From Candidatus Heteroclostridium caecigallinarum (GTDB lineage: Bacteria > Bacillota > Clostridia > Christensenellales > CAG-314), in the NCBI GenBank assembly GCA_904419725.1, contig CAJFSP010000005.1, forward strand, positions 1 through 64,000: a stretch of DNA of 64,000 nucleotides, given 5' to 3'. The notes below the pieces were generated by a model. The model was not told the DNA's origin. It saw nothing but the letters and a program-made list of their open reading frames with translations, and searched no databases. Positions 1 through 64,000 of the stretch are shown piece by piece. Position 1 is the stretch's first letter, and the number at the start of each line of letters is the position of its first letter. A program made the translations under genes and the position numbers.

Positions 1-66
1 AGCTCTTCAGCGCGGAAAGTACTTGGACGGACACGTCCCGGGAGGTTAAGACGCTGCCGCTTCCAT
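1..66 (+). rRNA. rrf: 5S rRNA, 3' part (cut by window edge)
   Basis: The first bases (AGCTCTTCAGCGC) match the conserved middle of Firmicute 5S rRNA, and GGGAGGTTAAGACGCTGCC matches the conserved 3' segment (GAGAGUAGGACGCCGCC in Bacillus). An intrinsic terminator follows within a few bases. The 5' half and the rest of the presumed rRNA operon lie outside the window. The exact 3' end is estimated. Confidence 0.85.
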
Positions 67-69
67 TAA

Positions 70-99
70 GCGATTGACATAAGTCAGTCGCTTTTTTTT
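70..99 (+). terminator. Intrinsic terminator after 5S rRNA
   Basis: A nine-base-pair stem (GCGATTGAC / GTCAGTCGC, one GU pair) with an ATAA loop is followed by eight T. It directly follows the 5S 3' end, so it ends an rRNA operon. Confidence 0.9.
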
Positions 100-179
100 G
101 CTTTGCGGCAAATATTTCTTCCCCCTGATATTTCCCCGCCCGGCAAAAAATATCTGCCGCCCGCAAAGACGGCATTAAA

Positions 180-208
180 AAAGAACGGCTTGTTAGCCGC
201 TCTTTTTA
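180..208 (-). terminator. Terminator of the PRC-barrel gene
   Basis: AGAACGGCT and AGCCGCTCT form a stem with one mismatch around a TGTT loop, flanked by A-runs on one side and T-runs on the other. It can act in both directions. It sits exactly at the stop codon of the minus-strand gene. Confidence 0.7.
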
Positions 209-862
209 TTTTACCGCGTGCATGGACAGTTCCAGCAGTTTGCCGCTTAGTTTGGCTTCGCGCACCGTTTCGGGCGTGATGGCGCCGCCTTGTCTGACAA
301 TAATTTCGTTGAAGCGGTTGAGAATGTTTTTGTCGCACCGCCTGCCGACGAGAAAAGAGCCTGTAATCATGGCGGTCGGCCGATCGGCCGTCTTTGCGGA
401 GGAAGAGCGTTCCGCGCCGGCCGGTTCCGGCTGTTTTTTGCGCGCGGCGCGTTCTTTGACGACAAGCGTGTCGTCGGAGTGGGAAATCAGGCGGGCGGGG
501 GATATGCTCTCGCCGCGGCAGACGATGCTTTTGACCCTGTAATTTTTAGTGAATAAAATTTCCGACACGATGCCCAGGTGTCTGCCTTTGACGTCGAACA
601 CGTCGAAATTGACGGGGTTGAACACTTTGCCGTCGTATGGCGACAGATTGTCCGCCGTGTCGGTGGTGACGGCGTCGCCGTTCATGTTTATTATTTTGTC
701 CACGGGCATGATGTTGTAGGCGCTTTCTATCTGGTCAAAAACCAGAATATCCGTGACCGCCGTCATATCGTCGGTAAACAACATATTGGTGACTATTCCG
801 CAATTTTTGCCGTCCTTTACGGCTATGAGCGGTTTTGACAAAAAATCGTTTGTGCCCGGCAT
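206..862 (-). CDS. PRC-barrel domain protein
   Basis: 218 residues. The N-terminal ~140 residues look like two consecutive PRC-barrel-like units: each has a short hydrophobic strand, a gly-rich turn (KDGKNCGIVTNMLF near residue 17; KGRHLGIVSEILF near residue 92) and a conserved asparagine/glycine pattern. The C-terminal ~70 residues are charged and contain a conserved-looking segment about a phase of GG and LxGKLLEL. PRC-barrels occur in RimM and in sporulation proteins of the YlmC/YmxH type; the exact role here is unknown. The start at 862 is preceded by GGAGGA and a TATAAT box on the minus strand (893-888). It converges on the rRNA operon end. Confidence 0.7.
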   Translation of the reverse strand: MPGTNDFLSKPLIAVKDGKNCGIVTNMLFTDDMTAVTDILVFDQIESAYNIMPVDKIINMNGDAVTTDTADNLSPYDGKVFNPVNFDVFDVKGRHLGIVSEILFTKNYRVKSIVCRGESISPARLISHSDDTLVVKERAARKKQPEPAGAERSSSAKTADRPTAMITGSFLVGRRCDKNILNRFNEIIVRQGGAITPETVREAKLSGKLLELSMHAVK

Positions 863-967
863 AATCGGTATCCTCCGTTTATGTTAAATTATATTAGGCG
901 ACCGCCGTCGTTATGAGGCGAAAAAGCCGCCAGCCGCGCGAAATTTGCGGAAAATTAACCGCCGTTA

Positions 968-996
968 TTGCATTTTGCGCCGCGGCGTGATATATT
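968..996 (+). promoter_or_regulatory. Promoter of the SPFH gene pair
   Basis: TTGCAT, 17-nt spacer, TATATT. It lies 33 nt before the start codon and upstream of an AAGGAG ribosome site, so the leader is short and conventional. Confidence 0.55.
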
Positions 997-1028
997 TTAT
1001 ATATAAATCATAAGGAGAAGTTTGTAGT

Positions 1029-2090
1029 ATGGGCTGGTTCAAAAGTCAACTTCTGAAAATCATCGAATGGAAGGACGATACCAAAGATACCATTGTATAT
1101 CGCTTTCCGATGTTCGACGGCAAAAAAGAGCGTGAAATCATGAGAGGTTCTTCGCTCACGGTCAGAGAAAGCCAGGCGGCGGTATTTGTCAACAGGGGGC
1201 AGATTGCCGACGTGTTCGGCCCGGGCGAGTATAAACTTGAAACGAGAACCCTGCCTATTTTGACTTCGCTGGGGCATATCTTTTATGACGGCGACAGCAA
1301 GTTCAAGGCGGAAGTTTATTTTGTCAACACAAAACAGTTCACCAACCAGAAATGGGGCACCGCCAATCCGATAACCATGCGCGACGCCGATTTCGGCGTA
1401 ATCCGCATCAGGGGGTACGGCGTGTTCAGTTTCAGGGTAATAAACCCTGCGCTGTTCCTCAAAGCGTTGTTCGGCACCAACAGCCAGTTTACGGTGGACG
1501 ACATAAACCAATATCTCAAAAGCATGCTGATTTCCTGCATAACCGACACCATCGCCGAAAGCAAAGTGTCGGCGCTTGACCTTGCGAGCAACCTGCAGGA
1601 ATTCAACGACCTGTGCCAGTCGAACATTCAGCATAAGTTCGAGGAACTGGGTCTCAGCCTGACAAATCTGACGATTGAAAATATTTCTTTCCCTGAGAAC
1701 ATCGAAAAGGCGCTGGACGAAAGAGCCACGCTGGGCATACTTGGCGACAAAATGGGTGTGTACGCCCAGAAGAAAGCCGCCGACGCCCTTGGCGACGCCG
1801 CGAAAAACAGCGGTACGGCGGGTTCTTTCATCGGTATGGGCATAGGCCAGACGATGGGCGGAGCGATGTCGGGCGTGTTTTCCAACATACAAAACGCCAA
1901 GGACGAGCCGAAACAGCAGTCGGGCGGCAAATTCTGCCCTAACTGCGGTGCGGCGGTGGGCGCAGGCGCAAAGTTCTGCCCTGAGTGCGGCAACAAACTG
2001 TCGTCGGAAAGAGTGTGCCCTGAGTGCGGCAAGCCGGTTAAACCTACGGCTAAATTCTGCCCTGAATGCGGCAGCAAAATAGACAAATAA
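1029..2090 (+). CDS. SPFH-domain protein with C-terminal zinc ribbons (YdjI-like)
   Basis: 353 residues. Residues ~1-280 match the SPFH/band-7 family sometimes annotated as virion core protein-like (Bacillus YdjI type): no signal peptide, an alternating beta-strand N-terminus and a helical tail. From about residue 300 there are two consecutive zinc ribbons made of CPxCG knuckles (FCPNCG...FCPECG and VCPECG...FCPECG). The next gene is also a zinc-ribbon protein, this one with a membrane anchor, an arrangement common in Firmicutes. The family is linked to membrane microdomain or envelope-stress scaffolding, but its biochemical role is not settled. Start chosen at the ATG with AAGGAG 12 nt upstream. 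Confidence 0.8.
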   Translation: MGWFKSQLLKIIEWKDDTKDTIVYRFPMFDGKKEREIMRGSSLTVRESQAAVFVNRGQIADVFGPGEYKLETRTLPILTSLGHIFYDGDSKFKAEVYFVNTKQFTNQKWGTANPITMRDADFGVIRIRGYGVFSFRVINPALFLKALFGTNSQFTVDDINQYLKSMLISCITDTIAESKVSALDLASNLQEFNDLCQSNIQHKFEELGLSLTNLTIENISFPENIEKALDERATLGILGDKMGVYAQKKAADALGDAAKNSGTAGSFIGMGIGQTMGGAMSGVFSNIQNAKDEPKQQSGGKFCPNCGAAVGAGAKFCPECGNKLSSERVCPECGKPVKPTAKFCPECGSKIDK

Positions 2091-2114
2091 AATTGATTTT
2101 TGCGCGGGTGTGTT

Positions 2115-3200
2115 ATGAGTGAAGAAATTCAGGAAGCGTTGTACAGCGACGATACGGCTTCCGCGACGGGGTATAAATGTCCGTCGTGCGGGGCGCAGAT
2201 GACGTTTTCGCCTGAAAAGCAGGCGTTGGTGTGCGGGCATTGCGGCACTGAAAAGGAAGTGGATTTTTCCGACGACGTCCGCGAGCGTTCTTTTGAGGAA
2301 CTGTTTGACAGCAAACCGTGGAACGGCGAAATAAAAGTCGTGCAGTGCCAGAACTGCGGCGCAAAAGAAGTGCTTGATAAAAACGAGATTTCCACAAAGT
2401 GCCCGTTTTGCGGCTCGTCTTCCGTGCTGGAACTCAGCGAGGTGGGCGGCATCAAGCCGGACACGGCGATTCCTTTCAAAATAAGCGAAAAGCAGGCGCG
2501 CGGCAGTTGCCTGAAATGGATAAAATCGCGCTTCTTTTCACCGTCCAAATTCAAAAAAGACGTGCGGCTCAACGAGGTTAAAGGCTGTTATTGTCCTGTG
2601 TGGACTTTTGACAGCGACACCGTCGCCGTTTACAGCGGCAGGCTGGGCAAACATTATACCGAAACCAGAATCGTCAACGGCAAGACGGTTACTGTCACCA
2701 AGACGAGATATTTCAACGTGTCGGGACAGATGAGAACGATGTTCGACGACATATACGTCAAGGGCAGCGAGGCCGTCAACGAAAACTATTTGCAGCGCAT
2801 TCAGCCTTATGACATGAACACTTATGTCAAATATGACGATAAAATGCTGGCGGGCTATGCGGCAAACCATTATACCGTCGAACCGCTGGAAGCGTGGCAG
2901 ACAGCCGAGGCGCGCATGAAAGGGTATTTCCACAACGAAATCGTGCGCAAATACAACGCCGATGAGGTGGTGAGCCTGAGCATAAGTCTTATGCACCAAT
3001 CGCGTTCTTTCAAATATCTTATGCTGCCGGTGTATATTTCGGCGGTAAATTACAAAGATAAACTATACAATCAATATATCAACGGCGTAAGCGGCAAAGT
3101 CGCCGGCAGCGTGCCGAAGTCAATCGTCAAAATAGGTCTGACGGTGCTTGTCGGCATCGCGGTTGTCGTGGGGATATTCCTGCTGACAAAGTTGTTATGA
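2115..3200 (+). CDS. Zinc-ribbon, membrane-anchored protein paired with SPFH protein
   Basis: 361 residues. Two zinc ribbons: CPSCG...CGHCG near residues 20-41 and CQNCG...CPFCG near residues 75-105. A long beta-rich domain (~120-335) follows, and a single C-terminal hydrophobic helix (last ~25 residues) makes it a tail-anchored membrane protein. It follows the SPFH gene by 24 nt and is probably co-transcribed. An upstream TTG at 2100 is in frame, but the ATG at 2115 gives a more typical N-terminus; neither has a strong Shine-Dalgarno site. Homologues are annotated as TFIIB-type zinc-ribbon proteins; function unknown. Confidence 0.7.
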   Translation: MSEEIQEALYSDDTASATGYKCPSCGAQMTFSPEKQALVCGHCGTEKEVDFSDDVRERSFEELFDSKPWNGEIKVVQCQNCGAKEVLDKNEISTKCPFCGSSSVLELSEVGGIKPDTAIPFKISEKQARGSCLKWIKSRFFSPSKFKKDVRLNEVKGCYCPVWTFDSDTVAVYSGRLGKHYTETRIVNGKTVTVTKTRYFNVSGQMRTMFDDIYVKGSEAVNENYLQRIQPYDMNTYVKYDDKMLAGYAANHYTVEPLEAWQTAEARMKGYFHNEIVRKYNADEVVSLSISLMHQSRSFKYLMLPVYISAVNYKDKLYNQYINGVSGKVAGSVPKSIVKIGLTVLVGIAVVVGIFLLTKLL

Positions 3201-3211
3201 CGGAGGTAAAA

Positions 3212-3406
3212 ATGAAAATAACCAAAGATATGCTTATCATCGACATCATCACCAAATATGAAAAGACCATACCGGTGTTTATGGCTTTCGGAATGGGGTG
3301 CGTCGGCTGTCTGGCTTCGCGTGGCGAAAATGTGGAACAGGCCGCGGCGGTGCACGGTATAGACGTCGATTTTCTGGTTGAAAAACTTAACGAAGTCGCC
3401 GAATGA
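3212..3406 (+). CDS. DUF1858 domain protein (redox-disulfide type)
   Basis: 64 residues. It matches the small DUF1858 family (hybrid-cluster-protein-associated redox disulfide domain): an N-terminal MLIIDIITKYE segment, then MGCVGCLASRGENVEQAA with the paired cysteines of the family. The ATG at 3212 follows GGAGG at 3202-3206. The in-frame ATG at 3197 lies inside the previous gene and would bury the ribosome site, so 3212 is preferred. Probably an electron-transfer or metal-centre accessory protein, by family only. A strong terminator follows. Confidence 0.8.
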   Translation: MKITKDMLIIDIITKYEKTIPVFMAFGMGCVGCLASRGENVEQAAAVHGIDVDFLVEKLNEVAE

Positions 3407-3417
3407 AAAAAGGCGCG

Positions 3418-3441
3418 CGCTCCCGAAAGGGAGCGTTTTTT
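3418..3441 (+). terminator. Intrinsic terminator after the SPFH cluster
   Basis: CGCTCCC, GAAA loop, GGGAGCG, then six T. Confidence 0.95.
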
Positions 3442-3489
3442 ATTAAAGCGCTTTTTCAGGTACAACCGCCGTCTGTTTCCTTAAAAAAT

Positions 3490-3523
3490 TTGAAATTTCA
3501 GGGCGATATGTTATAATAAAAAA
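3490..3523 (+). promoter_or_regulatory. Promoter giving a predicted leaderless mRNA
   Basis: TTGAAA at 3490-3495, 16-nt spacer, TATAAT at 3512-3517, then only AAAAAA before the ATG at 3524. Transcription would start at or within a base or two of the start codon. No Shine-Dalgarno site is present. Confidence 0.7.
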
Positions 3524-4561
3524 ATGGAAAAGAAATTGTTTCTGCATACGGCGGATTTGCACCTTGACTCCGCCCTTAAAAATCTCGGCGACGCCGCGAA
3601 AGCGGCTGTCCGCCGCCGCGAACTTACCGATACTTTCGCCAGAATGGCGGAATACGCCTCGTCAAACGGCGTCAGCGGCGTAATCGTCGCGGGAGATATG
3701 TTCGACGAAGGTAAAACGTCCGCCGCGGCGAAACGGCAGGCGGCGGAAATCATGAAAAAGAACGGCGGCGTCACGTTTTTTCTGCTCAGCGGCAACCACG
3801 ACAAAAGAGCGTTTGACGACGATTTTACGGCGGCGCTGCCCGCCAACGCGATGGCGCTGGCTGACGGCGAAACAGTTGATTTCGGCTCGTACACCGTGAC
3901 GGGCGTGTATGGCGGCGCGGCTGTGGCGCCGCTGGATAAAGACAAGTTCAATATAGTCGTCGCGCACGGCCAGGTTGACGGCGACATAAAAATCAGGGAT
4001 TACGCCGGCAAAAACATCAACTATCTGGCGCTGGGGCACTTGCACGCCTACGCCAAAGGCAAAATAGACGGCAGGGGCGTGTGGGTGTACAGCGGCTGTC
4101 CGGAAGGCAGGGGCTTTGACGAAACGGGGGAAAAAGGCTTTGTGCTGTTTGACACTTTCGGCGGTGAAAAGTTTGTGCCTTTCTGCAAACGGCGGGCGCG
4201 CGAGGTCAGCGTAGACATAACGGGGCTGGACAACTACATTTCGCAGGTTGACGCCGCGCGCAGGGCGGTGGAGCATATGCCCGACGGCGACATGTTCAAA
4301 ATCGTTTTGCGGGGCGAACTTGACGAAGGCGTCGCCGCCGACGTCGCCGCCGTGCGCGAAGGGCTGGGCGGACGGTTTTTCGTCAGGGTGACGGACGAAA
4401 CGACGATTCGCCTGGACGAAAAACGCCTGCTCGCCGAAAAGAGCCTCAAAGGGGAGTTTTTCCGCGCCGTGAAAGCCGCCGCGCTGCCGCCGGAAGAAAA
4501 AAGAGTCATTCTCAAAATGGGTTTCGCCGCTTTGGACGGCACGGAGATTTGCGATGACTGA
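3524..4561 (+). CDS. SbcD/YhaO-like metallophosphoesterase (DNA exonuclease subunit)
   Basis: 345 residues. It carries the calcineurin-like phosphoesterase motifs of Mre11/SbcD nucleases: DLH near residue 11, GDMFDEG near 57, GNHDK near 90, VAHGQ near 146 and GHLHAY near 171. These coordinate two metal ions for DNA phosphodiester cleavage. It is shorter than classical SbcD and matches the Bacillus YhaO type. Its partner ATPase (YhaN-like) starts 8 nt before its stop codon, so the two are translationally coupled and probably form a complex acting on DNA ends or recombination intermediates. Confidence 0.85.
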   Translation: MEKKLFLHTADLHLDSALKNLGDAAKAAVRRRELTDTFARMAEYASSNGVSGVIVAGDMFDEGKTSAAAKRQAAEIMKKNGGVTFFLLSGNHDKRAFDDDFTAALPANAMALADGETVDFGSYTVTGVYGGAAVAPLDKDKFNIVVAHGQVDGDIKIRDYAGKNINYLALGHLHAYAKGKIDGRGVWVYSGCPEGRGFDETGEKGFVLFDTFGGEKFVPFCKRRAREVSVDITGLDNYISQVDAARRAVEHMPDGDMFKIVLRGELDEGVAADVAAVREGLGGRFFVRVTDETTIRLDEKRLLAEKSLKGEFFRAVKAAALPPEEKRVILKMGFAALDGTEICDD

Positions 4562-7268
4562 GATAAAAAGGATACGCATAGCCGCTTTCGGCAAACTGAA
4601 AAATTTCGATATGTCGTTTGAAAGCGGGTTTAATGCAATAAAAGAAGAAAACGGTTTCGGCAAAACGACGGTGGCGGCGTTTATCAAGGCGATGTTTTTC
4701 GGGCTGGAAGGCGGCGCTAAACGGGCGGTGGACGCCAACGCCCGCAAAAAATACACGCCGTGGCTTGCCGACGGCAAGTTCGGCGGCAGTCTCGAACTGA
4801 TTCACGACGGAAAGACATACATAATAACCAGGTTTTTCGGCAAAACGGCGGCGGGCGACATTTTCGAACTGACCGACGGGGCGGGCATTCCGTGCCGTGA
4901 TTACGGCGAGGATATAGGCGAAAAACTGCTGGACGTTTCCGCCGACGGTTTCGAACGCTGCCTGTATATTCCGCAAAGCGGCATTGAAGTCACCGGTGAG
5001 GAAAGCATAAAGGGCAAACTGCGCCGCCTTGTGGAAAACACCGAGCAGGGCGGCGACTACGACGCCGCCGTGGCACGGCTGAACGATTATAAAAACCGCT
5101 TAATCAGTCCCGGGCGCACCAGAAACCTGAGCGTCAAAACAAAGGCGGAGCAGGAACTTTCCTACGCCCGAGGGGAAATGACGCGCGCGCTGGAAGCGGG
5201 GCGGCAGGCGGAAGAAATCCGTGAGAGAATACGCGGCAATAACCAAGAAAAACTGCGGCTGGAAGAAAATCTCGCCCGTCTGAAAGAGAAACAGCGGCAA
5301 AACGACGAGCTGTCGGCGGAAGAGCGTGTCAGGCTTGCCGAAAAGGAAAAACTCGGCCGCCGTGTTGAGGAACTCAGGGCGCGGTGCGCCGATTTCGAGG
5401 CGCGCGGCGTAAACGTGGATGACGGATACATATGCGGACTGAGGGAAAAAATGGAAAGTCTGCGTGAAGCCGGCCGGCGCGACTCCGCCGCGGCGGACGC
5501 TGAAAAGAGGCTGTCCGGTCTGCTCGAAGAAAAACGCTCTCTCGAAGAAAGACATGCCGACGTCTGCGACGAATACGTCAACGATTTGGTTGAAAAAAAC
5601 AAAGAAGCGGTTGACGCCAAAACCAAAGCAGAAGTGCTCAAAGCCGAGTTTGATGTGCGTAGAAAATACGGCGAGGGGCATAATGAAGCACATCGAAGCG
5701 CTTTTATGCTGATGGCTCTTTTGCTTCCTCTTTTGCTTCTCGTGGGGCTTTTTCTGTTTTGGAACCAAACAACGCTCGCCGTTAAAATAGGCGTCTTTAT
5801 ACTTGCGGCCGCAAGTATTGTCGGGTTGATTTTCTATCATAAGTATCAGAAAAATAAAAAAGAATATTGGCTGAAAAAGCAAAATGATTCGGACGAACTT
5901 TTCAAAAAAGCAGCAGTCCTCCATAGTCAGATTGCCGAAAGTTTCGCGCGGAGCGGCATAACCGACGGCAATTTTTCCGTGGCTCTTGCCGAACTGCAAA
6001 AAATGCGCGCGCGTTACCGTGACATTTTAAGCGAGTGCGAGGCATCGCGCGCCGCCGCGGCGGAACGCGGGTGCGCCGGGCGTTATGAACGGGAACTGCG
6101 CGGCGTTTTCGACGCCCACGGCATAGACGAAGCTGATTTTGACAAAGCGCTCCTGGCGCTAGAAATAGCAAGGGCAAACTACCGGTCGGCGAAAAAAGAA
6201 CTCGAAGAGTGCGCCGCCAAACTCGCCGCCGCTTCGGAGAGCAGGCGGGCGGACGATTTTTCCGGCGGCATAGCCGATATTGAAGCCCGCGTCGCCGAAA
6301 TAACCCGTGCCGACGGCAGACTGCACGAGCGACTGAACGTTCTTGAAAGGGAAGCGGACGGCGTCAAAGACGCCGAAGTTACCCTTGCCGCGCTCGGCGA
6401 AAAAATATCGCGCGCCGTGCGAGGGGCGGAACTCGCCGATAAAACGGCGGAACTTTTGACTCTGGCGAAAGACAACCTTGCCAACGCTTTCATGCCGGGC
6501 ATAAAGGAAAACTTTTTGAAATATATGTCCGTGGTTACCGACGATAAATACAACGACGCCGCCGTGTCCGACGAATTTGACATCAGGCTTGTGGAAGAAG
6601 GCGGCGGACACGACTTCGGATATTTCAGCCGCGGCACGAAAGACGTGGCGATGTTTTGTCTGCGGCTGGCGCTTATCGACGTGATGTACGGCGACGACCT
6701 GCCGTTTCTGCTGCTGGACGACCCGTTTGTCAACGCCGACGAAGGCAATTTTTCGAGAGCCATGGCCGTTATTAAAGAGAGAGCCGCAAAAAGTCAGGTT
6801 ATTTATTTTACCTGCTGTTCACGAGAGGTGTTAAACATGAAGTATAAAAAGTGTCCTGTCTGCGATTTGAATTATATTTCTGATGAAGATGAACTGTGCT
6901 CGGTATGTGCGGGGAAATCGTCTTCTCAGTCGGTTAAACTTGGGCTATCTAACAAAACTTCATCATCAGTCTTTGACCCTTCCCTTACAGTAGTTGTGAC
7001 AGTGGAGAAGGGAGTTTGCCGGGGTAAAACAGGATATCTGGCTTATGACGAGCAGAAACGAAATATCGGTATAGTATACAGTCAAGATGACCCGAGAACA
7101 CGACGTTATGGAAAGGCAGAATTAAGTTTTTATGAAGAATATGAAAATGAGTTTGGGGCATGGCGTATTATCAAGCGAAACGGAGAGTATCTTGCTTATG
7201 AAACGTTGCAGTCACTTTTGGATAGTCGTGGAAGGGTTACGATTACTACCGACGCGCGGCACAGATGA
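4554..7268 (+). CDS. YhaN/SbcC-like ATPase, C-terminus replaced by an inserted zinc-ribbon reading frame
   Basis: 904 residues as read. N-terminus: SMC/Rad50-type Walker A (NGFGKTT, residues 33-39). Long coiled coils follow, interrupted at ~381-430 by two hydrophobic segments, as in membrane-bound YhaN. At the C-terminal ATPase half come FSRGTKD (signature-like, ~690) and Walker B/D-loop LLLDDPFVNAD (~718). Up to about residue 754 this is the expected protein. There a 517-bp insertion, bounded by the 26-bp direct repeat at 6789-6814 and 7306-7331, continues in frame into a zinc-ribbon protein. The uninterrupted gene would have ended just after the second repeat copy (CRA then TAA at 7339-7341). 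Partner of the YhaO-like nuclease. It is unclear whether the fusion is active; the ATPase core is intact. Confidence 0.8.
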   Translation: MTEIKRIRIAAFGKLKNFDMSFESGFNAIKEENGFGKTTVAAFIKAMFFGLEGGAKRAVDANARKKYTPWLADGKFGGSLELIHDGKTYIITRFFGKTAAGDIFELTDGAGIPCRDYGEDIGEKLLDVSADGFERCLYIPQSGIEVTGEESIKGKLRRLVENTEQGGDYDAAVARLNDYKNRLISPGRTRNLSVKTKAEQELSYARGEMTRALEAGRQAEEIRERIRGNNQEKLRLEENLARLKEKQRQNDELSAEERVRLAEKEKLGRRVEELRARCADFEARGVNVDDGYICGLREKMESLREAGRRDSAAADAEKRLSGLLEEKRSLEERHADVCDEYVNDLVEKNKEAVDAKTKAEVLKAEFDVRRKYGEGHNEAHRSAFMLMALLLPLLLLVGLFLFWNQTTLAVKIGVFILAAASIVGLIFYHKYQKNKKEYWLKKQNDSDELFKKAAVLHSQIAESFARSGITDGNFSVALAELQKMRARYRDILSECEASRAAAAERGCAGRYERELRGVFDAHGIDEADFDKALLALEIARANYRSAKKELEECAAKLAAASESRRADDFSGGIADIEARVAEITRADGRLHERLNVLEREADGVKDAEVTLAALGEKISRAVRGAELADKTAELLTLAKDNLANAFMPGIKENFLKYMSVVTDDKYNDAAVSDEFDIRLVEEGGGHDFGYFSRGTKDVAMFCLRLALIDVMYGDDLPFLLLDDPFVNADEGNFSRAMAVIKERAAKSQVIYFTCCSREVLNMKYKKCPVCDLNYISDEDELCSVCAGKSSSQSVKLGLSNKTSSSVFDPSLTVVVTVEKGVCRGKTGYLAYDEQKRNIGIVYSQDDPRTRRYGKAELSFYEEYENEFGAWRIIKRNGEYLAYETLQSLLDSRGRVTITTDARHR
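6789..6814 (+). repeat. 26-bp direct repeat, left copy
   Basis: Identical over 26 bases to 7306-7331 (begins AAAAGTCAGG, ends TTTTACCTG). The flanking bases differ on both sides. It lies in the codons for KSQVIYFTC at the end of the yhaN-like gene. Confidence 0.95.
6837..7268 (+). CDS. Inserted zinc-ribbon protein, family unknown (also readable as a fusion)
   Basis: 143 residues from the ATG at 6837, which has GAGAGGTG at 6823-6830. The N-terminus is a four-cysteine zinc ribbon (C6, C9, C21, C24, with KCPVCDLNYI then LCSVC). After a serine-rich linker comes a ~95-residue domain with GKTGYLAYDEQKRNIGIVYS and DDPRTRRYGKAELSFYEEYE, which I do not recognise. The same frame is open from the yhaN-like gene, so it may be made alone, as a fusion, or both. 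Base use (GAT, GAA, TTT, AGA-rich) differs from its neighbours and resembles the restriction island at 51.9-54.1 kb, suggesting transfer. Confidence 0.6.
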   Translation: MKYKKCPVCDLNYISDEDELCSVCAGKSSSQSVKLGLSNKTSSSVFDPSLTVVVTVEKGVCRGKTGYLAYDEQKRNIGIVYSQDDPRTRRYGKAELSFYEEYENEFGAWRIIKRNGEYLAYETLQSLLDSRGRVTITTDARHR

Positions 7269-7305
7269 TATAAAAAGACGAAGTGCATTGAATATTGAAC
7301 AAAAG

Positions 7306-7331
7306 AAAAGTCAGGTTATTTATTTTACCTG
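7306..7331 (+). repeat. 26-bp direct repeat, right copy
   Basis: Second copy of the 6789-6814 repeat. It is followed by GTCGGGCATAA, the presumed original end of the yhaN-like gene. The copy also holds the likely -35 element (TTTACC, 7324-7329) of the downstream ABC exporter promoter. Confidence 0.95.
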
Positions 7332-7359
7332 TCGGGCATAAACCGTTATAATATAAAAC
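7324..7359 (+). promoter_or_regulatory. Promoter of the ABC exporter, predicted leaderless
   Basis: TTTACC at 7324-7329, 17-nt spacer, TATAAT at 7347-7352, and 7 nt to the ATG at 7360. No Shine-Dalgarno site. The -35 lies inside the right direct repeat. Confidence 0.6.
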
Positions 7360-9129
7360 ATGGGAGAGAAGAAAAAAGAAAAAAAGAGCGGGGTTATGGC
7401 GTCAATCAAAAGATTCGTGCCGTATTTCAAGCCGTATAAAAAGATATTTTTCTGGGATTTGTTCTGTGTGTTCGTCGCCACGGTAATCGAACTGGTTTTT
7501 CCGAAATTGGTGGAAGTCATCACGGGCGACGCCACGGCAAGCGGCGGCATAAATCTGCGCCTTGTGCTTATCGTCTGCGCCGCGCTGATTATTTTGCGCG
7601 CGGTGGAAGTGGTTTGCCGTTTCTTTATGGTCAAATGGGGACATATGTCCGGAGCGTATGTCGAAACCGACCTCAGGGAAAACTTGTTCCGCCATTTGCA
7701 GGAGTTGCCGCACAGTTTTTACGACAACACGAAAATAGGCACGCTGATGTCGAGAATTTCCACCGACCTGTTTGAAATCACGGAATTCGCCCATCACTGC
7801 CCGGAAGAGTTTTTCATCGCCTTTATAAAAATCGTGGGCATATTTGTCATCATGATGTTTTCCAGCGTGCCCGTCACGCTGTGCCTGTTTGCCGTGATGC
7901 CCTTCATGATTTGGTTTGCCGTGGTGTACAACCGCAAAATGCGCCGCACTTTCAAAATCAACAGGGTGCAGATGGGCGAACTCAACGCCACGGTGGAAGA
8001 CAGCCTCGCCGGAGTGAGAGTCGTTAAATCTTTCGCCAACGAAGACGTCGAGCAGGAAAAGTTCGAAAAAGGCAACGAACGGTTTCTGGAAATCAAACGT
8101 GAAAACTATCAGTACATGGCGACGTACAACTGCGGTCTAAGAGTCATGGACGCCGTGATGTACATTCTCATTCTGCTGCTGGGCGCGCTGTTCAGGCTGC
8201 CCGTTCAGGTATTTGTGACTTATATCCTTTACGCCAACATTCTGCTGGCGTCGATAAAAGCCATTGCCGACTATACCGAGCAGTTTCAAAAGGGCATCAC
8301 CGCTTTCGAGCGTTACAGCGAAATTATGGATATCCCCGTTGGGCTTGACGACAAGCCCGGCGCCGTGGAACTCAAAGACGTCAAGGGCGATGTGGAGTTC
8401 AGACACGTCAGTTTCCGCTATACCGAAGACGGCCCGGACGTGCTCAAAGACATAAACGTCAGCGTCAAAAGGGGCGAAGTGCTGGCGATAGTCGGCCCGT
8501 CTGGCGGCGGAAAGACAACTTTCGCCAGCCTGCTGCCCAGGTTTTACGACGTAACCGAAGGCAGCATAACAGTTGACGGTCTTGACATAAAAGACGTGAC
8601 GCTCAAATCGCTCAGGCGGAATATAGGCGTGGTGCAGCAGGACGTGTATCTGTTTTGGGGCACGGTTGCCGACAATATACGTTACGGCAAACTCGACGCA
8701 ACGAGAGAGGAAGTCATCGCCGCCGCCAAAATGGCCGGCGCCGACGAGTTTATAGAAAAAATGCCGGACGGCTATGACAGTTACGTCGGCGAACGGGGCG
8801 TGAAACTGTCGGGCGGGCAGAAACAGCGCATATCCATAGCGAGAGTGTTTCTCAAAAATCCGCCCATTCTTATTCTGGACGAGGCGACCAGCGCCCTTGA
8901 CAACGAAAGCGAAGTGCTTGTGCAGAAGTCGCTGGAATCGCTGAGCAAGGGCAGGACGACAATCGTCATAGCCCACAGGCTGTCCACGATACGCGGCGCC
9001 ACCAAAATAATGGTGCTGACTGCCGACGGCGTGGAGGAAGAAGGCACCCACGAGCAACTTATGCGCAGCGACGGCCTTTACAAAAAACTGTACGAACTGT
9101 CGGGCAGCGTGGGCACGCTGCGCTGGTGA
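7360..9129 (+). CDS. ABC exporter, fused permease-ATPase
   Basis: 589 residues. Residues ~25-320 are a six-helix exporter-type transmembrane domain. The nucleotide-binding domain has Walker A GPSGGGKTT (~378), the VQQDVYLFWGT Q-loop region, signature LSGGQKQR (~482), Walker B ILILDEATSALD (~503) and an AHRLST H-loop (~537). It would work as a homodimer or half-transporter in the cytoplasmic membrane; the substrate cannot be deduced. The N-terminus is lysine-rich. An internal ATG at 7396 is possible, but 7360 fits the promoter spacing. Confidence 0.9.
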   Translation: MGEKKKEKKSGVMASIKRFVPYFKPYKKIFFWDLFCVFVATVIELVFPKLVEVITGDATASGGINLRLVLIVCAALIILRAVEVVCRFFMVKWGHMSGAYVETDLRENLFRHLQELPHSFYDNTKIGTLMSRISTDLFEITEFAHHCPEEFFIAFIKIVGIFVIMMFSSVPVTLCLFAVMPFMIWFAVVYNRKMRRTFKINRVQMGELNATVEDSLAGVRVVKSFANEDVEQEKFEKGNERFLEIKRENYQYMATYNCGLRVMDAVMYILILLLGALFRLPVQVFVTYILYANILLASIKAIADYTEQFQKGITAFERYSEIMDIPVGLDDKPGAVELKDVKGDVEFRHVSFRYTEDGPDVLKDINVSVKRGEVLAIVGPSGGGKTTFASLLPRFYDVTEGSITVDGLDIKDVTLKSLRRNIGVVQQDVYLFWGTVADNIRYGKLDATREEVIAAAKMAGADEFIEKMPDGYDSYVGERGVKLSGGQKQRISIARVFLKNPPILILDEATSALDNESEVLVQKSLESLSKGRTTIVIAHRLSTIRGATKIMVLTADGVEEEGTHEQLMRSDGLYKKLYELSGSVGTLRW

Positions 9130-9154
9130 TTTTTGTTCGTCGCGGGAGAACGGT

Positions 9155-9238
9155 ATGAACTGGGAAGCGTTTTTTGTGGTGACACTACCCATCATCGCGC
9201 TTGTAGCGGTCTGGTGGGACTGGTACAGAAGGAAGTGA
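9155..9238 (+). CDS. 27-residue single-span membrane peptide
   Basis: ATG at 9155 preceded by GGGAG at 9144-9148, stop TGA at 9236-9238. The peptide has a short polar start, about 18 hydrophobic residues (FFVVTLPIIALVAVWW) and a basic end (WYRRK), so N-out/C-in insertion is likely. It lies between the ABC exporter (25 nt) and the next gene (4 nt), suggesting co-expression and perhaps an accessory role for one of them. No family recognised. Confidence 0.55.
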   Translation: MNWEAFFVVTLPIIALVAVWWDWYRRK

Positions 9239-9242
9239 TATC

Positions 9243-10925
9243 ATGGCAGGAGAAAAGATAGTTTACAGTCCGGTGACGCTGTGGCGCGGTTTTGACGCTC
9301 TGTCGCCGTCGTTCGATACCGAAACCGTCGTCGAGTTTGAAAACGACGGCATAGAATTGTCTTATATTTATTTCAACGGCGTCGCCTATCATGACGGGGT
9401 GAGCCGCGTTTACGGCGTGTTCGCCAGAAGAAAGGGCAAAAAAAACCTGCCCGCCATTGTCCTTCTGGGGCATATAGGTGAGCCGATCAGCGAGCGCGAA
9501 GCGGTGTTCTGGGCAAAAAGAGGGTACGCCGTGCTGGCGTTCGACAACATGGGCGAAACGGAAAACGGCGGCAAACACACCGTTTATCCCGAAAGCGCCT
9601 CTTACGCCAATTACGCTAAAAGCGGCAGGCACCTGACCAACTGCGACACCAACGCCAGGGAAACATGCTGGTATCACTGGGCGGCAAACACCCGCAGGGC
9701 GGTGTCTTTCGTGGCGGCGCAGGACTGCGTGGACACGTCGTCCATCGGTCTTGTGGCGTCGGGCGACGCCGCGGTGACGGCGTGCATGGCCGCCGCTTTC
9801 GACGACAGGCTGTCGGCGTGCGCCGTGCTTTTCGGCGTGTGCTACCAGGACATAGAAATCGTCGAGGGGCAGACCGCCGAACAGATAGAAAAAGCCGAGG
9901 AAAGGGAAAGATGGTTTGCCGGCATCGCGCCGCAAAGTTATCTCATGCATATGCACACGCCGTTTTTCCTTTGCATCGCCGCGAACTCGGCGAAAACCGA
10001 CCTTGACAAGACATATGACGCTTTGGGGCTGATACCCAAAGAAACGCCGTGGGCGCTGTGGATATCCGACAAACTGCCCGGCTCGTCGGGAGACGTGTTT
10101 GTCAGAAACCTTGACAAATGGCTGACGCTCAGGCTCAAAAAACAGATAGACAACGCCCTGCTGCCGGTGGTGGATTTCAGGGTGCTGCGCGGCAGGCTCA
10201 ACCTCATTGTGCGTGTGCCGGACGAGGAAGAAGCGCAGGACGTCAACATATATTTCGCGCGCGAGGCGGCGGAAAACAGCGTGCGCAACTGGAACAAAAT
10301 CAACCTGGAAAACATCGCCGACGGCATATACAGGGCTGTTGTGGACGTGTACGACAAAAAGCAGGCGTGCTACGCCTATTGTAACGTCAGGTACAAAGGC
10401 GGTCTTGTGCTGTCGGGCAACCTGATGGAAATAGGTCCCGACAAACTCTCCGCCGTAACCGAAAGCAGAAAGACCAAGATAATCTACAACGGTCAGATGG
10501 GATTGGGCAGTTTTCAGGTTTACCGTCCGGCGGCGGGCGGCGAAACAAGTTTTTACGACGAGGATAAACTCGAAGTAAAGCAGGGACCCGACGAAATCAG
10601 GGGCATATGCGGCAAAAGTTTCGCCACGTTCGCGCTGAACGACTCGAAATATCTCAAAAACGACGACGGAATACTGGCTTTTGACGTGTACAGCAAAGAC
10701 CCGCAGGAACTCACCGTCAGCGTGGTTGTGGACTACGGCGACGGTCAGAAAATTTACGGCGTCACGGAAAAACTCATCGGCGGCGAACTGTGGCAGAAAG
10801 TGTGCGTGTCGCTGGCGGAACTCAAAGGCGAACGTGGCAGAGTGCCCGGCAGCTGGTCTCTTTGCGAAGTGCTCTGTTTTGAGGCTGAGCGAGAAGTTAT
10901 TATAAACAACGTTATTCTGAACTGA
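9243..10925 (+). CDS. Alpha/beta-hydrolase-like protein, nucleophile uncertain
   Basis: 560 residues. The first ~310 residues resemble the dienelactone hydrolase/acetyl-xylan esterase fold: LPAIVLLGHIGEP, GYAVLAFDNMGET, and the elbow strand SIGLVASGDAAVTA. The usual GxSxG elbow is not seen. The serine of VASGD is one position off where the nucleophile is expected, so activity is doubtful. The C-terminal ~250 residues are beta-rich and include a sugar-binding-like segment (FDVYSKDPQELTVSVVVDYGDG). There is no signal peptide, so it is cytoplasmic. Start at the ATG after AGGAAGTG. Confidence 0.55.
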   Translation: MAGEKIVYSPVTLWRGFDALSPSFDTETVVEFENDGIELSYIYFNGVAYHDGVSRVYGVFARRKGKKNLPAIVLLGHIGEPISEREAVFWAKRGYAVLAFDNMGETENGGKHTVYPESASYANYAKSGRHLTNCDTNARETCWYHWAANTRRAVSFVAAQDCVDTSSIGLVASGDAAVTACMAAAFDDRLSACAVLFGVCYQDIEIVEGQTAEQIEKAEERERWFAGIAPQSYLMHMHTPFFLCIAANSAKTDLDKTYDALGLIPKETPWALWISDKLPGSSGDVFVRNLDKWLTLRLKKQIDNALLPVVDFRVLRGRLNLIVRVPDEEEAQDVNIYFAREAAENSVRNWNKINLENIADGIYRAVVDVYDKKQACYAYCNVRYKGGLVLSGNLMEIGPDKLSAVTESRKTKIIYNGQMGLGSFQVYRPAAGGETSFYDEDKLEVKQGPDEIRGICGKSFATFALNDSKYLKNDDGILAFDVYSKDPQELTVSVVVDYGDGQKIYGVTEKLIGGELWQKVCVSLAELKGERGRVPGSWSLCEVLCFEAEREVIINNVILN

Positions 10926-10935
10926 AAGGTGAAGT

Positions 10936-11109
10936 ATGGATTTCGTCGTTGGGGATAAAATCGTTTCGAAAAAGGTTCATCCGTGCGGCGGCAATGTCTG
11001 GACGATAGTGCGGGTGGGCGCCGACTTCAAAATGAAGTGCGACACCTGCGGCAGAGTCGTTATGCTGGACAGGCTGGATTTCGAAAAAATAGTCAAGAAG
11101 AAACTGTAA
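10936..11109 (+). CDS. DUF951 family small protein
   Basis: 57 residues, matching the small DUF951 family (Bacillus YyzM type): VGDKIVSKKVHPCGGNVW, then VGADFKMKCDTCGRVVML, with three cysteines (17, 35, 38) and a basic C-terminus. Such proteins are near-universal in Firmicutes, often next to housekeeping genes; function is not established, nucleic-acid binding is suspected. Ribosome site AAAGGTGAAG just upstream; the next gene starts 2 nt after the stop. Confidence 0.85.
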   Translation: MDFVVGDKIVSKKVHPCGGNVWTIVRVGADFKMKCDTCGRVVMLDRLDFEKIVKKKL

Positions 11110-11110
11110 A

Positions 11111-11626
11111 ATGGAAAAAACGAGAGGCAAAGTTCTGTCGCGCGTTCTGTCGGCGCTGCTGATAGTGCTGGCGCTGCTGACAGTATGCAAAATATTTTTT
11201 ATAGACATATATACCGTCGTGGGCGCCTCGATGTCGCCGACATATGAAAACGGTCAGCGCGTTTTTGCCCGCAAAGTCGGCGGGGCGGGGCGTTTCGACG
11301 CCGTAATCATCAGGGCGGAAAACTATCGCGGCGGCGGAGTTTTGCCGGAAGACGCCGACAGGCTGTTCAAGCGTGTGGTGGCGGTGGCGGGCGACGTCGT
11401 GTGGTCGGAAAACGGTGTGCTGTGCCTCGAATATGACGGCGAAACGCATATTCTGACCGATGAAAACTACGGCGGCGGGGATATAGACCGCATGAGTGTG
11501 CAGGTGGAGCGCACCGTCGTGCCCGACGGATACGTGTACGTTCTGGGCGACAACCGCAACAACAGCGCCGACAGCAGAATAATAGGGCTTGTGGCGGTGG
11601 AGGATATCGAGGCGGTTGTGCTTTAA
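11111..11626 (+). CDS. lepB: Signal peptidase I
   Basis: 171 residues. One N-terminal transmembrane helix (~10-30), then the catalytic serine motif GASMSPTY (S40), the general-base lysine in LFKRVVAVAGD (K87), and the family box VLGDNRNNSADSR near residue 147. It cleaves signal peptides of exported preproteins on the outer face of the membrane. The short length is typical of Gram-positive SipS-type enzymes. Directly follows the DUF951 gene. Confidence 0.93.
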   Translation: MEKTRGKVLSRVLSALLIVLALLTVCKIFFIDIYTVVGASMSPTYENGQRVFARKVGGAGRFDAVIIRAENYRGGGVLPEDADRLFKRVVAVAGDVVWSENGVLCLEYDGETHILTDENYGGGDIDRMSVQVERTVVPDGYVYVLGDNRNNSADSRIIGLVAVEDIEAVVL

Positions 11627-11656
11627 AAATCACGGCGAAAACTTGTCGGAAAACCG

Positions 11657-11685
11657 TTTACAAATTGTTTTTCATATGATAATAT
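11657..11685 (+). promoter_or_regulatory. Promoter of the trpB2 leader
   Basis: TTTACA, 17-nt spacer, TAATAT preceded by TGA (extended -10). Transcription would begin near 11692, giving a leader of about 220 nt before trpB. Confidence 0.65.
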
Positions 11686-11791
11686 ACAGTCAGCGGGCGG
11701 GTTGCCGCTTGCCGCACGACAAACCATGAGAGGTTTGTGTGCCCAGAAGAGAAGAGAAAAGAATAAGAAAAAGGTTAGAGGAGACGAGCCG

Positions 11792-11848
11792 ATGGAAAGA
11801 TTATGTTTATTCTGGCGATGCTCTGGCGTCGCTTTTTTTGTTTTCTGA
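11792..11848 (+). CDS. Putative 18-residue leader peptide with a Trp codon
   Basis: ATG at 11792 with GAGGAG at 11778-11783, encoding MERLCLFWRCSGVAFFVF and then TGA. The only Trp codon (TGG, 11813-11815) lies at the left foot of the terminator hairpin at 11815-11839. A ribosome stalled there would mask the hairpin. This geometry supports attenuation by tryptophan supply, but coding is not proven. Confidence 0.45.
   Translation: MERLCLFWRCSGVAFFVF
11815..11839 (+). terminator. Attenuator hairpin in the trpB2 leader
   Basis: GCGATGC, loop TCTG, GCGTCGC (one GU pair), then seven T. It stands about 75 nt before the trpB start inside the same transcript, so it must be conditional. No T-box motif is visible nearby. 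Confidence 0.7.
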
Positions 11849-11913
11849 GCGGAAAGCGCTCCGTCCGCCGGGACGTCAAACGGCAAACAAAATAAAATAA
11901 ACGGAGAATAATC

Positions 11914-13284
11914 ATGAAAGAAGAACTTATAAGAAAAGTGCAGCTCACCGACAAGGAGATGCCTACCGCATGGTATAACATTCAGGCGGATTTGAAAGAT
12001 TTGCCGCCTTATCTCAACCCGCAGACGTTGAAACCGGTCACCGCGGAAGAACTCGCGCCGATTTTCCCGCCTGAAATCATCAAGCAGGAAATGTCCAAGG
12101 AGAGATACATCGATATCCCGGACGAAGTTCAGGACATCTACCACACTTACAGACCGAGCAACCTGCACAGGGCTTACGGTCTGGAAAGAATGCTGGGCAC
12201 CCCGGCAAAAATCTTTTATAAATACGAGGGCAACAACGCCACCGGCAGCCACAAACTCAATTCCGCCGTGCCGCAGGCGTATTACAACAAAGCGGCGGGC
12301 ATCAAAAGGCTGACCACCGAAACGGGCGCGGGACAGTGGGGCTCGGCGCTCAGCATGGCGTGCTGCCATTTCGGTCTGGAATGCCAGGTGTATATGGTTA
12401 AAGTCAGTTACAACCAGAAGCCTATGCGCCGCACCTTTATGCAGACTTTCGGCGCCGGCGTGGCCGCCAGTCCGTCAAACCTGACGCAGTTCGGCAGGGA
12501 TTACCTCGCGCAAAACCCTGACAGCAACGGCAATCTGGGTATAGCCATCAGCGAGGCGGTGGAAGACGCCGTGAGCAGAAGCGACACCAATTACGCCCTC
12601 GGCAGCGTGCTCAACCATGTGGCGATGCACCAGACCATTATCGGTCTCGAAACGCAGAAACAGTTTGAAAAAATAGATATGTATCCCGACATCGTCATAG
12701 CGTGCGCCGGCGGCGGCAGCAACTTTTCGGGTATAGCCTTCCCGTTTGTCAGAGACAAACTGCAAGGCAAAGCCGACACCCGCATAATCGCCGCGGAAAG
12801 CGCCGCGTGCCCGTCGCTTACGAAGGGCGTTTACGCGTATGATTACAGCGACGTGGGTCACATGTGCCCGATTACCAAAATGTACACCCTCGGCGCCAAC
12901 TTCATGCCGAGCGGCGTGCACGCCGGCGGACTGAGATATCACGGCATGAACCCGATTGTCAGCAAACTGTATCACGACGGTGTAATCGAAGCGGCGGCTT
13001 ACAGCCAGCTCGACACCCTCAAAGCCGGCATGGCGTTCGCGCAGGCGGAGGGAATTATACCCGCCCCTGAATCAACGCACGCCATAAAGTGCGCCATGGA
13101 CGAAGCGCTTAAAGCCAAAGAAGAAGGCGTGTCAAAGACGATAGTCTTCTGCCTCAGCGGCAACGGCTATTTCGATATGTACGCTTACGAGGCTCTGCTC
13201 GCCGGCAGCCTTAAAGACAGCAACGCGCCCGAAATCGACAAAAACAAAATTTCTTTGCCGAAAATCGCGGGTCTGCAGGAGTGA
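11914..13284 (+). CDS. trpB: Tryptophan synthase beta-like protein, TrpB2 type
   Basis: 456 residues, longer than TrpB1 (~400) and matching the TrpB2 class: N-terminal extension with PTAWYNIQADL and PPxLNPxTxxP, PLP lysine K114 in GSHKLNSA, and phosphate-binding CAGGGSNFSG near residue 263. It condenses indole (or another nucleophile) with serine through PLP. There is no trpA or other trp gene in the window, which is typical of TrpB2 working as an indole-salvage enzyme. Preceded by a probable attenuator and followed by its own terminator. Confidence 0.9.
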   Translation: MKEELIRKVQLTDKEMPTAWYNIQADLKDLPPYLNPQTLKPVTAEELAPIFPPEIIKQEMSKERYIDIPDEVQDIYHTYRPSNLHRAYGLERMLGTPAKIFYKYEGNNATGSHKLNSAVPQAYYNKAAGIKRLTTETGAGQWGSALSMACCHFGLECQVYMVKVSYNQKPMRRTFMQTFGAGVAASPSNLTQFGRDYLAQNPDSNGNLGIAISEAVEDAVSRSDTNYALGSVLNHVAMHQTIIGLETQKQFEKIDMYPDIVIACAGGGSNFSGIAFPFVRDKLQGKADTRIIAAESAACPSLTKGVYAYDYSDVGHMCPITKMYTLGANFMPSGVHAGGLRYHGMNPIVSKLYHDGVIEAAAYSQLDTLKAGMAFAQAEGIIPAPESTHAIKCAMDEALKAKEEGVSKTIVFCLSGNGYFDMYAYEALLAGSLKDSNAPEIDKNKISLPKIAGLQE

Positions 13285-13321
13285 CTTGGCGGGCGACAAA
13301 CCGCAAAAGACTTTACAATAC

Positions 13322-13355
13322 GGCCGTTTTGAGTTAAACTCAAAGCGGTCTTTTT
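13322..13355 (+). terminator. Intrinsic terminator after trpB
   Basis: GGCCGTTTTGAGT pairs with ACTCAAAGCGGTC (two GU pairs), followed by five T. Confidence 0.9.
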
Positions 13356-13372
13356 GTGTATTTAGGAGAGTT

Positions 13373-14263
13373 ATGAAAAAATTTGTTTTATCGACGGAGT
13401 CGACTTCCGATTTGCCGTTGAGTTATCTCACGGAAAACAATGTCGCCTGCTATGAAATGGGCGGTATGGTCGGTGATTTCGAATTCGGCGGCACAAGCGG
13501 CAATTCGCTGGATATCAAAGATTTTTTCAACCGCATGCGTGACGGCGAAAAAACCATGACCACGCAGGTTAACCTTGCCGAAGCCGAAAGATTTCTGGAA
13601 AGTTTTCTTAAACAGGGCAAAGACGTTCTGCACCTGGCGTTTTCGTCGGCGCTCAGCGGCACATATAACAATTTTGTCGCCGCCGCGGAGACGCTCGGCA
13701 AAAAATATCCCAACAACAAGGTGCTGGTGGTGGACAGCCGCGCCGCTTCTCTCGGCGAGGGGTTGTTTGTCCATTTCGTCAACAAAAAAGCGGAAGAAGG
13801 CGTTTCGATTGACGAGGCGTACGAATACGCCCTGTCCATAAGGGACGACATCTGCCACTATTTCGTGGTGGACGACCTCGAATATCTGTACAGGGGCGGC
13901 AGGGTCAAAAAATCCACGGCGGTGCTTGGCACGCTGCTCAGAATCAAGCCTGTGCTGCACGTTGATCTGGAAGGCAGGCTTATTCCGCTTAAAAAGGTCA
14001 TGACGCGCCGCAAGAGTCTCAACGCCCTTGTGGACTATATGCAGACAAAATACGACGGCTGGTCCGACGACGTGTTTATCTCGCACGGCGACTGCCAGGA
14101 AGAAGCCGAATACGTCGCCAGACTCGTTACCGAAAAAATCGGCGTGCCGGGGGAAAAGATTCTCATCAACCATCTCGGGCCTGTCATCGGTTCCCACTCG
14201 GGGCCGGGCACGGTGGCGCTTTTCTTCCACGGCAGAAACAAAAGGGAAGACAAAGAAGATTGA
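13373..14263 (+). CDS. DegV family fatty-acid-binding protein
   Basis: 296 residues. DegV hallmarks: STESTSDLP at the N-terminus, LAFSSALSGTYNN near residue 87, DSRAASLGEG near 119, EYLYRGGRV near 167 and GSHSGPGTVALFF near the C-terminus. These proteins bind a long-chain acyl group; in some Firmicutes (FakB) they present fatty acid to the kinase FakA. No fakA-like gene is in the window. The start is the ATG at 13373 with AGGAGAG; the frame is open upstream, but only through the trpB terminator. A second DegV is at 54969. Confidence 0.88.
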   Translation: MKKFVLSTESTSDLPLSYLTENNVACYEMGGMVGDFEFGGTSGNSLDIKDFFNRMRDGEKTMTTQVNLAEAERFLESFLKQGKDVLHLAFSSALSGTYNNFVAAAETLGKKYPNNKVLVVDSRAASLGEGLFVHFVNKKAEEGVSIDEAYEYALSIRDDICHYFVVDDLEYLYRGGRVKKSTAVLGTLLRIKPVLHVDLEGRLIPLKKVMTRRKSLNALVDYMQTKYDGWSDDVFISHGDCQEEAEYVARLVTEKIGVPGEKILINHLGPVIGSHSGPGTVALFFHGRNKREDKED

Positions 14264-14275
14264 CGGACAAAACAA

Positions 14276-14305
14276 AAGACGCTTTCAGACGAAAGCGTCT
14301 TTTTT
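14276..14305 (+). terminator. Intrinsic terminator after degV
   Basis: AAAAGACGCTTTC, AGAC, GAAAGCGTCTTTTTT: a long perfect stem with A and T tracts. Confidence 0.95.
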
Positions 14306-14647
14306 ATTGGCGCAAAGATACTCGGGTTTCTTTCGCTGCGGTGGGTTATGAACGGGAAAACCCATAACATAAAAATCCACATCCGGCTCCGATTGCCTTT
14401 TCCGTCAGTCAACCGCCTGTAATCTGCGGGCAAGGCCGTCATGACAATTTGTCCGTGGCGGTACGGTTTCTTTCCCGAAACCTTTATAATAAAAATCCCT
14501 TTCTACCGTCGGCGCCGGGCGTCGGTCGCCTTTTCTCCCTGCGATTATAGTGAGCGCGCTCCGGGCGGAAATTATACGTCCGCCGGTGATTTTTTTTATT
14601 CCGGCTGTTTTTTTGCCAAAAATGCCTAAAAAAACATTATTTTTTGA
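14306..14647. other. Gene-free stretch before the ribosomal operon promoter
   Basis: I see no convincing coding sequence on either strand, no tRNA and no recognised riboswitch. It contains several short GC-rich palindromes, a TATAAT-like run near 14488, and T/A-rich tracts near 14590-14645. It may be pure spacer or hold an unrecognised RNA. Confidence 0.5.
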
Positions 14648-14676
14648 TTGACGGTATTGAACGCCTGTGATAATAT
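14648..14676 (+). promoter_or_regulatory. Promoter of the S10-spc-alpha ribosomal operon
   Basis: TTGACG, 17-nt spacer, TAATAT with a TGTGA extension before the -10. The rpmG promoter at 61182 has the same TGTGA-TAATAT shape. An upstream A/T tract resembles an UP element. Confidence 0.8.
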
Positions 14677-14682
14677 ATTTAG

Positions 14683-14929
14683 GCTGCGACAAAAGGTTGA
14701 TGCGGAAAGTTACTCAAAAAAAGAGATAATTTCCGCGGACGAGCCGGAAAAACAAGCAATCCGGCGGCCTCGGTGAGTGAGCAAACGGTTTTCGGCAAGG
14801 TGCCGTCCGACAGGGTTTCGGCGGCAAACCGGTCAAATTCAAGGTTGCTTATTTTTAATGTGGCGGTATGACACACACGGAAGCGTGGTTGTCATAAACG
14901 GGGTTCAAATAAAATAGAGAGGAGAAAAC
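14683..14929 (+). promoter_or_regulatory. Long 5' leader of the ribosomal operon
   Basis: About 245 nt of untranslated leader between the promoter and rpsJ. TATGAC at 14866-14871 and GTCATA at 14891-14896 can pair around a purine-rich loop. A leader of this length suggests control by a ribosomal protein (L4 in other bacteria), but I see no recognisable 23S mimic. Confidence 0.45.
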
Positions 14930-15238
14930 ATGGCAAGTCAAAAAATCAGAATCAAATTGAAAGCGTACGACCACAGCCTTATCGACGCCTCGGCGGCGAA
15001 AATCGTGGAAACGGCAAACAGAATGGGTTCGAAAGTCAGCGGTCCTATCCCGCTCCCTACACAGAGAGAAGTCGTGACCATACTTCGCTCGCCGCATAAA
15101 GATAAGGATTCGCGCGAGCAGTTCGAGCTCAAAACGCACAAAAGGCTTATCGATATTTACAGCCCTAACTCAAAAACGGTGGACAGTCTTTCCAAACTGG
15201 ATCTTCCGGCGGGCGTAAGCATACAAATCAAACTTTAA
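14930..15238 (+). CDS. rpsJ: 30S ribosomal protein S10
   Basis: 102 residues, full length. Contains [17 protein letters not shown] at the N-terminus and the conserved [29 protein letters not shown]. It sits in the 30S head and, as NusE, joins transcription antitermination with NusG (encoded at 61.7 kb). First gene of the supercluster; GAGAGGAG ribosome site. Confidence 0.97.
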
Positions 15239-15269
15239 TTGACCAGAGAGTCGGAGGTGAACTTTATCA

Positions 15270-15902
15270 ATGAATAAAGCAATCATAGGTAAGAAATTGG
15301 GAATGACTCAGGTTTTCACCGCTGACGGCGCGGTGATTCCGGTGACCGTGGTGGAAGCCGGCCCTTGCGCCGTGGTGCAAAAGAAAACCGTTGAAAGAGA
15401 CGGCTACAACGCCGTGCAGCTCGGGTTCAGAGACGTTAAGGAAAGCAAACTCAACAAACCGGAACTCGGCCACCTGAAAAAGGCGGGCGTCAGCGCGAAA
15501 GACGTGCTTAAAGAATTCAAATTCGACAATATCGACAGTTTCGAAATCGGTTCGGAAATCAAATGCGACATTTTTGCCGACGGCGACGTCATCGACGTTA
15601 CCGGCACCAGCAAAGGCCACGGGTTTTCCGGCGTAATCAAAAGATGGAACAGCCACCGTCTTAAAGAAACTCACGGTGTCGGCCCTGTACACAGAGAGGT
15701 TGGTTCTCTCGGCGCTAACAGCGACCCGTCAAGAGTTTTTCCGGGTAAACACATGCCCGGCCAGTACGGCGGCGAACAGGTAACCGTACTCAATCTCACG
15801 GTCGTGAAAGTCGACACGGCAAGAAACGTGCTTCTGATTAAGGGCGCTGTCCCGGGTGCAAGAAACGGCATCGTTTACATCAGAGAGGCTGTCAAGAAAT
15901 AA
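15270..15902 (+). CDS. rplC: 50S ribosomal protein L3
   Basis: 210 residues. IGKKLGMTQVFTADG at the start and the conserved central loop with GHGFSGVIKRW and GSLGANSDPSRVFPGKHMPGQYGG, which reaches the peptidyl-transferase centre. Assembly-initiator protein of the large subunit. Preceded by GGAGGTG. Confidence 0.97.
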   Translation: MNKAIIGKKLGMTQVFTADGAVIPVTVVEAGPCAVVQKKTVERDGYNAVQLGFRDVKESKLNKPELGHLKKAGVSAKDVLKEFKFDNIDSFEIGSEIKCDIFADGDVIDVTGTSKGHGFSGVIKRWNSHRLKETHGVGPVHREVGSLGANSDPSRVFPGKHMPGQYGGEQVTVLNLTVVKVDTARNVLLIKGAVPGARNGIVYIREAVKK

Positions 15903-15913
15903 GGAGCGGAAAA

Positions 15914-16537
15914 ATGCAAGTAAAATTGTTTGACACAAGCGCCAAGGAAATCGGCGCGCTGGAACTTAACGACAGCGTTTTCGGTTGTGAATATAACGAG
16001 GCACTTATTCATCAGGTAGTTGTCGCCCAGCTGGCCAACGCCAGACAGGGCACCAAAAGCACCCTGACCAGAACCGAAGTCAGGGGCGGCGGCAGAAAGC
16101 CGTGGAGGCAGAAGGGCACGGGCCACGCCAGACAGGGCAGCATCCGCGCTCCGCAATGGGTAAAGGGCGGCGTCGTGTTCGCTCCGAAGCCAAGGGATTT
16201 CAGCAAAAAAGCCAACAAGAGAGCAAAATACCAGGCTTTCAAGAGCGCGATCAGCTATAAAGCGCAGCACAACGAAATCATCGTTGTCGACAAAATCGAA
16301 TTGCCGGAAATCAAAACCAAACACGTTCAGAAAATTCTTTCCAACTTCAAACTCGACAAGAAAGTTCTGCTCGTGCTGCCGGAATACAACGAAGCGGTTC
16401 TCCGCGCCGGCAGAAACATTGAAAATCTGGCTATCTCCACCGTGGAACTGGTAAGTCTTTACGAAGTCGTTTCCAACGCGACAATCATGATGACGGCCGA
16501 CGCGGTTAAAAACATGGAGGAGGCTTTCGCGGAATGA
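15914..16537 (+). CDS. rplD: 50S ribosomal protein L4
   Basis: 207 residues. Has the exit-tunnel loop [18 protein letters not shown] followed by [18 protein letters not shown]. In enteric bacteria L4 represses its own operon; the long leader upstream may serve this here (inference). Overlaps rplW by 4 nt. Confidence 0.97.
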
Positions 16538-16824
16538 AACAGTACGATATCATTAAAAGACCGGTGCTCAGCGAAAAAAGTTACAGCGAAATCGCCAACA
16601 AAAAATACGTTTTCGAAGTAGCGGTTGACGCCAACAAAATAGAAATCAAAGAAGCGGTGGAAAAAATCTTCGGCGTTAAAGTCGAAAAGGTAAACACCAT
16701 CAACGTCAGAGGAAAACTCAAAAGACAGGGCCGCACCCAGGGCTATACCTCTAAGCGCAAAAAGGCCATCGTGCAGTTGACCAAAGACAGCAAGGCAATC
16801 GAATTCTTCGAGAATCTGGCATAA
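16534..16824 (+). CDS. rplW: 50S ribosomal protein L23
   Basis: 96 residues. Typical [11 protein letters not shown] start, [20 protein letters not shown]-like core and a basic loop with [18 protein letters not shown]. It lies at the tunnel exit and docks trigger factor and SRP. ATG overlaps the rplD stop (ATGA), giving translational coupling. Confidence 0.96.
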
Positions 16825-16838
16825 GGAGGACAAACAAA

Positions 16839-17666
16839 ATGGCAATAAGAAGATATAAACCAACTTCACCGGCTCGTCGTTTTATGTCAGTTTCGATGTA
16901 TGAGGAAATCACGACGAACAAGCCTGAAAAAAGTCTGCTTGCCGTTAAAAACAAGAGCGGCGGCAGAAACGCCACCGGCCGCATCACCGTAAGACACATC
17001 GGCGGCGGCAACAGAACCAAATACAGAATCATCGATTTCAGAAGAAACAAGGACGGTATTCCGGCGAAAGTCGCCACCATCGAATACGACCCGAACAGAA
17101 GCGCTTTTATCGCTTTGCTGCACTATGTTGACGGCGAAAAGAGATACATCCTCGCTCCTGTGGGACTTAACGTGGGCGACGTCGTGGTGAGCGGCGCCGA
17201 AGCCGACATCAAAGTGGGCAACAGCCTTCCGCTGGAAAACATCCCTGTGGGTACTTTCGTGCACAATATCGAAATGCACCCGGGCAAAGGCGGCCAGATT
17301 GCCAGGGCGGCGGGCATTTCCGCTCAGCTCATGGCAAAAGAAGGCAAATACGCCACGCTGCGTATGCCTAGCGGCGAAATGAGATACATCCTCGCCAAAT
17401 GCCGCGCCACAATCGGTCAGGTGGGCAACCTCGACCACGAAATCGTGTCGGTCGGCAAAGCCGGCAAAACCAGACACATGGGTGTGCGTCCTACCGTGCG
17501 CGGTTCGGTCATGAACCCTTGCGACCACCCTCACGGCGGCGGCGAAGGCAAATCGCCTGTCGGCAGACCTGGCCCTGTAACTCCTTGGGGCAAACCTGCT
17601 CTGGGTTACAAGACCAGAAAGAAAAAGAACGTCACCAGCAAATTTATTATCAAACGCGTTAACTGA
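16839..17666 (+). CDS. rplB: 50S ribosomal protein L2
   Basis: 275 residues. Conserved C-terminal [17 protein letters not shown] with the histidine near the peptidyl-transferase centre, and [19 protein letters not shown]. Needed for subunit association and peptide-bond formation. Confidence 0.97.
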
Positions 17667-17684
17667 TGTGGAGGCAATGAGATA

Positions 17685-17960
17685 ATGAGCAGATCAATAA
17701 AAAAGGGACCTTTCGTCCAGCCGAAACTCCTCAAAAGAGTCAGGGAAATGAACGAAAAGGGCGAAAAGAAAGTTTTGAAAACCTGGTCGAGGTCTTCTAC
17801 GATATTTCCTGATTTCGTAGGACACACCATTGCCGTTCACGACGGTAGAAAACACGTACCGGTTTACATCACAGAAGACATGGTGGGCAACAAACTCGGC
17901 GAGTTTGCCCCTACCAGAACTTTCCGCGGCCACGCCGGCGGGAAGACCACTAAAAAGTAA
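17685..17960 (+). CDS. rpsS: 30S ribosomal protein S19
   Basis: 91 residues. [18 protein letters not shown] start, [21 protein letters not shown] core and [15 protein letters not shown] end. Head protein that pairs with S13 at the subunit interface. Confidence 0.97.
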
Positions 17961-17971
17961 GGAGGAGAACA

Positions 17972-18364
17972 ATGGCATCTAGAAGCAGAGATAAAGCGGT
18001 CAGCCGTAAAGAAAATAAAGACAAAAGACCTTTTGCCGTTGCGAAATACATCCGTATTTCTCCTTCCAAGGTAAGAATCGTAATCGATTTGATTCGCGGC
18101 AAAAACTATTTTGACGCGCTGGCCATTTTGGAAAACACCCCGAAAGCGGCGAGCCTTCCGGTAAAGAAAGTGCTTAACTCCGCCGCCGCCAACGCCGAAG
18201 TAAACAAGGGCATGTCCAAAGACGATTTGTACGTTGCCGAAATTTACGCCGACGCGGGTCCTACACTCAAACGCATTATGCCGAGAGCGCAGGGCAGAGC
18301 GTACAGAATCTTGAAACGCACGAGTCACATCACTGTCGTACTCGACAGCGTAAGCAACAGGTAA
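17972..18364 (+). CDS. rplV: 50S ribosomal protein L22
   Basis: 130 residues. The N-terminus is extended by about 18 basic residues relative to the usual ~112. [19 protein letters not shown] and the tunnel hairpin [18 protein letters not shown] are conserved. Binds all domains of 23S rRNA. Confidence 0.96.
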
Positions 18365-18374
18365 GGGGGTCAAA

Positions 18375-19049
18375 ATGGGTCAGAAAGTTAATCCGCACGG
18401 AATGCGCGTGGGCATCATAAAAGGTTGGAGTTCCCAGTGGTACGCCGACAAAAAAGATTTTGCCAGACTTCTCAAAGAAGACAACGTAATCCGTGAGTTC
18501 CTTAAAAAGAAATATTATTCCGCGGCCGTTTCTTCCATTGAAATCGAAAGAAGCGAAGGCAAAATTTCCGTCACGATGATGACTGCCCGTCCGGGCGTGC
18601 TCATCGGCAAAGGCGGCGCCAACGTGGAAATCATCAAAAACGAAATCGCCAAACTTTCCAAAGGCAACGCCGTTTCGCTCAATATCGTGGAAGTCAAAAA
18701 ACCGGATATGGACGCGCAGCTTGTTGCCGAAGGCATCGCCGCCCAGCTTGAAAAACGCGTAAGTTTCCGCAGGGCGGTAAGACAAAATATGGGCAGAGCC
18801 ATGAGGGCCGGCGCCAAAGGTATCAAAGCCATGGTATCCGGCAGGCTGGACGGCGCCGAAATCGCCAGAAGCGAACATTATCACGAGGGCTCAATCCCGC
18901 TGCACACTTTGAGAGCCGATATCGATTACGGTTTTGCCGAAGCGCACACCACTTTCGGCGTAATCGGCGTGAAAGTGTGGATTTACAAGGGCGAAATCCT
19001 CGCCAAAAAGAAATCCAACGAAGGAGGACAAGCAAATGTTAATGCCTAA
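18375..19049 (+). CDS. rpsC: 30S ribosomal protein S3
   Basis: 224 residues. [16 protein letters not shown] start, KH domain with [14 protein letters not shown] and the C-terminal [12 protein letters not shown]. Contributes to mRNA entry and helicase activity. Ends 14 nt inside rplP. Confidence 0.97.
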
Positions 19050-19467
19050 AAGAGTCAAAAGACGCCGTCAGTTCCGTGGCAGAATGAAAGGCGCCGCCCA
19101 CAAAGGCAACGAAATTTCTTACGGCACGTTTGGTCTTGTCGCCACCGAACCGGGTTGGGTGACTTCAAACCAGATAGAGGCGGCCCGTATCGCCATGACG
19201 AGATTCGTCAAGCGCGGCGGCCAGGTATGGATTAAAATATTCCCGCACAAACCGGTAACCAAAAAACCGGCGGAAACCCGCATGGGTTCCGGTAAAGGTT
19301 CCCCGGAATATTGGGTGGCGGTTGTGAAACCGGGCAGAGTAATGTTTGAAATGGCCGGCATAACCGAAGAACAGGCAAGAGAAGCGTTGAGACTGGCAAG
19401 CCACAAACTTCCGGTCAAATGCAAGTTTATGATGAAAGAGCAGGTAGCTGAGGGTGGTGAAGGTTGA
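19036..19467 (+). CDS. rplP: 50S ribosomal protein L16
   Basis: 143 residues. [19 protein letters not shown] start, the [22 protein letters not shown] core and [22 protein letters not shown]. Supports tRNA binding in A and P sites. ATG lies inside the rpsC end with AAGGAGG correctly spaced. Confidence 0.97.
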
Positions 19468-19676
19468 TGAAAGCGAATAAAATTCACGAAATGAACGACC
19501 AGGAACTGGTCAACAAGTTGAACGACCTGAAAAAAGAACTTTTCAATCTTCGTATGAGCCATGCAACAGGTCAACTGGCAAACCCTTTGTCGCTCAGAAA
19601 CTGCAAAAGAGATATCGCGCTCGTCAAAACGGTTATCCGCGAAAGAGAACTCCGCATCTCGGCGCACAAGGAGTAA
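19467..19676 (+). CDS. rpmC: 50S ribosomal protein L29
   Basis: 69 residues from the ATG at 19467; a TTG one codon earlier is in frame but unlikely. Has ELVNKLNDLKKELFNLRMSH and the RDIALVKTVIRERE helix. Near the tunnel exit. The start overlaps the rplP stop codon. Confidence 0.94.
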   Translation: MKANKIHEMNDQELVNKLNDLKKELFNLRMSHATGQLANPLSLRNCKRDIALVKTVIRERELRISAHKE

Positions 19677-19688
19677 TGGAGGGCTGAA

Positions 19689-19946
19689 ATGGAAGAAAGA
19701 GGATTGAGAAAAGAAAGAGTCGGCATCGTTGTTTCCGACAAAATGGATAAAACGATAACCGTGGCGGTTGTCAACAAATATAAACATCCGCTTTATAAAA
19801 AGACTGTTTCCAAAACCAAAAAATATAAAGTACACGATGAAAACAATACCGCCGGCATCGGCGACACCGTGTTGATTGCCGAAACGAGACATCTCAGCAA
19901 GGACAAATATTTCCGCCTTGTGGAGATTATCGAAAAGGCCAAGTAA
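19689..19946 (+). CDS. rpsQ: 30S ribosomal protein S17
   Basis: 85 residues. [21 protein letters not shown] start, [19 protein letters not shown] and the [15 protein letters not shown] motif. Primary 16S-binding protein. Confidence 0.97.
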
Positions 19947-19959
19947 TTAAGGAGGACTT

Positions 19960-20328
19960 ATGGTACAACCACAAACCAGATTGAAAGCGGCCGACAACTC
20001 GGGCGCGAAAGAACTCATGTGTATCAGAGTGCTCGGCGGTTCGTTCAGGAAAACCGGCAATATCGGCGACGTCATCGTGGCAAGCGTCAAAAGCGCCAAC
20101 ACCGGCGGCGTGGTCAAAAAGGGCGACGTCGTTAAAGCCGTCATCGTCAGAACAACGTCAGGCGTGGGCCGCGCGGACGGCAGCCACATTCGTTTCGACG
20201 ACAACGCCGCGGTAATTATAGACAATCAGAAACAGCCGAGAGGCACTCGTATCTTCGGGCCTGTCGCGAGGGAACTGAGGGAAAAAGATTTCATGCGTAT
20301 CATTTCTCTTGCCCCGGAAGTTCTTTAA
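19960..20328 (+). CDS. rplN: 50S ribosomal protein L14
   Basis: 122 residues. [27 protein letters not shown] start and [19 protein letters not shown] end, both diagnostic. Part of an inter-subunit bridge; target of silencing factor RsfS. Confidence 0.98.
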
Positions 20329-20343
20329 GGAGGTCTGACAGAA

Positions 20344-20751
20344 ATGAACACTATGGAAATCAAAAAAGGCGATTTGGTCGAAATAACCGTAGGCGGCATC
20401 GACGTCAAAGGCAAGAGGGGCAAAGTGCTTGCCACCAGCCCTAAAAACGGCAAAATCGTTGTTGAAAATCTCAATATGGTCAAACGTCACACCAAACCGC
20501 GTTCGACCCAGAATCCGGGCGGCATCGTGGAAAAACCGCGCGCCATCGACGTGTCCAACGTCATGCTGGTGTGCCCTTCCTGCGATAAAACCACCCGTAT
20601 CGGTCACGTAAAGGCGGAAAACGGCAAATACGTTAGACAATGCAAAAAATGCGGCGCCGTCATCACCGACAGGAAAGACGACAAACAGGCTAAGCCTGCC
20701 GCCAAAGCAGCGAAAAAGAAAACCGCTAAAAAAGCGGATAAAGCCGAATAA
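20344..20751 (+). CDS. rplX: 50S ribosomal protein L24 with lysine/alanine-rich tail
   Basis: 135 residues against a usual ~103. The KOW core ([23 protein letters not shown]) and C-terminal [12 protein letters not shown]...RQCKKCG zinc ribbon are normal. After it comes an added tail of about 25 residues made of [19 protein letters not shown] similar basic low-complexity extension is on L30 in this same operon. Assembly initiator. Confidence 0.95.
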
Positions 20752-20765
20752 GGAGGAATAGCACT

Positions 20766-21344
20766 GTGGCAGAAAAGAAAGCGGCAAAAGTAGCCGCCAC
20801 GGAAGAAAACAGATTGATGGCTTCGTACAAAAACAGTGTCGTTCCGGCTCTTAAAGAACATTTCAAATACGAAAATATCAATCAAGTACCTAAACTTGTT
20901 AAAATCGTTATCAACGCCGGTCTCGGCGACGTAAAAGACAACGCCAAAAGTTTTCAGTCGGCGGTGGATGAAATCAAACTGATTTCGGGTCAGAAACCGC
21001 TGGTGACAAAAGCCAAAAAATCGGTCGCCAACTTCAAAGTGAGAGAAGGCATGCCGATTGGCGCCAAAGTGACTTTGCGCAACCGCAGAATGTACGAATT
21101 CATGGACAAACTCGTGTCCATCGCGCTTCCGCGAGTCAGAGACTTCCACGGCGTGAACGCCAACGCGTTTGACGGCAGGGGCAACTACACCCTGGGTATC
21201 AAGGAACAGCTTATCTTCCCTGAAATCCAGTACGACCAGGTGGAAAAAACAAGAGGTTTCGACATCACTTTCGTAACGACGGCCAACACCGACGAGGAAG
21301 CGAGGGAACTGTTGAGACTTCTGGGTATGCCTTTCGCGAAGTAA
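20766..21344 (+). CDS. rplE: 50S ribosomal protein L5
   Basis: 192 residues, starting at GTG 20766 after AGGAGGA. An N-terminal [16 protein letters not shown] segment precedes the conserved core ([60 protein letters not shown]). Binds 5S rRNA and contacts P-site tRNA. Confidence 0.96.
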
Positions 21345-21356
21345 TGGAGGAAAACA

Positions 21357-21542
21357 ATGGCTAAAAAAGCACTTATTTTGAAGCAACAGAAAACACCTAA
21401 ATATTCCACCCGCGCTTATACGAGATGTTCCATCTGCGGCAGACCGCACGCCGTGCTTAAAAAATACGGCATATGCAGGGTTTGCTTCAGGGAACTCGCT
21501 TACAAGGGTGAAATTCCGGGTGTCAAGAAATCCAGCTGGTAA
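21357..21542 (+). CDS. rpsN: 30S ribosomal protein S14, zinc type (type Z)
   Basis: 61 residues with [20 protein letters not shown], the four-cysteine zinc site of the C+ form. A zinc-free paralogue, used on zinc starvation, is not in the window. Confidence 0.97.
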
Positions 21543-21563
21543 GTCGTATAGGAGGAATAAACA

Positions 21564-21959
21564 ATGGTTGTTACTGACCCAATCGCAGATATGCTGACCC
21601 GCATCCGCAACGCCCTGACGGCGAAGCACGAGACTGTGGAAATTCCGGCATCGAATATGAAAAAAGCCATTGCTGAAATTCTCTTGAACGAGGGTTATAT
21701 CAGCAATGTGGAAATCAAAGAAGACGGCGTGCAGGGCAGCATCGTAGTTACCCTGAAATACAGCAAGGACGGCAACGTTATCACCGGACTTAAACGTATT
21801 TCCAAACCGGGTCTGCGCGTGTACGCGAAAAGCAACGAGATACCTACGGTTCTGAACGGTCTCGGCACCGCCATTCTGTCCACTTCCAAGGGTATCATGA
21901 CCGACAAGCAGGCAAGAGCCAACAATCTGGGCGGCGAAGTGCTGGCTTTCGTGTGGTAA
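21564..21959 (+). CDS. rpsH: 30S ribosomal protein S8
   Basis: 131 residues. [19 protein letters not shown] start and the 16S-binding end [26 protein letters not shown]. In other bacteria S8 represses the spc section by binding at rplE mRNA; no mimic was identified here. Confidence 0.97.
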
Positions 21960-21972
21960 GGAGGAACAGGCA

Positions 21973-22512
21973 ATGTCAAGAATAGGTAGAATGCCGGTCG
22001 TCATACCGCAGGGAGTCGAAATCAAAGCCGAAAACGGTCTTGTTACCGTTAAAGGTCCTAAAGGCACGCTCAGCCAGCAGGTCGGCAAAGATATCAGTGT
22101 AAAAATCGAAAACAATGAAGTGATACTGACAAGAGCCAACGACCAGAAAGAAGTAAGGGCGCAGCACGGTCTTTACAGGGCGCTTATCCACAACATGGTG
22201 GAAGGCGTGACCAAAGGCTTTGAAAAAGCGCTGGTCATCAACGGCGTGGGTTACAAAGCGCAGATGCAGGGTAAAAAACTGGTGCTCAACATCGGTTACT
22301 CGCATCCGATAGAAATCGACCCGCCGGAAGGTATCACTATAGAATGTCCGTCGCTCACCGAAGTCGTTGTCAAAGGCTTCGACAAGACCGTTGTCGGTCA
22401 GGTGGCGGCAAACATCAGAGCCAAACGTGTCGTTGAGCCTTACCACGCTTACGGTATCCGTTATAAAGACGAATACGTCGCGATGAAAGAAGGCAAGACT
22501 GCCGGTAAATAA
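21973..22512 (+). CDS. rplF: 50S ribosomal protein L6
   Basis: 179 residues. [16 protein letters not shown] start, [10 protein letters not shown], and the C-terminal [30 protein letters not shown]. Near the sarcin-ricin loop and factor-binding site. Confidence 0.97.
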
Positions 22513-22523
22513 GAGGTGAACAT

Positions 22524-22886
22524 ATGATTTCCAAAATCGATAAAAACGCTGACAGAAGAATCCGTCACGCGAGAGTAAGAAAAAAAGTATACGGCACTTG
22601 CCTGAGACCTCGCTTCAACGTTTACCGCAGCACCAGATACATCTATGTGCAGCTTATTGACGACGTAAACGGCAAAACGATGGTGGCGGCGAATTCGCTG
22701 CAAATGGCAAAAGAACTCAAAGGCAAGACCAAATGCGAACAGGCAAGAGCGGTGGGGCTCGCGGCAGGCAAACTGGCGCTGGAAAAAGGCATCACCGAAG
22801 TCGTGTTCGACAGGGGCGGCTATATCTACACCGGACGCGTTAAAGAAGTTGCGGAAGGCGCCAGAGAAGCCGGTCTCAAATTCTGA
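22524..22886 (+). CDS. rplR: 50S ribosomal protein L18
   Basis: 120 residues. [35 protein letters not shown] and [26 protein letters not shown]. Binds 5S rRNA together with L5. Confidence 0.97.
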
Positions 22887-22902
22887 TAGGAGGTAAAGTC
22901 AA

Positions 22903-23481
22903 ATGGAAAAGCGCGAAGGACAAGGTCAGAGAGCCGAACAGCAGAGAGACGGCAGACGTCCTAACAGCAGACCTAGGGGCAACAGGGAAAGACGCGAAGA
23001 AGCCGACGACCTCCAGAAGAAACTGGTTTGCATCAACCGTGTAACAAAGGTTGTCAAGGGCGGCAGAACTATGCGTTTCACCGCGCTGGTCGTCGTGGGT
23101 GACGGCAAAGGCAAAGTGGGATGCGGCACCGGTAAAGCGGCGGAAGTCCCTGCGGCAATCGAAAAGGCGACGCAGAAAGCCAAAAAGAACATGATAAACG
23201 TGCCTATCGTGGGCACCACCATTCCTCACGAAATCACCGGTAAATTCGGCAGGGGCAACGTGCTCCTGAAACCGGCTCAGCCTGGTTCCGGCGTTATCGC
23301 CGGCGGCAGCGTGAGAAACGTTCTGGAAGTTGCCGGTTACAAAGATATCCGTACAAAATGTCTTGGCAGTTCCAATCCGATTAACTGCGTAAAAGCCACA
23401 ATCAACGGTCTGGCAAACCTCAGAACGGCTGAACAGGTAGCCGCGCTGAGAGGCAAATCCGTTGAGGAAATTCAGGCGTAA
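22903..23481 (+). CDS. rpsE: 30S ribosomal protein S5
   Basis: 192 residues. An Arg/Gln-rich N-terminus (about 30 residues) precedes the double-stranded-RNA-binding fold ([20 protein letters not shown]) and the [17 protein letters not shown] region involved in decoding fidelity. Confidence 0.96.
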
Positions 23482-23492
23482 GGAGGTAACAA

Positions 23493-24044
23493 ATGGCAGA
23501 AGCAGAAAACAAAGTCGCGGTCGAAGAAACGGCCGAGAAGCCTAAGAAATCCGCGCCTAAAAAGACAACGGCTAAAAAAGCCGAAGGCGAAACCAAAAAA
23601 ACCACCAAAAAAGCGGCCGCGGAAAGCGGCGAAAAAGCGGTAAAGAAAGCGGCGCCTAAAAAGACGGCGAAAGCCGACGGCGCGGCGGAAAAACCGGCCA
23701 AGAAAACAACCGCCAAGAAAACAACCGCCAAGAAAACCGCCAAAAAAGCGGAACCGGCCGTGCAGGCTCCTAGAATGCATCACGGCAGAGTGGTTGTGGA
23801 AAGCAAAACCCCGCTTTATAAAGTCAAAAACGAAAAAGGTCAGGCTCCTTACGTCATATCCGACGAAAGCGTGAAAGTAACGCTGATTAAGAGCACCATC
23901 GGCTGCCTGCAGAAACAAAAGGCCACCGTTGCTGCTCTGGGGCTTAAAAAACCGGGCTCTTCCAAAATCTTCAAGGTAAGTCCGGCTCTCAACGGCATGC
24001 TGTTCAGGGTCAGACACCTTATCAAGGTTGAAGAAGTCAAGTAA
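23493..24044 (+). CDS. rpmD: 50S ribosomal protein L30 with a long basic N-terminal extension
   Basis: 183 residues; the L30 fold is only the last ~57 ([20 protein letters not shown] to [12 protein letters not shown]) and normal L30 is about 60. Residues ~15-95 are a Lys/Ala/Thr-rich, histone-H1-like low-complexity region with repeated KKTTAKK units. A short folded-looking linker (~95-125, [21 protein letters not shown]) follows. The frame is continuous from a GGAGG-preceded ATG, so the extension is real coding sequence and not an upstream misassignment. It may bind rRNA or neighbouring nucleic acid (inference). Confidence 0.9.
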
Positions 24045-24054
24045 GGAGGGCATC

Positions 24055-24501
24055 ATGAGAATTCATACTATACAACCGGCTCCGGGAGCGGTGACTTCGC
24101 CGAAAAGACTCGGCAGGGGCACCGGCAGCGGACTGGGCAAAACCAGCGGTAAAGGTCACAAAGGTCAGTGGGCCAGAAGCGGCGGCGGCGTCCGTATCGG
24201 CTTCGAGGGCGGCCAGATGCCTTTGACCCGCCGTCTGCCTAAGAGAGGCTTTACTAACAACTGGCGTAAAGAATATTCCGTAATCAACATCGGTGATTTG
24301 GAATGTTTCGACAACGGGGCGACCGTAACACCTGAACTCATCTTCGAAATGGGACTTGCGGCCGACAAAGGCAATGCCGGACTTAAGGTGCTCAGCGACG
24401 GTACACTCACCAAACAACTGACGGTCAAAGCGCACAAATTTTCGAAGTCTGCTATTGCCAACATCGAGAAAGCCGGAGGCAAAGCAGAGGTAATCGAATA
24501 A
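24055..24501 (+). CDS. rplO: 50S ribosomal protein L15
   Basis: 148 residues from the ATG at 24055 (AAGGAGGG upstream; the frame is open earlier but only inside rpmD). Gly-rich [21 protein letters not shown], then [23 protein letters not shown]. Its stop overlaps the secY start. Confidence 0.97.
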
Positions 24502-25814
24502 TGATTCAAACACTTAAAAACGCTTTCAAGACGAAAGAAGTCAGGGACAAAATCCTGATGACTTTGCTGCTTATAGCAATTTACAGGTTGGGCTCGTTTA
24601 TTCCGGTTCCCGGCATAGACACAAGCGTTACGCAAAGCGCTTTTAACGGGCAAAACTTTCTGGGCATACTCAACGCCATCACCGGCGGCGCTCTCGCCAA
24701 CGGTACGCTGTTCGCCATAGGTATTTCGCCTTACATCAACGCGTCGATTATAGTGCAACTTCTTACCGTCGCCGTTCCTTCGCTCGAAAGACTTTCGAGA
24801 CAGGGCGACGAAGGCAGAAAGAAACTCACCAAAATCACGCGTTACTTCACGGTGGTGCTGGCGGCGATCCAGGCGGTGGGTATCCTGTTTGCGTTCAGCA
24901 ACCAAGGCGTGCTCAACGCGGACCTCATTTCCGTCGAATACACAATGCCTACATGGGTGTTGTTCATATTCGTTTCGCTGATTCTGGTGGCGGGCTCCTG
25001 CCTGTGCATGTGGATTGGCGAGCGTATCACGGAATACGGGGTGTCCAACGGCATGTCGCTGCTCATTTTCGTGGGTATCCTGGCGACGGCAGGCACTTCG
25101 ATTCTCTCGGCGTTTCAAAGTGTTATCGACAGCGGCTTTTCCAGCGGCGGCTGGGAACTCCTGGGCTTCTTCGTGATGGCGATTATCATCTTCGCCTTCA
25201 TAGTCCTGGTTGACAAAGCCGAAAGAAAAATAACAGTCCAATACGCCAAACAAATCAAAGGCAACAAGATGTACGGCGGTCAGAACACCACCATCCCGAT
25301 CAGGGTAAACGGTTCCGGCGTGCTGCCGCTTATCTTCGCGTTTGCCATCACTTCCTTCCCGGAAATGCTGTTCAACACCTTCTGGGCGGGACAGGATTGG
25401 GTAAACTGGTACACCGTTAATCTCGGTACGCAGTCTTGGGTTTACCCGATAGCGTTGACGATTTTCATCTTCTTGTTTGCATTCTTCTATCAGCAGGTGC
25501 AATTCAATCCGGTGGAAGTGTCAAAAAACATCCAGAACAACGGCGGTTTCATTCCGGGCATCAGACCGGGGCAGCCTACGGCGGAATACCTGACCAAGGT
25601 GATACAGAGAATCACTTTCTACGGGGCGCTGTTCCTGGCTATCATCGCCTTTGTGCCTAGTTTGCTGTTCAGCCTCATCGGCGCCAGCGAAATAGGATTG
25701 CTCAATACTTTCAGCGCGACGGGTATGCTTATCGTCGTAAGCGTGGCGCTCGAGTTTGACAAATCTCTGGAAAATCTGCTTATGATGAAATATTACAGAG
25801 GCTTCCTGAAATAA
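24501..25814 (+). CDS. secY: Preprotein translocase subunit SecY
   Basis: 437 residues, ten transmembrane helices. Begins with a typical basic amphipathic helix (FKTKEVRDKILMTLLLIAIYRLGSFIPVPGID); has plug-region GGALANGTLFAIGISPYINASIIVQLL and the cytoplasmic GGFIPGIRPGQPT loop. Forms the SecYEG channel with SecE (61442) and SecG (48302), both also in the window. TAATG overlap with rplO. Confidence 0.97.
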   Translation: MIQTLKNAFKTKEVRDKILMTLLLIAIYRLGSFIPVPGIDTSVTQSAFNGQNFLGILNAITGGALANGTLFAIGISPYINASIIVQLLTVAVPSLERLSRQGDEGRKKLTKITRYFTVVLAAIQAVGILFAFSNQGVLNADLISVEYTMPTWVLFIFVSLILVAGSCLCMWIGERITEYGVSNGMSLLIFVGILATAGTSILSAFQSVIDSGFSSGGWELLGFFVMAIIIFAFIVLVDKAERKITVQYAKQIKGNKMYGGQNTTIPIRVNGSGVLPLIFAFAITSFPEMLFNTFWAGQDWVNWYTVNLGTQSWVYPIALTIFIFLFAFFYQQVQFNPVEVSKNIQNNGGFIPGIRPGQPTAEYLTKVIQRITFYGALFLAIIAFVPSLLFSLIGASEIGLLNTFSATGMLIVVSVALEFDKSLENLLMMKYYRGFLK

Positions 25815-25920
25815 GACGGCGGTCTTAAAAAGGCAGCGATGAATGTCCGCGGCGAAGGCGAACGGCGCCTTTTGCCTCGGGCAATACGTCGGTTAAAGAC
25901 AAAATAAGGGGGAAGTTAAT
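25815..25920 (+). other. secY-adk spacer with a weak hairpin
   Basis: 106 nt. AAGGCG/CGCCTT (25855-25871) forms a short hairpin followed by TTTG only. It may reduce read-through but is not a convincing terminator. GGGGGAAG provides the adk ribosome site. Confidence 0.4.
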
Positions 25921-26544
25921 ATGCGTATAGTGTTGTTGGGCGCCCCGGGCGCCGGTAAAGGCAGCCAGGCTAAAAAAATCGCGGAGAAATACGGTTTGCC
26001 GCATATATCCACGGGGGATATTTTCCGCAGCCTGCGTCCCGATACAGAACTCGGCAGAATTTTTGCCGAATATTCCGCAAAAGGCCAACTCGTACCCGAC
26101 GAAATTGTCCTCAAAATCGTTGAGGAAAGACTTGAAAAAGACGACTGCAAAAACGGATTCATTATGGACGGTTTTCCGCGCACCATACCGCAGGCCGAGG
26201 CATTTGAAAGAGACATTCACGCGGACGTGGCATTGAACTTTCAGGTCGATTACGGCATTTTGATGGACAGGCTCACCGGCAGATGGACCTGCAAAAAATG
26301 CGGGGCACCGTATCATGTGTCCACAATGAACGGCATTACCGTTTGCTCCAAGTGCGGCGGCGAACTGATTCAGCGTGAGGACGACAAAGCCGAAACGGTG
26401 GCGAAACGTCTTCAGGTTTATGACAGTCAGACCAAACCTCTCATCGAGTTTTACGAAAAGGTCGGCGTTCTCAAAACGCTGGACGCCAGCAAACCGATTG
26501 ACGAAGTGTTTGAAAAAATCGTTCAAATTTTGGACAATTTATGA
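25921..26544 (+). CDS. adk: Adenylate kinase (zinc-lid type)
   Basis: 207 residues. P-loop GAPGAGKG (8-15), STGDIFR, DGFPRT, and a LID domain with CKKCG...CSKCG (about residues 123-144), the zinc form of Gram-positives. ATP + AMP to 2 ADP. Slightly shorter than the usual ~215. Its stop codon overlaps the map start. Confidence 0.96.
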   Translation: MRIVLLGAPGAGKGSQAKKIAEKYGLPHISTGDIFRSLRPDTELGRIFAEYSAKGQLVPDEIVLKIVEERLEKDDCKNGFIMDGFPRTIPQAEAFERDIHADVALNFQVDYGILMDRLTGRWTCKKCGAPYHVSTMNGITVCSKCGGELIQREDDKAETVAKRLQVYDSQTKPLIEFYEKVGVLKTLDASKPIDEVFEKIVQILDNL

Positions 26545-27287
26545 TATACTTAAAAAATGACGAACAAATCGGGCTGATGAGAAAAGCCAACCAAATCGTC
26601 AAAAACGCTTTGGAACTGGCGGAAGAACTCGTCAAACCCGGCATCACGACGGAATTTCTCAATGAAAGGCTCCACGCCCTGATTGTGAAAGAAGGCGCGT
26701 ATCCGTCGTTTCTGAACTATGAGGGATACCCGAAAAGCATCTGCACGTCGATAGACGAGGAAGTTGTGCACGGTATTCCCAGCGCCAAAAGATTCCTTGA
26801 GGAAGGCAGCATAATCAGCGTGGACGTCGGCGCCGTAAAGGACGGCTTCCACGGTGACGCCGCCCGCACTTTCGCGGTCGGCAAAATTTCCGCCGAGAAA
26901 CAGAATCTCATAGACGTTACGCGTCAGAGTTTTTTCGAGGCGGCGAAAATAATCAAAGAAGGCGTAAGGCTGGGCGACGTCGGACACGCCATTGACAGTT
27001 ATGTCAGGTCGTTTGGCTATTCCACGGTAAAGGTGATGGTGGGTCACGGCATCGGCAAAGAAATGCACGAAATGCCTGACGTGCCGAACTACGGAGTGCC
27101 GGGCAAGGGGCTCAGGCTGCTGGCGGGAATGACAATCGCGATAGAGCCGATGGTCAACATGGGCGTCTATCAGGTGAAATTTCTGCCCGACGGCTGGACG
27201 TGCGTGACCGCGGACGGCAAGCCTAGCGCCCACTATGAAAACACCCTGGCAGTCACAAAAGACGGCTGCGACATACTGTCGCTTTGA
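26541..27287 (+). CDS. map: Methionine aminopeptidase type I
   Basis: 248 residues, without a zinc-finger extension. Metal-site and catalytic motifs: SVDVGAVKDGFHGDAARTF (two Asp), GHGIGKEMHEMPDVPNYG (His), IAIEPM (Glu) and HYENTLAVT (Glu). Removes N-terminal methionine from new proteins. Start ATG overlaps adk (ATGA). Confidence 0.97.
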   Translation: MIYLKNDEQIGLMRKANQIVKNALELAEELVKPGITTEFLNERLHALIVKEGAYPSFLNYEGYPKSICTSIDEEVVHGIPSAKRFLEEGSIISVDVGAVKDGFHGDAARTFAVGKISAEKQNLIDVTRQSFFEAAKIIKEGVRLGDVGHAIDSYVRSFGYSTVKVMVGHGIGKEMHEMPDVPNYGVPGKGLRLLAGMTIAIEPMVNMGVYQVKFLPDGWTCVTADGKPSAHYENTLAVTKDGCDILSL

Positions 27288-27303
27288 TTTTGCGGAGAAA
27301 GTT

Positions 27304-27573
27304 ATGTCTTTGGAAATTAAACAAGGCGCGGTTGTGTATTCCGTAAAGGGCAGGGACACAGGCGTCTGTTATGTATGCGTCGCCGAGGCGGACGACGGAA
27401 AATCCGTTTACGTCAGCGACGGCAGAACGCACAAACTCAGCAAGCCCAAGAAAAAAAACGTAAAGCATCTCAAACACACGGGTAAGTCGCTGGACGTTAT
27501 CGCTGCGAAACTCAAAGAAAACAAAAAGGTTTTCGACAGCGAAATAAACAGCAGTTTGAGAAACTTCTATTAA
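27304..27573 (+). CDS. KOW-domain RNA-binding protein (L14e-like)
   Basis: 89 residues. Begins [23 protein letters not shown], a KOW-type beta-barrel, followed by a lysine-rich segment ([19 protein letters not shown]). Located between map and infA as in many Clostridia and Bacilli, where it is annotated as a ribosomal L14e-like protein. RNA binding inferred from fold. The ATG at 27304 with GGAGAAAG is preferred over an earlier in-frame ATG inside map. Confidence 0.8.
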
Positions 27574-27599
27574 GCTCGGTGACAGTTAGCGGAGGATTT

Positions 27600-27821
27600 A
27601 TGTCGAAAGACGATGTGATAGAATTTGAAGGCGTCGTGGAAGAAGCGATGAGGAACGCCACTTTCAAGGTCAGGCTCACAAACGGGCTTGTCATTACGGC
27701 GTACATTTCCGGCAAACTCAGAATGAACTATATAAAAATACTCCCGGGTGACAGCGTCACTGTGGCCATGAGTCCGTACGATTTGACCAAGGGCCGAATC
27801 ACGTGGAGAAGCAAAAAATAA
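27600..27821 (+). CDS. infA: Translation initiation factor IF-1
   Basis: 73 residues. [28 protein letters not shown] and [21 protein letters not shown] match the OB-fold factor. Start at the ATG after GGAGG; the in-frame upstream codons are non-conserved. Confidence 0.97.
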
Positions 27822-27836
27822 CGGAGGAAATTAGAT

Positions 27837-27953
27837 ATGAAGGTCAGACCAAGCGTAAAACCGATGTGCGACAAATGCAAAATCATCAAAAGAAACGGCA
27901 GAGTTATGGTTATTTGCTCCAAGTATCCTAACCATAAACAGCGCCAGGGCTAA
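27837..27953 (+). CDS. rpmJ: 50S ribosomal protein L36
   Basis: 38 residues. [27 protein letters not shown]: zinc ligands C11, C14, C27 and H32. The one-residue-longer-than-usual C-terminus is normal variation. AGGAGG site upstream. Confidence 0.97.
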
Positions 27954-28085
27954 TCCTCTTGAAACCTTCAAGAGGTTAAAACCGAAAATAATTCTTCTAT
28001 GGCGGCGGAAAACATTCCGATTTTTCTTTTCCGCCGTGATAAAAGTGGACATATATCTGAAAAATTTTAGGAGGAAATTTACCAA
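27954..28085 (+). promoter_or_regulatory. Structured spacer between rpmJ and rpsM
   Basis: 132 nt in an operon where most gaps are 10-20 nt. Hairpin 1: CCTCTTGAA / TTCAAGAGG (27955-27975). Hairpin 2: CGGCGGAAAA / TTTTCCGCCG (about 28003-28037). Neither has a strong T-run. The position at the head of the alpha-operon part (rpsM-rpsK-rpsD-rpoA-rplQ) fits translational autoregulation by S4, but no known motif is seen. Confidence 0.5.
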
Positions 28086-28460
28086 ATGGCTCGTATTTCC
28101 GGTGTAGATTTGCCAAGAGAAAAACGAATTGAAATCGGCCTTACCTATATATACGGTATAGGCAGACCGACTGCCGACAAAATCCTCGCGGAAACCGGTG
28201 TCAACCCTGACACGCGCGTCAAAGATTTGTCGGAAGCCGACGTCAGCAAACTGAGAGAATATATCGAACACAACCTGCACGTCGAGGGCGACCTCAGGAG
28301 AGAAGTCGCGCTCAACATCAAACATATGATGGAAATCGGTTCTTACCGCGGCATCCGTCACAGAAAGGGACTGCCGGTCAGAGGCCAATCCACCAAACAG
28401 AACGCCCGCACCAGAAAAGGTCCGAAACGCACCGTTTCCAAGGGCAAAAAGGCTAAGTAA
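28086..28460 (+). CDS. rpsM: 30S ribosomal protein S13
   Basis: 124 residues. [24 protein letters not shown] start, [17 protein letters not shown] and the basic tail. Head of the 30S, contacts L5 and P-site tRNA. Confidence 0.97.
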
Positions 28461-28471
28461 GGAGAACTGAT

Positions 28472-28861
28472 ATGGCAGTAAAAAAAGTTTCCAAAAAGAA
28501 AAAGGTGCTGAGGCACGTTGACAAAGGTCAGGTTCATATACAGGCTTCTTTCAACAACACCATCATCACCGTGACAGATATGGACGGCAACGCTCTGAGC
28601 CAGTGCTCCGCCGGCGCTCTCGGATTCAGGGGTTCCAGAAAAAGCACCGCTTACGCCGCGCAGCAGGCAGCCGAAAAAGCCGCCCTCGCCGCCAAAGAAT
28701 ACGGCGTCAGAAGCGTTGAAGTGTATGTAAAAGGCCCGGGCGCCGGACGTGAATCGGCAATCCGCGCAATGCAGACGGCTGAAATCGACGTTACGCTCAT
28801 CAAAGACGTGTCGCCGATAGCCCACAACGGCTGCCGTCCGCCTAAAAAGAGAAGAGTATAA
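28472..28861 (+). CDS. rpsK: 30S ribosomal protein S11
   Basis: 129 residues. [37 protein letters not shown] and [15 protein letters not shown]. Platform of the 30S near the exit of mRNA. Confidence 0.97.
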
Positions 28862-28876
28862 CGGAGGAATCGATAA

Positions 28877-29503
28877 ATGGCTAGATATACAGGACCTGAT
28901 TGCCGTCTTTGCAGACGCGAAGGCGCGAAACTTTTCCTTAAAGGCGACAGATGCTATTCGGCCAGCTGCGCTATGAACCGCAGAGCGGTTGCTCCGGGTC
29001 AGCACGGCGCCGCGAGAAAGAAAGTTACCGAATACGGCACTCAGCTCAGGGAAAAACAAAAAATCAAGAGAATTTACGGTCTGTGCGAAAAACAGTTCCA
29101 TAAATATTATGAAGAAGCCGACAGGCAAAAGGGCGTTACCGGCGCCAACATGCTGCAACTTCTCGAAAGAAGACTCGACAACGTTGTTTACCGCATGGGC
29201 ATCGGTCTTTCCAGAAGCCAGGCGAGACAGCTTGTCAACCACGCGCACATCACCGTTAACGGCAAAACCGTAAACATTCCTTCATACATCGTCAAAGCCG
29301 GCGACGTTGTGGCCGTGAAGGAAAATAAAGCCGGCAATAAATTCTTTAAAGAATTGAAGGAGAGAAAACCTAACGGTACGCTTCCTAAATGGCTGGAATT
29401 CGACCTCGCGTCGCTCAGCGGCAAGGTCATCGCTCTGCCTGAAAGAGAAGATATCGCGATGGATGTACGCGAACAGCTTGTCGTCGAATTGTACAGCAAG
29501 TAA
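28877..29503 (+). CDS. rpsD: 30S ribosomal protein S4 (cysteine-containing form)
   Basis: 208 residues. N-terminal [18 protein letters not shown]...SC suggests the zinc-binding S4 form. S4 RNA-binding domain with [27 protein letters not shown]. Initiates 30S assembly and can repress its own operon in relatives. Confidence 0.97.
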
Positions 29504-29534
29504 TCTGAACCCTTGAAAGGAGGATTTTACTCTT

Positions 29535-30506
29535 ATGATGGAAATCGAAAAACCTAAAATGAACATCGAAGAAAGTCCCGACGGTTCAACCTGCCGTCTG
29601 GTCGTGGAACCGCTTGAAAGAGGGTTTGGCATTACGCTGGGCAACGCTCTGCGCAGAGTGCTTCTCGCGGCATTGCCGGGCGCTGCCGTTGTCGGCGTGA
29701 AAATCGACGGCGTACAGCATGAATTTTCGACGATACCGGGCGTTAAAGAGGACGTGACGGAGATTATACTCAATCTCAAATGTCTGGCGCTCAAAACGGC
29801 CGATACCGACGTTTCGTTCAGAAAAATCATAAATATCAAAAAACAGGGTCCTTGCGTGGTTTACGCGAAGGACATCGAGACCGACGCCGACGTGGAAGTG
29901 CTCAACCCGGATTTGTATATCTGCACGTTGGACGAGGGCGCCGTGCTCAACGCCGAACTTCATGTCGGCAGGGGCAGGGGCTATGTTTCGGCCGAAGGCA
30001 ACAAGGAAGTCAACAGGGAACTGAAACTGTCTTTCCCTATCGGATACATTCCGATTGACTCCATCTTCACTCCGGTCAAAAAAGCCAGTTACAACGTGGA
30101 AAGCGCCCGCGTGGGTCAGAACATCAACTTCGACAAACTTATTCTCGACGTGACCACCAACGGCGCGTTCAGCGCGGTGGAAATCGTGAGCCTGGCGGCA
30201 AAAGTACTTGACGACCACATCAGAATGTTCGTTGACCTTTCGGAAACCATGGGCAAACTCGATATTCTGGTCAGCCGCGAAGAAGACAAGCAGCAGAAAG
30301 TGCTGGAAATGACCATAGAAGACCTGGATTTGTCGGTGAGAAGTTACAACTGTCTCAAACGCGCCGGTATTCAGACCGTGGCGGATCTCATCGAGCACAC
30401 CGAGGACGAAATGCTCAAAGTGCGCAACCTCGGCAGAAAGTCGCTTGACGAAGTTATGGAAAAACTCAAGAGTTACGGACTCAAATTGAAAGAAAAGGAA
30501 GAATAA
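29535..30506 (+). CDS. rpoA: RNA polymerase alpha subunit
   Basis: 323 residues. Amino-terminal dimerisation domain ([26 protein letters not shown]) and carboxy-terminal DNA/activator-binding domain ([42 protein letters not shown]). Two ATG codons in a row at 29535 and 29538; either may be used after AAAGGAGGA. Confidence 0.97.
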
Positions 30507-30522
30507 GGGGGATTTACCGAAA

Positions 30523-31023
30523 ATGAGAAAACTTGGCAGAGCGACCGACAAGAGAAATGCTTTGTTGAAAAATCAGGTATCCAACCTTTTGTGGAGAGGC
30601 GAAATCACCACTACTTACGCCAGAGCCAAAGAAGTGCAGAAACTCGCCGAAAAATACATCACCCTGGCTGTAAATACCTATAAAGATATTTACACGGTGA
30701 ACAAAGTTCGCATCGCCGACGGCAAACAAATCACCGTCGAAGTGCAGAACGACGGTCCGCAAAAGCTGGCTGCCAGACGTATGCTGATGGCTAACCTCAA
30801 CGACCTGAAAGAAGAAAAAGGCGCAAAAGAATCCAAAGGCGCTTACAAACTCAGGACGCAGGACGTAAAACATCCGCTGTTTGAAAAAATATTCAACGTT
30901 TACGCGCCTAAATACGCCGAAAGAGCGGAGTCCAACGGTCAGAAAGGCGGCTACACCGCCGTTTACAAACTCGGCCCTAGGAAAGGCGACGCCGCCGAAA
31001 TGGCAAAAATCGTTTTGCTGTAA
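30523..31023 (+). CDS. rplQ: 50S ribosomal protein L17, long form
   Basis: 166 residues; the classical protein is ~120. RKLGRATDKRNALLKNQVSNLLWRGEI and the C-terminal GGYTAVYKLGPRKGDAAEMAKIVL are conserved. A ~40-residue insertion (KQITVEVQNDGPQKLAARRM onward) is present, as in many Clostridia. Last gene of the supercluster. Confidence 0.95.
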   Translation: MRKLGRATDKRNALLKNQVSNLLWRGEITTTYARAKEVQKLAEKYITLAVNTYKDIYTVNKVRIADGKQITVEVQNDGPQKLAARRMLMANLNDLKEEKGAKESKGAYKLRTQDVKHPLFEKIFNVYAPKYAERAESNGQKGGYTAVYKLGPRKGDAAEMAKIVLL

Positions 31024-31055
31024 AACGGACGGGCACGGTAATTTAACCGGGATGG

Positions 31056-31084
31056 AAAGGACGCTTCGGCGTCCTTTGTTTTTT
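31056..31084 (+). terminator. Terminator of the ribosomal supercluster
   Basis: AAAGGACGC, TTCG, GCGTCCTTT, then GTTTTTT. Confidence 0.95.
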
Positions 31085-31135
31085 GCCGTTTTCAGACTGT
31101 TTTTGCCGAAAGCGGCGTTTGACCGCCGCCGTTAA

Positions 31136-31172
31136 TTGCAAAAACCGCCGTCCGGTGATAAAATAAAATATA
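31136..31172 (+). promoter_or_regulatory. Promoter giving a predicted leaderless mRNA
   Basis: TTGCAA at 31136-31141, 17-nt spacer, TAAAAT at 31159-31164, and 8 nt to the ATG at 31173. No Shine-Dalgarno site. Confidence 0.6.
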
Positions 31173-32387
31173 ATGCTGGAAAAAAACCTTTCGGCAATGC
31201 CGATAGAAAACTGGGGCGGGCTGTCTTTCAGGTGCAAATGCGGCGCCCGCCACGAAATAAACGTCAAGGAGGCGGCTCTCACCGACGACGCGTGTTATAT
31301 GATAAACGCCGTCGGCAAAAAGATGGGCAGACGCGCGCACGTCGTGTATGACGCCGCCATCGACGCCGAAACCAGGCGCAAAATCGCGCAGAGACTGGAC
31401 AAGACGTTTGAATACACCGTGAGCGAGTTTTGCCCGGACGGGCCTCTGACCAGGACGTACTGCGACGGCGTCATGGCGGAAAGCGCCGAGGAAGCCGTCG
31501 TTACGGTGTGCGTGGGCGGCGCCGCCGTATGCGAATACGGTAAATACGCTTCCGCCGTCAGCGACCGGCAGTGGATATTTTTGTGCCTCATCCCCGACGG
31601 GGACAATTTCGCGTGCGATTTCGCCCGTCTGTACGACGGCGGGGTGAAAGGGCTGTTCCCGGGGCGTGCGCCCGACGTTCTGCTGTGCGACACGAAACTC
31701 GCCTATCCTTACGCCGCCGAAGTTTTCGACGTCGGTCTGGCGGTCGCCGCGCGCAACATACTGACTGTGGCCGACGCCGATTTCGCCGCCAGGATACAGG
31801 GCGGCAGGGGGTGCGACGTCATCAACTATGTGCTGACCAACTGCGTGAGGCAGGCGGTGCCGCTTTTCAAAAAACAGGCGGGCAAAAGCGCCGTCAGGGT
31901 GCTGTTCGACTGTCTGCTGAGAATTTCGCTCGCGAAATCGCTGTGCAACGTGAAGACGGCGTATCTAACGGGGATAAACGCTTTTTCGGATATGCTCGAA
32001 TTCGTGACCGGCAAGAGCGAACAGTCGCTGGCGGCTGCGTCCGCGTACACGCTGGCGTCAGTTTACAAAGCGGCGACGGAAGACAAACTTCCGCTTGCGG
32101 CAGGCAAGGACTGCCTTGCCCACCGCGAAGCGATAATCAGGCTGACGGGCGAAGACCGCGACGTTTCGGCAGGCTTTGCCGACGCCGACGCTTTTGAAAA
32201 AAACAGGGAGCGCTTGGCTTTCAACGCCGACATAGCCTTTCGTGTGACAAAGGCGGCTGCCGCCGCCGACAGAAATCCGCCGAAATGGGATTTCTCCGCC
32301 GCGTCCGACTGTCTTAAAACGTGCTGCGACGTATATTCATACGGAGGACTTTTGAGTTATCTCGGCGACGCGGGGCTGCTTGACTGA
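31173..32387 (+). CDS. Degenerate sn-glycerol-1-phosphate dehydrogenase-like protein
   Basis: 404 residues. The N-terminus FRCKCGARHEINVKE resembles the CxCGxxH start of AraM/EgsA-type glycerol-1-phosphate dehydrogenases. GLFPGRAPDVLLCDTKLAYPYAAEVFDVGLA resembles their FPG...PDxxxxxAPxxxxxAGFGD region. The GGGxxxD nucleotide-binding motif and the zinc-ligand histidines are not visible, so it is probably a non-catalytic or reassigned family member. Start supported by a promoter at the right distance for a leaderless transcript. Whether it has a lipid-related role is unknown. Confidence 0.45.
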   Translation: MLEKNLSAMPIENWGGLSFRCKCGARHEINVKEAALTDDACYMINAVGKKMGRRAHVVYDAAIDAETRRKIAQRLDKTFEYTVSEFCPDGPLTRTYCDGVMAESAEEAVVTVCVGGAAVCEYGKYASAVSDRQWIFLCLIPDGDNFACDFARLYDGGVKGLFPGRAPDVLLCDTKLAYPYAAEVFDVGLAVAARNILTVADADFAARIQGGRGCDVINYVLTNCVRQAVPLFKKQAGKSAVRVLFDCLLRISLAKSLCNVKTAYLTGINAFSDMLEFVTGKSEQSLAAASAYTLASVYKAATEDKLPLAAGKDCLAHREAIIRLTGEDRDVSAGFADADAFEKNRERLAFNADIAFRVTKAAAAADRNPPKWDFSAASDCLKTCCDVYSYGGLLSYLGDAGLLD

Positions 32388-32399
32388 AAAGAGGTTGAA

Positions 32400-32969
32400 A
32401 TGTATCTTATAGTAGGACTGGGTAATCCCGACAGCGTGTATAAAAACACCTTTCACAACGTCGGGTTTATGGCGGTGGATCGCTTTGCCGAAAAAATCGG
32501 GGCGGAGTTCACCAAAAAAGAATGCAAGGCGGTTACCGCGCACGCTTTTGTGGGCGGCAGTAAAGTCATCATCGCAAAACCGCAGACGTATATGAATCTG
32601 TCGGGCGAAAGCGTGCTGTCGCTTACGGCGAAATACAAAATAGAACAGGACGCGTTTTTCATTGTTTACGACGACGTCGATTTGGGGTTGGGCGCGCTCC
32701 GCGTGAGAGAGAGCGGCAGCGCGGGCACGCACAACGGCATGCGCAACATAGTGGCGAATATCGGCACGCAAACTTTCAACCGTATGCGCATAGGCATAGG
32801 AAGGGGAAACAACGACCGCATGGAACTTAAAGACTTTGTGCTGTCCAACGTTTCCGCCGACGACATGGCCGTGCTTGACAAAACTTTCGACAGCGCCGCT
32901 TCCGCGCTCACGGAGTTTTGCCAAGGCGTGCCGGTGCAGAAAATAATGCAGAAATACAACGCCAGGTGA
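32400..32969 (+). CDS. pth: Peptidyl-tRNA hydrolase
   Basis: 189 residues. MYLIVGLGNPDSVYKNTFHNVGFMAVD has the catalytic-site asparagine and histidine (N10, H20 region), plus KPQTYMNLSGESV and VYDDVDLGLGALRVRESGSAGTHNGMRNI. Recycles peptidyl-tRNA. First gene of the conserved pth-mfd block; GAGGTTG ribosome site. Confidence 0.96.
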   Translation: MYLIVGLGNPDSVYKNTFHNVGFMAVDRFAEKIGAEFTKKECKAVTAHAFVGGSKVIIAKPQTYMNLSGESVLSLTAKYKIEQDAFFIVYDDVDLGLGALRVRESGSAGTHNGMRNIVANIGTQTFNRMRIGIGRGNNDRMELKDFVLSNVSADDMAVLDKTFDSAASALTEFCQGVPVQKIMQKYNAR

Positions 32970-33011
32970 CCGGCGCTCTTGATATTTACGGAGTATATTT
33001 GCGGAGTATAA

Positions 33012-36000
33012 GTGATAACGGAACAACTGCTCGCTTATCCGAGTTACAGAAAAATAACGGAAAACATCCGCGGTAAAAAAAATACCGCGGTTTTCGGCGT
33101 GTGCCAAAATCAGCGGCCGTATGTCGCCCGTCTTTGCGACGGCTTTGTGCTGTATGTTACGGCGGACTTTGTCAGGGCGAAAGAAGTGCTCAGGCAGCTC
33201 AACGCCATAGGCGGCGGCTTTGTGTATCTGCCGCCGAGAGACGAGGTGCTGCTGGCGGGCAAAGGGTCGTCGGCGGCGTCGAGAGCGGCGAGAAGCAGCG
33301 CGCTGTTCGCCATGACGTCGGGCGTGAAAGGCGCCGTCACCACGGTGGAAGGGCTGTGCCAGATTTATCCGCGCGCCGACAGTTTTCTGAAAAACGTCAT
33401 CACGCTGAAAAAGGGCGGCTCGGCGGATATTTTCGACGTGTGCGCGCGGCTTGTCGCGGCTGGATACAAAAACGCCGAGCAAATCACCGCCGTGGGCGAA
33501 TTTACGCGCAAGGGCGACATTCTGGACGTGTTTTGCCCCGGCACCGACAATCCGTACAGAATCGAGTTTTTCGGCGACGATATCGAAGATATCAGGGTGT
33601 TTGACAAAGTCAGCAGAAAGTCGCTTTACAAAACGGAAAAAGCCGTGATGGTGCCGCTCAACCAGTTTTTTACCGGGGATTTTGACGCCGATGTTCTAAA
33701 AGAAACCGTCATGAAAAGCGCGCGCGGGCAGAAACTGTCGCCCGACGACAGAGTCAGGCTTGACTCCGTAACGGAAGACGTGTTCACGGCGCTGGATAAC
33801 GGCGATTTTTCCGGCGGGTGGCTGATGCCTTTTGTCAGACATTCGCTTCTGGCGGATTACATGCCGCCGAATTCCGTTGTGGTGTGGGAAGAGCCAAAAC
33901 AACTGGTGGATAAAATAAGCGGCGTTTACGAAGAGCATTACCGCCGTCTGGCTTATCTTATGTCGAAGGGCGAAGTGCTGCCGCAGGGCGGCGGCCAGCT
34001 TGTGGATAAGACGGCGCTGTTCGGCGTGTACGACAAATTCACGCAGATGTCTTTTCAGGGGGTAACCGCCGCCAACGGTGTGTTTTACGCCGTGGAAGCG
34101 GTCAATCTGAAATCGGGACCCGTGGTAAACTATCACAACAAGATAGACATGCTCGCCGACGACGTCCGCAACTGGAACGTCACCGGATACCGGGTGATGA
34201 TATGCGGCGGCGACACGGCCGAAGCCCTGCGCGACGAACTGAGCGCCATGGGCGTGCTTGTCGGCATCGGCGAAGACGGCTTAATACCGCGCGAGGGGGC
34301 TGTCATCACGCACGACGACACGCCGAAAGGGTTTATAGACCATGACAACAAAATCGCCGTCATAGGGCATGAGGACGTCTTTCCCAAAAGCGCGAAAAAG
34401 CAGAAAGTGCGCAAAAGCGGCGACAAGGTGTTCACCACGCCGGAAGTGGGCGACTATGTGGTGCACGAAGTGCACGGTATAGGCCGCTGCGAAGGCATTG
34501 TGTCGATGAGCGGCAGTTTCGGCACGAAAGATTTTATCGAGGTGAAATACCGCGACGGCGACACGCTGTACGTGCCCGTGGATTCGTCAAACCTGCTGAC
34601 CAAATATTCCGGCAGTGAAAAAGCGCCGAAACTCAGCAAACTTGGCGGCAACGATTTTGAAAAAATCAAAGCCAAAGTCAAAGCCAACATCAAAGAGATG
34701 GCGTTTGACCTTATTAAACTTTACGCCGCGCGCGAGCATTCGCGCGGGTTCAGATATCCTAAGGACGGATATCTCGAACAAAAATTCGCTGAGGCTTTTC
34801 CTTACGCCGAAACCGCCGACCAGCTCAAATGCATAGCCGACGTCGACAAAGACCTTGAAAGCGACAAAATCATGGACAGACTTATTTGCGGCGACGTGGG
34901 ATACGGCAAGACGGAAGTGGCTCTCCGCGCCGCATTCAAGGTAATGGCGGCGGGCAAACAGGTGGCGTTTCTTTCGCCGACGACCATTCTGGCCGAACAG
35001 CATTTCAAAACGGCATGCGCGCGCATGGAAGAGTTCGGCTTCAACGTCAAATGCCTCAACCGTTTCCGTGCCGCGAAGGAGCAGAAAGAAATAGTCGGCG
35101 GGCTTGCCGACGGCAGCGTCGAGATGGTGTGCGGAACACACAGGCTGCTTGGAAAAGACGTGGTTTTCAAGGATTTGGGGCTGCTTATTCTCGACGAGGA
35201 ACAGCGCTTCGGCGTGGAGGCCAAAGAGAGCATAAAGAACATCAAAAACAACGTGGACGTGCTTACGCTGTCCGCCACGCCTATTCCGCGCACGCTGCAC
35301 ATGGCGCTGACGGGCATGCGGGACATAAGCGTAATCCAGTCGCCGCCCAAAGACAGAATGCCCGTGGAAACCTATGTGCTGGAAAGCACCGACGCGCTGA
35401 TGACAGACGTCATCACGAGAGAAGTGGGCAGGGGCGGCCAGGTGTTTTTCATTTACAACAGGGTGGAAACCATCGAGAGATTCGCGTTTCATCTCAAAGA
35501 ACTCATGCCCGACGTGCGTTTCGTCGTGGCGCACGGGCAGATGAGAGAAGCCGACCTTGAAAAGAACATTTACGATTTTGTGGGCGGCGGGTACGACGTG
35601 CTTGTCAGCTCCACCATAATAGAAAACGGCATAGATATACCCAACGCCAATACGCTTATAGTTTACGACGCCGATAACTTCGGGCTGAGCCAGCTGTACC
35701 AACTGCGGGGCAGGGTGGGCAGAAGCAACCGCAGGGCGTTCGCGTATTTTATGTACCGCGAAAACAAAGTGCTGACAGACGTGGCGTACAAAAGGCTGGG
35801 GTCGATACTGGAATATACCGAACTGGGCAGCGGCTTCAAAATCGCCATGCGCGACCTGGAAATAAGGGGCGCGGGCAACGTGCTCGGCAGGGAACAGCAC
35901 GGGCACATGGAAAAGGTCGGCTACGACATGTATTGCAAACTGCTTGCCGAAAGCGTGGACGAACTCAGGGGCGTCAGGACGAAAAACAAAATAGAAACGG

Positions 36001-36440
36001 CGATGGACGTCGCCGTGGGCGCCACGGCGGGCGGATATATCGACGACAGCGAGTCGAGAATGGCGTTTTATCAGCGGCTGGCGTCTATCGGAAGCGAAAG
36101 CGACGCCGCCGAACTGCTGGAAGAAATCACCGACATATACGGCGCTCCGCCGAAAGAAGTGCGCAGCCTTATAGACATTTCGCTGCTCAAACAAAAGGCG
36201 TCGGCGCTCGGCATAAGCGAAATAACCGTCAGGAACGGAAGCGCGAGGCTGAGTTTTGCCGGCAAAGATTATTTGCAGACGCCGGGCGTGTTCGCGGCGC
36301 TGGAAAAATTCAAAAACACGGTGCGGCTTGACGTTACGCATAAAATCGAGGCGGTGTTCGACTGCGGCAACGAAAGCGCCGAGAAGGCTTTTGACAAGGT
36401 TTTTGAGTTTGTCAGGACGGCGGAGCAGGGCGGCAAATGA
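33012..36440 (+). CDS. mfd: Transcription-repair coupling factor Mfd
   Basis: 1142 residues, start GTG after GCGGAG. Domains in order: UvrB-homology region (1-~350), RNA-polymerase-interaction domain (VGDYVVHEVHGIGRCEGI, ~477-), RecG-like translocase with Walker A GDVGYGKTEVAL (~626), DEEQ box LILDEEQRFGVEAKE (~725), SATPIPRTL, and QLRGRVGRSNRRAFAYF motif VI, then the C-terminal D7 domain. Removes stalled RNA polymerase at DNA lesions and recruits UvrA. Confidence 0.97.
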   Translation: MITEQLLAYPSYRKITENIRGKKNTAVFGVCQNQRPYVARLCDGFVLYVTADFVRAKEVLRQLNAIGGGFVYLPPRDEVLLAGKGSSAASRAARSSALFAMTSGVKGAVTTVEGLCQIYPRADSFLKNVITLKKGGSADIFDVCARLVAAGYKNAEQITAVGEFTRKGDILDVFCPGTDNPYRIEFFGDDIEDIRVFDKVSRKSLYKTEKAVMVPLNQFFTGDFDADVLKETVMKSARGQKLSPDDRVRLDSVTEDVFTALDNGDFSGGWLMPFVRHSLLADYMPPNSVVVWEEPKQLVDKISGVYEEHYRRLAYLMSKGEVLPQGGGQLVDKTALFGVYDKFTQMSFQGVTAANGVFYAVEAVNLKSGPVVNYHNKIDMLADDVRNWNVTGYRVMICGGDTAEALRDELSAMGVLVGIGEDGLIPREGAVITHDDTPKGFIDHDNKIAVIGHEDVFPKSAKKQKVRKSGDKVFTTPEVGDYVVHEVHGIGRCEGIVSMSGSFGTKDFIEVKYRDGDTLYVPVDSSNLLTKYSGSEKAPKLSKLGGNDFEKIKAKVKANIKEMAFDLIKLYAAREHSRGFRYPKDGYLEQKFAEAFPYAETADQLKCIADVDKDLESDKIMDRLICGDVGYGKTEVALRAAFKVMAAGKQVAFLSPTTILAEQHFKTACARMEEFGFNVKCLNRFRAAKEQKEIVGGLADGSVEMVCGTHRLLGKDVVFKDLGLLILDEEQRFGVEAKESIKNIKNNVDVLTLSATPIPRTLHMALTGMRDISVIQSPPKDRMPVETYVLESTDALMTDVITREVGRGGQVFFIYNRVETIERFAFHLKELMPDVRFVVAHGQMREADLEKNIYDFVGGGYDVLVSSTIIENGIDIPNANTLIVYDADNFGLSQLYQLRGRVGRSNRRAFAYFMYRENKVLTDVAYKRLGSILEYTELGSGFKIAMRDLEIRGAGNVLGREQHGHMEKVGYDMYCKLLAESVDELRGVRTKNKIETAMDVAVGATAGGYIDDSESRMAFYQRLASIGSESDAAELLEEITDIYGAPPKEVRSLIDISLLKQKASALGISEITVRNGSARLSFAGKDYLQTPGVFAALEKFKNTVRLDVTHKIEAVFDCGNESAEKAFDKVFEFVRTAEQGGK

Positions 36441-36480
36441 TTTTTTCGCCCGAAAATCGGCGTAATGCGATTATAAAAAT

Positions 36481-36509
36481 TTGCCAAAGCGTGAAATTTT
36501 TAGTATAAT
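36481..36509 (+). promoter_or_regulatory. Promoter of the foldase lipoprotein gene
   Basis: TTGCCA, 17-nt spacer, TATAAT; 30 nt upstream of the start with a TGGAG ribosome site. Confidence 0.75.
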
Positions 36510-36539
36510 CATAGGCGACATATTGTATGGAGAAACAAA

Positions 36540-38270
36540 ATGACTAAATTCAAAAAGTTTTTGAGTATAGCGCTTCTCGCTGTTTTCAGCCTGACTTTCC
36601 TGGCGGGCTGCGGGCTGTTTGTTGTCAACGAACAGCGCTACCGCGAGCAGGTTGTGATGGAAGTGGGCGCCGAAACCGTTACGCTCGGCGAACTGATAGA
36701 CTATTTCGACACCAACGGATCTTCGCTGGTGCAGCAGGGTCAGGACGTCCAGACCGTTTGGGACAGCCTTTTCCCTGTGTTTATTCAGCAGAAAATTCTT
36801 GTCAACGAATATAAAACCGCTTTCAGCGAAGCCGACAAAAACACGTCGGAACTCGCGCGGAAATATGAAAACGGCGAATATCTGGACGACGCCACAATCG
36901 AATATCTGCAACTCGCCGTGTTTTCCACTTTCTATGCCGCTCTTGACGAACTGACGATGGAAAACCTGTCGGTAAAATTCACTTTCGCCGACGAAACGAC
37001 GTCCGACTATCAGGAGATGATTGACCACAGCGGCGAGGCGGACGGCTGGACGCCGGCGGAAGACGATTCTTTCCTTGACGCAGACGCGCTTGAAAAGGAT
37101 ATGGAGAAATATCCCGCCGACCAGGACTATGAGCACATCAACTATGTGTTTTCCGAAGACGACGAAAGGCTGCAGGATATCCTCATTGACCTTAACGACC
37201 GTCTGGAAAAAGCCAATTCACAGGACCCTGACGTGACGGCGGCGGATTATATCGAAGCGCAGGAAAAAGCCGTGACTTCCACGACGCGCAATCTGCGCAG
37301 CAACAGAAGCATGACCATGGACGAATATTTCGTCTACGCGATAGAAGAGCAGATTCTGTCGCAAATCGCCAACGAATATCTGTTCGGCAAATATGACGAA
37401 TACGTCGGCAAAATCACCGAAGCCGATTTCAACACCCGTCTGGAAAACCTCAGGGCGCAGGCTGAAGCGCAGTTCAGCCAAAACGTGTCGGCTTTCGCCG
37501 ATTTCATATCCGAAATAAGCGACAGCGACTTTATCTATTATGTGCCGGAAGAGTACGCGGGCGAGTATCACTACATCAGAAGCATTCTGATACCTTTCAG
37601 CGACGAGCAGACCGCTTTGCTGGAACTTGCCAAAGCCGAATACGGCGAAAACTCCGCGGCGTACAAGACATACAGAGACAGCCTCGCGCAGGGTATAACC
37701 GTTAAAGATTATTCGACGGACGACAAAGGCGTTGATACCGAAATTTCGGTGGCTACGCTGCTTGACGGAAGCAACACGTTTGACGGCGTGTCGCTGGCGG
37801 ACGTCACAAGAGAGCAAATCATCGAGTGGACGTATAAATACAACACCGACCCGGGTATGTTCAACCCTGTCAGGGGATACATCGTCTCCGAGTCGCCTTC
37901 CAACATGACGGGCTCCGGCGAGACTTATGTCGCCGAGTTCCTCGAAGGGGCGAGATATCTCATAGCGGAGAATAACGGCGGCGGCGGAACAAACGCCACG
38001 GCGGTTGTTACCGACTACGGCATTCACATTCTGTGCTATGACGGAGCGGTAGAAGCCGACACCATCTCGTGGGCTGACAGATTCGATTACGGTATAGAAG
38101 GCGGCGGCGCCAGTTACAGATTTTTGAAAGCCATGTACGACGAAGTCAAAGACGTGCTGCTTGACGCCGACGTCGACGCGCTTTACAAGGCGTATACGGA
38201 TGACGGAAAGATAACTGTTTATAACAATGTCCTCGCCGGGTACGCGAACGAAATCGGCGTAACGCTGTGA
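36540..38270 (+). CDS. Lipoprotein, PrsA/SurA-like foldase
   Basis: 576 residues. Lipoprotein signal peptide with lipobox LAGC (lipidated C24). Residues ~35-120 and ~260-330 resemble the SurA N-terminal chaperone helices (VMEVGAETVTLGELIDYFDTNG). A beta-rich segment (~330-525) may be a diverged parvulin-like region (YHYIRSILIPFSDEQTALLELAK, ending TDYGIHILCYDG). The position after mfd is where Clostridia carry a peptidyl-prolyl isomerase. Larger than PrsA (~300), with an acidic insertion at ~160-230. Likely acts outside the membrane on secreted proteins. Confidence 0.65.
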   Translation: MTKFKKFLSIALLAVFSLTFLAGCGLFVVNEQRYREQVVMEVGAETVTLGELIDYFDTNGSSLVQQGQDVQTVWDSLFPVFIQQKILVNEYKTAFSEADKNTSELARKYENGEYLDDATIEYLQLAVFSTFYAALDELTMENLSVKFTFADETTSDYQEMIDHSGEADGWTPAEDDSFLDADALEKDMEKYPADQDYEHINYVFSEDDERLQDILIDLNDRLEKANSQDPDVTAADYIEAQEKAVTSTTRNLRSNRSMTMDEYFVYAIEEQILSQIANEYLFGKYDEYVGKITEADFNTRLENLRAQAEAQFSQNVSAFADFISEISDSDFIYYVPEEYAGEYHYIRSILIPFSDEQTALLELAKAEYGENSAAYKTYRDSLAQGITVKDYSTDDKGVDTEISVATLLDGSNTFDGVSLADVTREQIIEWTYKYNTDPGMFNPVRGYIVSESPSNMTGSGETYVAEFLEGARYLIAENNGGGGTNATAVVTDYGIHILCYDGAVEADTISWADRFDYGIEGGGASYRFLKAMYDEVKDVLLDADVDALYKAYTDDGKITVYNNVLAGYANEIGVTL

Positions 38271-38288
38271 CCGACAAAATAAAAATAC

Positions 38289-38319
38289 GGGCGTCCGTGA
38301 AAGCGGACGCCTTTTTTTT
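38289..38319 (+). terminator. Intrinsic terminator after the foldase gene
   Basis: GGCGTCCG, TGAAAG, CGGACGCC, eight T. Confidence 0.95.
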
Positions 38320-38410
38320 GCCCTCTTGACAAAGCGGGCGTTTTTTATACCCGCCGCGCATAAAAATTCTTTCCGTGCGGACACTAACGGTAATAAGCAA
38401 GGGAGGGATT

Positions 38411-38887
38411 ATGAAAGAGACGGGCATGACGAGAAGAATAGACGAACTGGGCAGGGTGGTGATACCCAAAGAAATAAGAGAAAAGCTGAAACTGCGGGTG
38501 GGCACTCCCGTGGAAATTTTCATCGACGGCGGCGACCTTGTGCTGCGCAGGTATTCCGCCGCCGCCGAATACGTCAGCCTGGCTTTCAGGACGGCCGACG
38601 CGCTGGCAAAAACAACGGGACATACCGTGGTTATGACCGAGAATGAAAAGGTCATAGCGGCAGGCGGCAGAAGGGGCGGAGAGTTTCTGAACGCGTTTTG
38701 CCGCCCCGCCGCGGAACACAATCTCACGGCGGCGGAAAACATCGTGCCGTCGGCAAAAAACATGACGGCGTACGCGGCGCGCGAAAACGGCGTCACGGTG
38801 CTTCTGCTCGCCGAAGGCGAAATCACGCCGTCTGACAGAAAAGCGGCGGAACTTGCCGCCGAGTTATTCGGCGCGGCGATATCCTGA
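38411..38887 (+). CDS. spoVT: Stage V sporulation regulator SpoVT
   Basis: 158 residues. AbrB/MazE-type DNA-binding swapped-hairpin at residues 4-48 (GMTRRIDELGRVVIPKEIREKLKLRVGTPVEIF is the AbrB signature region), then a GAF domain. Regulates late forespore (sigma-G) genes in Bacillus. Start ATG 38411 with GGGAGGG. Supports the view that the organism can sporulate. Confidence 0.92.
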   Translation: MKETGMTRRIDELGRVVIPKEIREKLKLRVGTPVEIFIDGGDLVLRRYSAAAEYVSLAFRTADALAKTTGHTVVMTENEKVIAAGGRRGGEFLNAFCRPAAEHNLTAAENIVPSAKNMTAYAARENGVTVLLLAEGEITPSDRKAAELAAELFGAAIS

Positions 38888-38926
38888 CAGGGCTTTTTGT
38901 CATAAACCCGTCATAAACATGTTTAT

Positions 38927-40519
38927 ATGGAAAAGACAAAAAAAGCGGGTCAGGGCAGTTTTGTAAAAAGCGTGTTTATACTCAGCCTGGGCGGTTTCAT
39001 AGCGAAACTTCTGGGCGCTTTTTACCGCATACCGCTGACAAACATAATAGGCAGTTACGGCATGGGCATATACCAGCTGGTTTTCCCGCTGTTTTCGCTG
39101 TTGCTCACCGTCTCAACGGCGGGCATACCCGTTGCCGTGTCGAAACTCGTGGCGGAAAAAGCCGCCGACGGCAGGTTCGGTCAGGCGAAGGGGGTGTTTT
39201 TTATGGCGCTTGCCATGCTCGCCCTTCTGGGGCTGGCGGGCAGCGCGGCGCTGTATTTTCTTGCCGGCGACATCGCCGTGATGCAGGGCAACGCCGACGC
39301 CGCCGACGCTTACAGGCTTATAGCCCCGTCGGTTTTGCTGGTGTGCGTCATTTCGGCTTACAGGGGATATTTCCAGGGGCTGATGCGCATGGCGCCCACG
39401 GCTCTGTCGCAAATTGTGGAGCAGACGGTGAAAATGACGGTGGGGCTTGTCGCCGCCGCTGTATTTATGCCCGACGTCATCAAAAGCGTAAATTTCGCCG
39501 TGCTGGGCGTTACGATAAGCGAAGCCGCCGCCGCCGTAATGCTGGCGGTGACTTATGCCGTAAGCAAAAGGCGTGACTACGGGCTTGTCAAAGCTGAACT
39601 GTCCGACAAAAAAGCCACCGTCAAAAGTCTGCTTACGCTGTGCCTGCCGATAACGCTCAGCGGTCTTATAATTCCGCTGACGCAGCTCATTGACAGCGTG
39701 CTGGTGCTCAACGTGCTGACGGCGGGCAACGCCACGGAACTTTACGGGCTCTGGGCGGGGCCGGCGCATTCGCTGCTCAACATGCCCGTGGTGCTGACGA
39801 TGGGTATATCCACGGCGATAGTTCCCGCCGTGTCGAGGCATTACGCTGAAAATGACGAAAAAGGCGCGGCGAAAAAAGCGGCTTTCGCCGTTAAACTCAC
39901 CGTGGCGGTGGGGCTGCCGTGCTCGCTGGGGCTTATAGTTCTGTCAAGGCCGATAACGGCGCTGCTTTACGGCGGGCTGAGCCATGCGGAAATTTCTCTC
40001 GCGGCCAAGATGGTCGCCGCCGCCGGCATAAGCGTGTTGTTTCTTTCGCTGGTGCAGACGGCTACCGCTGTACTTCAGGCGGGCGGCAGGCTTTACGCCC
40101 CCGTGGTGTTTCTGCTGACCGCTACCGCCGTGAAAACCGTTGCGTCGAGGCTTATGCTCGGCGACAGCGCCATAAACATCTTCGGCGCGCCGCTGGGCAG
40201 CGTGATTTGCTATTTTGTTGCGTGTTTGCTTGATTTGGTGTATATTGTTGTCAGGCAAAAGGTCAGGCTGGACGTTGTCGGCGTGTTTATAAAACCGCTG
40301 GCGTGCGGCCTCGCTATGACCGTGTTTCTTATGGCGACAAGAAATCTCGCCGCCAGATATCTGCCTGATTTCGTGAGCGTCGTTCTGCTTGTAGGCGTCG
40401 GCGCGGCAATATATTGCCTTGCCGCCGCGCTGCTCGGCGTGTTCGACAAGGACGAAGCGGGCAGGGTGCCGGTCGTCGGCAAGTATCTGGGCAAAATGTA
40501 TCGGGAGAAAAACAAATGA
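38927..40519 (+). CDS. SpoVB/MurJ-like polysaccharide flippase (MOP superfamily)
   Basis: 530 residues, about 14 transmembrane helices. Begins KKAGQGSFVKSVFILSLGGFIAKLLGAFYRIPLTNIIGSYGMGIYQL, the hallmark of SpoVB and its relatives. Such proteins flip lipid-linked cell-wall or cortex precursors. Its place after spoVT equals B. subtilis yabM/spoVB order. No Shine-Dalgarno site and no clear promoter near the start, so the start could be imperfect. Confidence 0.85.
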   Translation: MEKTKKAGQGSFVKSVFILSLGGFIAKLLGAFYRIPLTNIIGSYGMGIYQLVFPLFSLLLTVSTAGIPVAVSKLVAEKAADGRFGQAKGVFFMALAMLALLGLAGSAALYFLAGDIAVMQGNADAADAYRLIAPSVLLVCVISAYRGYFQGLMRMAPTALSQIVEQTVKMTVGLVAAAVFMPDVIKSVNFAVLGVTISEAAAAVMLAVTYAVSKRRDYGLVKAELSDKKATVKSLLTLCLPITLSGLIIPLTQLIDSVLVLNVLTAGNATELYGLWAGPAHSLLNMPVVLTMGISTAIVPAVSRHYAENDEKGAAKKAAFAVKLTVAVGLPCSLGLIVLSRPITALLYGGLSHAEISLAAKMVAAAGISVLFLSLVQTATAVLQAGGRLYAPVVFLLTATAVKTVASRLMLGDSAINIFGAPLGSVICYFVACLLDLVYIVVRQKVRLDVVGVFIKPLACGLAMTVFLMATRNLAARYLPDFVSVVLLVGVGAAIYCLAAALLGVFDKDEAGRVPVVGKYLGKMYREKNK

Positions 40520-41922
40520 AAATTTCCGTTGTGGGGCTGGGCACGGCAAAGGACGAAGTTACGCTGCGCGGCCTCGACGAAATAATGAGCGCCGACGTCG
40601 TGGCGCTCAAAACGGCGATGACAGACACCGCCGACACGCTGAGAGAAAGGAATATAGACTTTGTATCCTGCGATTCGTTGTTTGACGAAGCGCGGGATTT
40701 TTCCGTTCTTAACCAAAAGATATTCGAGTTTCTGTCGGCGGCGAAGGGCAAAGTGGTTTTTTGCGTGAACGGCAGCGGATATGACGACAGCGCCGTGGCG
40801 TATATCGCCGAAAGAGCCGACGTCAGCATATTCGGCTCGGTGTCGAACGGCGCCGCCGCTTTGGAAAAGCGCCCCGCCGGCGCGTATCAGTATTTCTGCG
40901 CCGCCGACCTCGCGGGGACAAACGTACTGACGACAAATCTTCCGCTGGTGGTAACTGAAATCGACGACCGTTTTCTCGCTTCCGCCGTAAAGGAAAAACT
41001 GTGCGCCTTTTACGACGATGAGGAAGAAGTCCTGTTTTGCGGCAAAAAGACGGAGCGGATTCCCCTGTATGAAATCGACAGGCAAAAGCGTTATGACCAG
41101 AAAACGTCACTGCTCATAGCGCCAAAAAAGCTCACCGAAAAAAAGAGTTTCGAAGTCAGCGACCTGAAAGAAATCCTGCGCGTGCTGCGAGGCGAAAACG
41201 GCTGCCCGTGGGACAAGGCGCAGACGCACGAAAGCCTGAGGGCAAACGTGCTGGAAGAAGCCTATGAACTGGTGGACGCCATTGACGGCGGCAATATCGA
41301 AGATATAGTGGAAGAAACGGGCGACAATCTGCTTCAATCTTACTTCCACATAAGTCTGGCGGAGGAAAACGGCGAGTTTGACGAAAAAGAGGTGCTGACA
41401 AGGCTTTGCGGCAAACTTATTTTCAGGCATACGCATATTTTCGGGCAGGACAAGGCCGCCAACAGTGAAGAAGCGCTCAAAGTGTGGGAGAAAAACAAAG
41501 CGGTGGAAAAGGGCACGCGTACGGTAACCGACACCATGCGCAAAGTGGCGAAAAGCCTGCCGTCGCTGACGCGCGCCGCCAAGGTGCAGAAACGCGCCGC
41601 CAAAAACAAATTCGACTGGACTGATACGGAAGGCCTGTTTGACAAACTGCGCGAAGAAGCGGCTGAACTTGACGCCGCCTATAAAGAGCGCGACGCCGTC
41701 GGCACCGAGAAGGAAGCGGGCGACCTGCTGTTTCAGGCGGTCAACATATGCAGATATATGGGCGTCGACCCCGAAGTGGCGCTTAACCGCGCCGTGGAAA
41801 AATTCACCAAGCGGTTCGAGTATATGGAAAACAGAGTGCTGGAAACACACGGTGAGTTTGCCGACGCTTCGGTTGACGAAATGGAAAAATTCTGGGACGA
41901 AGCCAAAAGCAAGGGGCTGTGA
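40516..41922 (+). CDS. mazG: YabN: tetrapyrrole-methylase-like plus two MazG domains
   Basis: 468 residues. Residues ~1-215 are a diverged tetrapyrrole (corrin/porphyrin) methylase-like domain; the MazG pyrophosphatase domain starts at GCPWDKAQTHESLRANVLEEAYELVDAI (~232) with the ExxE...ExxD metal site, and a second MazG-like repeat covers ~350-455. Hydrolyses nucleoside triphosphates. The same fusion and neighbours (spoVT, spoVB, mazG) occur in B. subtilis. Start overlaps the previous stop (ATGA). Confidence 0.9.
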   Translation: MKISVVGLGTAKDEVTLRGLDEIMSADVVALKTAMTDTADTLRERNIDFVSCDSLFDEARDFSVLNQKIFEFLSAAKGKVVFCVNGSGYDDSAVAYIAERADVSIFGSVSNGAAALEKRPAGAYQYFCAADLAGTNVLTTNLPLVVTEIDDRFLASAVKEKLCAFYDDEEEVLFCGKKTERIPLYEIDRQKRYDQKTSLLIAPKKLTEKKSFEVSDLKEILRVLRGENGCPWDKAQTHESLRANVLEEAYELVDAIDGGNIEDIVEETGDNLLQSYFHISLAEENGEFDEKEVLTRLCGKLIFRHTHIFGQDKAANSEEALKVWEKNKAVEKGTRTVTDTMRKVAKSLPSLTRAAKVQKRAAKNKFDWTDTEGLFDKLREEAAELDAAYKERDAVGTEKEAGDLLFQAVNICRYMGVDPEVALNRAVEKFTKRFEYMENRVLETHGEFADASVDEMEKFWDEAKSKGL

Positions 41923-41925
41923 GAG

Positions 41926-42873
41926 ATGAAGAGTGATTTCGCCTCTCTCGTGCCGAACAGATATGCCCAGGCGCCGCTGGCGGGATATACCGACGTCGGG
42001 TTCAGGTATCTGTGCGCCAAATACCGCTGCGGGCTTATAGTGAGCGAAATGGTTTCAGCCATGTCGCTGTTTCAGAAAAACAAGGTGGCTTTCGACATGC
42101 TGGGCATCGAAGCGCCGCCGGGCAGCGACAGCCTGCACGCCGTGCAGTTGTTCGGGCACAGGCCGGAGATTTTCGCCGAAGTGGCGAAATACGACGAAGT
42201 GCGCAAATTTGACGTGGTTGATATAAACATGGGCTGCCCCGTGCCGAAGGTGACAAAAAACGGAGAGGGCAGCGCGCTTATGCGGAACCTGCCGCTGGCG
42301 TCGGCGATTATACAAAGCGTCGTCAGAAACTGCGGCAGACCGGTGACGGTAAAATTCCGCAAGGGATACACCGAAAACGACGTCAATGCTGTGGAATTCG
42401 CCAAAATGTGCGCCGACAGCGGCGCTTCCGCGATTACCGTGCACGGCAGAACAAAAGAGCAGATGTACGGCGGCGCCGCCGATATGGACATAATAGCCGA
42501 GGTCGCCGCCGCCGTGGATATACCCGTTTACGCCAACGGCGACATAGACGGCGCGGAAAAGGCCTCCGCCGTTCTGCGCCGCACGGGCGCGTTCGGCGCG
42601 GCGGTCGGCAGGGGAGCCGTGGGCAGACCGTGGCTGTACGACTGTCTGAACGGCGGCGACGGAAAGCACGATTTGCTTGCCGACATCGAAACGCATTACG
42701 ACATCATGCTTAAACATCTGCCGCCGAGAGTCGTCGCGGGGGAAATGAAAAAGCACGCCGCCGCTTATCTCAAAGGCATGCGCGGCGCCAAGCCCGTGGT
42801 AAACAGGATTTTTTCCTCGTCGGAAGTCGGCGAACAACTCGCCCTTATTAGAGAATTTATCGGAAGCCGCTGA
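41926..42873 (+). CDS. dus: tRNA-dihydrouridine synthase
   Basis: 315 residues, FMN-dependent TIM barrel. YAQAPLAGYTDVGFRYLC start, the catalytic cysteine in DINMGCPVPKVTKNGEGSALM (~C103), ITVHGRTKEQMYGG and IGRG-like AVGRGAVGRPW phosphate site. Reduces uridines in tRNA D-loops. Follows mazG by 3 nt. Confidence 0.93.
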   Translation: MKSDFASLVPNRYAQAPLAGYTDVGFRYLCAKYRCGLIVSEMVSAMSLFQKNKVAFDMLGIEAPPGSDSLHAVQLFGHRPEIFAEVAKYDEVRKFDVVDINMGCPVPKVTKNGEGSALMRNLPLASAIIQSVVRNCGRPVTVKFRKGYTENDVNAVEFAKMCADSGASAITVHGRTKEQMYGGAADMDIIAEVAAAVDIPVYANGDIDGAEKASAVLRRTGAFGAAVGRGAVGRPWLYDCLNGGDGKHDLLADIETHYDIMLKHLPPRVVAGEMKKHAAAYLKGMRGAKPVVNRIFSSSEVGEQLALIREFIGSR

Positions 42874-42887
42874 GCGGCTTCTTTTTT
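42863..42887 (+). terminator. Intrinsic terminator overlapping the dus stop
   Basis: GAAGCCGC, TGA, GCGGCTTC, then six T; the loop is the dus stop codon itself. Confidence 0.9.
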
Positions 42888-42970
42888 ACGGCATAAGACA
42901 ATATATTGCTTATTCAAAAACGTCGTTTTCCGTCCGCTGCATATAATTTGCGCATATTTATTTTTTCTTC

Positions 42971-42999
42971 TTGCTTTGCCCTGTTAAAAATGTTACAAT
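42971..42999 (+). promoter_or_regulatory. Promoter of the Na/phosphate symporter-like gene
   Basis: TTGCTT, 17-nt spacer, TACAAT, 32 nt before the start codon. GGGGG provides the ribosome site. Confidence 0.6.
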
Positions 43000-43031
43000 A
43001 TTTACACATCAATAATGGGGGAAACTGAATA

Positions 43032-44690
43032 ATGCTGGCCTTTTTTACGTCTTCCGCGCAGGTGGACTTGCTTGACATAGTCGCCTTGTGCGCGGGACTC
43101 GGCGTGTTTCTGATGGGCATGAAACTCATGTCCGACAGTATGGAGAAGTTCGCCAACAACAAACTGCGCAACCTGCTCAACAGCGTCACCAACAACAAAC
43201 TCAAAGGCGTGGGCGTCGGCGCCGCCGTCACCGCGATAATCCAGAGCAGTTCGGCGACAACCGTCATGACGGTGGGGCTTGTCAACGCGGGCGTGCTGAC
43301 GCTGGTGCAGTCGGTGCCGATTATTATGGGCGCCAACATAGGCACCACCATCACGGCGCAGATAGCCGCTTTGCAGTCTTTTGACGTTACGACATATCTG
43401 GAACTGCTGACGGTTATAGGCGCGTTCATGGCGCTGCTCGGCAGGAGAGAACGCACCAAAACAATAGGCGTGATTCTCGCGGGGCTCGGGCTTTTGTTTG
43501 TGGGTCTCGACATCATGTCGGGCGCCATGGCGGACATGAAAGACAGTCCGTTTTTCAGCGAAACGATACAGACAATCACCAATCCGTTTTTGCTGGTGCT
43601 CATCGGTCTGGTGTTTACCGGCATAATACAGAGTTCGTCGGCGGTCACCGGCATACTCGTGTCCATGGCTGCCAGCGGCATAGTAATCGGCGGCGGCGGA
43701 AACGCCGTGCTGTACGTCATACTCGGCACCAACATCGGCACATGCGTCACGGCGCTGCTTTCGAGCATCGGCGCCAACACAAACGGCAAACGCGCCGCCG
43801 TGGTTCACCTGCTGTTTAACGTTATAGGCACCATTGTGTTCATGATTCTGCTGCTGTGCTGGCCGTCTTTCTACGACGTCACTCTGGCAGTGTGGTTTGA
43901 GAATGTGCCTGCCACGCAGATAGCAATGTTCCACACTTTCTTCAACGTGGTGACTACTCTGCTGCTGCTGCCGTTCTCAAACGTGCTGGTCAAACTTTCG
44001 AAAATCATTGTCAAATCCAAAAAGACCGACAAAGAAAAAGTTTGCCAGTTTATCGACGACAGATTTCTTGAAATGCCGTCCATCGCGATTTCGCAGGCGG
44101 AAAAAGAAATCGCCAGCGCCATCGGCGTGGCGAAAAGCGCTTTGGACATAGCGGTGGACGCCTTTGTGGGCAAAAACAACGACCGCCTCGCCGAAGTGGA
44201 GCAGCTGCGCGGCAAACTGCTGAAAAGTTCCGCCGGAATCACGAAATTTTTGGTTAAAGTGTCCAGCGAGCAGATTTCTTACAGCGACGAAAAAACTTTG
44301 AGCGCTCTGCATCATATATTAACCGATATAGACCGTCTTGCCGAGCTGGCCGAAAACATCAGGAGATATTCTCAGGTGTCGCAGGAACGCGGGCTGGAGT
44401 TTTCACAGTCGGTCATGGGCGAAATCAGCGAAATGCACTCGAAACTCGGCGACCAGTTCGCGGCGGTGCTGACCAGCGTCGAAAACTGGAACGGCGATTT
44501 GCTCCCGCAAATCGAAGAACGGGAAAACCAGATAGACGAGTGCAAAAAGGCTCTTCTGGATTCGCACATCAAACGTCTTAACGACGGAGAGTGTAAAATA
44601 GAGAGCAGTTCCGTGTTTATCAACCTGGTGGGCAACCTCGAAAGAGTGGGCGACCATCTGGCGAAGATAGCGAGGAGCGTGGCTCAATAA
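43032..44690 (+). CDS. Na/Pi symporter family protein with PhoU-like domain
   Basis: 552 residues. Two inverted QSSSA-containing repeats (AIIQSSSATTVMTVG near residue 70; IIQSSSAVTGILVSMAASG near residue 200) within about eight transmembrane helices define the NptA/PNaS family. Residues ~330-550 form a helical PhoU-like cytoplasmic domain. Probably sodium-coupled phosphate uptake or efflux; it may instead have a signalling role. Monocistronic, with its own promoter. Confidence 0.85.
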   Translation: MLAFFTSSAQVDLLDIVALCAGLGVFLMGMKLMSDSMEKFANNKLRNLLNSVTNNKLKGVGVGAAVTAIIQSSSATTVMTVGLVNAGVLTLVQSVPIIMGANIGTTITAQIAALQSFDVTTYLELLTVIGAFMALLGRRERTKTIGVILAGLGLLFVGLDIMSGAMADMKDSPFFSETIQTITNPFLLVLIGLVFTGIIQSSSAVTGILVSMAASGIVIGGGGNAVLYVILGTNIGTCVTALLSSIGANTNGKRAAVVHLLFNVIGTIVFMILLLCWPSFYDVTLAVWFENVPATQIAMFHTFFNVVTTLLLLPFSNVLVKLSKIIVKSKKTDKEKVCQFIDDRFLEMPSIAISQAEKEIASAIGVAKSALDIAVDAFVGKNNDRLAEVEQLRGKLLKSSAGITKFLVKVSSEQISYSDEKTLSALHHILTDIDRLAELAENIRRYSQVSQERGLEFSQSVMGEISEMHSKLGDQFAAVLTSVENWNGDLLPQIEERENQIDECKKALLDSHIKRLNDGECKIESSSVFINLVGNLERVGDHLAKIARSVAQ

Positions 44691-44707
44691 TACGCGGAGG
44701 GTAAACG

Positions 44708-45907
44708 ATGAAAAAAAGTATCACGGATGTGAATTGCAAAGACAAAAGATGTCTTGTGAGAGTCGACTTTAACGTACCGCTTGATGAAAACAGACGTATC
44801 ACCGACGACAACCGCATAGTGTCGTCATTGCCGACAATCGAGTATCTTATCGGTCAGGGGGCGAAAGTAATTCTGATGAGCCACCTGGGCAGGCCGAAGG
44901 GCACGGTCAACATGAAATATTCTCTGGCGCCGGCGGCGGAAAGGCTCTCGCAGCTTATCGGCAAGCCGGTGAAACTTGCCGCCGACACGGTGGGCGACAG
45001 CGCCAAAGAACTTGTGGCAAACATAAAGAGCGGCGAGGTCGTCATGCTGGAAAACCTGCGTTTTCAGCCTGAAGAAGAAAAGAACGACGAGGAGTTTTGC
45101 AAAAAACTCGCCGCTTTCGCCGACATATACGTAAACGACGCTTTCGGAACGGCGCACAGGGCGCACGCTTCCACCGCGGGCGTGACGAAGTTTGTGGACA
45201 CATGCGTGGCGGGTTTTCTCATCGAAAAAGAGCTCAGGTTCCTGGGCGGCGCGCTGGATAACCCCGCGCGGCCTTTCGCCGCTATTCTCGGCGGCTCGAA
45301 AGTGTCCGACAAAATCGGCGTTATCGAAAACCTGCTGAACAAAGTGGACTTTTTGCTCATCGGCGGCGGCATGGCGTATACCTTTTTCAAAGCCATGGGG
45401 TATGAGGTCGGTTCCAGCATATGCGAAGCCGACAAACTGGAACTCGCGGCAGGGCTTATCGCCAAAGCGAAAGAGAAAAACGTAAAAATGCTGCTTCCGG
45501 TTGACACCAAAGTGGCGGCGGCTTTCCCTGACCCTATCGACGCCGAAATCGCCGTGGAGACGGTGGACGCCGACAAAATACCGTCGGGCAAAATGGGGCT
45601 GGACATAGGCGAAAAAACGCAGAAACTTTACGCCGAAACGATAAAGGGCGCCAAAACGGTTGTATGGAACGGGCCGATGGGCGTGTTTGAAAACCCTGTT
45701 CTGGCGCAGGGCACCAGGGCGGTGGCGCAGGCGCTTGCCGACAACACCGACGCCGTGACCATTATAGGCGGCGGCGACAGCGCCGCGGCGGCAATACAAA
45801 TGGGCTTCGCCGACAAAATAACCCACATCTCCACGGGCGGCGGCGCCAGTCTGGAATTTCTGGAGGGTATCGAACTGCCGGGCATAGCATGTCTGGACGA
45901 CAAATAA
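44708..45907 (+). CDS. pgk: Phosphoglycerate kinase
   Basis: 399 residues. [57 protein letters not shown] and the nucleotide site GGGDSAAA. 1,3-bisphosphoglycerate + ADP to 3-phosphoglycerate + ATP. First of three adjacent glycolysis genes. Confidence 0.98.
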
Positions 45908-45911
45908 AAAC

Positions 45912-46661
45912 ATGAAAAACAAATTTATCGCGGGCAACTGGAAGATGAATAAAACCGTTGCCGAAACAAGACAATTTATTAGGGAACTTATTCCGCTGGT
46001 GGCCGGCGTGAAAAACAGGGTGGCGCTTTGCGTGCCGTACACCGACCTTGCCGCCGCCGTGGAAGAAACGAAAGGCACCAATATCGCCGTGGGCGCGCAA
46101 AACGTCCACTGGGCGGAAAGCGGTGCGTTTACAGGCGAGATTTCCGTTGCCATGCTTAAAGAAATCGGGGTGGAATACGTCGTCATCGGTCACAGCGAAA
46201 GGCGGCAGTATTTCGGCGAAACCGACGAAACTGTGCTCAAACGCACGCTTGCCGCGCTCGGCGGCGGGCTTAAACCAATCGTTTGCGTGGGCGAAACGCT
46301 TGCCGAACGCGAAAGCGGCAAAACGCGCGATGTGCTCGCGCGGCAGATTTCCGAGGGGCTTAAAGACGTTTCCGCGGCTGACATCGGAAACGTCGTCATC
46401 GCTTACGAACCCGTGTGGGCGATAGGCACCGGCAAAACCGCCACCAACGATGAAGCCAACGAGGCGATAGGGTTTATCAGAAGTCTGCTTGCCGAAAAAT
46501 ACGGCAAAGACGCCGCCGACGGCGTATATATCCAGTACGGCGGCAGTATGAACGAGAAAAACGCCGAAGCGCTGCTATCCATGAGCGAAATCGACGGCGG
46601 CCTCATCGGCGGGGCAAGTCTCGTTCCGCAAAAATTCGAGGCTATAATAAAGGCAAAATAA
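45912..46661 (+). CDS. tpiA: Triosephosphate isomerase
   Basis: 249 residues. Catalytic K11 (AGNWKMNK), H95 (GHSERR), and E in AYEPVWAIGTGKTA (~167). Starts 5 nt after the pgk stop with no clear Shine-Dalgarno site, consistent with translational coupling. Confidence 0.98.
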   Translation: MKNKFIAGNWKMNKTVAETRQFIRELIPLVAGVKNRVALCVPYTDLAAAVEETKGTNIAVGAQNVHWAESGAFTGEISVAMLKEIGVEYVVIGHSERRQYFGETDETVLKRTLAALGGGLKPIVCVGETLAERESGKTRDVLARQISEGLKDVSAADIGNVVIAYEPVWAIGTGKTATNDEANEAIGFIRSLLAEKYGKDAADGVYIQYGGSMNEKNAEALLSMSEIDGGLIGGASLVPQKFEAIIKAK

Positions 46662-48209
46662 ATGGACAAAAAACTTACAGCACTTATCATTATGGACGGT
46701 TACGGCCTGAGCGGCGAAACCAAGGGCAACGCCATCAGGGCTGACGGCAGCGCCAACGTAACCGCGTTTACACAAAAATATCCGCACAGCGTGCTGGACG
46801 CCAGCGGGCTCAGCGTCGGTCTGCCCGGCGGACAGATGGGCAACAGCGAAGTGGGGCATCTCAACATCGGCGCCGGCAGGGTGATTTACCAGGAGCTGAC
46901 GCGAATCACCAAGTCAATCGATGACGGCGACTTTTTCGTCAACGGGGCGTTTGTGGCGGCGGCGGAAAACTGCAAAAAAACCGGAGGAAAACTTCATCTT
47001 ATGGGGCTTGTTTCCGACGGCGGCGTGCACAGCCACATGACGCATATTTTCGCGCTTGTGGATTTCGCCAAAAAACAGGGGCTTGACAATGTTTACGTGC
47101 ATTGCTATCTCGACGGCAGGGATGTGCACCCGACAAGCGGCGTGAAATATCTCGCCGACCTGCAAAAGCACATGGATGAAATCGGCTTCGGCAAAATCGC
47201 CACAGTCTGCGGCAGAATGTACGCCATGGACCGCGACAACCGCTGGGAACGGGTGGAAAAGGCGTACGACATGCTGACGCTCGGCGAAGGCGAAAAGTAC
47301 GCCGACTGGAAAACCGCCGTGGAAGACAGTTACGCTGCCGGCGTGACGGATGAATTCATGACGCCGAAAGTCATCACGCAAAGCGGGGCGCCCATCGCCA
47401 CCATTGAGGACGGCGACAGCGTGATTTTCTTCAATTTCCGTCCCGACAGGGCAAGGGAAATGACGAGGGCTTTCACCCAGGAGGGTTTCGACGGGTTTTC
47501 GCTGCAAGGCAAAAAACGCCGCGTGCACTGGGTGTGCATGACGCAGTACGACGAGAAATTCGTCGGGGTGGACATCGCTTTCAGACCCGAAACTTACAAA
47601 AACACGCTGGGCGAATATCTGTCGTCGCTCGGCAAAACACAGGTGCGCATAGCCGAAACGGAAAAATACGCGCATGTCACCTTTTTCTTCAACGGCGGAG
47701 TGGAAAAGCCGAACGACGGCGAAGACAGAATTCTGGTGCCGTCCAAAAAACAATACGCCACATACGACCTTGTGCCTGAAATGAGCGCCTATGAAGTCAC
47801 CGACAAGGCTCTCGCCGCGCTTGACAGCGGAAAGTATGACGTGATGATACTCAACTACGCCAACTGCGACATGGTCGGGCACACCGGCGTGTTCGACGCC
47901 GCGGTAAAAGCCGTGCACGCCGTCGACGACTGCGTCGGCAGGCTGGTGAACGCCATTCTGGCAAAGGGCGGCAGCGTTCTGCTTACCGCAGACCACGGAA
48001 ACGCCGAACGTATGTGCGACGAAAAAGGTTGTGTCGTAACGTCGCACTCGACGAATCTGGTGCCGTTTATACTCATTGACGACAGACTGAAAGACAAAGT
48101 CACGCTGGAAAACGGCGCCCTGTGCGACATCGCGCCGACCATGCTCTATGTGATGGGATTGCCCGTCCCGGCGGAGATGACGGGTAAAATATTGGCGAAA
48201 AGCAAATAA
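46662..48209 (+). CDS. gpmI: Phosphoglycerate mutase, cofactor-independent
   Basis: 515 residues, alkaline-phosphatase superfamily. The nucleophile is S62 in GNSEVGHLNIGAGR; ALLTADHGNAE-like LLTADHGNAERM supplies metal ligands. Two-Mn enzyme. Starts on the base after the tpiA stop. A TATAAT 13 nt upstream, inside tpiA, could be an internal promoter but is unproven. Confidence 0.98.
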   Translation: MDKKLTALIIMDGYGLSGETKGNAIRADGSANVTAFTQKYPHSVLDASGLSVGLPGGQMGNSEVGHLNIGAGRVIYQELTRITKSIDDGDFFVNGAFVAAAENCKKTGGKLHLMGLVSDGGVHSHMTHIFALVDFAKKQGLDNVYVHCYLDGRDVHPTSGVKYLADLQKHMDEIGFGKIATVCGRMYAMDRDNRWERVEKAYDMLTLGEGEKYADWKTAVEDSYAAGVTDEFMTPKVITQSGAPIATIEDGDSVIFFNFRPDRAREMTRAFTQEGFDGFSLQGKKRRVHWVCMTQYDEKFVGVDIAFRPETYKNTLGEYLSSLGKTQVRIAETEKYAHVTFFFNGGVEKPNDGEDRILVPSKKQYATYDLVPEMSAYEVTDKALAALDSGKYDVMILNYANCDMVGHTGVFDAAVKAVHAVDDCVGRLVNAILAKGGSVLLTADHGNAERMCDEKGCVVTSHSTNLVPFILIDDRLKDKVTLENGALCDIAPTMLYVMGLPVPAEMTGKILAKSK

Positions 48210-48301
48210 ACCGCCGGTTGTTTTGGTTTTTACGGCGTTAAATTTGTTGTCAAACAAAAAAAAGTATGGTAAACTATTCAAACTGACGGAGGAAATTATC
48301 C

Positions 48302-48565
48302 ATGAGTTATGAGGTAATACTTGTTCTCAGAATTATATTGATGGTTCTTATGGCGCTTTCATCGCTGTTTTTGATTTTTGCCATACTCAAACAGCCGGGC
48401 AACTCGCAGGGTTCTTCGGCTATAACGGGCGCTGGCGCGACCGACACCTTTTACGGCAAAAACAAGTCTAAAAGATTCGAGAATCAACTGAAAAAGTGGA
48501 CAATCATCTGCGGCGCGATTCTCGCGGTGTGTTCGATACTTTTCTTTGTGCTCGGGCTTTTGTGA
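48302..48565 (+). CDS. secG: Preprotein translocase subunit SecG
   Basis: 87 residues, two transmembrane helices flanking the conserved PGNSQGSSAITGAGATDTFYGKNKSK segment. GGAGG ribosome site. Completes SecYEG with the secY and secE genes in this window. Adjacent to rnr and smpB as in many Firmicutes. Confidence 0.95.
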   Translation: MSYEVILVLRIILMVLMALSSLFLIFAILKQPGNSQGSSAITGAGATDTFYGKNKSKRFENQLKKWTIICGAILAVCSILFFVLGLL

Positions 48566-48580
48566 TACCGTGATATAATT

Positions 48581-48606
48581 CGGGGCGACGACGTCGTCCC
48601 GTTTTT
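48581..48606 (+). terminator. Intrinsic terminator after secG
   Basis: CGGGGCGA, CGACG, TCGTCCCG with one GU pair, then five T. Separates secG from rnr. Confidence 0.85.
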
Positions 48607-48608
48607 AT

Positions 48609-48644
48609 TTGTTTAACAATTATTCGGCGAGATATAATAGATTT
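48609..48644 (+). promoter_or_regulatory. Promoter of rnr, predicted leaderless
   Basis: TTGTTT at 48609-48614, 18-nt spacer, TATAAT at 48633-48638, then AGATTT and the ATG at 48645. No Shine-Dalgarno site. Confidence 0.7.
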
Positions 48645-50738
48645 ATGACACTTAAAGAAAATATAAGAGAGACACTGGACAATCACGGAAAAACGTCGTT
48701 CACGAAAAAGCAGCTGTTCGACGCGCTGGGCGTAACCGACAGAACCATGGCGGCGGAAGTCATCGGCGCCATGGATTCGCTGTGCGCGGACGGCGTATAT
48801 ATGTATGACGACAAAGCGGAAAAATACCGCAAGATTAACCCCAAAGAATATGTGGTGGGCACCGTTCAGGGGCACGCCAGGGGTTTCGGCTTCTGTATAG
48901 ACAGGGACGCCGTGGCGCCTGACCTGTTCATAACGCATGCCCGTCTGCACGGCGCGCTGCATATGGACAAGGTGCTGGTAAAAATTCTGCCGGGCACGAG
49001 AGACGAAGGCGAAGTAGTAAAAATTCTCGGCAGGGGGCTTACGCAGATAGTGGGCACGCTGGACAAGCAGCGCAGCGCTTTCGTTGTGCCGGACGACGGC
49101 CGCTTCGCTTCCGACGTGTATGTGCCGCGCGGCAAACTGGGCGGCGCGGTCAACGGGCAGAAAGTCGTCGTCAGAATAACGGCGTATCCTAAAGGCAAAA
49201 GCCCGGAGGGCGAAATCGTCAAGGTTATAGGTTATCCTGGCAGCAAGGGCAGCGACGTGCTGTCCGTGGCGTACAAATACGGGCTGGAAACGGAGTTTCC
49301 GCCGCGCGTCGCCGCCGCCGCCAAAACAATGCCCGAAAGCGTCGATAAAAACAAATACAAATACCGCGCGGACTTTACGGGGCTAAGGACGTTTACGATA
49401 GACGGGGCCGACTCCAAAGACCTGGACGACGCCGTGTCCATCAGCGCCGACGGCGACAATTATATTCTCGGCGTGCACATAGCCGACGTGTCGCATTATG
49501 TGCGGCAGGGCTCGGTTATAGACAAAGAAGCGTTCGAGCGCGGCACCAGCGTCTATTTCCCGGACATGGTGCTGCCTATGCTGCCGGTAGAACTGTCAAA
49601 CGGGATATGTTCGCTCAACCCGCGGCAGGAACGGCTGGCGATGAGCTGCGTCATGACGGTCGACAGGCGCGGAAAAGTGGTGGACAGCAAAATCTGCGAG
49701 AGCGTTATAAAAACGTCGCGCCGCATGACGTACGACGACGTCACCGCCATTATTGAAGGCGACGGCGAACTCCGCCGCGAGTACGCCGACATCACGCCGG
49801 ACATCATGCTGATGAAAGACCTGGCGGAAATACTCATAGACAAACGCCGCCGCCGCGGATGTATAGATTTTGAAACGAAAGAAGTCAAATTCGTGCTGGA
49901 CGAAAAGGGAAAAACGGTGGATATCCTGCCGTATGAACGCACGATTTCGCATAAGATGATTGAGGAGTTCATGATACTCGCCAACGAAACGGTGGCTGAG
50001 CGGGCTTTCCACGGCGGTCTGCCTTTTGTTTACCGTGTGCACGACAAGCCCGACCCCGACAAACTCGACGACCTGAACGCCTTTCTCAACGGCTTCGGGC
50101 TGTCTTTCCACGAAAGTCCGGAAAACATACATTCGATGACGCTGCAAAAGGTCATGAACGAGGCGGAACAAACGCCATACTCGCACATAGTGGCGAAAGT
50201 CATGCTGCGCAGCATGCAAAAAGCGCGTTACAGCGCGGTAAACAGCGGACATTTCGGACTTGCCAGCGGGTGCTATTGCCATTTTACGTCGCCGATACGA
50301 CGCTATCCCGACCTTGTGGTGCACCGCATGCTTAAACTCATGCTCAGGGGCGACACAGCGGAAATGGAAAAGCAGGAGAATTTTGTGAAAGAAGCCGCCC
50401 TGCGTTCCAGCGAAAGGGAAAAAATAGCCGACGAAGCCGAGCGCGACGTGGACGACATCAAAAAGGCAGAGTACGCCGGTACGATTATCGGCGGCGAGTT
50501 TGACGGTATTGTCAGCGGCGTGACGAGTTTCGGCATTTTTGTGGAACTGCCCAACACTGTGGAAGGGCTTGTCAGGGTGGAAAACCTGCCGGGATTCGGC
50601 TATGAATACGACGAAAAGAGATACACCCTTTCAAACGGCGTCCACAGGTTTACGCTGAGTTCGGCTGTGAGAATAAGAGTCGCCGCGGCGGACTCGGTGA
50701 GCGGCAGGATTGATTTCGATTTTGTGGATATGGTATAA
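48645..50738 (+). CDS. rnr: Ribonuclease R
   Basis: 697 residues. Winged-helix N-terminus, cold-shock domains (GTVQGHARGFGFCIDRD), RNB catalytic domain (FTIDGADSKDLDDAVSI, GVHIADVSHYVRQGS with the metal-binding aspartates; CHFTSPIRRYPDLVVHR) and C-terminal S1 domain. 3'-5' exoribonuclease that degrades structured RNA and works with SmpB-tmRNA, encoded next. The ATG at 48645 is preferred over an upstream TTG because it sits at the predicted transcription start. Confidence 0.95.
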   Translation: MTLKENIRETLDNHGKTSFTKKQLFDALGVTDRTMAAEVIGAMDSLCADGVYMYDDKAEKYRKINPKEYVVGTVQGHARGFGFCIDRDAVAPDLFITHARLHGALHMDKVLVKILPGTRDEGEVVKILGRGLTQIVGTLDKQRSAFVVPDDGRFASDVYVPRGKLGGAVNGQKVVVRITAYPKGKSPEGEIVKVIGYPGSKGSDVLSVAYKYGLETEFPPRVAAAAKTMPESVDKNKYKYRADFTGLRTFTIDGADSKDLDDAVSISADGDNYILGVHIADVSHYVRQGSVIDKEAFERGTSVYFPDMVLPMLPVELSNGICSLNPRQERLAMSCVMTVDRRGKVVDSKICESVIKTSRRMTYDDVTAIIEGDGELRREYADITPDIMLMKDLAEILIDKRRRRGCIDFETKEVKFVLDEKGKTVDILPYERTISHKMIEEFMILANETVAERAFHGGLPFVYRVHDKPDPDKLDDLNAFLNGFGLSFHESPENIHSMTLQKVMNEAEQTPYSHIVAKVMLRSMQKARYSAVNSGHFGLASGCYCHFTSPIRRYPDLVVHRMLKLMLRGDTAEMEKQENFVKEAALRSSEREKIADEAERDVDDIKKAEYAGTIIGGEFDGIVSGVTSFGIFVELPNTVEGLVRVENLPGFGYEYDEKRYTLSNGVHRFTLSSAVRIRVAAADSVSGRIDFDFVDMV

Positions 50739-50745
50739 TTACGCT
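50710..50745 (+). promoter_or_regulatory. Promoter of smpB inside rnr, predicted leaderless
   Basis: TTGATT at 50710-50715, 18-nt spacer, TATAAT at 50734-50739 spanning the rnr stop, then TACGCT and the ATG at 50746. No Shine-Dalgarno site. Confidence 0.7.
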
Positions 50746-51201
50746 ATGAAAGTTATTTCGACAAACAAAAAAGCCTATCATGATTTTACCATGGCTGAAA
50801 CTTTTGAGGCGGGGATAAACCTGGTCGGGTGCGAGGTCAAGTCGGTCAGGCACGGCGAAGTAAACCTCAAAGACAGTTACGCCACGGTGGCGGGCGGGCA
50901 GCTGCTGCTCAAAAACGCCTATATCAAGCCGTATGACAAGGGCAGTTTTTCCAACGTGGAGCCAAGGCGGGACAGACGTCTGCTCATGCACAAAAACGAA
51001 ATTATGCGGCTGGTGGGCAAAGTGAAAGAAAAGGGTTATTCCATCGTGCCGCTCAAAATCTATCTTGTAGGGTCGCTGGTCAAAGTGGAAATCGCCCTGG
51101 CAAAGGGCAAAAAACTTTACGACAAGCGCGACGCCATCGCTAAAAAAGATTTGGACCGCCAGCAGCGGCGTGATGTGCATGAAGCGATGAAAGGCAGATA
51201 A
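50746..51201 (+). CDS. smpB: SsrA-binding protein SmpB
   Basis: 151 residues. KVISTNKKAYHDFTMAETFEAGINLVGCEVKSVRHGEVNLKDSY and ALAKGKKLYDKRDAIAKKD are the RNA-binding and tail signatures. Works with tmRNA to rescue stalled ribosomes. The tmRNA gene follows 56 nt downstream. Confidence 0.97.
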   Translation: MKVISTNKKAYHDFTMAETFEAGINLVGCEVKSVRHGEVNLKDSYATVAGGQLLLKNAYIKPYDKGSFSNVEPRRDRRLLMHKNEIMRLVGKVKEKGYSIVPLKIYLVGSLVKVEIALAKGKKLYDKRDAIAKKDLDRQQRRDVHEAMKGR

Positions 51202-51217
51202 ATTTTTCAAAAACGCT

Positions 51218-51245
51218 TTGTAAAAATCAAAAGTTGTGGTATAGT
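51218..51245 (+). promoter_or_regulatory. Promoter of tmRNA
   Basis: TTGTAA, 16-nt spacer, TATAGT, 12 nt before the first base of the mature tmRNA. Confidence 0.6.
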
Positions 51246-51257
51246 ATATATCGTCAC

Positions 51258-51625
51258 GGGGGTGTTTTCAGATTCGCCCGGTGAGAACGCGGATATCGTA
51301 AGCGTGCCGCAGGCTCGTCTGCGTAAAAACGGAAATTAAAATTAAACGCTAACAAAAACGTAAACAACGGCTACAACACCGTTGCCCTTGCCGCTTAACA
51401 TTTCGCGGCTTGTCGTCTCCGCCCGCCGCGCGGCGGATAAACGGCATCAGACAGCGCGGCAAACAAACCCTGATTTACGCGGCGGGGTTTTGTAAATAAA
51501 GCGTATCGCTCCGTCACGATTGTGTCGTTTCAAGCGGGACGGGGGACTTAAAAAAACGACTGCGCACGGAGAAGGCGGTGTTTTCGCTCGTCGGTACAGG
51601 GGTGCAAGTCCCCTCACCTCCACCA
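51258..51625 (+). ncRNA. ssrA: Transfer-messenger RNA
   Basis: 368 nt. The 5' end GGGGGTG pairs with CACCTCC before the 3' ACCA, forming the acceptor; T-arm GGTACAGGGGTGCAAGTCCCC is visible. The tag reading frame runs 51348-51398: GCT resume codon, then ANKNVNNGYNTVALAA and TAA. The ALAA end is the usual degradation signal. SmpB and RNase R are encoded immediately upstream. Confidence 0.96.
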
Positions 51626-51662
51626 ATAAAAAGGCGGCGGACCCCGTAACAACAAAATACGC

Positions 51663-51737
51663 GGACAATTAACTCAGCGGGAGAGTGCTTCCTTCACATG
51701 GAAGAAGTCAGGGGTTCGAATCCCTTATTGTCCACCA
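51663..51737 (+). tRNA. tRNA-Val (anticodon CAC)
   Basis: 75 nt including CCA. Acceptor GGACAAT / ATTGTCC, D-loop CTCAGCGGGAGAG, anticodon stem CTTCC/GGAAG with loop TTCACAT (anticodon CAC reads GUG), T-arm AGGGGTTCGAATCCCTT. Its last ten bases plus the following bases recur at 54129, making it a likely integration site. Confidence 0.95.
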
Positions 51738-51740
51738 TGA
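51731..51740 (+). repeat. Candidate attL (tRNA end) of the restriction island
   Basis: TCCACCATGA, identical to 54129-54138. Ten bases is short, so the claim rests also on the tRNA location and the base-composition change. Confidence 0.45.
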
Positions 51741-51775
51741 CAAAAGAGATACCCAGGCGGGTATCTCTTTTGTTT
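51741..51775 (+). terminator. Intrinsic terminator after tRNA-Val
   Basis: CAAAAGAGATACCC pairs perfectly with GGGTATCTCTTTTG around AGGC, followed by a T-rich tract. Confidence 0.9.
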
Positions 51776-51853
51776 CATTGCGCCGACAGTTGCGTTCGAT
51801 TGTCTATTTAGAACACTGGTATATTACCAATTGCTTTGAAAAGAAGTTTTTGC

Positions 51854-51882
51854 TTGAAAAATAGCAATCTTATTGTTACAAT
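51854..51882 (+). promoter_or_regulatory. Promoter of the restriction-modification operon
   Basis: TTGAAA, 17-nt spacer, TACAAT in an AT-rich context; about 34 nt before the methyltransferase start. Confidence 0.6.
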
Positions 51883-51915
51883 ATTATATATACTATTTTT
51901 TTCAAGGATTAAGTC

Positions 51916-52935
51916 ATGTTTAAGAGTATCGAGTTATTTGCGGGTGCAGGCGGGTTAGCACTTGGATTAGAGCAAGCTGGTTTTGAGCATATCGGGCTTG
52001 TAGAAATTGATAAAAGTGCCGCTAATACTCTTATTTGTAATAGACCGCAATGGAAAGTGTTGTGTGAAGATATAGCTATTACCACTCAAGGAGATTTGGA
52101 AAAAGAATTTGGTATTAAAAAAGGTGAACTGGATTTATTGTCAGGTGGTGCACCGTGTCAGTCATTTAGTTATGCTGGAAAACGATTAGGGTTGCAAGAC
52201 GTGCGCGGCACAATGTTTTATCATTACGCCACTTTTTTGGAAAAATTACAGCCGAAAATGTTTCTATTTGAAAATGTAAGAGGACTTTTAACACATGATA
52301 AAGGGAAAACGTATCAAACGATACTAAATATTTTTGAAGAACAAGGATATATAACTTTTCACAGTATTCTTAATGCGTGGGATTATGGCGTGCCGCAAAA
52401 ACGTGAAAGATTGATAACAGTTGGTATACGCAACGACTTGGCAGGCAGGTGTTCTTTTAATTTTCCACAAAAACACGAATACCGTCCAATTATGCGTGAT
52501 GTAAAACTTGATACTAACCCATCTAAGGATGAATGTGAAAGATATTCAGAATATAAAGAAAAAATTTTTGCGTTAGTTCCTGCCGGTGGTTATTGGCGAG
52601 ATATAGACCCTGAAATTGCAAAAGATTATATGAAAACTTGTTGGTTTATGGGAGGTGGCCGTACGGGGATTTTACGCCGTATAGGATTAGACGAGCCATC
52701 ATTGACGGTTTTAACAAATCCCGGTATGAAACAGACGGATAGATGTCATCCGATAGAAGTTCGACCGTTTTCATATCGTGAAAACGCACGTATACAAACT
52801 TTTCCCGATACTTGGGTATTTTGTGGCAAACTTTCGGAAAAATACAAACAAGTTGGAAATGCAGTTCCCGTGAATTTGGCAAAGGAAATAGGGCTTGAAA
52901 TTAAAAAAACATTGGAGGAAATCAATAATGGATAA
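51916..52935 (+). CDS. DNA cytosine-5 methyltransferase (type II modification)
   Basis: 339 residues. C5-methyltransferase motifs in order: I ELFAGAGGLALGLEQAGF, IV GGAPCQSFSYAGKR (catalytic Cys), VI ENVRGL, VIII QKRERLITVGIR, IX YRENARIQTFPD, X QVGNAVPVNLAKEI. The target-recognition region (VPAGGYWRDI to TNPGMKQTDRCHP) resembles methyltransferases of GGNCC-type systems, which agrees with the Eco47II-type nuclease next to it; the specificity is inferred. AT-rich and codon-different from its neighbours, hence acquired. AAGGATTAAG ribosome site. Confidence 0.9.
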   Translation: MFKSIELFAGAGGLALGLEQAGFEHIGLVEIDKSAANTLICNRPQWKVLCEDIAITTQGDLEKEFGIKKGELDLLSGGAPCQSFSYAGKRLGLQDVRGTMFYHYATFLEKLQPKMFLFENVRGLLTHDKGKTYQTILNIFEEQGYITFHSILNAWDYGVPQKRERLITVGIRNDLAGRCSFNFPQKHEYRPIMRDVKLDTNPSKDECERYSEYKEKIFALVPAGGYWRDIDPEIAKDYMKTCWFMGGGRTGILRRIGLDEPSLTVLTNPGMKQTDRCHPIEVRPFSYRENARIQTFPDTWVFCGKLSEKYKQVGNAVPVNLAKEIGLEIKKTLEEINNG

Positions 52936-53686
52936 CAATTATATTATTCCATTTATTAGTCAATCCGATTTTGAAAAGCATGTAGCTAAAACAATAGCAA
53001 GTTATAATGAAACCCTCAAGTCGGTTGACCTTTCCAAATTCAACAGCAATATTATTGACCCTATTAAACTGACTTTCGATAGGGCTCTATTCAAAAAGTC
53101 AATAGAAGAAATCATAGAACTGGAAATACATAGGCAAAGAGATAAATCAAATACAAATGCTATTGGATATTTCCATCAGTATATGTTTAAGTATATCTCA
53201 AATTGTGAAGTACCGCAGCATGGTTTTGATGTCATAGTAACGCAGAGTGATGGGACAAAAATATATGTTGAAATGAAAAATAAACATAATACAATGAACT
53301 CATCATCGAGCCAAAAAACATATATTGGAATGCAAAATCAAATTTTGAATCATCCTACTGATACGTGTTTCCTTGTTGAAACAATTGCAAAACGTTCGCA
53401 AAATATAGTTTGGCGTTGCTCGGTAAATAATAAGACTGTTGCATGTGAGAAAATCCGTCGGGTTTCTATGGATAAATTCTATGAACTTGTTACCGGTATG
53501 AGAAATGCGTTTTATCTTGTATGCAAACAACTGCCTGTAACTATTGAGAAGTTAATTAAAAACGATGTCGTTGATACTGTCGAACAAGATACGGTCATTG
53601 ATGAATTAAAGGCAAAGAATCCCGATTTGCTGAAAGCAATTTATTTGCTTGCTTTTGAAACTTATAATGGGTTTGAAAATTTATGA
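52928..53686 (+). CDS. Eco47II-family type II restriction endonuclease
   Basis: 252 residues from the ATG at 52928, overlapping the methyltransferase by 8 nt. It matches the Eco47II family (GGNCC cutters) by FISQSDFEKHVAKTIASYNETLKSVDL, FNSNIIDPIKLTFD, IGYFHQYMFKYI and especially VEMKNKHNTMNSSSSQKTY, where D...E-x-K supplies metal binding (GFDVIV ... YVEMKNKH). Cuts unmethylated DNA. Next gene starts at its stop codon. Confidence 0.85.
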   Translation: MDNNYIIPFISQSDFEKHVAKTIASYNETLKSVDLSKFNSNIIDPIKLTFDRALFKKSIEEIIELEIHRQRDKSNTNAIGYFHQYMFKYISNCEVPQHGFDVIVTQSDGTKIYVEMKNKHNTMNSSSSQKTYIGMQNQILNHPTDTCFLVETIAKRSQNIVWRCSVNNKTVACEKIRRVSMDKFYELVTGMRNAFYLVCKQLPVTIEKLIKNDVVDTVEQDTVIDELKAKNPDLLKAIYLLAFETYNGFENL

Positions 53687-54105
53687 CATTAGATAATTTT
53701 CATCGTACAATAGGGCAAACAATTATGTATTGTCAAGTAATAGAGCACGATGTCAAGTACATATATGCAGCAATGCACGTCGGCGATTTTTATGAAAATT
53801 TAGAAAGAATCGAAAAATGGTCGCTTGGTCAAACCGTTCAAAAACTGAAAGAACTGGATTTTAGCGGTAAAAATCCGTATATATCTGCAAGCGATTATAA
53901 TTTTCTAAAACAAATGACGGAAAAACGCAATCACTGGTGTCATCAAACATATCAAAATTTTTTATATAATAAGCATTTTTTGCAAAGCAAAGAGTATGCG
54001 GACGAGTGCCGAAAGTTAAAACGTGACAATGAACGATTATCAAACGTCTGCGACGCATTAGAAAAAGTACGCATACAAGCAATAAAAGATTTTGGGCGAA
54101 ATTAA
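53683..54105 (+). CDS. HEPN-like protein in the restriction operon, function unknown
   Basis: 140 residues, all-alpha in appearance. Contains RNHWCH (R82-x4-H87), which fits the R-x4-6-H motif of HEPN RNases and toxins, after a helical N-terminus (GQTIMYCQVIEHDVKYIYAAM). Starts overlapping the endonuclease stop (ATGA), so it is translationally coupled to it. It may be a solitary HEPN effector, a structural accessory of the nuclease, or an unrelated passenger. The motif alone is weak evidence. Confidence 0.5.
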   Translation: MTLDNFHRTIGQTIMYCQVIEHDVKYIYAAMHVGDFYENLERIEKWSLGQTVQKLKELDFSGKNPYISASDYNFLKQMTEKRNHWCHQTYQNFLYNKHFLQSKEYADECRKLKRDNERLSNVCDALEKVRIQAIKDFGRN

Positions 54106-54128
54106 AATTCGTTTTAGATTATGCCTTC

Positions 54129-54138
54129 TCCACCATGA
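54129..54138 (+). repeat. Candidate attR (tRNA end remnant)
   Basis: TCCACCATGA repeats the 3' end of tRNA-Val (51731-51740) and is followed by a terminator, as if it were the residue of a tRNA 3' end. It marks where AT-rich sequence returns to the chromosome's usual composition. Confidence 0.45.
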
Positions 54139-54164
54139 AACCCCGTCTGTCGGACGGGGTTTTT
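54139..54164 (+). terminator. Intrinsic terminator at the right edge of the restriction island
   Basis: ACCCCGTC, TGTCG, GACGGGGT, then T-run. Confidence 0.9.
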
Positions 54165-54189
54165 GTTTTGGCGGAATGAAAAGTCGGTA

Positions 54190-54218
54190 TTGACAATACA
54201 GTTGTTTTGCATGATAAT
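54190..54218 (+). promoter_or_regulatory. Promoter of the lipoprotein gene
   Basis: TTGACA, 17-nt spacer, GATAAT; 25 nt before the start, with GGAGGTG ribosome site. Confidence 0.75.
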
Positions 54219-54243
54219 TTAAAAAAACGCGGAGGTGAAGAAT

Positions 54244-54762
54244 ATGAAAAAAATAGTTACGGCAATCATATGTTTGGTACTCTCACTGTTTGTTTTCGCC
54301 GGCTGCGGCAACAGCACTGAACTGACTATTTCGATAGGCGACGGTCAAAAGGAAAACGACGCCGTATCTGTTCTTTTGAAATATAACGACACGTGGAAAA
54401 GCGGTGAGAAAATATTTACCGTGAATTACGGCCACGAAAGCGACGCTGTGCTGGCGGACGAATATTCCGTTTAGTTTTGCGACGTCGATCCGTTGTTTGA
54501 GAACAGCGTTACACTGAAAGAAATCTATTCCTTCACGAAAGCCGACCTTGAAGACAGAACCGTCGATAACGGCAGGTTTTCCGGCAAAGAGGGCGAGATA
54601 ATCGCCGGCGATTTGGAAAACTATCTCCCGCAGGGCGAGGGCACGCTCAGCGTGTATATTGTGCTGAGCAGCACTGACACCGATTTCGGCAATATAACGA
54701 CTTTCGCGTCACATGAAATCGAATTTCAGTGGCAGGACGGCAACGTGAAAATCGTTGATTGA
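54244..54762 (+). pseudogene. Small lipoprotein gene with an in-frame TAG
   Basis: Read through, it is a 172-residue lipoprotein: signal peptide with FAGC lipobox (C near residue 21), then an Asp/Glu-rich exported domain. The frame is broken only by TAG at 54472-54474 (after DEYSV). The remainder continues in the same frame with sensible sequence (DVDPLFENSVTLKEIYSF) and ends in TGA at 54760-54762. It may be a recent nonsense pseudogene or read through. No family recognised. Promoter and ribosome site are strong. Confidence 0.7.
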
Positions 54763-54794
54763 GCGGCGTGACGCCACTCGACAAAACGTTTTTG

Positions 54795-54820
54795 AAAAAC
54801 CACCCGAAAGGGTGGTTTTT
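54795..54820 (+). terminator. Intrinsic terminator after the lipoprotein gene
   Basis: AAAAACCACCC, GAAA, GGGTGGTTTTT. Confidence 0.9.
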
Positions 54821-54968
54821 GTTATCGCGCGGATGGAGATTTTTGACAAATATTTTCCTGTCGGGCTTTACAGACGGCTTGAAAATAATGTATCATATAA
54901 ATTACCGTGAATGTTTCAACGGTTTTTTAACAAGCGTTAAATTGACAACTAACCGGGAGGGCACAGCC
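54821..54968 (+). promoter_or_regulatory. Upstream region of the second degV
   Basis: 148 nt without a gene. It holds several -35-like (TTGACA at 54842-54847, TTGAAA at 54879-54884) and -10-like (TATCAT, TATAAA near 54891) boxes, and a GGGAGGG ribosome site at 54955-54961. The promoter cannot be fixed with confidence. Confidence 0.4.
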
Positions 54969-55832
54969 ATGAATATCGCTGTTACGACGGACAGTTCGAG
55001 CGGTATACTTGCCGTCGAGGCGGAAAAAATGGAGGTGGGTTTTTTACCCATACCTATAATCATAGACGGCGAAACGTATTATGAGGGCGTAAACATCACG
55101 CCTGCCGACGTTTACGCGGCGCTGGAATCGGACAAAAGAATAACCACTTCGCAGCCGTCGCCGCAGTCGCTCAAAGATTTGTGGGACGGGCTTCTGGACA
55201 CAGGCTGTGAAAAAATTCTGCATCTGCCAATAACCTCGGCGCTGAGTTCTTCTTACGCCACGGCGGCGGCGCTGTCCAAAGAATACGACGGCAGGGTACG
55301 GGTTGTCAACAACAACAGAATTTCCGTGCCGCTGAGAGAAGCGGTGAAATCGGCTTTGCGCATGGTTAAAAACGGCATGAACGCCGACGAAATAGCCGAC
55401 AGACTTGAACGCGACGGAGAAAACTACAGCGTGTATATCACCGTGGATACGCTGGAGTATCTGCAAAAGAGCGGCAGGATATCCGCTTTTGCCGCGCAGA
55501 TGGGCAAACTGTTCGGCATAAAGCTGGTGCTGTCGATACGCAAAGGGGTGATATCTCTTTATTCCAAACAGCGCGGAATGAAAAGAAGCAAAAAAGAAAT
55601 GTTCCGCAGCCTTGCCGACGACGTCAAAACACGGTTTGCCGGACTTGACAAAAACCATATGACAGTGTGCGTCGCCGGCACCTGCGTCGATAAAAAAGAA
55701 ATAGCCGAAATAAAAGACACCCTGTCGGAGATGTTTCCCGGGCGCCCGGTGTGTTATGACGAACTGCCCGCGTGCATCGGCTGCCATACGGGCGGCGGAG
55801 CGGTGGGGATAGGCGTCTGTTTCGACGAATGA
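54969..55832 (+). CDS. DegV family fatty-acid-binding protein (second copy)
   Basis: 287 residues. TTDSSSGI start, LPITSALSSSYATAAAL (~81), RVVNNNRISVPLREAV, VDTLEYLQKSGRI (~165) and the C-terminal GCHTGGGAVGIGVCF. Diverged from the copy at 13373: the SGPGT segment is TGGGA here. Same presumed role in acyl binding. ATG 54969 chosen for its GGGAGGG site. Confidence 0.85.
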   Translation: MNIAVTTDSSSGILAVEAEKMEVGFLPIPIIIDGETYYEGVNITPADVYAALESDKRITTSQPSPQSLKDLWDGLLDTGCEKILHLPITSALSSSYATAAALSKEYDGRVRVVNNNRISVPLREAVKSALRMVKNGMNADEIADRLERDGENYSVYITVDTLEYLQKSGRISAFAAQMGKLFGIKLVLSIRKGVISLYSKQRGMKRSKKEMFRSLADDVKTRFAGLDKNHMTVCVAGTCVDKKEIAEIKDTLSEMFPGRPVCYDELPACIGCHTGGGAVGIGVCFDE

Positions 55833-55840
55833 GAGGGTTT

Positions 55841-56476
55841 ATGAAATACGGACCGGATCCCAACAAAAAATTCCCCGTCAAAAACGCGCCGAGCGTGTGC
55901 TTCATTAAAAACGTCGTGACGAGGCCGAACATTATTGTAGGCGATTATACCTATTACGACGACCCGGACGGCGCCGCCGATTTCGAAAAACATGTTACGC
56001 ACCACTATGAGTTTCTGGGCGACAAACTGATTATAGGCAAGTTCTGCGCCATAGCGAGAGGGGTGGAGTTTGTCATGAACGGCGCCAACCACCGCATGTG
56101 TTCCGTGACGACATATCCTTTTAACATAATGGGCGGCGGCTGGGAAAAATGCGCGCCGTCACTTGATGATTTGCCGCTTAAAGGCGACACCGTTGTGGGC
56201 AACGACGTGTGGATAGGTCAGAACGTGACCGTCATGCCGGGCGTAAGAATAGGTGACGGCGCCATTGTGGCGGCGTGTTCCGTAGTCACCAAAAACGTGG
56301 AGCCGTACACCGTTGTGGGCGGCAACCCCGCGAAACTCATACGCAGGCGCTACGACAATGAAACGACGGCTTTTTTGTTGAAACTGCGCTGGTGGGACTG
56401 GCCGCCCGAAAAGATATTCGCCAATCTGGAAATTCTCTGTTGCGGCGACATAAACAGAATAAAGGATATAAAGTGA
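55841..56476 (+). CDS. Vat/XAT-type O-acetyltransferase
   Basis: 211 residues, left-handed beta-helix acyltransferase. Matches the streptogramin/chloramphenicol (xenobiotic) acetyltransferase class: YGPDPNKKFPVKNAPSVCFIKN start, NIIVGDYTYYDD, NGANHRM (active-site His), YPFNIMGGGWEKCAPSLDDLPLKGDTVVGNDVWIG and TVVGGNPAKLIRRR. Uses acetyl-CoA. Whether it inactivates an antibiotic cannot be told; chromosomal homologues exist with other or unknown substrates. GAGAGGG precedes the ATG at 55841; a coupled ATG at 55829 overlaps the previous stop. Confidence 0.8.
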   Translation: MKYGPDPNKKFPVKNAPSVCFIKNVVTRPNIIVGDYTYYDDPDGAADFEKHVTHHYEFLGDKLIIGKFCAIARGVEFVMNGANHRMCSVTTYPFNIMGGGWEKCAPSLDDLPLKGDTVVGNDVWIGQNVTVMPGVRIGDGAIVAACSVVTKNVEPYTVVGGNPAKLIRRRYDNETTAFLLKLRWWDWPPEKIFANLEILCCGDINRIKDIK

Positions 56477-56477
56477 C

Positions 56478-56506
56478 AAATCGCCTTTAAGGCGGTTTGT
56501 TTTTTT
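56478..56506 (+). terminator. Intrinsic terminator after the acetyltransferase
   Basis: AAATCGCC / GGCGGTTT with a five-base loop, then GTTTTTTT. Confidence 0.85.
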
Positions 56507-56516
56507 GCCGGCGGTA

Positions 56517-56545
56517 TTGACCGCGCCGCCGTCCGCTTATATAAT
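56517..56545 (+). promoter_or_regulatory. Promoter of the four-helix membrane protein
   Basis: TTGACC, 17-nt spacer, TATAAT; GGAGGG precedes the start at 56580. Confidence 0.75.
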
Positions 56546-56579
56546 AAAAAAGAGATATATTTTTTGCGCGGAGGGAAAT

Positions 56580-57083
56580 ATGAATACGGGGTATAAAAAG
56601 GTTTTTATTCCGCACCTGGCGGCGGTGTGCTGTCTGTTTGCCGCGGCCGTGTATCTGGCGGTGTTTTCCGTGGCGGTGTTTCCGCAGGCGATGATGGACG
56701 GGATAAACGGACAGCTTGACGGCGTGGGCGTGGCGGGCGTCTTCGGCGTGGCGCTTGGCTCGGCGCTGGCTGTCGTGGTGCTGGCGGCGATATTGTTTAT
56801 ACTTGCCGTGGCGGGTGTGTGCGTATGCGTGTTTGGTCTTGTCGCGGCGCTGAGATGCCGAGACATCGTTGTGTACGGCAGAAGCGACAGAAAAAAACGT
56901 TTTGAGGTTTTATGGATTGTCTCGGCAGTGCTGCAGATTGTCATGGCGCTGCTGTATATCGTCGGGGCTTTCGGCATTTACGCGGCGTATCTGCCGACGG
57001 CGGTTTTCGCCGTGGCGTGCGTCGCCCTTACGGCGGCGGCGTGGGTGATGAAAATAAAATTTTTTGAGCAAAGCGCGCTGTAA
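56580..57083 (+). CDS. Membrane protein with four predicted helices, function unknown
   Basis: 167 residues. Four long hydrophobic segments (about 9-38, 52-85, 105-128 and 135-158), with a basic loop after helix 2/3 (YGRSDRKKRFE). No family recognised. Short polar tails place it wholly in the membrane. ATG with GGAGGGAAAT. Confidence 0.6.
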   Translation: MNTGYKKVFIPHLAAVCCLFAAAVYLAVFSVAVFPQAMMDGINGQLDGVGVAGVFGVALGSALAVVVLAAILFILAVAGVCVCVFGLVAALRCRDIVVYGRSDRKKRFEVLWIVSAVLQIVMALLYIVGAFGIYAAYLPTAVFAVACVALTAAAWVMKIKFFEQSAL

Positions 57084-57110
57084 AAAAACCGCTCATCGAG
57101 CGGTTTTTTT
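57082..57110. terminator. Bidirectional terminator between convergent genes
   Basis: AAAAAAACCGCTC, three-base loop, GAGCGGTTTTTTT; acts for both the membrane protein and the minus-strand hydrolase remnant. Confidence 0.9.
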
Positions 57111-57500
57111 ATTTCAGGTTTGTTTTGAAAAACTCGTCCAGTTTGTCGAAAGGTATTCTGTCGGTTCTGTCGTACAGGTCGATGTGTTCGGCGTCCTTTA
57201 CGACAAACATTTCTTTTGGTGCGGCCGCTCTGGCGTAAACGTCGTCGCTGAAAAACCTTGAATGCGCTCTGTCGCCCACCACAAACAGAATAGGGCGAGG
57301 GGAAATCTCGTCGACGTGGTCCAGCAGGTTGAAGTTCATCATTGAAAGATTGGACGTTGTGGTGAACGAGCCGATTGCGTTCGGGTGGTGCCCCCGTTTA
57401 ACCGCGTAGAAGCGCAGCCACTCCGCCGCCGGTTCTTCCACGCCTTCGGGCACCTTGTCGAACGGAGGCTTGCTTTTACCGCCGACATAAATTATAATTA
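57109..57500 (-). pseudogene. C-terminal remnant of an alpha/beta hydrolase
   Basis: About 115-130 residues remain. WLRFYAVKRGHHPNAIGSFTTTSNL, PRPILFVVGDRAHSRFFSDDVY (a strand and acid region) and DAEHIDLYDR (the catalytic His) match the C-terminal third of COG1073-type hydrolases. The N-terminal two thirds with the nucleophile elbow are missing, and the reading frame runs back only to about 57500 with no start codon other than GTG at 57453. Truncated, so not functional as a hydrolase. Confidence 0.75.
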
Positions 57501-57539
57501 AAATATTGATTGAGTCTCGCGTAAGGAGAGGACTTTATT

Positions 57540-58076
57540 ATGCATTTGAAGCAATATTTTGATTTATGGACAACTTCCGCGCCTATAACGGCGGAGTATG
57601 ACCATTGGGTGAAATGGGGAAAGTTGCTTAATATTTATTTGTGCGATGAGCCGATACCTATAAACGTTGAAACGGTCGGAGATTTTCCGCGGAGATGCAA
57701 GCAAGGGGAATTGCTGAATGTTGAATTGAGATTTTTTCTGCTGCAGTGCGAAATTTTCAGCGGACAGAACGATTTCAACGCGCGTTCCACGAAAGGAATA
57801 GCGTCGGAAGCATTGATTCCGTGCGGCACTTTTTCTGTCGACGGAAACGCGGATTTCAAGGAAAGCGCGGAAGTGCTGCTGAATGGCAGAATCATTTCGG
57901 CTGCACGGTTCAAAAACGACTGCGGAGAAAACTGTTATAAATTTGAACTTGGTTTTCAGGGATATGTATTCCGTGCGGTGGCTCTTGGCTGCGAAGAAAA
58001 TTTCGGTCTCAATCCCGGCGACATTATTCATGGTTTGTTTACTGTGTGCGCTGTCATTAAAAGGGCGGCAGCGTGA
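57540..58076 (+). CDS. Hypothetical protein, 178 residues
   Basis: 178 residues. No signal peptide or transmembrane segment; mixed alpha/beta with cysteines scattered. Begins MHLKQYFDLWTTSAPITAEYDHWVKWGKLLNIYLC; nothing recognised. AAGGAGAGGA and a TATAAT box (57491-57496) precede it. It ends 17 nt before the ATPase gene at 58094, so the two probably form an operon. Confidence 0.55.
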   Translation: MHLKQYFDLWTTSAPITAEYDHWVKWGKLLNIYLCDEPIPINVETVGDFPRRCKQGELLNVELRFFLLQCEIFSGQNDFNARSTKGIASEALIPCGTFSVDGNADFKESAEVLLNGRIISAARFKNDCGENCYKFELGFQGYVFRAVALGCEENFGLNPGDIIHGLFTVCAVIKRAAA

Positions 58077-58093
58077 AAATTCGGTGAAATCAA

Positions 58094-59014
58094 ATGAGTG
58101 TTTTTGTTGAAAAATTCATATTGCCCATCGACAGGGAAGAATACATTGTCTCGGAAAAGATGCAGGAAAACGGCGGCGACTTCGGTTATATCGATAATCC
58201 GTATCCGTGCGGTATTTTTGCCCAAAAAGAATTGGCGCGGATAGATTTCGCGCCGCTGACCATTTTTTACGGCGGTAACGGTTCAGGTAAAAGCACGCTG
58301 CTCAACATTATTGCGTCAAAACTCAATCTGAGAAGAATAGCGCCATACAGCACGGGCGAAACTTTCGGACTTTACGTCAAGTATTGTTCGTTTGAGTACG
58401 GCACGGATGACGGCGGCTGGCAATACCGCGTGCCGAACGGCAGTAGCATAATAACAAGCGACGACGTGTTTGACTATATGCTTACCGTGCGCACAAACAA
58501 CGACGATATAACGGAAAACAAAGAGTACGCCCGCGAAGACCACTACAGGCTTATGTACGGCGAAACTGTTAAATTCCGCGGGATGGAAGACTATGAAGAA
58601 TTGCGCCTGCAGGTTCTGGCCCGCCGGAAATCGGTGTCGCGGAGACAGTTTATAAGGAAAACGGCCGGCGGGGAAGTACGGTTGAACAGCAACGGAGAAA
58701 CCGCCTTGGCTTATTTCAACAGAAATTTGCGAAACGACACGCTATACTGTCTGGACGAACCGGAAAACAGTTTGTCGCCGAAGTTGCAGATGTCTTTGGT
58801 AAAAACGCTGGAAGAGCTGGTCAGATATTGCGGGTGTCAACTGATAATCGCCACGCATTCGCCTTTTATACTTTCCATTCCTGGCGCGAAGATATATGAT
58901 TTGGACGAGACGCCGGTTGACATCAAAAAATGGTGGGAATTGGAAAACGTCAAGGTGTATTACGATTTTTTTTATAAAAACAGGAAACTGTTCGGGGGCG
59001 ACGAGAAGCCGTGA
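58094..59014 (+). CDS. AAA ATPase (ATP-binding, OLD/AbiEii-like without nuclease)
   Basis: 306 residues. Walker A FYGGNGSGKSTLL (~58), long insert, Walker B LYCLDEPENSLSPKLQ (~217) and LIIATHSPFILSIPG; no permease partner and no nuclease domain. The AAA_21-like arrangement is used by many small ATPases in defence and by solitary ATPases of unknown role. Preceded by the 57540 gene. Confidence 0.75.
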   Translation: MSVFVEKFILPIDREEYIVSEKMQENGGDFGYIDNPYPCGIFAQKELARIDFAPLTIFYGGNGSGKSTLLNIIASKLNLRRIAPYSTGETFGLYVKYCSFEYGTDDGGWQYRVPNGSSIITSDDVFDYMLTVRTNNDDITENKEYAREDHYRLMYGETVKFRGMEDYEELRLQVLARRKSVSRRQFIRKTAGGEVRLNSNGETALAYFNRNLRNDTLYCLDEPENSLSPKLQMSLVKTLEELVRYCGCQLIIATHSPFILSIPGAKIYDLDETPVDIKKWWELENVKVYYDFFYKNRKLFGGDEKP

Positions 59015-59029
59015 CCTGCGCGTTTTTGT

Positions 59030-59058
59030 TTGCTTTTTGGCGGCGGCGGTTGTATAAT
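59030..59058 (+). promoter_or_regulatory. Promoter of ferritin
   Basis: TTGCTT, 17-nt spacer, TATAAT, 37 nt before the start. AGGAGGG is the ribosome site. No obvious Fur or PerR box noted. Confidence 0.6.
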
Positions 59059-59095
59059 TGCAGTGTGAAAATTCATTACCTAGGAGGGTATCGTT

Positions 59096-59608
59096 ATGTT
59101 GGACAAAAAAGTTGCGAAACTCATCAACGAGCAGGTCAACAAAGAATTTTATTCGGCTTATCTGTATCTTGATTTCGCCAATTATTATGAAGATGAAGGG
59201 CTGGACGGCTTTGCCAACTGGTATGAAATCCAGGCGATGGAAGAGCGCGACCACGCCATGATGATGAGAAAATATCTCATCGACAGCGGCATAAGAGTGA
59301 CGTTTGACAAAATTGAAAAACCCGACAAGACGTTTGACAATCATCTCGCGCCGCTTGAAGCCGGTCTCGAACATGAGCGTTACGTTACGTCGCTGGTGCT
59401 CAAAATTTACAAGGCGGCGGACGATGCGCAGGACTACAAGACGATGCAGTTTCTCGACTGGTTTGTGAAAGAGCAGGGCGAAGAAGAAAAGAACGCCGAA
59501 GACCTCATCAAAAAGATGAAACTTTACGGCGGTGACGGCAAAGGGCTTTATATGCTCAACCAGGAACTTGCCGCGCGCAAATACACGGCGCCGTCGGCGG
59601 CGGACTGA
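59096..59608 (+). CDS. ftn: Ferritin
   Basis: 170 residues, bacterial non-haem ferritin. Ferroxidase ligands: E17 (NEQVNKEFYSAYLYLD), ERDHAMM with E50 and H53 region, and E94 (LEHERYVTSLV). Four-helix bundle, 24-mer iron store. Strong promoter, single gene. Confidence 0.95.
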   Translation: MLDKKVAKLINEQVNKEFYSAYLYLDFANYYEDEGLDGFANWYEIQAMEERDHAMMMRKYLIDSGIRVTFDKIEKPDKTFDNHLAPLEAGLEHERYVTSLVLKIYKAADDAQDYKTMQFLDWFVKEQGEEEKNAEDLIKKMKLYGGDGKGLYMLNQELAARKYTAPSAAD

Positions 59609-59618
59609 AAAAGACGTG

Positions 59619-59647
59619 AAAGGGCGAAATTTTTCCGCCCTTTTTTT
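59619..59647 (+). terminator. Intrinsic terminator after ferritin
   Basis: AAAGGGCG with CGCCCTTT plus seven T, internal A/T pairs extending the stem. Confidence 0.85.
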
Positions 59648-59670
59648 ACGCAAAAAACCGGCGCATTCGT

Positions 59671-59699
59671 TTGACATTTGTCACAGGCGGTGCTAAAAT
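59671..59699 (+). promoter_or_regulatory. Promoter of the T-box leader
   Basis: TTGACA, 17-nt spacer, TAAAAT; about 290 nt before the gene it controls. Confidence 0.85.
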
Positions 59700-59705
59700 C
59701 TGCGC

Positions 59706-59965
59706 AACAGCAAAGATGAGGATATGCGGCGGGACGCGATTCCATGCAGAGAGCCGGCGGCTGGTGAAAGCCGGTTGGGGTTGTTCCGCTGTCTCGCCTC
59801 GGAGCCGCGCGGCCGAAAATAGCCGGTAAGCCGCGCCGGGTGTTCCCGTTACAGGGCGGAACGTTGACGGACGTTCGAGTGCGTTATTACGAAGAAGAGT
59901 GGTACCGCGGGTTTTGTTTACTCGTCTCTTCGCGTGTTTGTTCACGCGGAGAGACTTTTTTGTTA
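59706..59965 (+). ncRNA. T-box leader, candidate leucine specifier
   Basis: Stem I carries GCAGAGAGCCGGCGG and GGTGAAAGCCGG typical of T-boxes. The T-box sequence AGAGTGGTACCGCGG lies at 59896-59910. The terminator stem GTCTCTTCGCGTG / CACGCGGAGAGAC with six T runs from 59924 to 59961. The specifier, placed before GCCTCGGAG, reads CTC (59793-59795), a leucine codon; a shift would give TCT (Ser). The U after UGG in the T-box fits an A discriminator as in tRNA-Leu. Uncharged tRNA binding would prevent termination. Confidence 0.85.
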
Positions 59966-59992
59966 TATATAAGGAAAAGGAGTAGAACGATT

Positions 59993-61102
59993 ATGAAGAC
60001 TTACACTGTTTCGCTTCCGAATTACACAATCGGGACGGAGGCTTACAAGGCGATTCCGCATGAATGCGGGTTTTACGGCAAAAACGCCGTGGTCATAGGC
60101 GGCAAGACGGCGATGGCGAAATCCAAAGACGCGCTGCTCGAAGGCGTTAAAGGTTCCGACATCAAAATAACCGATTTTATCTGGTACGGCGGCGACGCTT
60201 CTTTCACCAACGGCGACAAACTCATTGCCGACGAAAGGGTCAGAAACGCCGATATGCTGTTTGTCGTGGGCGGCGGCAGAGCGTGCGACACGGGCAAATA
60301 CGTCGCCGACGTGCTTGACAAGCCTTTGTTTACTTTTCCTACGGTGGCGTCAAACTGCGCGGCGGTCACGCAGATTTGCGTGATGTACAACGACGACGGT
60401 TCTTTCGGCAAATATTATTATCCGAAACGCATAACCAACCACGCTTTCATCAATTCCGCCGTCATAGCCGACTCTCCTGTCAACCTGCTGTGGGCGGGGA
60501 TAGGCGACGCGCTGTCCAAAGAGTGCGAGGCGCTTTTCGCTTCGCGGGACGCCGAGTTGTTCCACACAACCTACATGGGCAGGCAGATAAGCCGCATATG
60601 CACAGACCCGCTTTTGCAATACGGCAAACAGGCTCTTGCCGACATTAAGGCAAAAAAGGCGTCTTTCGCCCTGGACCAGGTTACGCTGGATATAATAATG
60701 AGCACCGGCATAGTGTCCAACCTGATGACCACCGCCGACGACTATTATTTCAACAGCTCCATCGCGCACATGGTATATAACGGCTCGACGATAACCCCGC
60801 ACAGCCACAACCACATGCACGGCGAAGTCGTGTCGCTGGGCGTGCTGTGCCTTTTGACTTACGAAAAGAACTACGAACTGTGCGACAAAATAAGAAAGTT
60901 CAATCACGAACTGGGTCTGCCGGTGTGCTTCGGGGATATCGAAGTGACGGAAGAGATGTTCCCGATGATTGCGCAGAAAGCCACGGCGACGACCGAGTGG
61001 GCGCACAGGCCGGCTTCCGCCAATATCACGGTGGAAAGCCTCATCGCCTGCATGAAAGAAACAGACGAGGCGGGCAGGAAGTTTAAAAAAGCGGCGGAGT
61101 GA
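59993..61102 (+). CDS. Iron-containing alcohol dehydrogenase family protein (HcxA/glycerol-dehydrogenase-like)
   Basis: 369 residues. NAD(P)-binding GGGRACDTGKYVAD (~80-95), metal-binding histidines in HMVYNGSTITPHSHNHMHGE and a C-terminal helical domain. Closest in pattern to glycerol dehydrogenase and HcxA-type hydroxycarboxylate dehydrogenases. A T-box with a leucine-like specifier before it suggests a substrate tied to leucine, such as 2-oxoisocaproate/2-hydroxyisocaproate, but this is inference. AAGGAAAAGGAG ribosome site. Confidence 0.7.
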   Translation: MKTYTVSLPNYTIGTEAYKAIPHECGFYGKNAVVIGGKTAMAKSKDALLEGVKGSDIKITDFIWYGGDASFTNGDKLIADERVRNADMLFVVGGGRACDTGKYVADVLDKPLFTFPTVASNCAAVTQICVMYNDDGSFGKYYYPKRITNHAFINSAVIADSPVNLLWAGIGDALSKECEALFASRDAELFHTTYMGRQISRICTDPLLQYGKQALADIKAKKASFALDQVTLDIIMSTGIVSNLMTTADDYYFNSSIAHMVYNGSTITPHSHNHMHGEVVSLGVLCLLTYEKNYELCDKIRKFNHELGLPVCFGDIEVTEEMFPMIAQKATATTEWAHRPASANITVESLIACMKETDEAGRKFKKAAE

Positions 61103-61118
61103 CCTGCCGCGGCGGACT

Positions 61119-61143
61119 AAAAGCGGCTTTAAGCCGCTTTTTT
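61119..61143 (+). terminator. Intrinsic terminator after the dehydrogenase
   Basis: AAAAGCGGCT, TTAA, AGCCGCTTTTTT. Confidence 0.85.
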
Positions 61144-61181
61144 CCGTTAAATAAAGGCTTGTTTTTCTTGCGTCCAAACGT

Positions 61182-61210
61182 TTGACAGGCGGGGCTTGGT
61201 GTGATAATAT
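61182..61210 (+). promoter_or_regulatory. Promoter of rpmG-secE-nusG-rplK-rplA
   Basis: TTGACA, 17-nt spacer, TAATAT with the TGTGA extension shared with the S10 promoter. Confidence 0.85.
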
Positions 61211-61262
61211 ATTTTAGCACTCGTATCGGGTGTGAATTTTTTTGTACTTGGGAGAGTGAACT

Positions 61263-61427
61263 ATGGCAGCAAAAGGCGCTAGAGTCAAAGTTACGCTTGC
61301 CTGCACCGAATGCAAACAGCGCAACTACGACAACATGAAAAACAAGAAAAATACGCCTGACCGTATCGAACTCAAAAAATATTGCAGATTCTGCAAAAAA
61401 CATACGGTTCACAAAGAGGCGAAATAA
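61263..61427 (+). CDS. rpmG: 50S ribosomal protein L33 (zinc form)
   Basis: 54 residues. [38 protein letters not shown]: four-cysteine zinc site. Leads the secE-nusG-rplKA operon; GGGAGAG ribosome site. Confidence 0.96.
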
Positions 61428-61441
61428 GGGCGAGGTAACCT

Positions 61442-61669
61442 ATGGCATCTCAGACCAAAAAGAAAAAACCCAACATATTCAAAAGAATGGGCTCCTGGCT
61501 TGCCAGAAGCTGGGCGGAATTCAAAAAAGTGACGTGGCCGTCCGCCGGCACGGTATTCAAAAACCTGGGCATCGTGCTTGTGGTGGTAGTGTTCTTTTTG
61601 ATTGCCGTCGGTCTTGCCGACCTGCTTTTCAGTTGGCTGTTGGGTCTTTTGACTTCAGTCGGAGCGTAA
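61442..61669 (+). CDS. secE: Preprotein translocase subunit SecE
   Basis: 75 residues. Amphipathic WAEFKKVTWPSAGTVFKNLGIV, then one transmembrane helix. Standard Gram-positive short SecE. Confidence 0.95.
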   Translation: MASQTKKKKPNIFKRMGSWLARSWAEFKKVTWPSAGTVFKNLGIVLVVVVFFLIAVGLADLLFSWLLGLLTSVGA

Positions 61670-61678
61670 GGAAGCGAA

Positions 61679-62194
61679 ATGGAAGAGGCAAAATGGTATG
61701 TGCTTCATACCTATTCGGGGTATGAAGACCTGGTAAAAGCCAATCTTACCCAGATGGTGGAAAACAACCATCTCGAAGACGAGATATTCGACATCAAGAT
61801 TCTCACCGAGGAAACGGTGGAAGAGCGCAACGGCAAAAAGAAAGTCGTTGTGACTAAAATCATGCCGTGCTACGTCTATATCAAACTGAGATATTCGTCG
61901 CAGATATGGTATCTCGTCACCAATACGCGCGGAGTGACGGGTTTTGTCGGTCCGCAGGGCAGGGCTTTGCCTCTTACCGACGAAGAAGTAAAGCGTCTGC
62001 GTCTTGAAACCGTCGTGACCGACTTCAAACATAACATCGGCGACTATGTTCGCGTCATATCCGGTCCTTTCGAAGGGCAGGTGGGCATGATAAAGAGCAT
62101 AGACACGGCGAAGCAGAAAGTCTGTCTGGTGCTGTCGATGTTCGGCAGGGAAACCGATATAGATATGGACTTTATACAGATAGAGTCCGTCTGA
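61679..62194 (+). CDS. nusG: Transcription elongation factor NusG
   Basis: 171 residues. AKWYVLHTYSGYEDLVKANL start, KIMPCYVYIKLRYS, NTRGVTGFVG and C-terminal KOW (GDYVRVISGPFEGQVGMIKSID). Binds RNA polymerase and S10/NusE. Confidence 0.97.
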   Translation: MEEAKWYVLHTYSGYEDLVKANLTQMVENNHLEDEIFDIKILTEETVEERNGKKKVVVTKIMPCYVYIKLRYSSQIWYLVTNTRGVTGFVGPQGRALPLTDEEVKRLRLETVVTDFKHNIGDYVRVISGPFEGQVGMIKSIDTAKQKVCLVLSMFGRETDIDMDFIQIESV

Positions 62195-62205
62195 CACGTT
62201 TATTA

Positions 62206-62252
62206 TGTGGGAGAGGGGTGAAATACATTCAGCGCCCTTCGCTTAAACCACA
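62206..62252 (+). promoter_or_regulatory. Candidate L1 autoregulatory site before rplK
   Basis: TGTGGGAGAGGGGTGAAATAC (62206-62226), closed by CCACA at 62248-62252, copies the GUGGGAG...GUGAAAUACC core of the L1-binding region of 23S rRNA. By known biology, free L1 would bind and repress rplK-rplA translation. A related element precedes rplA. Confidence 0.6.
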
Positions 62253-62266
62253 AAGGAGAATATATT

Positions 62267-62692
62267 ATGGCTAAGAAAGTAACAGCGGTCGTAAAATTGC
62301 AGTTGCCCGCGGGCAAGGCGACTCCGGGCCCGCCTGTCGGTTCTTCTTTGGGACCTCACGGTATCAACATTCCGGGTTTCACCAAAGAGTTCAACGCTAA
62401 AACGCAGGGTCAGGAAGGTCTGATTATCCCTGTGGTTATTACGATTTATCAGGACAGGTCGTTCACGTTTGTTTTGAAGACGCCTCCGGCGCCTGTACTC
62501 ATCAAAAAGGCGTGCAACATCGAAAGCGGCTCTGCCAGACCGCAGGCCGACAAAGTAGCGAAAATCACAAAGGCTCAGGTGGAGGAAATCGCCAAAACCA
62601 AAATGCCTGACCTTAACGCGGCTTCTCTCGAAGCGGCGTGCAGCATGATAGCGGGTACGGCGCGCAGCATGGGCGTCGTGGTCGTTGACTGA
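62267..62692 (+). CDS. rplK: 50S ribosomal protein L11
   Basis: 141 residues. [44 protein letters not shown] and the C-terminal [12 protein letters not shown]; thiostrepton-binding stalk base protein. Confidence 0.98.
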
Positions 62693-62739
62693 GTGGGAGA
62701 GTTTGGTGACAAATTCGTTTGCACCACGGGAGGTAATTG
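62693..62739 (+). promoter_or_regulatory. Second L1-like element between rplK and rplA
   Basis: GTGGGAGAGTTTGGTGACAAAT, followed by CCACGGGAGG. It repeats the GTGGGAGAG and GGTGA parts of the site before rplK. Confidence 0.5.
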
Positions 62740-63423
62740 ATGAAAGGTAAAAGATATATTGACGCCGCGAAGCAGGTAAACAATTCGGCTTACGAAGTCA
62801 AAGACGCGATAAGCCTCGCCTGCGAGCTGGCAAAAGCCAAGTTCGACGAAACGATGGAACTTCACGTCAAACTGGGTGTTGACCCTAAACAGGCGGATCA
62901 GCAGGTCCGCGGCGTGCTGGTACTGCCGCACGGCACCGGCCGTTCGCAGAAAGTGCTGGTAATCGCCAAAGGCGCCAAAGCCGACGAGGCGGCAGCCGCC
63001 GGAGCGGATTTTGTGGGCGCCGAAGAAATGGTCGCCAAAATCCAGAACGAAAACTGGTTTGGTTTTGACGTCTGCATCACCACCCCTGACATGATGGGCG
63101 TTGTCGGCAGAATCGCCAGAATCCTGGGACCTAAAGGCCTCATGCCTAACCCTAAGAGCGGCACGGTCACCATGGACGTGGCAAAGGCGGTCAATGACGC
63201 CAAAGCCGGTAAAGTGGAATACAGACTGGACAAAACAGCCGTTATCCACGTTATATTCGGCAAAAAGAGCTTCGGCGTTGAAAAACTCGAAGAAAACTTC
63301 AGCGCGATTATGGACGCTATCGTGAAGGCGAAACCTGCCGCCGCGAAAGGTACTTACCTTAAAAGCGTGGCAATCGCGTCTACTATGGGCCCTGGCATTA
63401 AAGTAAATTACAGAGCCAACTGA
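62740..63423 (+). CDS. rplA: 50S ribosomal protein L1
   Basis: 227 residues from the ATG at 62740 (TTG one codon before is in frame). [55 protein letters not shown] and [15 protein letters not shown]. Stalk protein and probable repressor of its own operon. Confidence 0.97.
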
Positions 63424-63569
63424 CAATAAAAAAGCAGCCTTTGTCCCAAGACAGCAAGTGACAGTAAATCTTGCCGAGGTCAAGCAGAAATAAACAGCAA
63501 GTTTTGTTTCCCTTGTGCTTCTCGGTGCAAGGGCTTCTTTATATAAAATAATAAAGGAGGACACGACAT
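63424..63569 (+). ncRNA. L10 leader (autoregulatory, ribosomal L10 type)
   Basis: Position before rplJ and the segments CTTGCCGAGGTCAAGCAGA, then CCCTTGTGCTTC and GGTGCAAGGG (stem near 63510-63534) match the L10-binding leader of Firmicutes. A TATAATAATA-like AT tract and AAAGGAGG complete the leader. Confidence 0.7.
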
Positions 63570-64000
63570 TTGAACGCGAACAGAGCGGCAAAAAGAGAAA
63601 TCGTCGACGGTATCAAAGACAAAATCCAAAGAGCGTCGTCTTTTGTCATCATCGATTACAAAGGACTTACCGTTGCCGAAGACACGCAGCTGCGCAATGA
63701 GTTCCGTAAAGCCGAAGTGGAGTACAAGGTGCTCAAAAACACTCTGGTGAAAATCGCGCTCAACGAACTCGGTTACACCGATTTCGACGAAGCGCTCAAC
63801 GGACCTACCGCGATTGCTTTTTCTTACGGCGACGCTATCGCTCCTGCGAAAGTGGCGGTTTCAAACATCAAAAAACTCAACAAAATGCAAGTCAAGTGCG
63901 GTATGCTGGACAAAAAATTCGTAGACGAAGCAACCGTACAGGCGTTGTCGAAAGTGCCGAGCAAAGAAACACTTCTGGCAATGCTTCTCAGCGTGCTGCA
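63570..64000 (+). CDS. rplJ: 50S ribosomal protein L10 (cut by window edge)
   Basis: At least 143 residues visible; the C-terminus is outside. Start TTG at 63570, nine bases after AAAGGAGG. NANRAAKREIVDGIKDKIQ, KGLTVAEDTQLRNEFRKAEVEYKVLKNTLVKIAL and SKVPSKETLLAMLLSVL match L10. Stalk base that carries L7/L12. Confidence 0.93.
   Translation, partial: MNANRAAKREIVDGIKDKIQRASSFVIIDYKGLTVAEDTQLRNEFRKAEVEYKVLKNTLVKIALNELGYTDFDEALNGPTAIAFSYGDAIAPAKVAVSNIKKLNKMQVKCGMLDKKFVDEATVQALSKVPSKETLLAMLLSVL

Follow-up and report, generated by a model that had tools for sequence, protein, structure and literature searches.

How did a small, AT-rich piece of DNA carrying a zinc-ribbon gene come to lie between two copies of a 26-bp sequence at the end of a yhaN-like gene? 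The locus is found in the window analyzed here, a 64,000-nucleotide stretch of a Candidatus Heteroclostridium caecigallinarum contig (CAJFSP010000005.1), for which a first-pass annotation had proposed either a tiny mobile or non-autonomous element or a targeted gene-insertion mechanism that brings a reading frame into fusion with its host gene. Genomic islands are usually detected via their integrases, and a solitary piece of a few hundred bases that lacks an integrase goes unnoticed in such searches. We consider it somewhat more probable than otherwise that the segment is such a piece: an integrase-less mini genomic island, similar to the decayed elements called CIMEs, which was placed at the gene 3' end by site-specific recombination.

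A repeat-flanked segment at the 3' end of yhaN

The direct repeat AAAAGTCAGGTTATTTATTTTACCTG occurs in two copies with 100% identity and a period of 517 bp (Table 1). When the region 6300-7800 was shuffled with dinucleotide composition retained (n = 300), the longest exact direct repeat was 8-14 bp, compared to 26 bp in the real sequence, and a search of the 1.28-Mb genome found the 26-mer at these two places only. Although the segment had been described as a 517-bp cassette, this figure is the repeat period, and the insert measures 491 bp once one repeat copy is subtracted. Average GC content between the copies was 41%, whereas yhaN and the next gene showed 54% and 52%, respectively, and the third-position GC of the zinc-ribbon ORF was 0.36, a value exceeded by 98.5% of ORFs. 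This ORF starts with an ATG behind a ribosome site of its own, GAGAGG. The repeat, the AT-rich interior and the separately initiated gene had all been noted in the first-pass annotation, and all three were confirmed.

Within the segment (6815-7305), the zinc-ribbon gene was the sole ORF of note; neither a transposase, nor an integrase, nor any other recombination, mobilization or conjugation gene was found there, and there was no family match. Terminal inverted repeats were absent from the segment ends, the segment was single-copy in the genome, and the region 6000-8000 gave no Rfam match. A small segment of different composition between direct repeats could be read as the product of an IS- or MITE-like transposition in which the target duplication was unusually long, but with no terminal inverted repeats, no transposase, no second genome copy and a 26-bp duplication that exceeds the 2-14 bp given for insertion sequences, we regard this as very improbable. 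The contrast with insertion sequences that had been drawn at the outset was right.

Table 1. Features of the yhaN locus (positions in the window)
Feature	Position	Strand	Basis or remark
Metallophosphoesterase gene, YhaO/SbcD-like, yhaN partner	3524..4561	+	PF00149, E=1e-10
yhaN-like gene (SMC/AAA_23 ATPase), insertion target, native stop displaced	4554..6814	+	PF13476 and PF02463 above cut-off; C-terminal motif alignment
Direct repeat copy 1, proposed attL	6789..6814	+	In the last codons of yhaN; 14 bp invariant in G001 and G003
Inserted segment, 491 bp, 41% GC	6815..7305	+	Missing at the same place in G001 and G003; composition
CTGTTCACGAGAGGTG	6815..6830	+	Includes ribosome site GAGAGG
Cargo gene, 143-aa zinc-ribbon protein with order-specific C-terminal domain	6837..7268	+	ORF; homologues
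Direct repeat copy 2, proposed attR	7306..7331	+	Exact repeat
Native yhaN end, C-R-A-stop after copy 2	7332..7341	+	Aligned to yhaN ends of G001 and G003
ABC transporter gene, directly after yhaN in empty-site relatives	7360..9129	+	PF00664, PF00005

Empty sites in relatives

The C-termini of YhaN were compared across 24 relatives. In all of them YhaN stopped a few residues past a Q[IV]IY[FL]TC-type motif, and none of the 24 proteins carried a zinc ribbon. In two genomes of the same genus, G001 and G003, yhaN ends with QIIYFTCHEA-stop and is directly followed by the ABC transporter gene, whose start shared 77 and 84 of 115 residues with that of the window, respectively. The window flanks, joined at one repeat copy, gave an unbroken alignment to both genomes, indicating that copy 2 with the following C-R-A-stop is the native yhaN end; ATTTATTTTACCTG inside the repeat was invariant among the window, G001 and G003. 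Since the same site is empty in these two genomes, the insertion belongs to the window's lineage, and on these alignments it is a real, lineage-specific event at the yhaN 3' end. The proposal of a small non-autonomous element was supported to this extent, that a small non-autonomous piece was inserted in one lineage. Neither of the two findings named in the first-pass annotation as contradicting it was made: YhaN of relatives lacks the zinc ribbon, and cassettes homologous to this one do occur between repeats elsewhere (see below). Downstream of yhaN, no convincing duplicated yhaN end was observed in the 24 relatives, and no parent element or integrase was found at the yhaN site in relatives.

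The genome is incomplete, consists of 19 contigs and is probably metagenome-assembled, and an assembly artefact at the 26-bp repeat could be suspected; nevertheless, we find it scarcely credible, as the insertion is in the interior of a 100-kb contig, two errors would have to coincide on one 26-mer to produce a false join, and analogous structures occur in independent genomes.

The displaced stop codon and the open frame

In native yhaN, the end of the repeat falls within the last three codons. The stop codon lies beyond the repeat, and the element therefore fails to restore yhaN. As described earlier, the yhaN frame is open through copy 1, continuing to 7268 (904 codons), and C-R-A-stop follows copy 2. 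YhaN, as the sequence reads, has lost its native last residues and stop, its frame continuing into the cargo. An open frame across the junction requires frame agreement and about 7 stop-free codons, for which we estimate a chance of roughly 1 in 4. Because the cargo gene possesses a ribosome site and a start of its own, and has homologues that stand alone, the 904-codon read-through frame is probably incidental. The idea of a mechanism that places a frame in fusion with its host was not borne out, given this chance and the homologues, most of which are separate genes that begin at a start of their own; in addition, the rubrerythrin cassettes described below stand behind an intact host gene, which speaks against a purposeful fusion. 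As to the suggested duplication of the next gene's -35 region, TTTACC (7324-7329) does lie in copy 2, 17 bp before TATAAT (7347), but the same motifs are 15 bp apart in G001 and G003, and the duplication of a -35 region is unproven.

Immediately after copy 1 (6815-6834), TCACGAGAGGTGTTAA reads in the +1 frame as a YhaN-like tail, H-E-R-C-stop. TCACGAR within 14 nt was found at 0.0009 of random genome sites in a post hoc count, and this tail is possibly a frameshifted, element-borne yhaN end, which we regard as suggestive only. Two other candidates were rejected: a longer cassette-borne yhaN tail, for which homology upstream of copy 2 was not significant, and the in-frame tail CSREVLN as a yhaN-like end, which was not significant either.

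A displaced stop codon is also what an untargeted insertion would give. In break-repair capture, the yhaN end would have undergone a staggered double-strand break or a template switch, and 26-nt fill-in with joining of a foreign fragment would give a one-off 26-bp target duplication without any mobile element. The event is solitary in this genome, with no second case, and end sequences are not shared, both in line with such a capture. On the other hand, the insertion coincides exactly with the end of a gene, and in other genomes, too, members of the cargo family lie between direct repeats, so that we rate capture as unlikely, if by no means negligible.

The cargo protein family

The 143-aa cargo protein consists of a CPxC...CxxC ribbon and a C-terminal domain. 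The ribbon motif by itself is widespread in the order, where it opens proteins that otherwise differ, whereas the C-terminal domain is found almost only in this order and in a patchy manner. It was present in 3 of the 41 genomes from the family of the window, in 8 of 74 from a second family and in 2 of 391 in a class-wide sample, the window's own genome being counted. The closest full-length relative found was in G811. In two genomes, the C-terminal domain follows a PD-(D/E)XK nuclease domain, which differs between them: in G027 (L127 14016-15584) the nuclease domain matched PF14281 above cut-off, and in G071 (L162 7597-8568) it gave a weak HSDR_N_2 match. By eye, the neighbours of the two fusions are also defence-like and included a DUF262-type protein-like gene in G027 and a cytosine methyltransferase-like gene in G071. 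These fusions and their neighbours suggest a nucleic-acid-related accessory role of the cargo. We regard the cargo as a small zinc-ribbon protein of variable genomic regions and, judging from its domain partners, probably a nucleic-acid-related accessory or defence-island protein. No significant match of the cargo was obtained in Pfam, NCBIfam, PHROGs, PADLOC or PDB, and a single-sequence structure model was unusable (mean pLDDT 35). A phage or plasmid origin was rejected, since no cargo homologue was detected in IMG/VR, INPHARED or PLSDB, nor by a peptide-pattern scan of genome contigs.

Three cargo homologues were located 73-323 bp past a tRNA 3' end (L126 3715-4284 in G004, L228 7106-7817 in G822 and L226 7257-8077 in G811). 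No duplicated tRNA end was found at these loci, and insertion at the tRNA end was not retained for them.

Repeat-flanked relatives and the rubrerythrin end

Homologous cassettes between long direct repeats were looked for at 13 other cargo homologue loci and were present in two, G148 and G131, both from bacteria of the window's order; at the other 11 no long flanking repeat was seen, several loci being near contig ends. In G131, the cargo homologue is located between 138-bp repeats (90.6%) at the 3' end of a large serine recombinase gene. In G148 (L156 9435-12900), the cargo homologue and a membrane-protein-like gene are directly behind rubrerythrin, and the array continues with a partial rubrerythrin 3' end (110 bp, 82%), a lipoprotein-like gene and a second partial end (70 bp, 84%). 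In G351, a sibling of G148, the same rubrerythrin end holds an unrelated 178-aa gene between 69-bp tails that are 98.6% identical (L193 600-1500). No duplicated rubrerythrin tail was found within the stretches examined at 19 other loci of the G148/G351 family. In G191, which belongs to another family, a truncated tyrosine-integrase N-terminus lies 179 bp after rubrerythrin (L242 2030-3575; PF14659, E=5e-4, slightly below the curated cut-off), and the lipoprotein gene that follows it is homologous to the lipoprotein gene of the G148 array (tblastn E=4.5e-24).

Because of the stacked partial ends, the one-gene cassettes, the integrase fragment and the recurring lipoprotein cargo, the rubrerythrin 3' end looks like a site at which integrase-borne islands attach, and the small cassettes found at it resemble such islands minus the integrase. 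A further locus of this set was observed in G202 (L241 5795-5902). Partial 114-bp rubrerythrin tails were also seen on contigs without a full rubrerythrin gene, at the same kind of position within one genus (L238 1824-1937 in G202, L239 400-513 in G191).

These loci could alternatively represent a distinct class of sub-kilobase (under about 1 kb) single-gene cassettes of this order, which would be moved as such, rather than arising by decay, by resident recombinases acting in trans on the 3' ends of conserved protein genes. The same rubrerythrin end holds cassettes of one or two genes whose cargo differs between G148 and G351, and one cargo family is present at yhaN, rubrerythrin and recombinase gene ends; both are consistent with this. 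However, neither an end sequence nor a repeat length is common to them, and the remnant of an integrase next to rubrerythrin suggests ordinary islands in decay, for which reason we think a separate class decidedly improbable. If it existed, it would produce occasional C-terminal fusions and spread small nucleic-acid-related accessory proteins.

Recombinases and other repeats in the same genome

The window genome (G000) contains three tyrosine-recombinase genes (C1:45592, C11:1902 and C19:2413) and a further one that is split, and these could have served as the trans-acting catalyst. Similar cassettes were searched for in the same genome by means of exact and inexact direct repeats at ORF ends. 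No second clear cassette was found; the repeats recovered belonged to a CRISPR array, to intergenic tracts rich in repeats and to an RHS gene. The CRISPR-like array (G000:C3:154508-156199, L087) has the 36-bp repeat GTTTGAGTATGGTGTAATTCTAAACGGTAGTTAGAC. At G000:C17:5716-6325 (L111), a direct repeat of 86 bp exact (103 bp at 94%), 507 bp apart, lies in an RHS/YD-repeat-like gene whose start seems rearranged. On C11, a split tyrosine integrase lies beside the 3' end of a large ftsH-like gene, in a region of about 5 kb (G000:C11:3729-8783, L093) that is bounded on either side by imperfect terminator-like repeats (43 bp, 91%) and is probably an island in decay.

Proposed origin of the segment

The insertion with its repeats, the empty site, the lack of a recombinase gene and the repeat-flanked cargo relatives elsewhere are established, and we propose the following origin. 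A circular element with one 26-bp copy would have recombined with the same sequence at the yhaN 3' end (attB), catalyzed by a recombinase, presumably of the tyrosine type, that the segment does not encode. This would leave one 26-bp copy on each side (attL and attR) and push the last codons and stop of yhaN downstream; the segment may have arrived small or shrunk in place. A repeat that is beyond chance and of att length, the 3' end of a conserved gene, the empty sites in two genomes of the genus, foreign AT-rich composition and patchy cargo argue for the island, as do the repeat-flanked loci of G148, G131 and G351, the integrase fragment of G191 and the tyrosine recombinases of the window genome. 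Against it, no integrase was connected with the yhaN site in any relative, the target loses its stop codon without being restored, 11 of the 13 other homologue loci have no long flanking repeat, and PF14659 in G191 is under its cut-off. Compared with the repeats of the window, those at rubrerythrin are longer and match each other less closely, and the cases may not share one mechanism; a new mechanism is not proven here. The yhaN case and the rubrerythrin arrays suggest that scans for duplicated gene ends would bring to light numerous small gains of genes in little-studied bacteria, and that part of these would alter the C-terminus of the target protein.

Comparison with known systems

Tyrosine-recombinase elements typically have direct repeats of 8-60 bp and use the 3' ends of housekeeping genes, so a 26-bp repeat at a gene 3' end is ordinary for tyrosine-integrase islands; such islands usually restore the end of the target gene (PMC5704250). 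IMEs with tyrosine recombinases are reported at the 3' ends of guaA, rpsI, rplL, trmE and yicC, and yhaN was not found among the tabulated sites that were consulted (PMC5704250). The window segment is like IMEs in the type of insertion site and in repeat length, but it has no integrase and no relaxase and does not restore the target end. With integron gene cassettes it shares a single gene per mobile unit, whereas it is flanked by long host-gene copies and forms no array. In the ssrA islands of Dehalococcoides, cargo units lie in tandem between copies of a gene 3' end, with an integration module in 16 of 31 (PMC3146451). Their accretion of units bounded by gene 3' ends is similar to the repeat-flanked cassettes, although they differ from the window in having 20-bp repeats of the tmRNA gene ssrA and in being far larger.

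CIMEs, or cis-mobilizable elements, are decayed elements that keep only their att repeats and occur in tandem stacks (PMC7563491, PMC5704250). Classical CIMEs in the literature span 1.2-13 kb and microCIMEs, which have no genes, 130-220 bp, and single CIMEs were missed by the method of that study, as stated there (PMC7563491). The window segment differs from them in being a solitary 491-bp piece with one gene, which displaces the target stop codon. The likeness is one of structure, no ICE or IME parent having been found at yhaN in relatives: att-length repeats on both sides, the 3' end of a conserved gene and no recombination or transfer genes are common to both, and the tandem arrays of CIMEs resemble the rubrerythrin array of G148.
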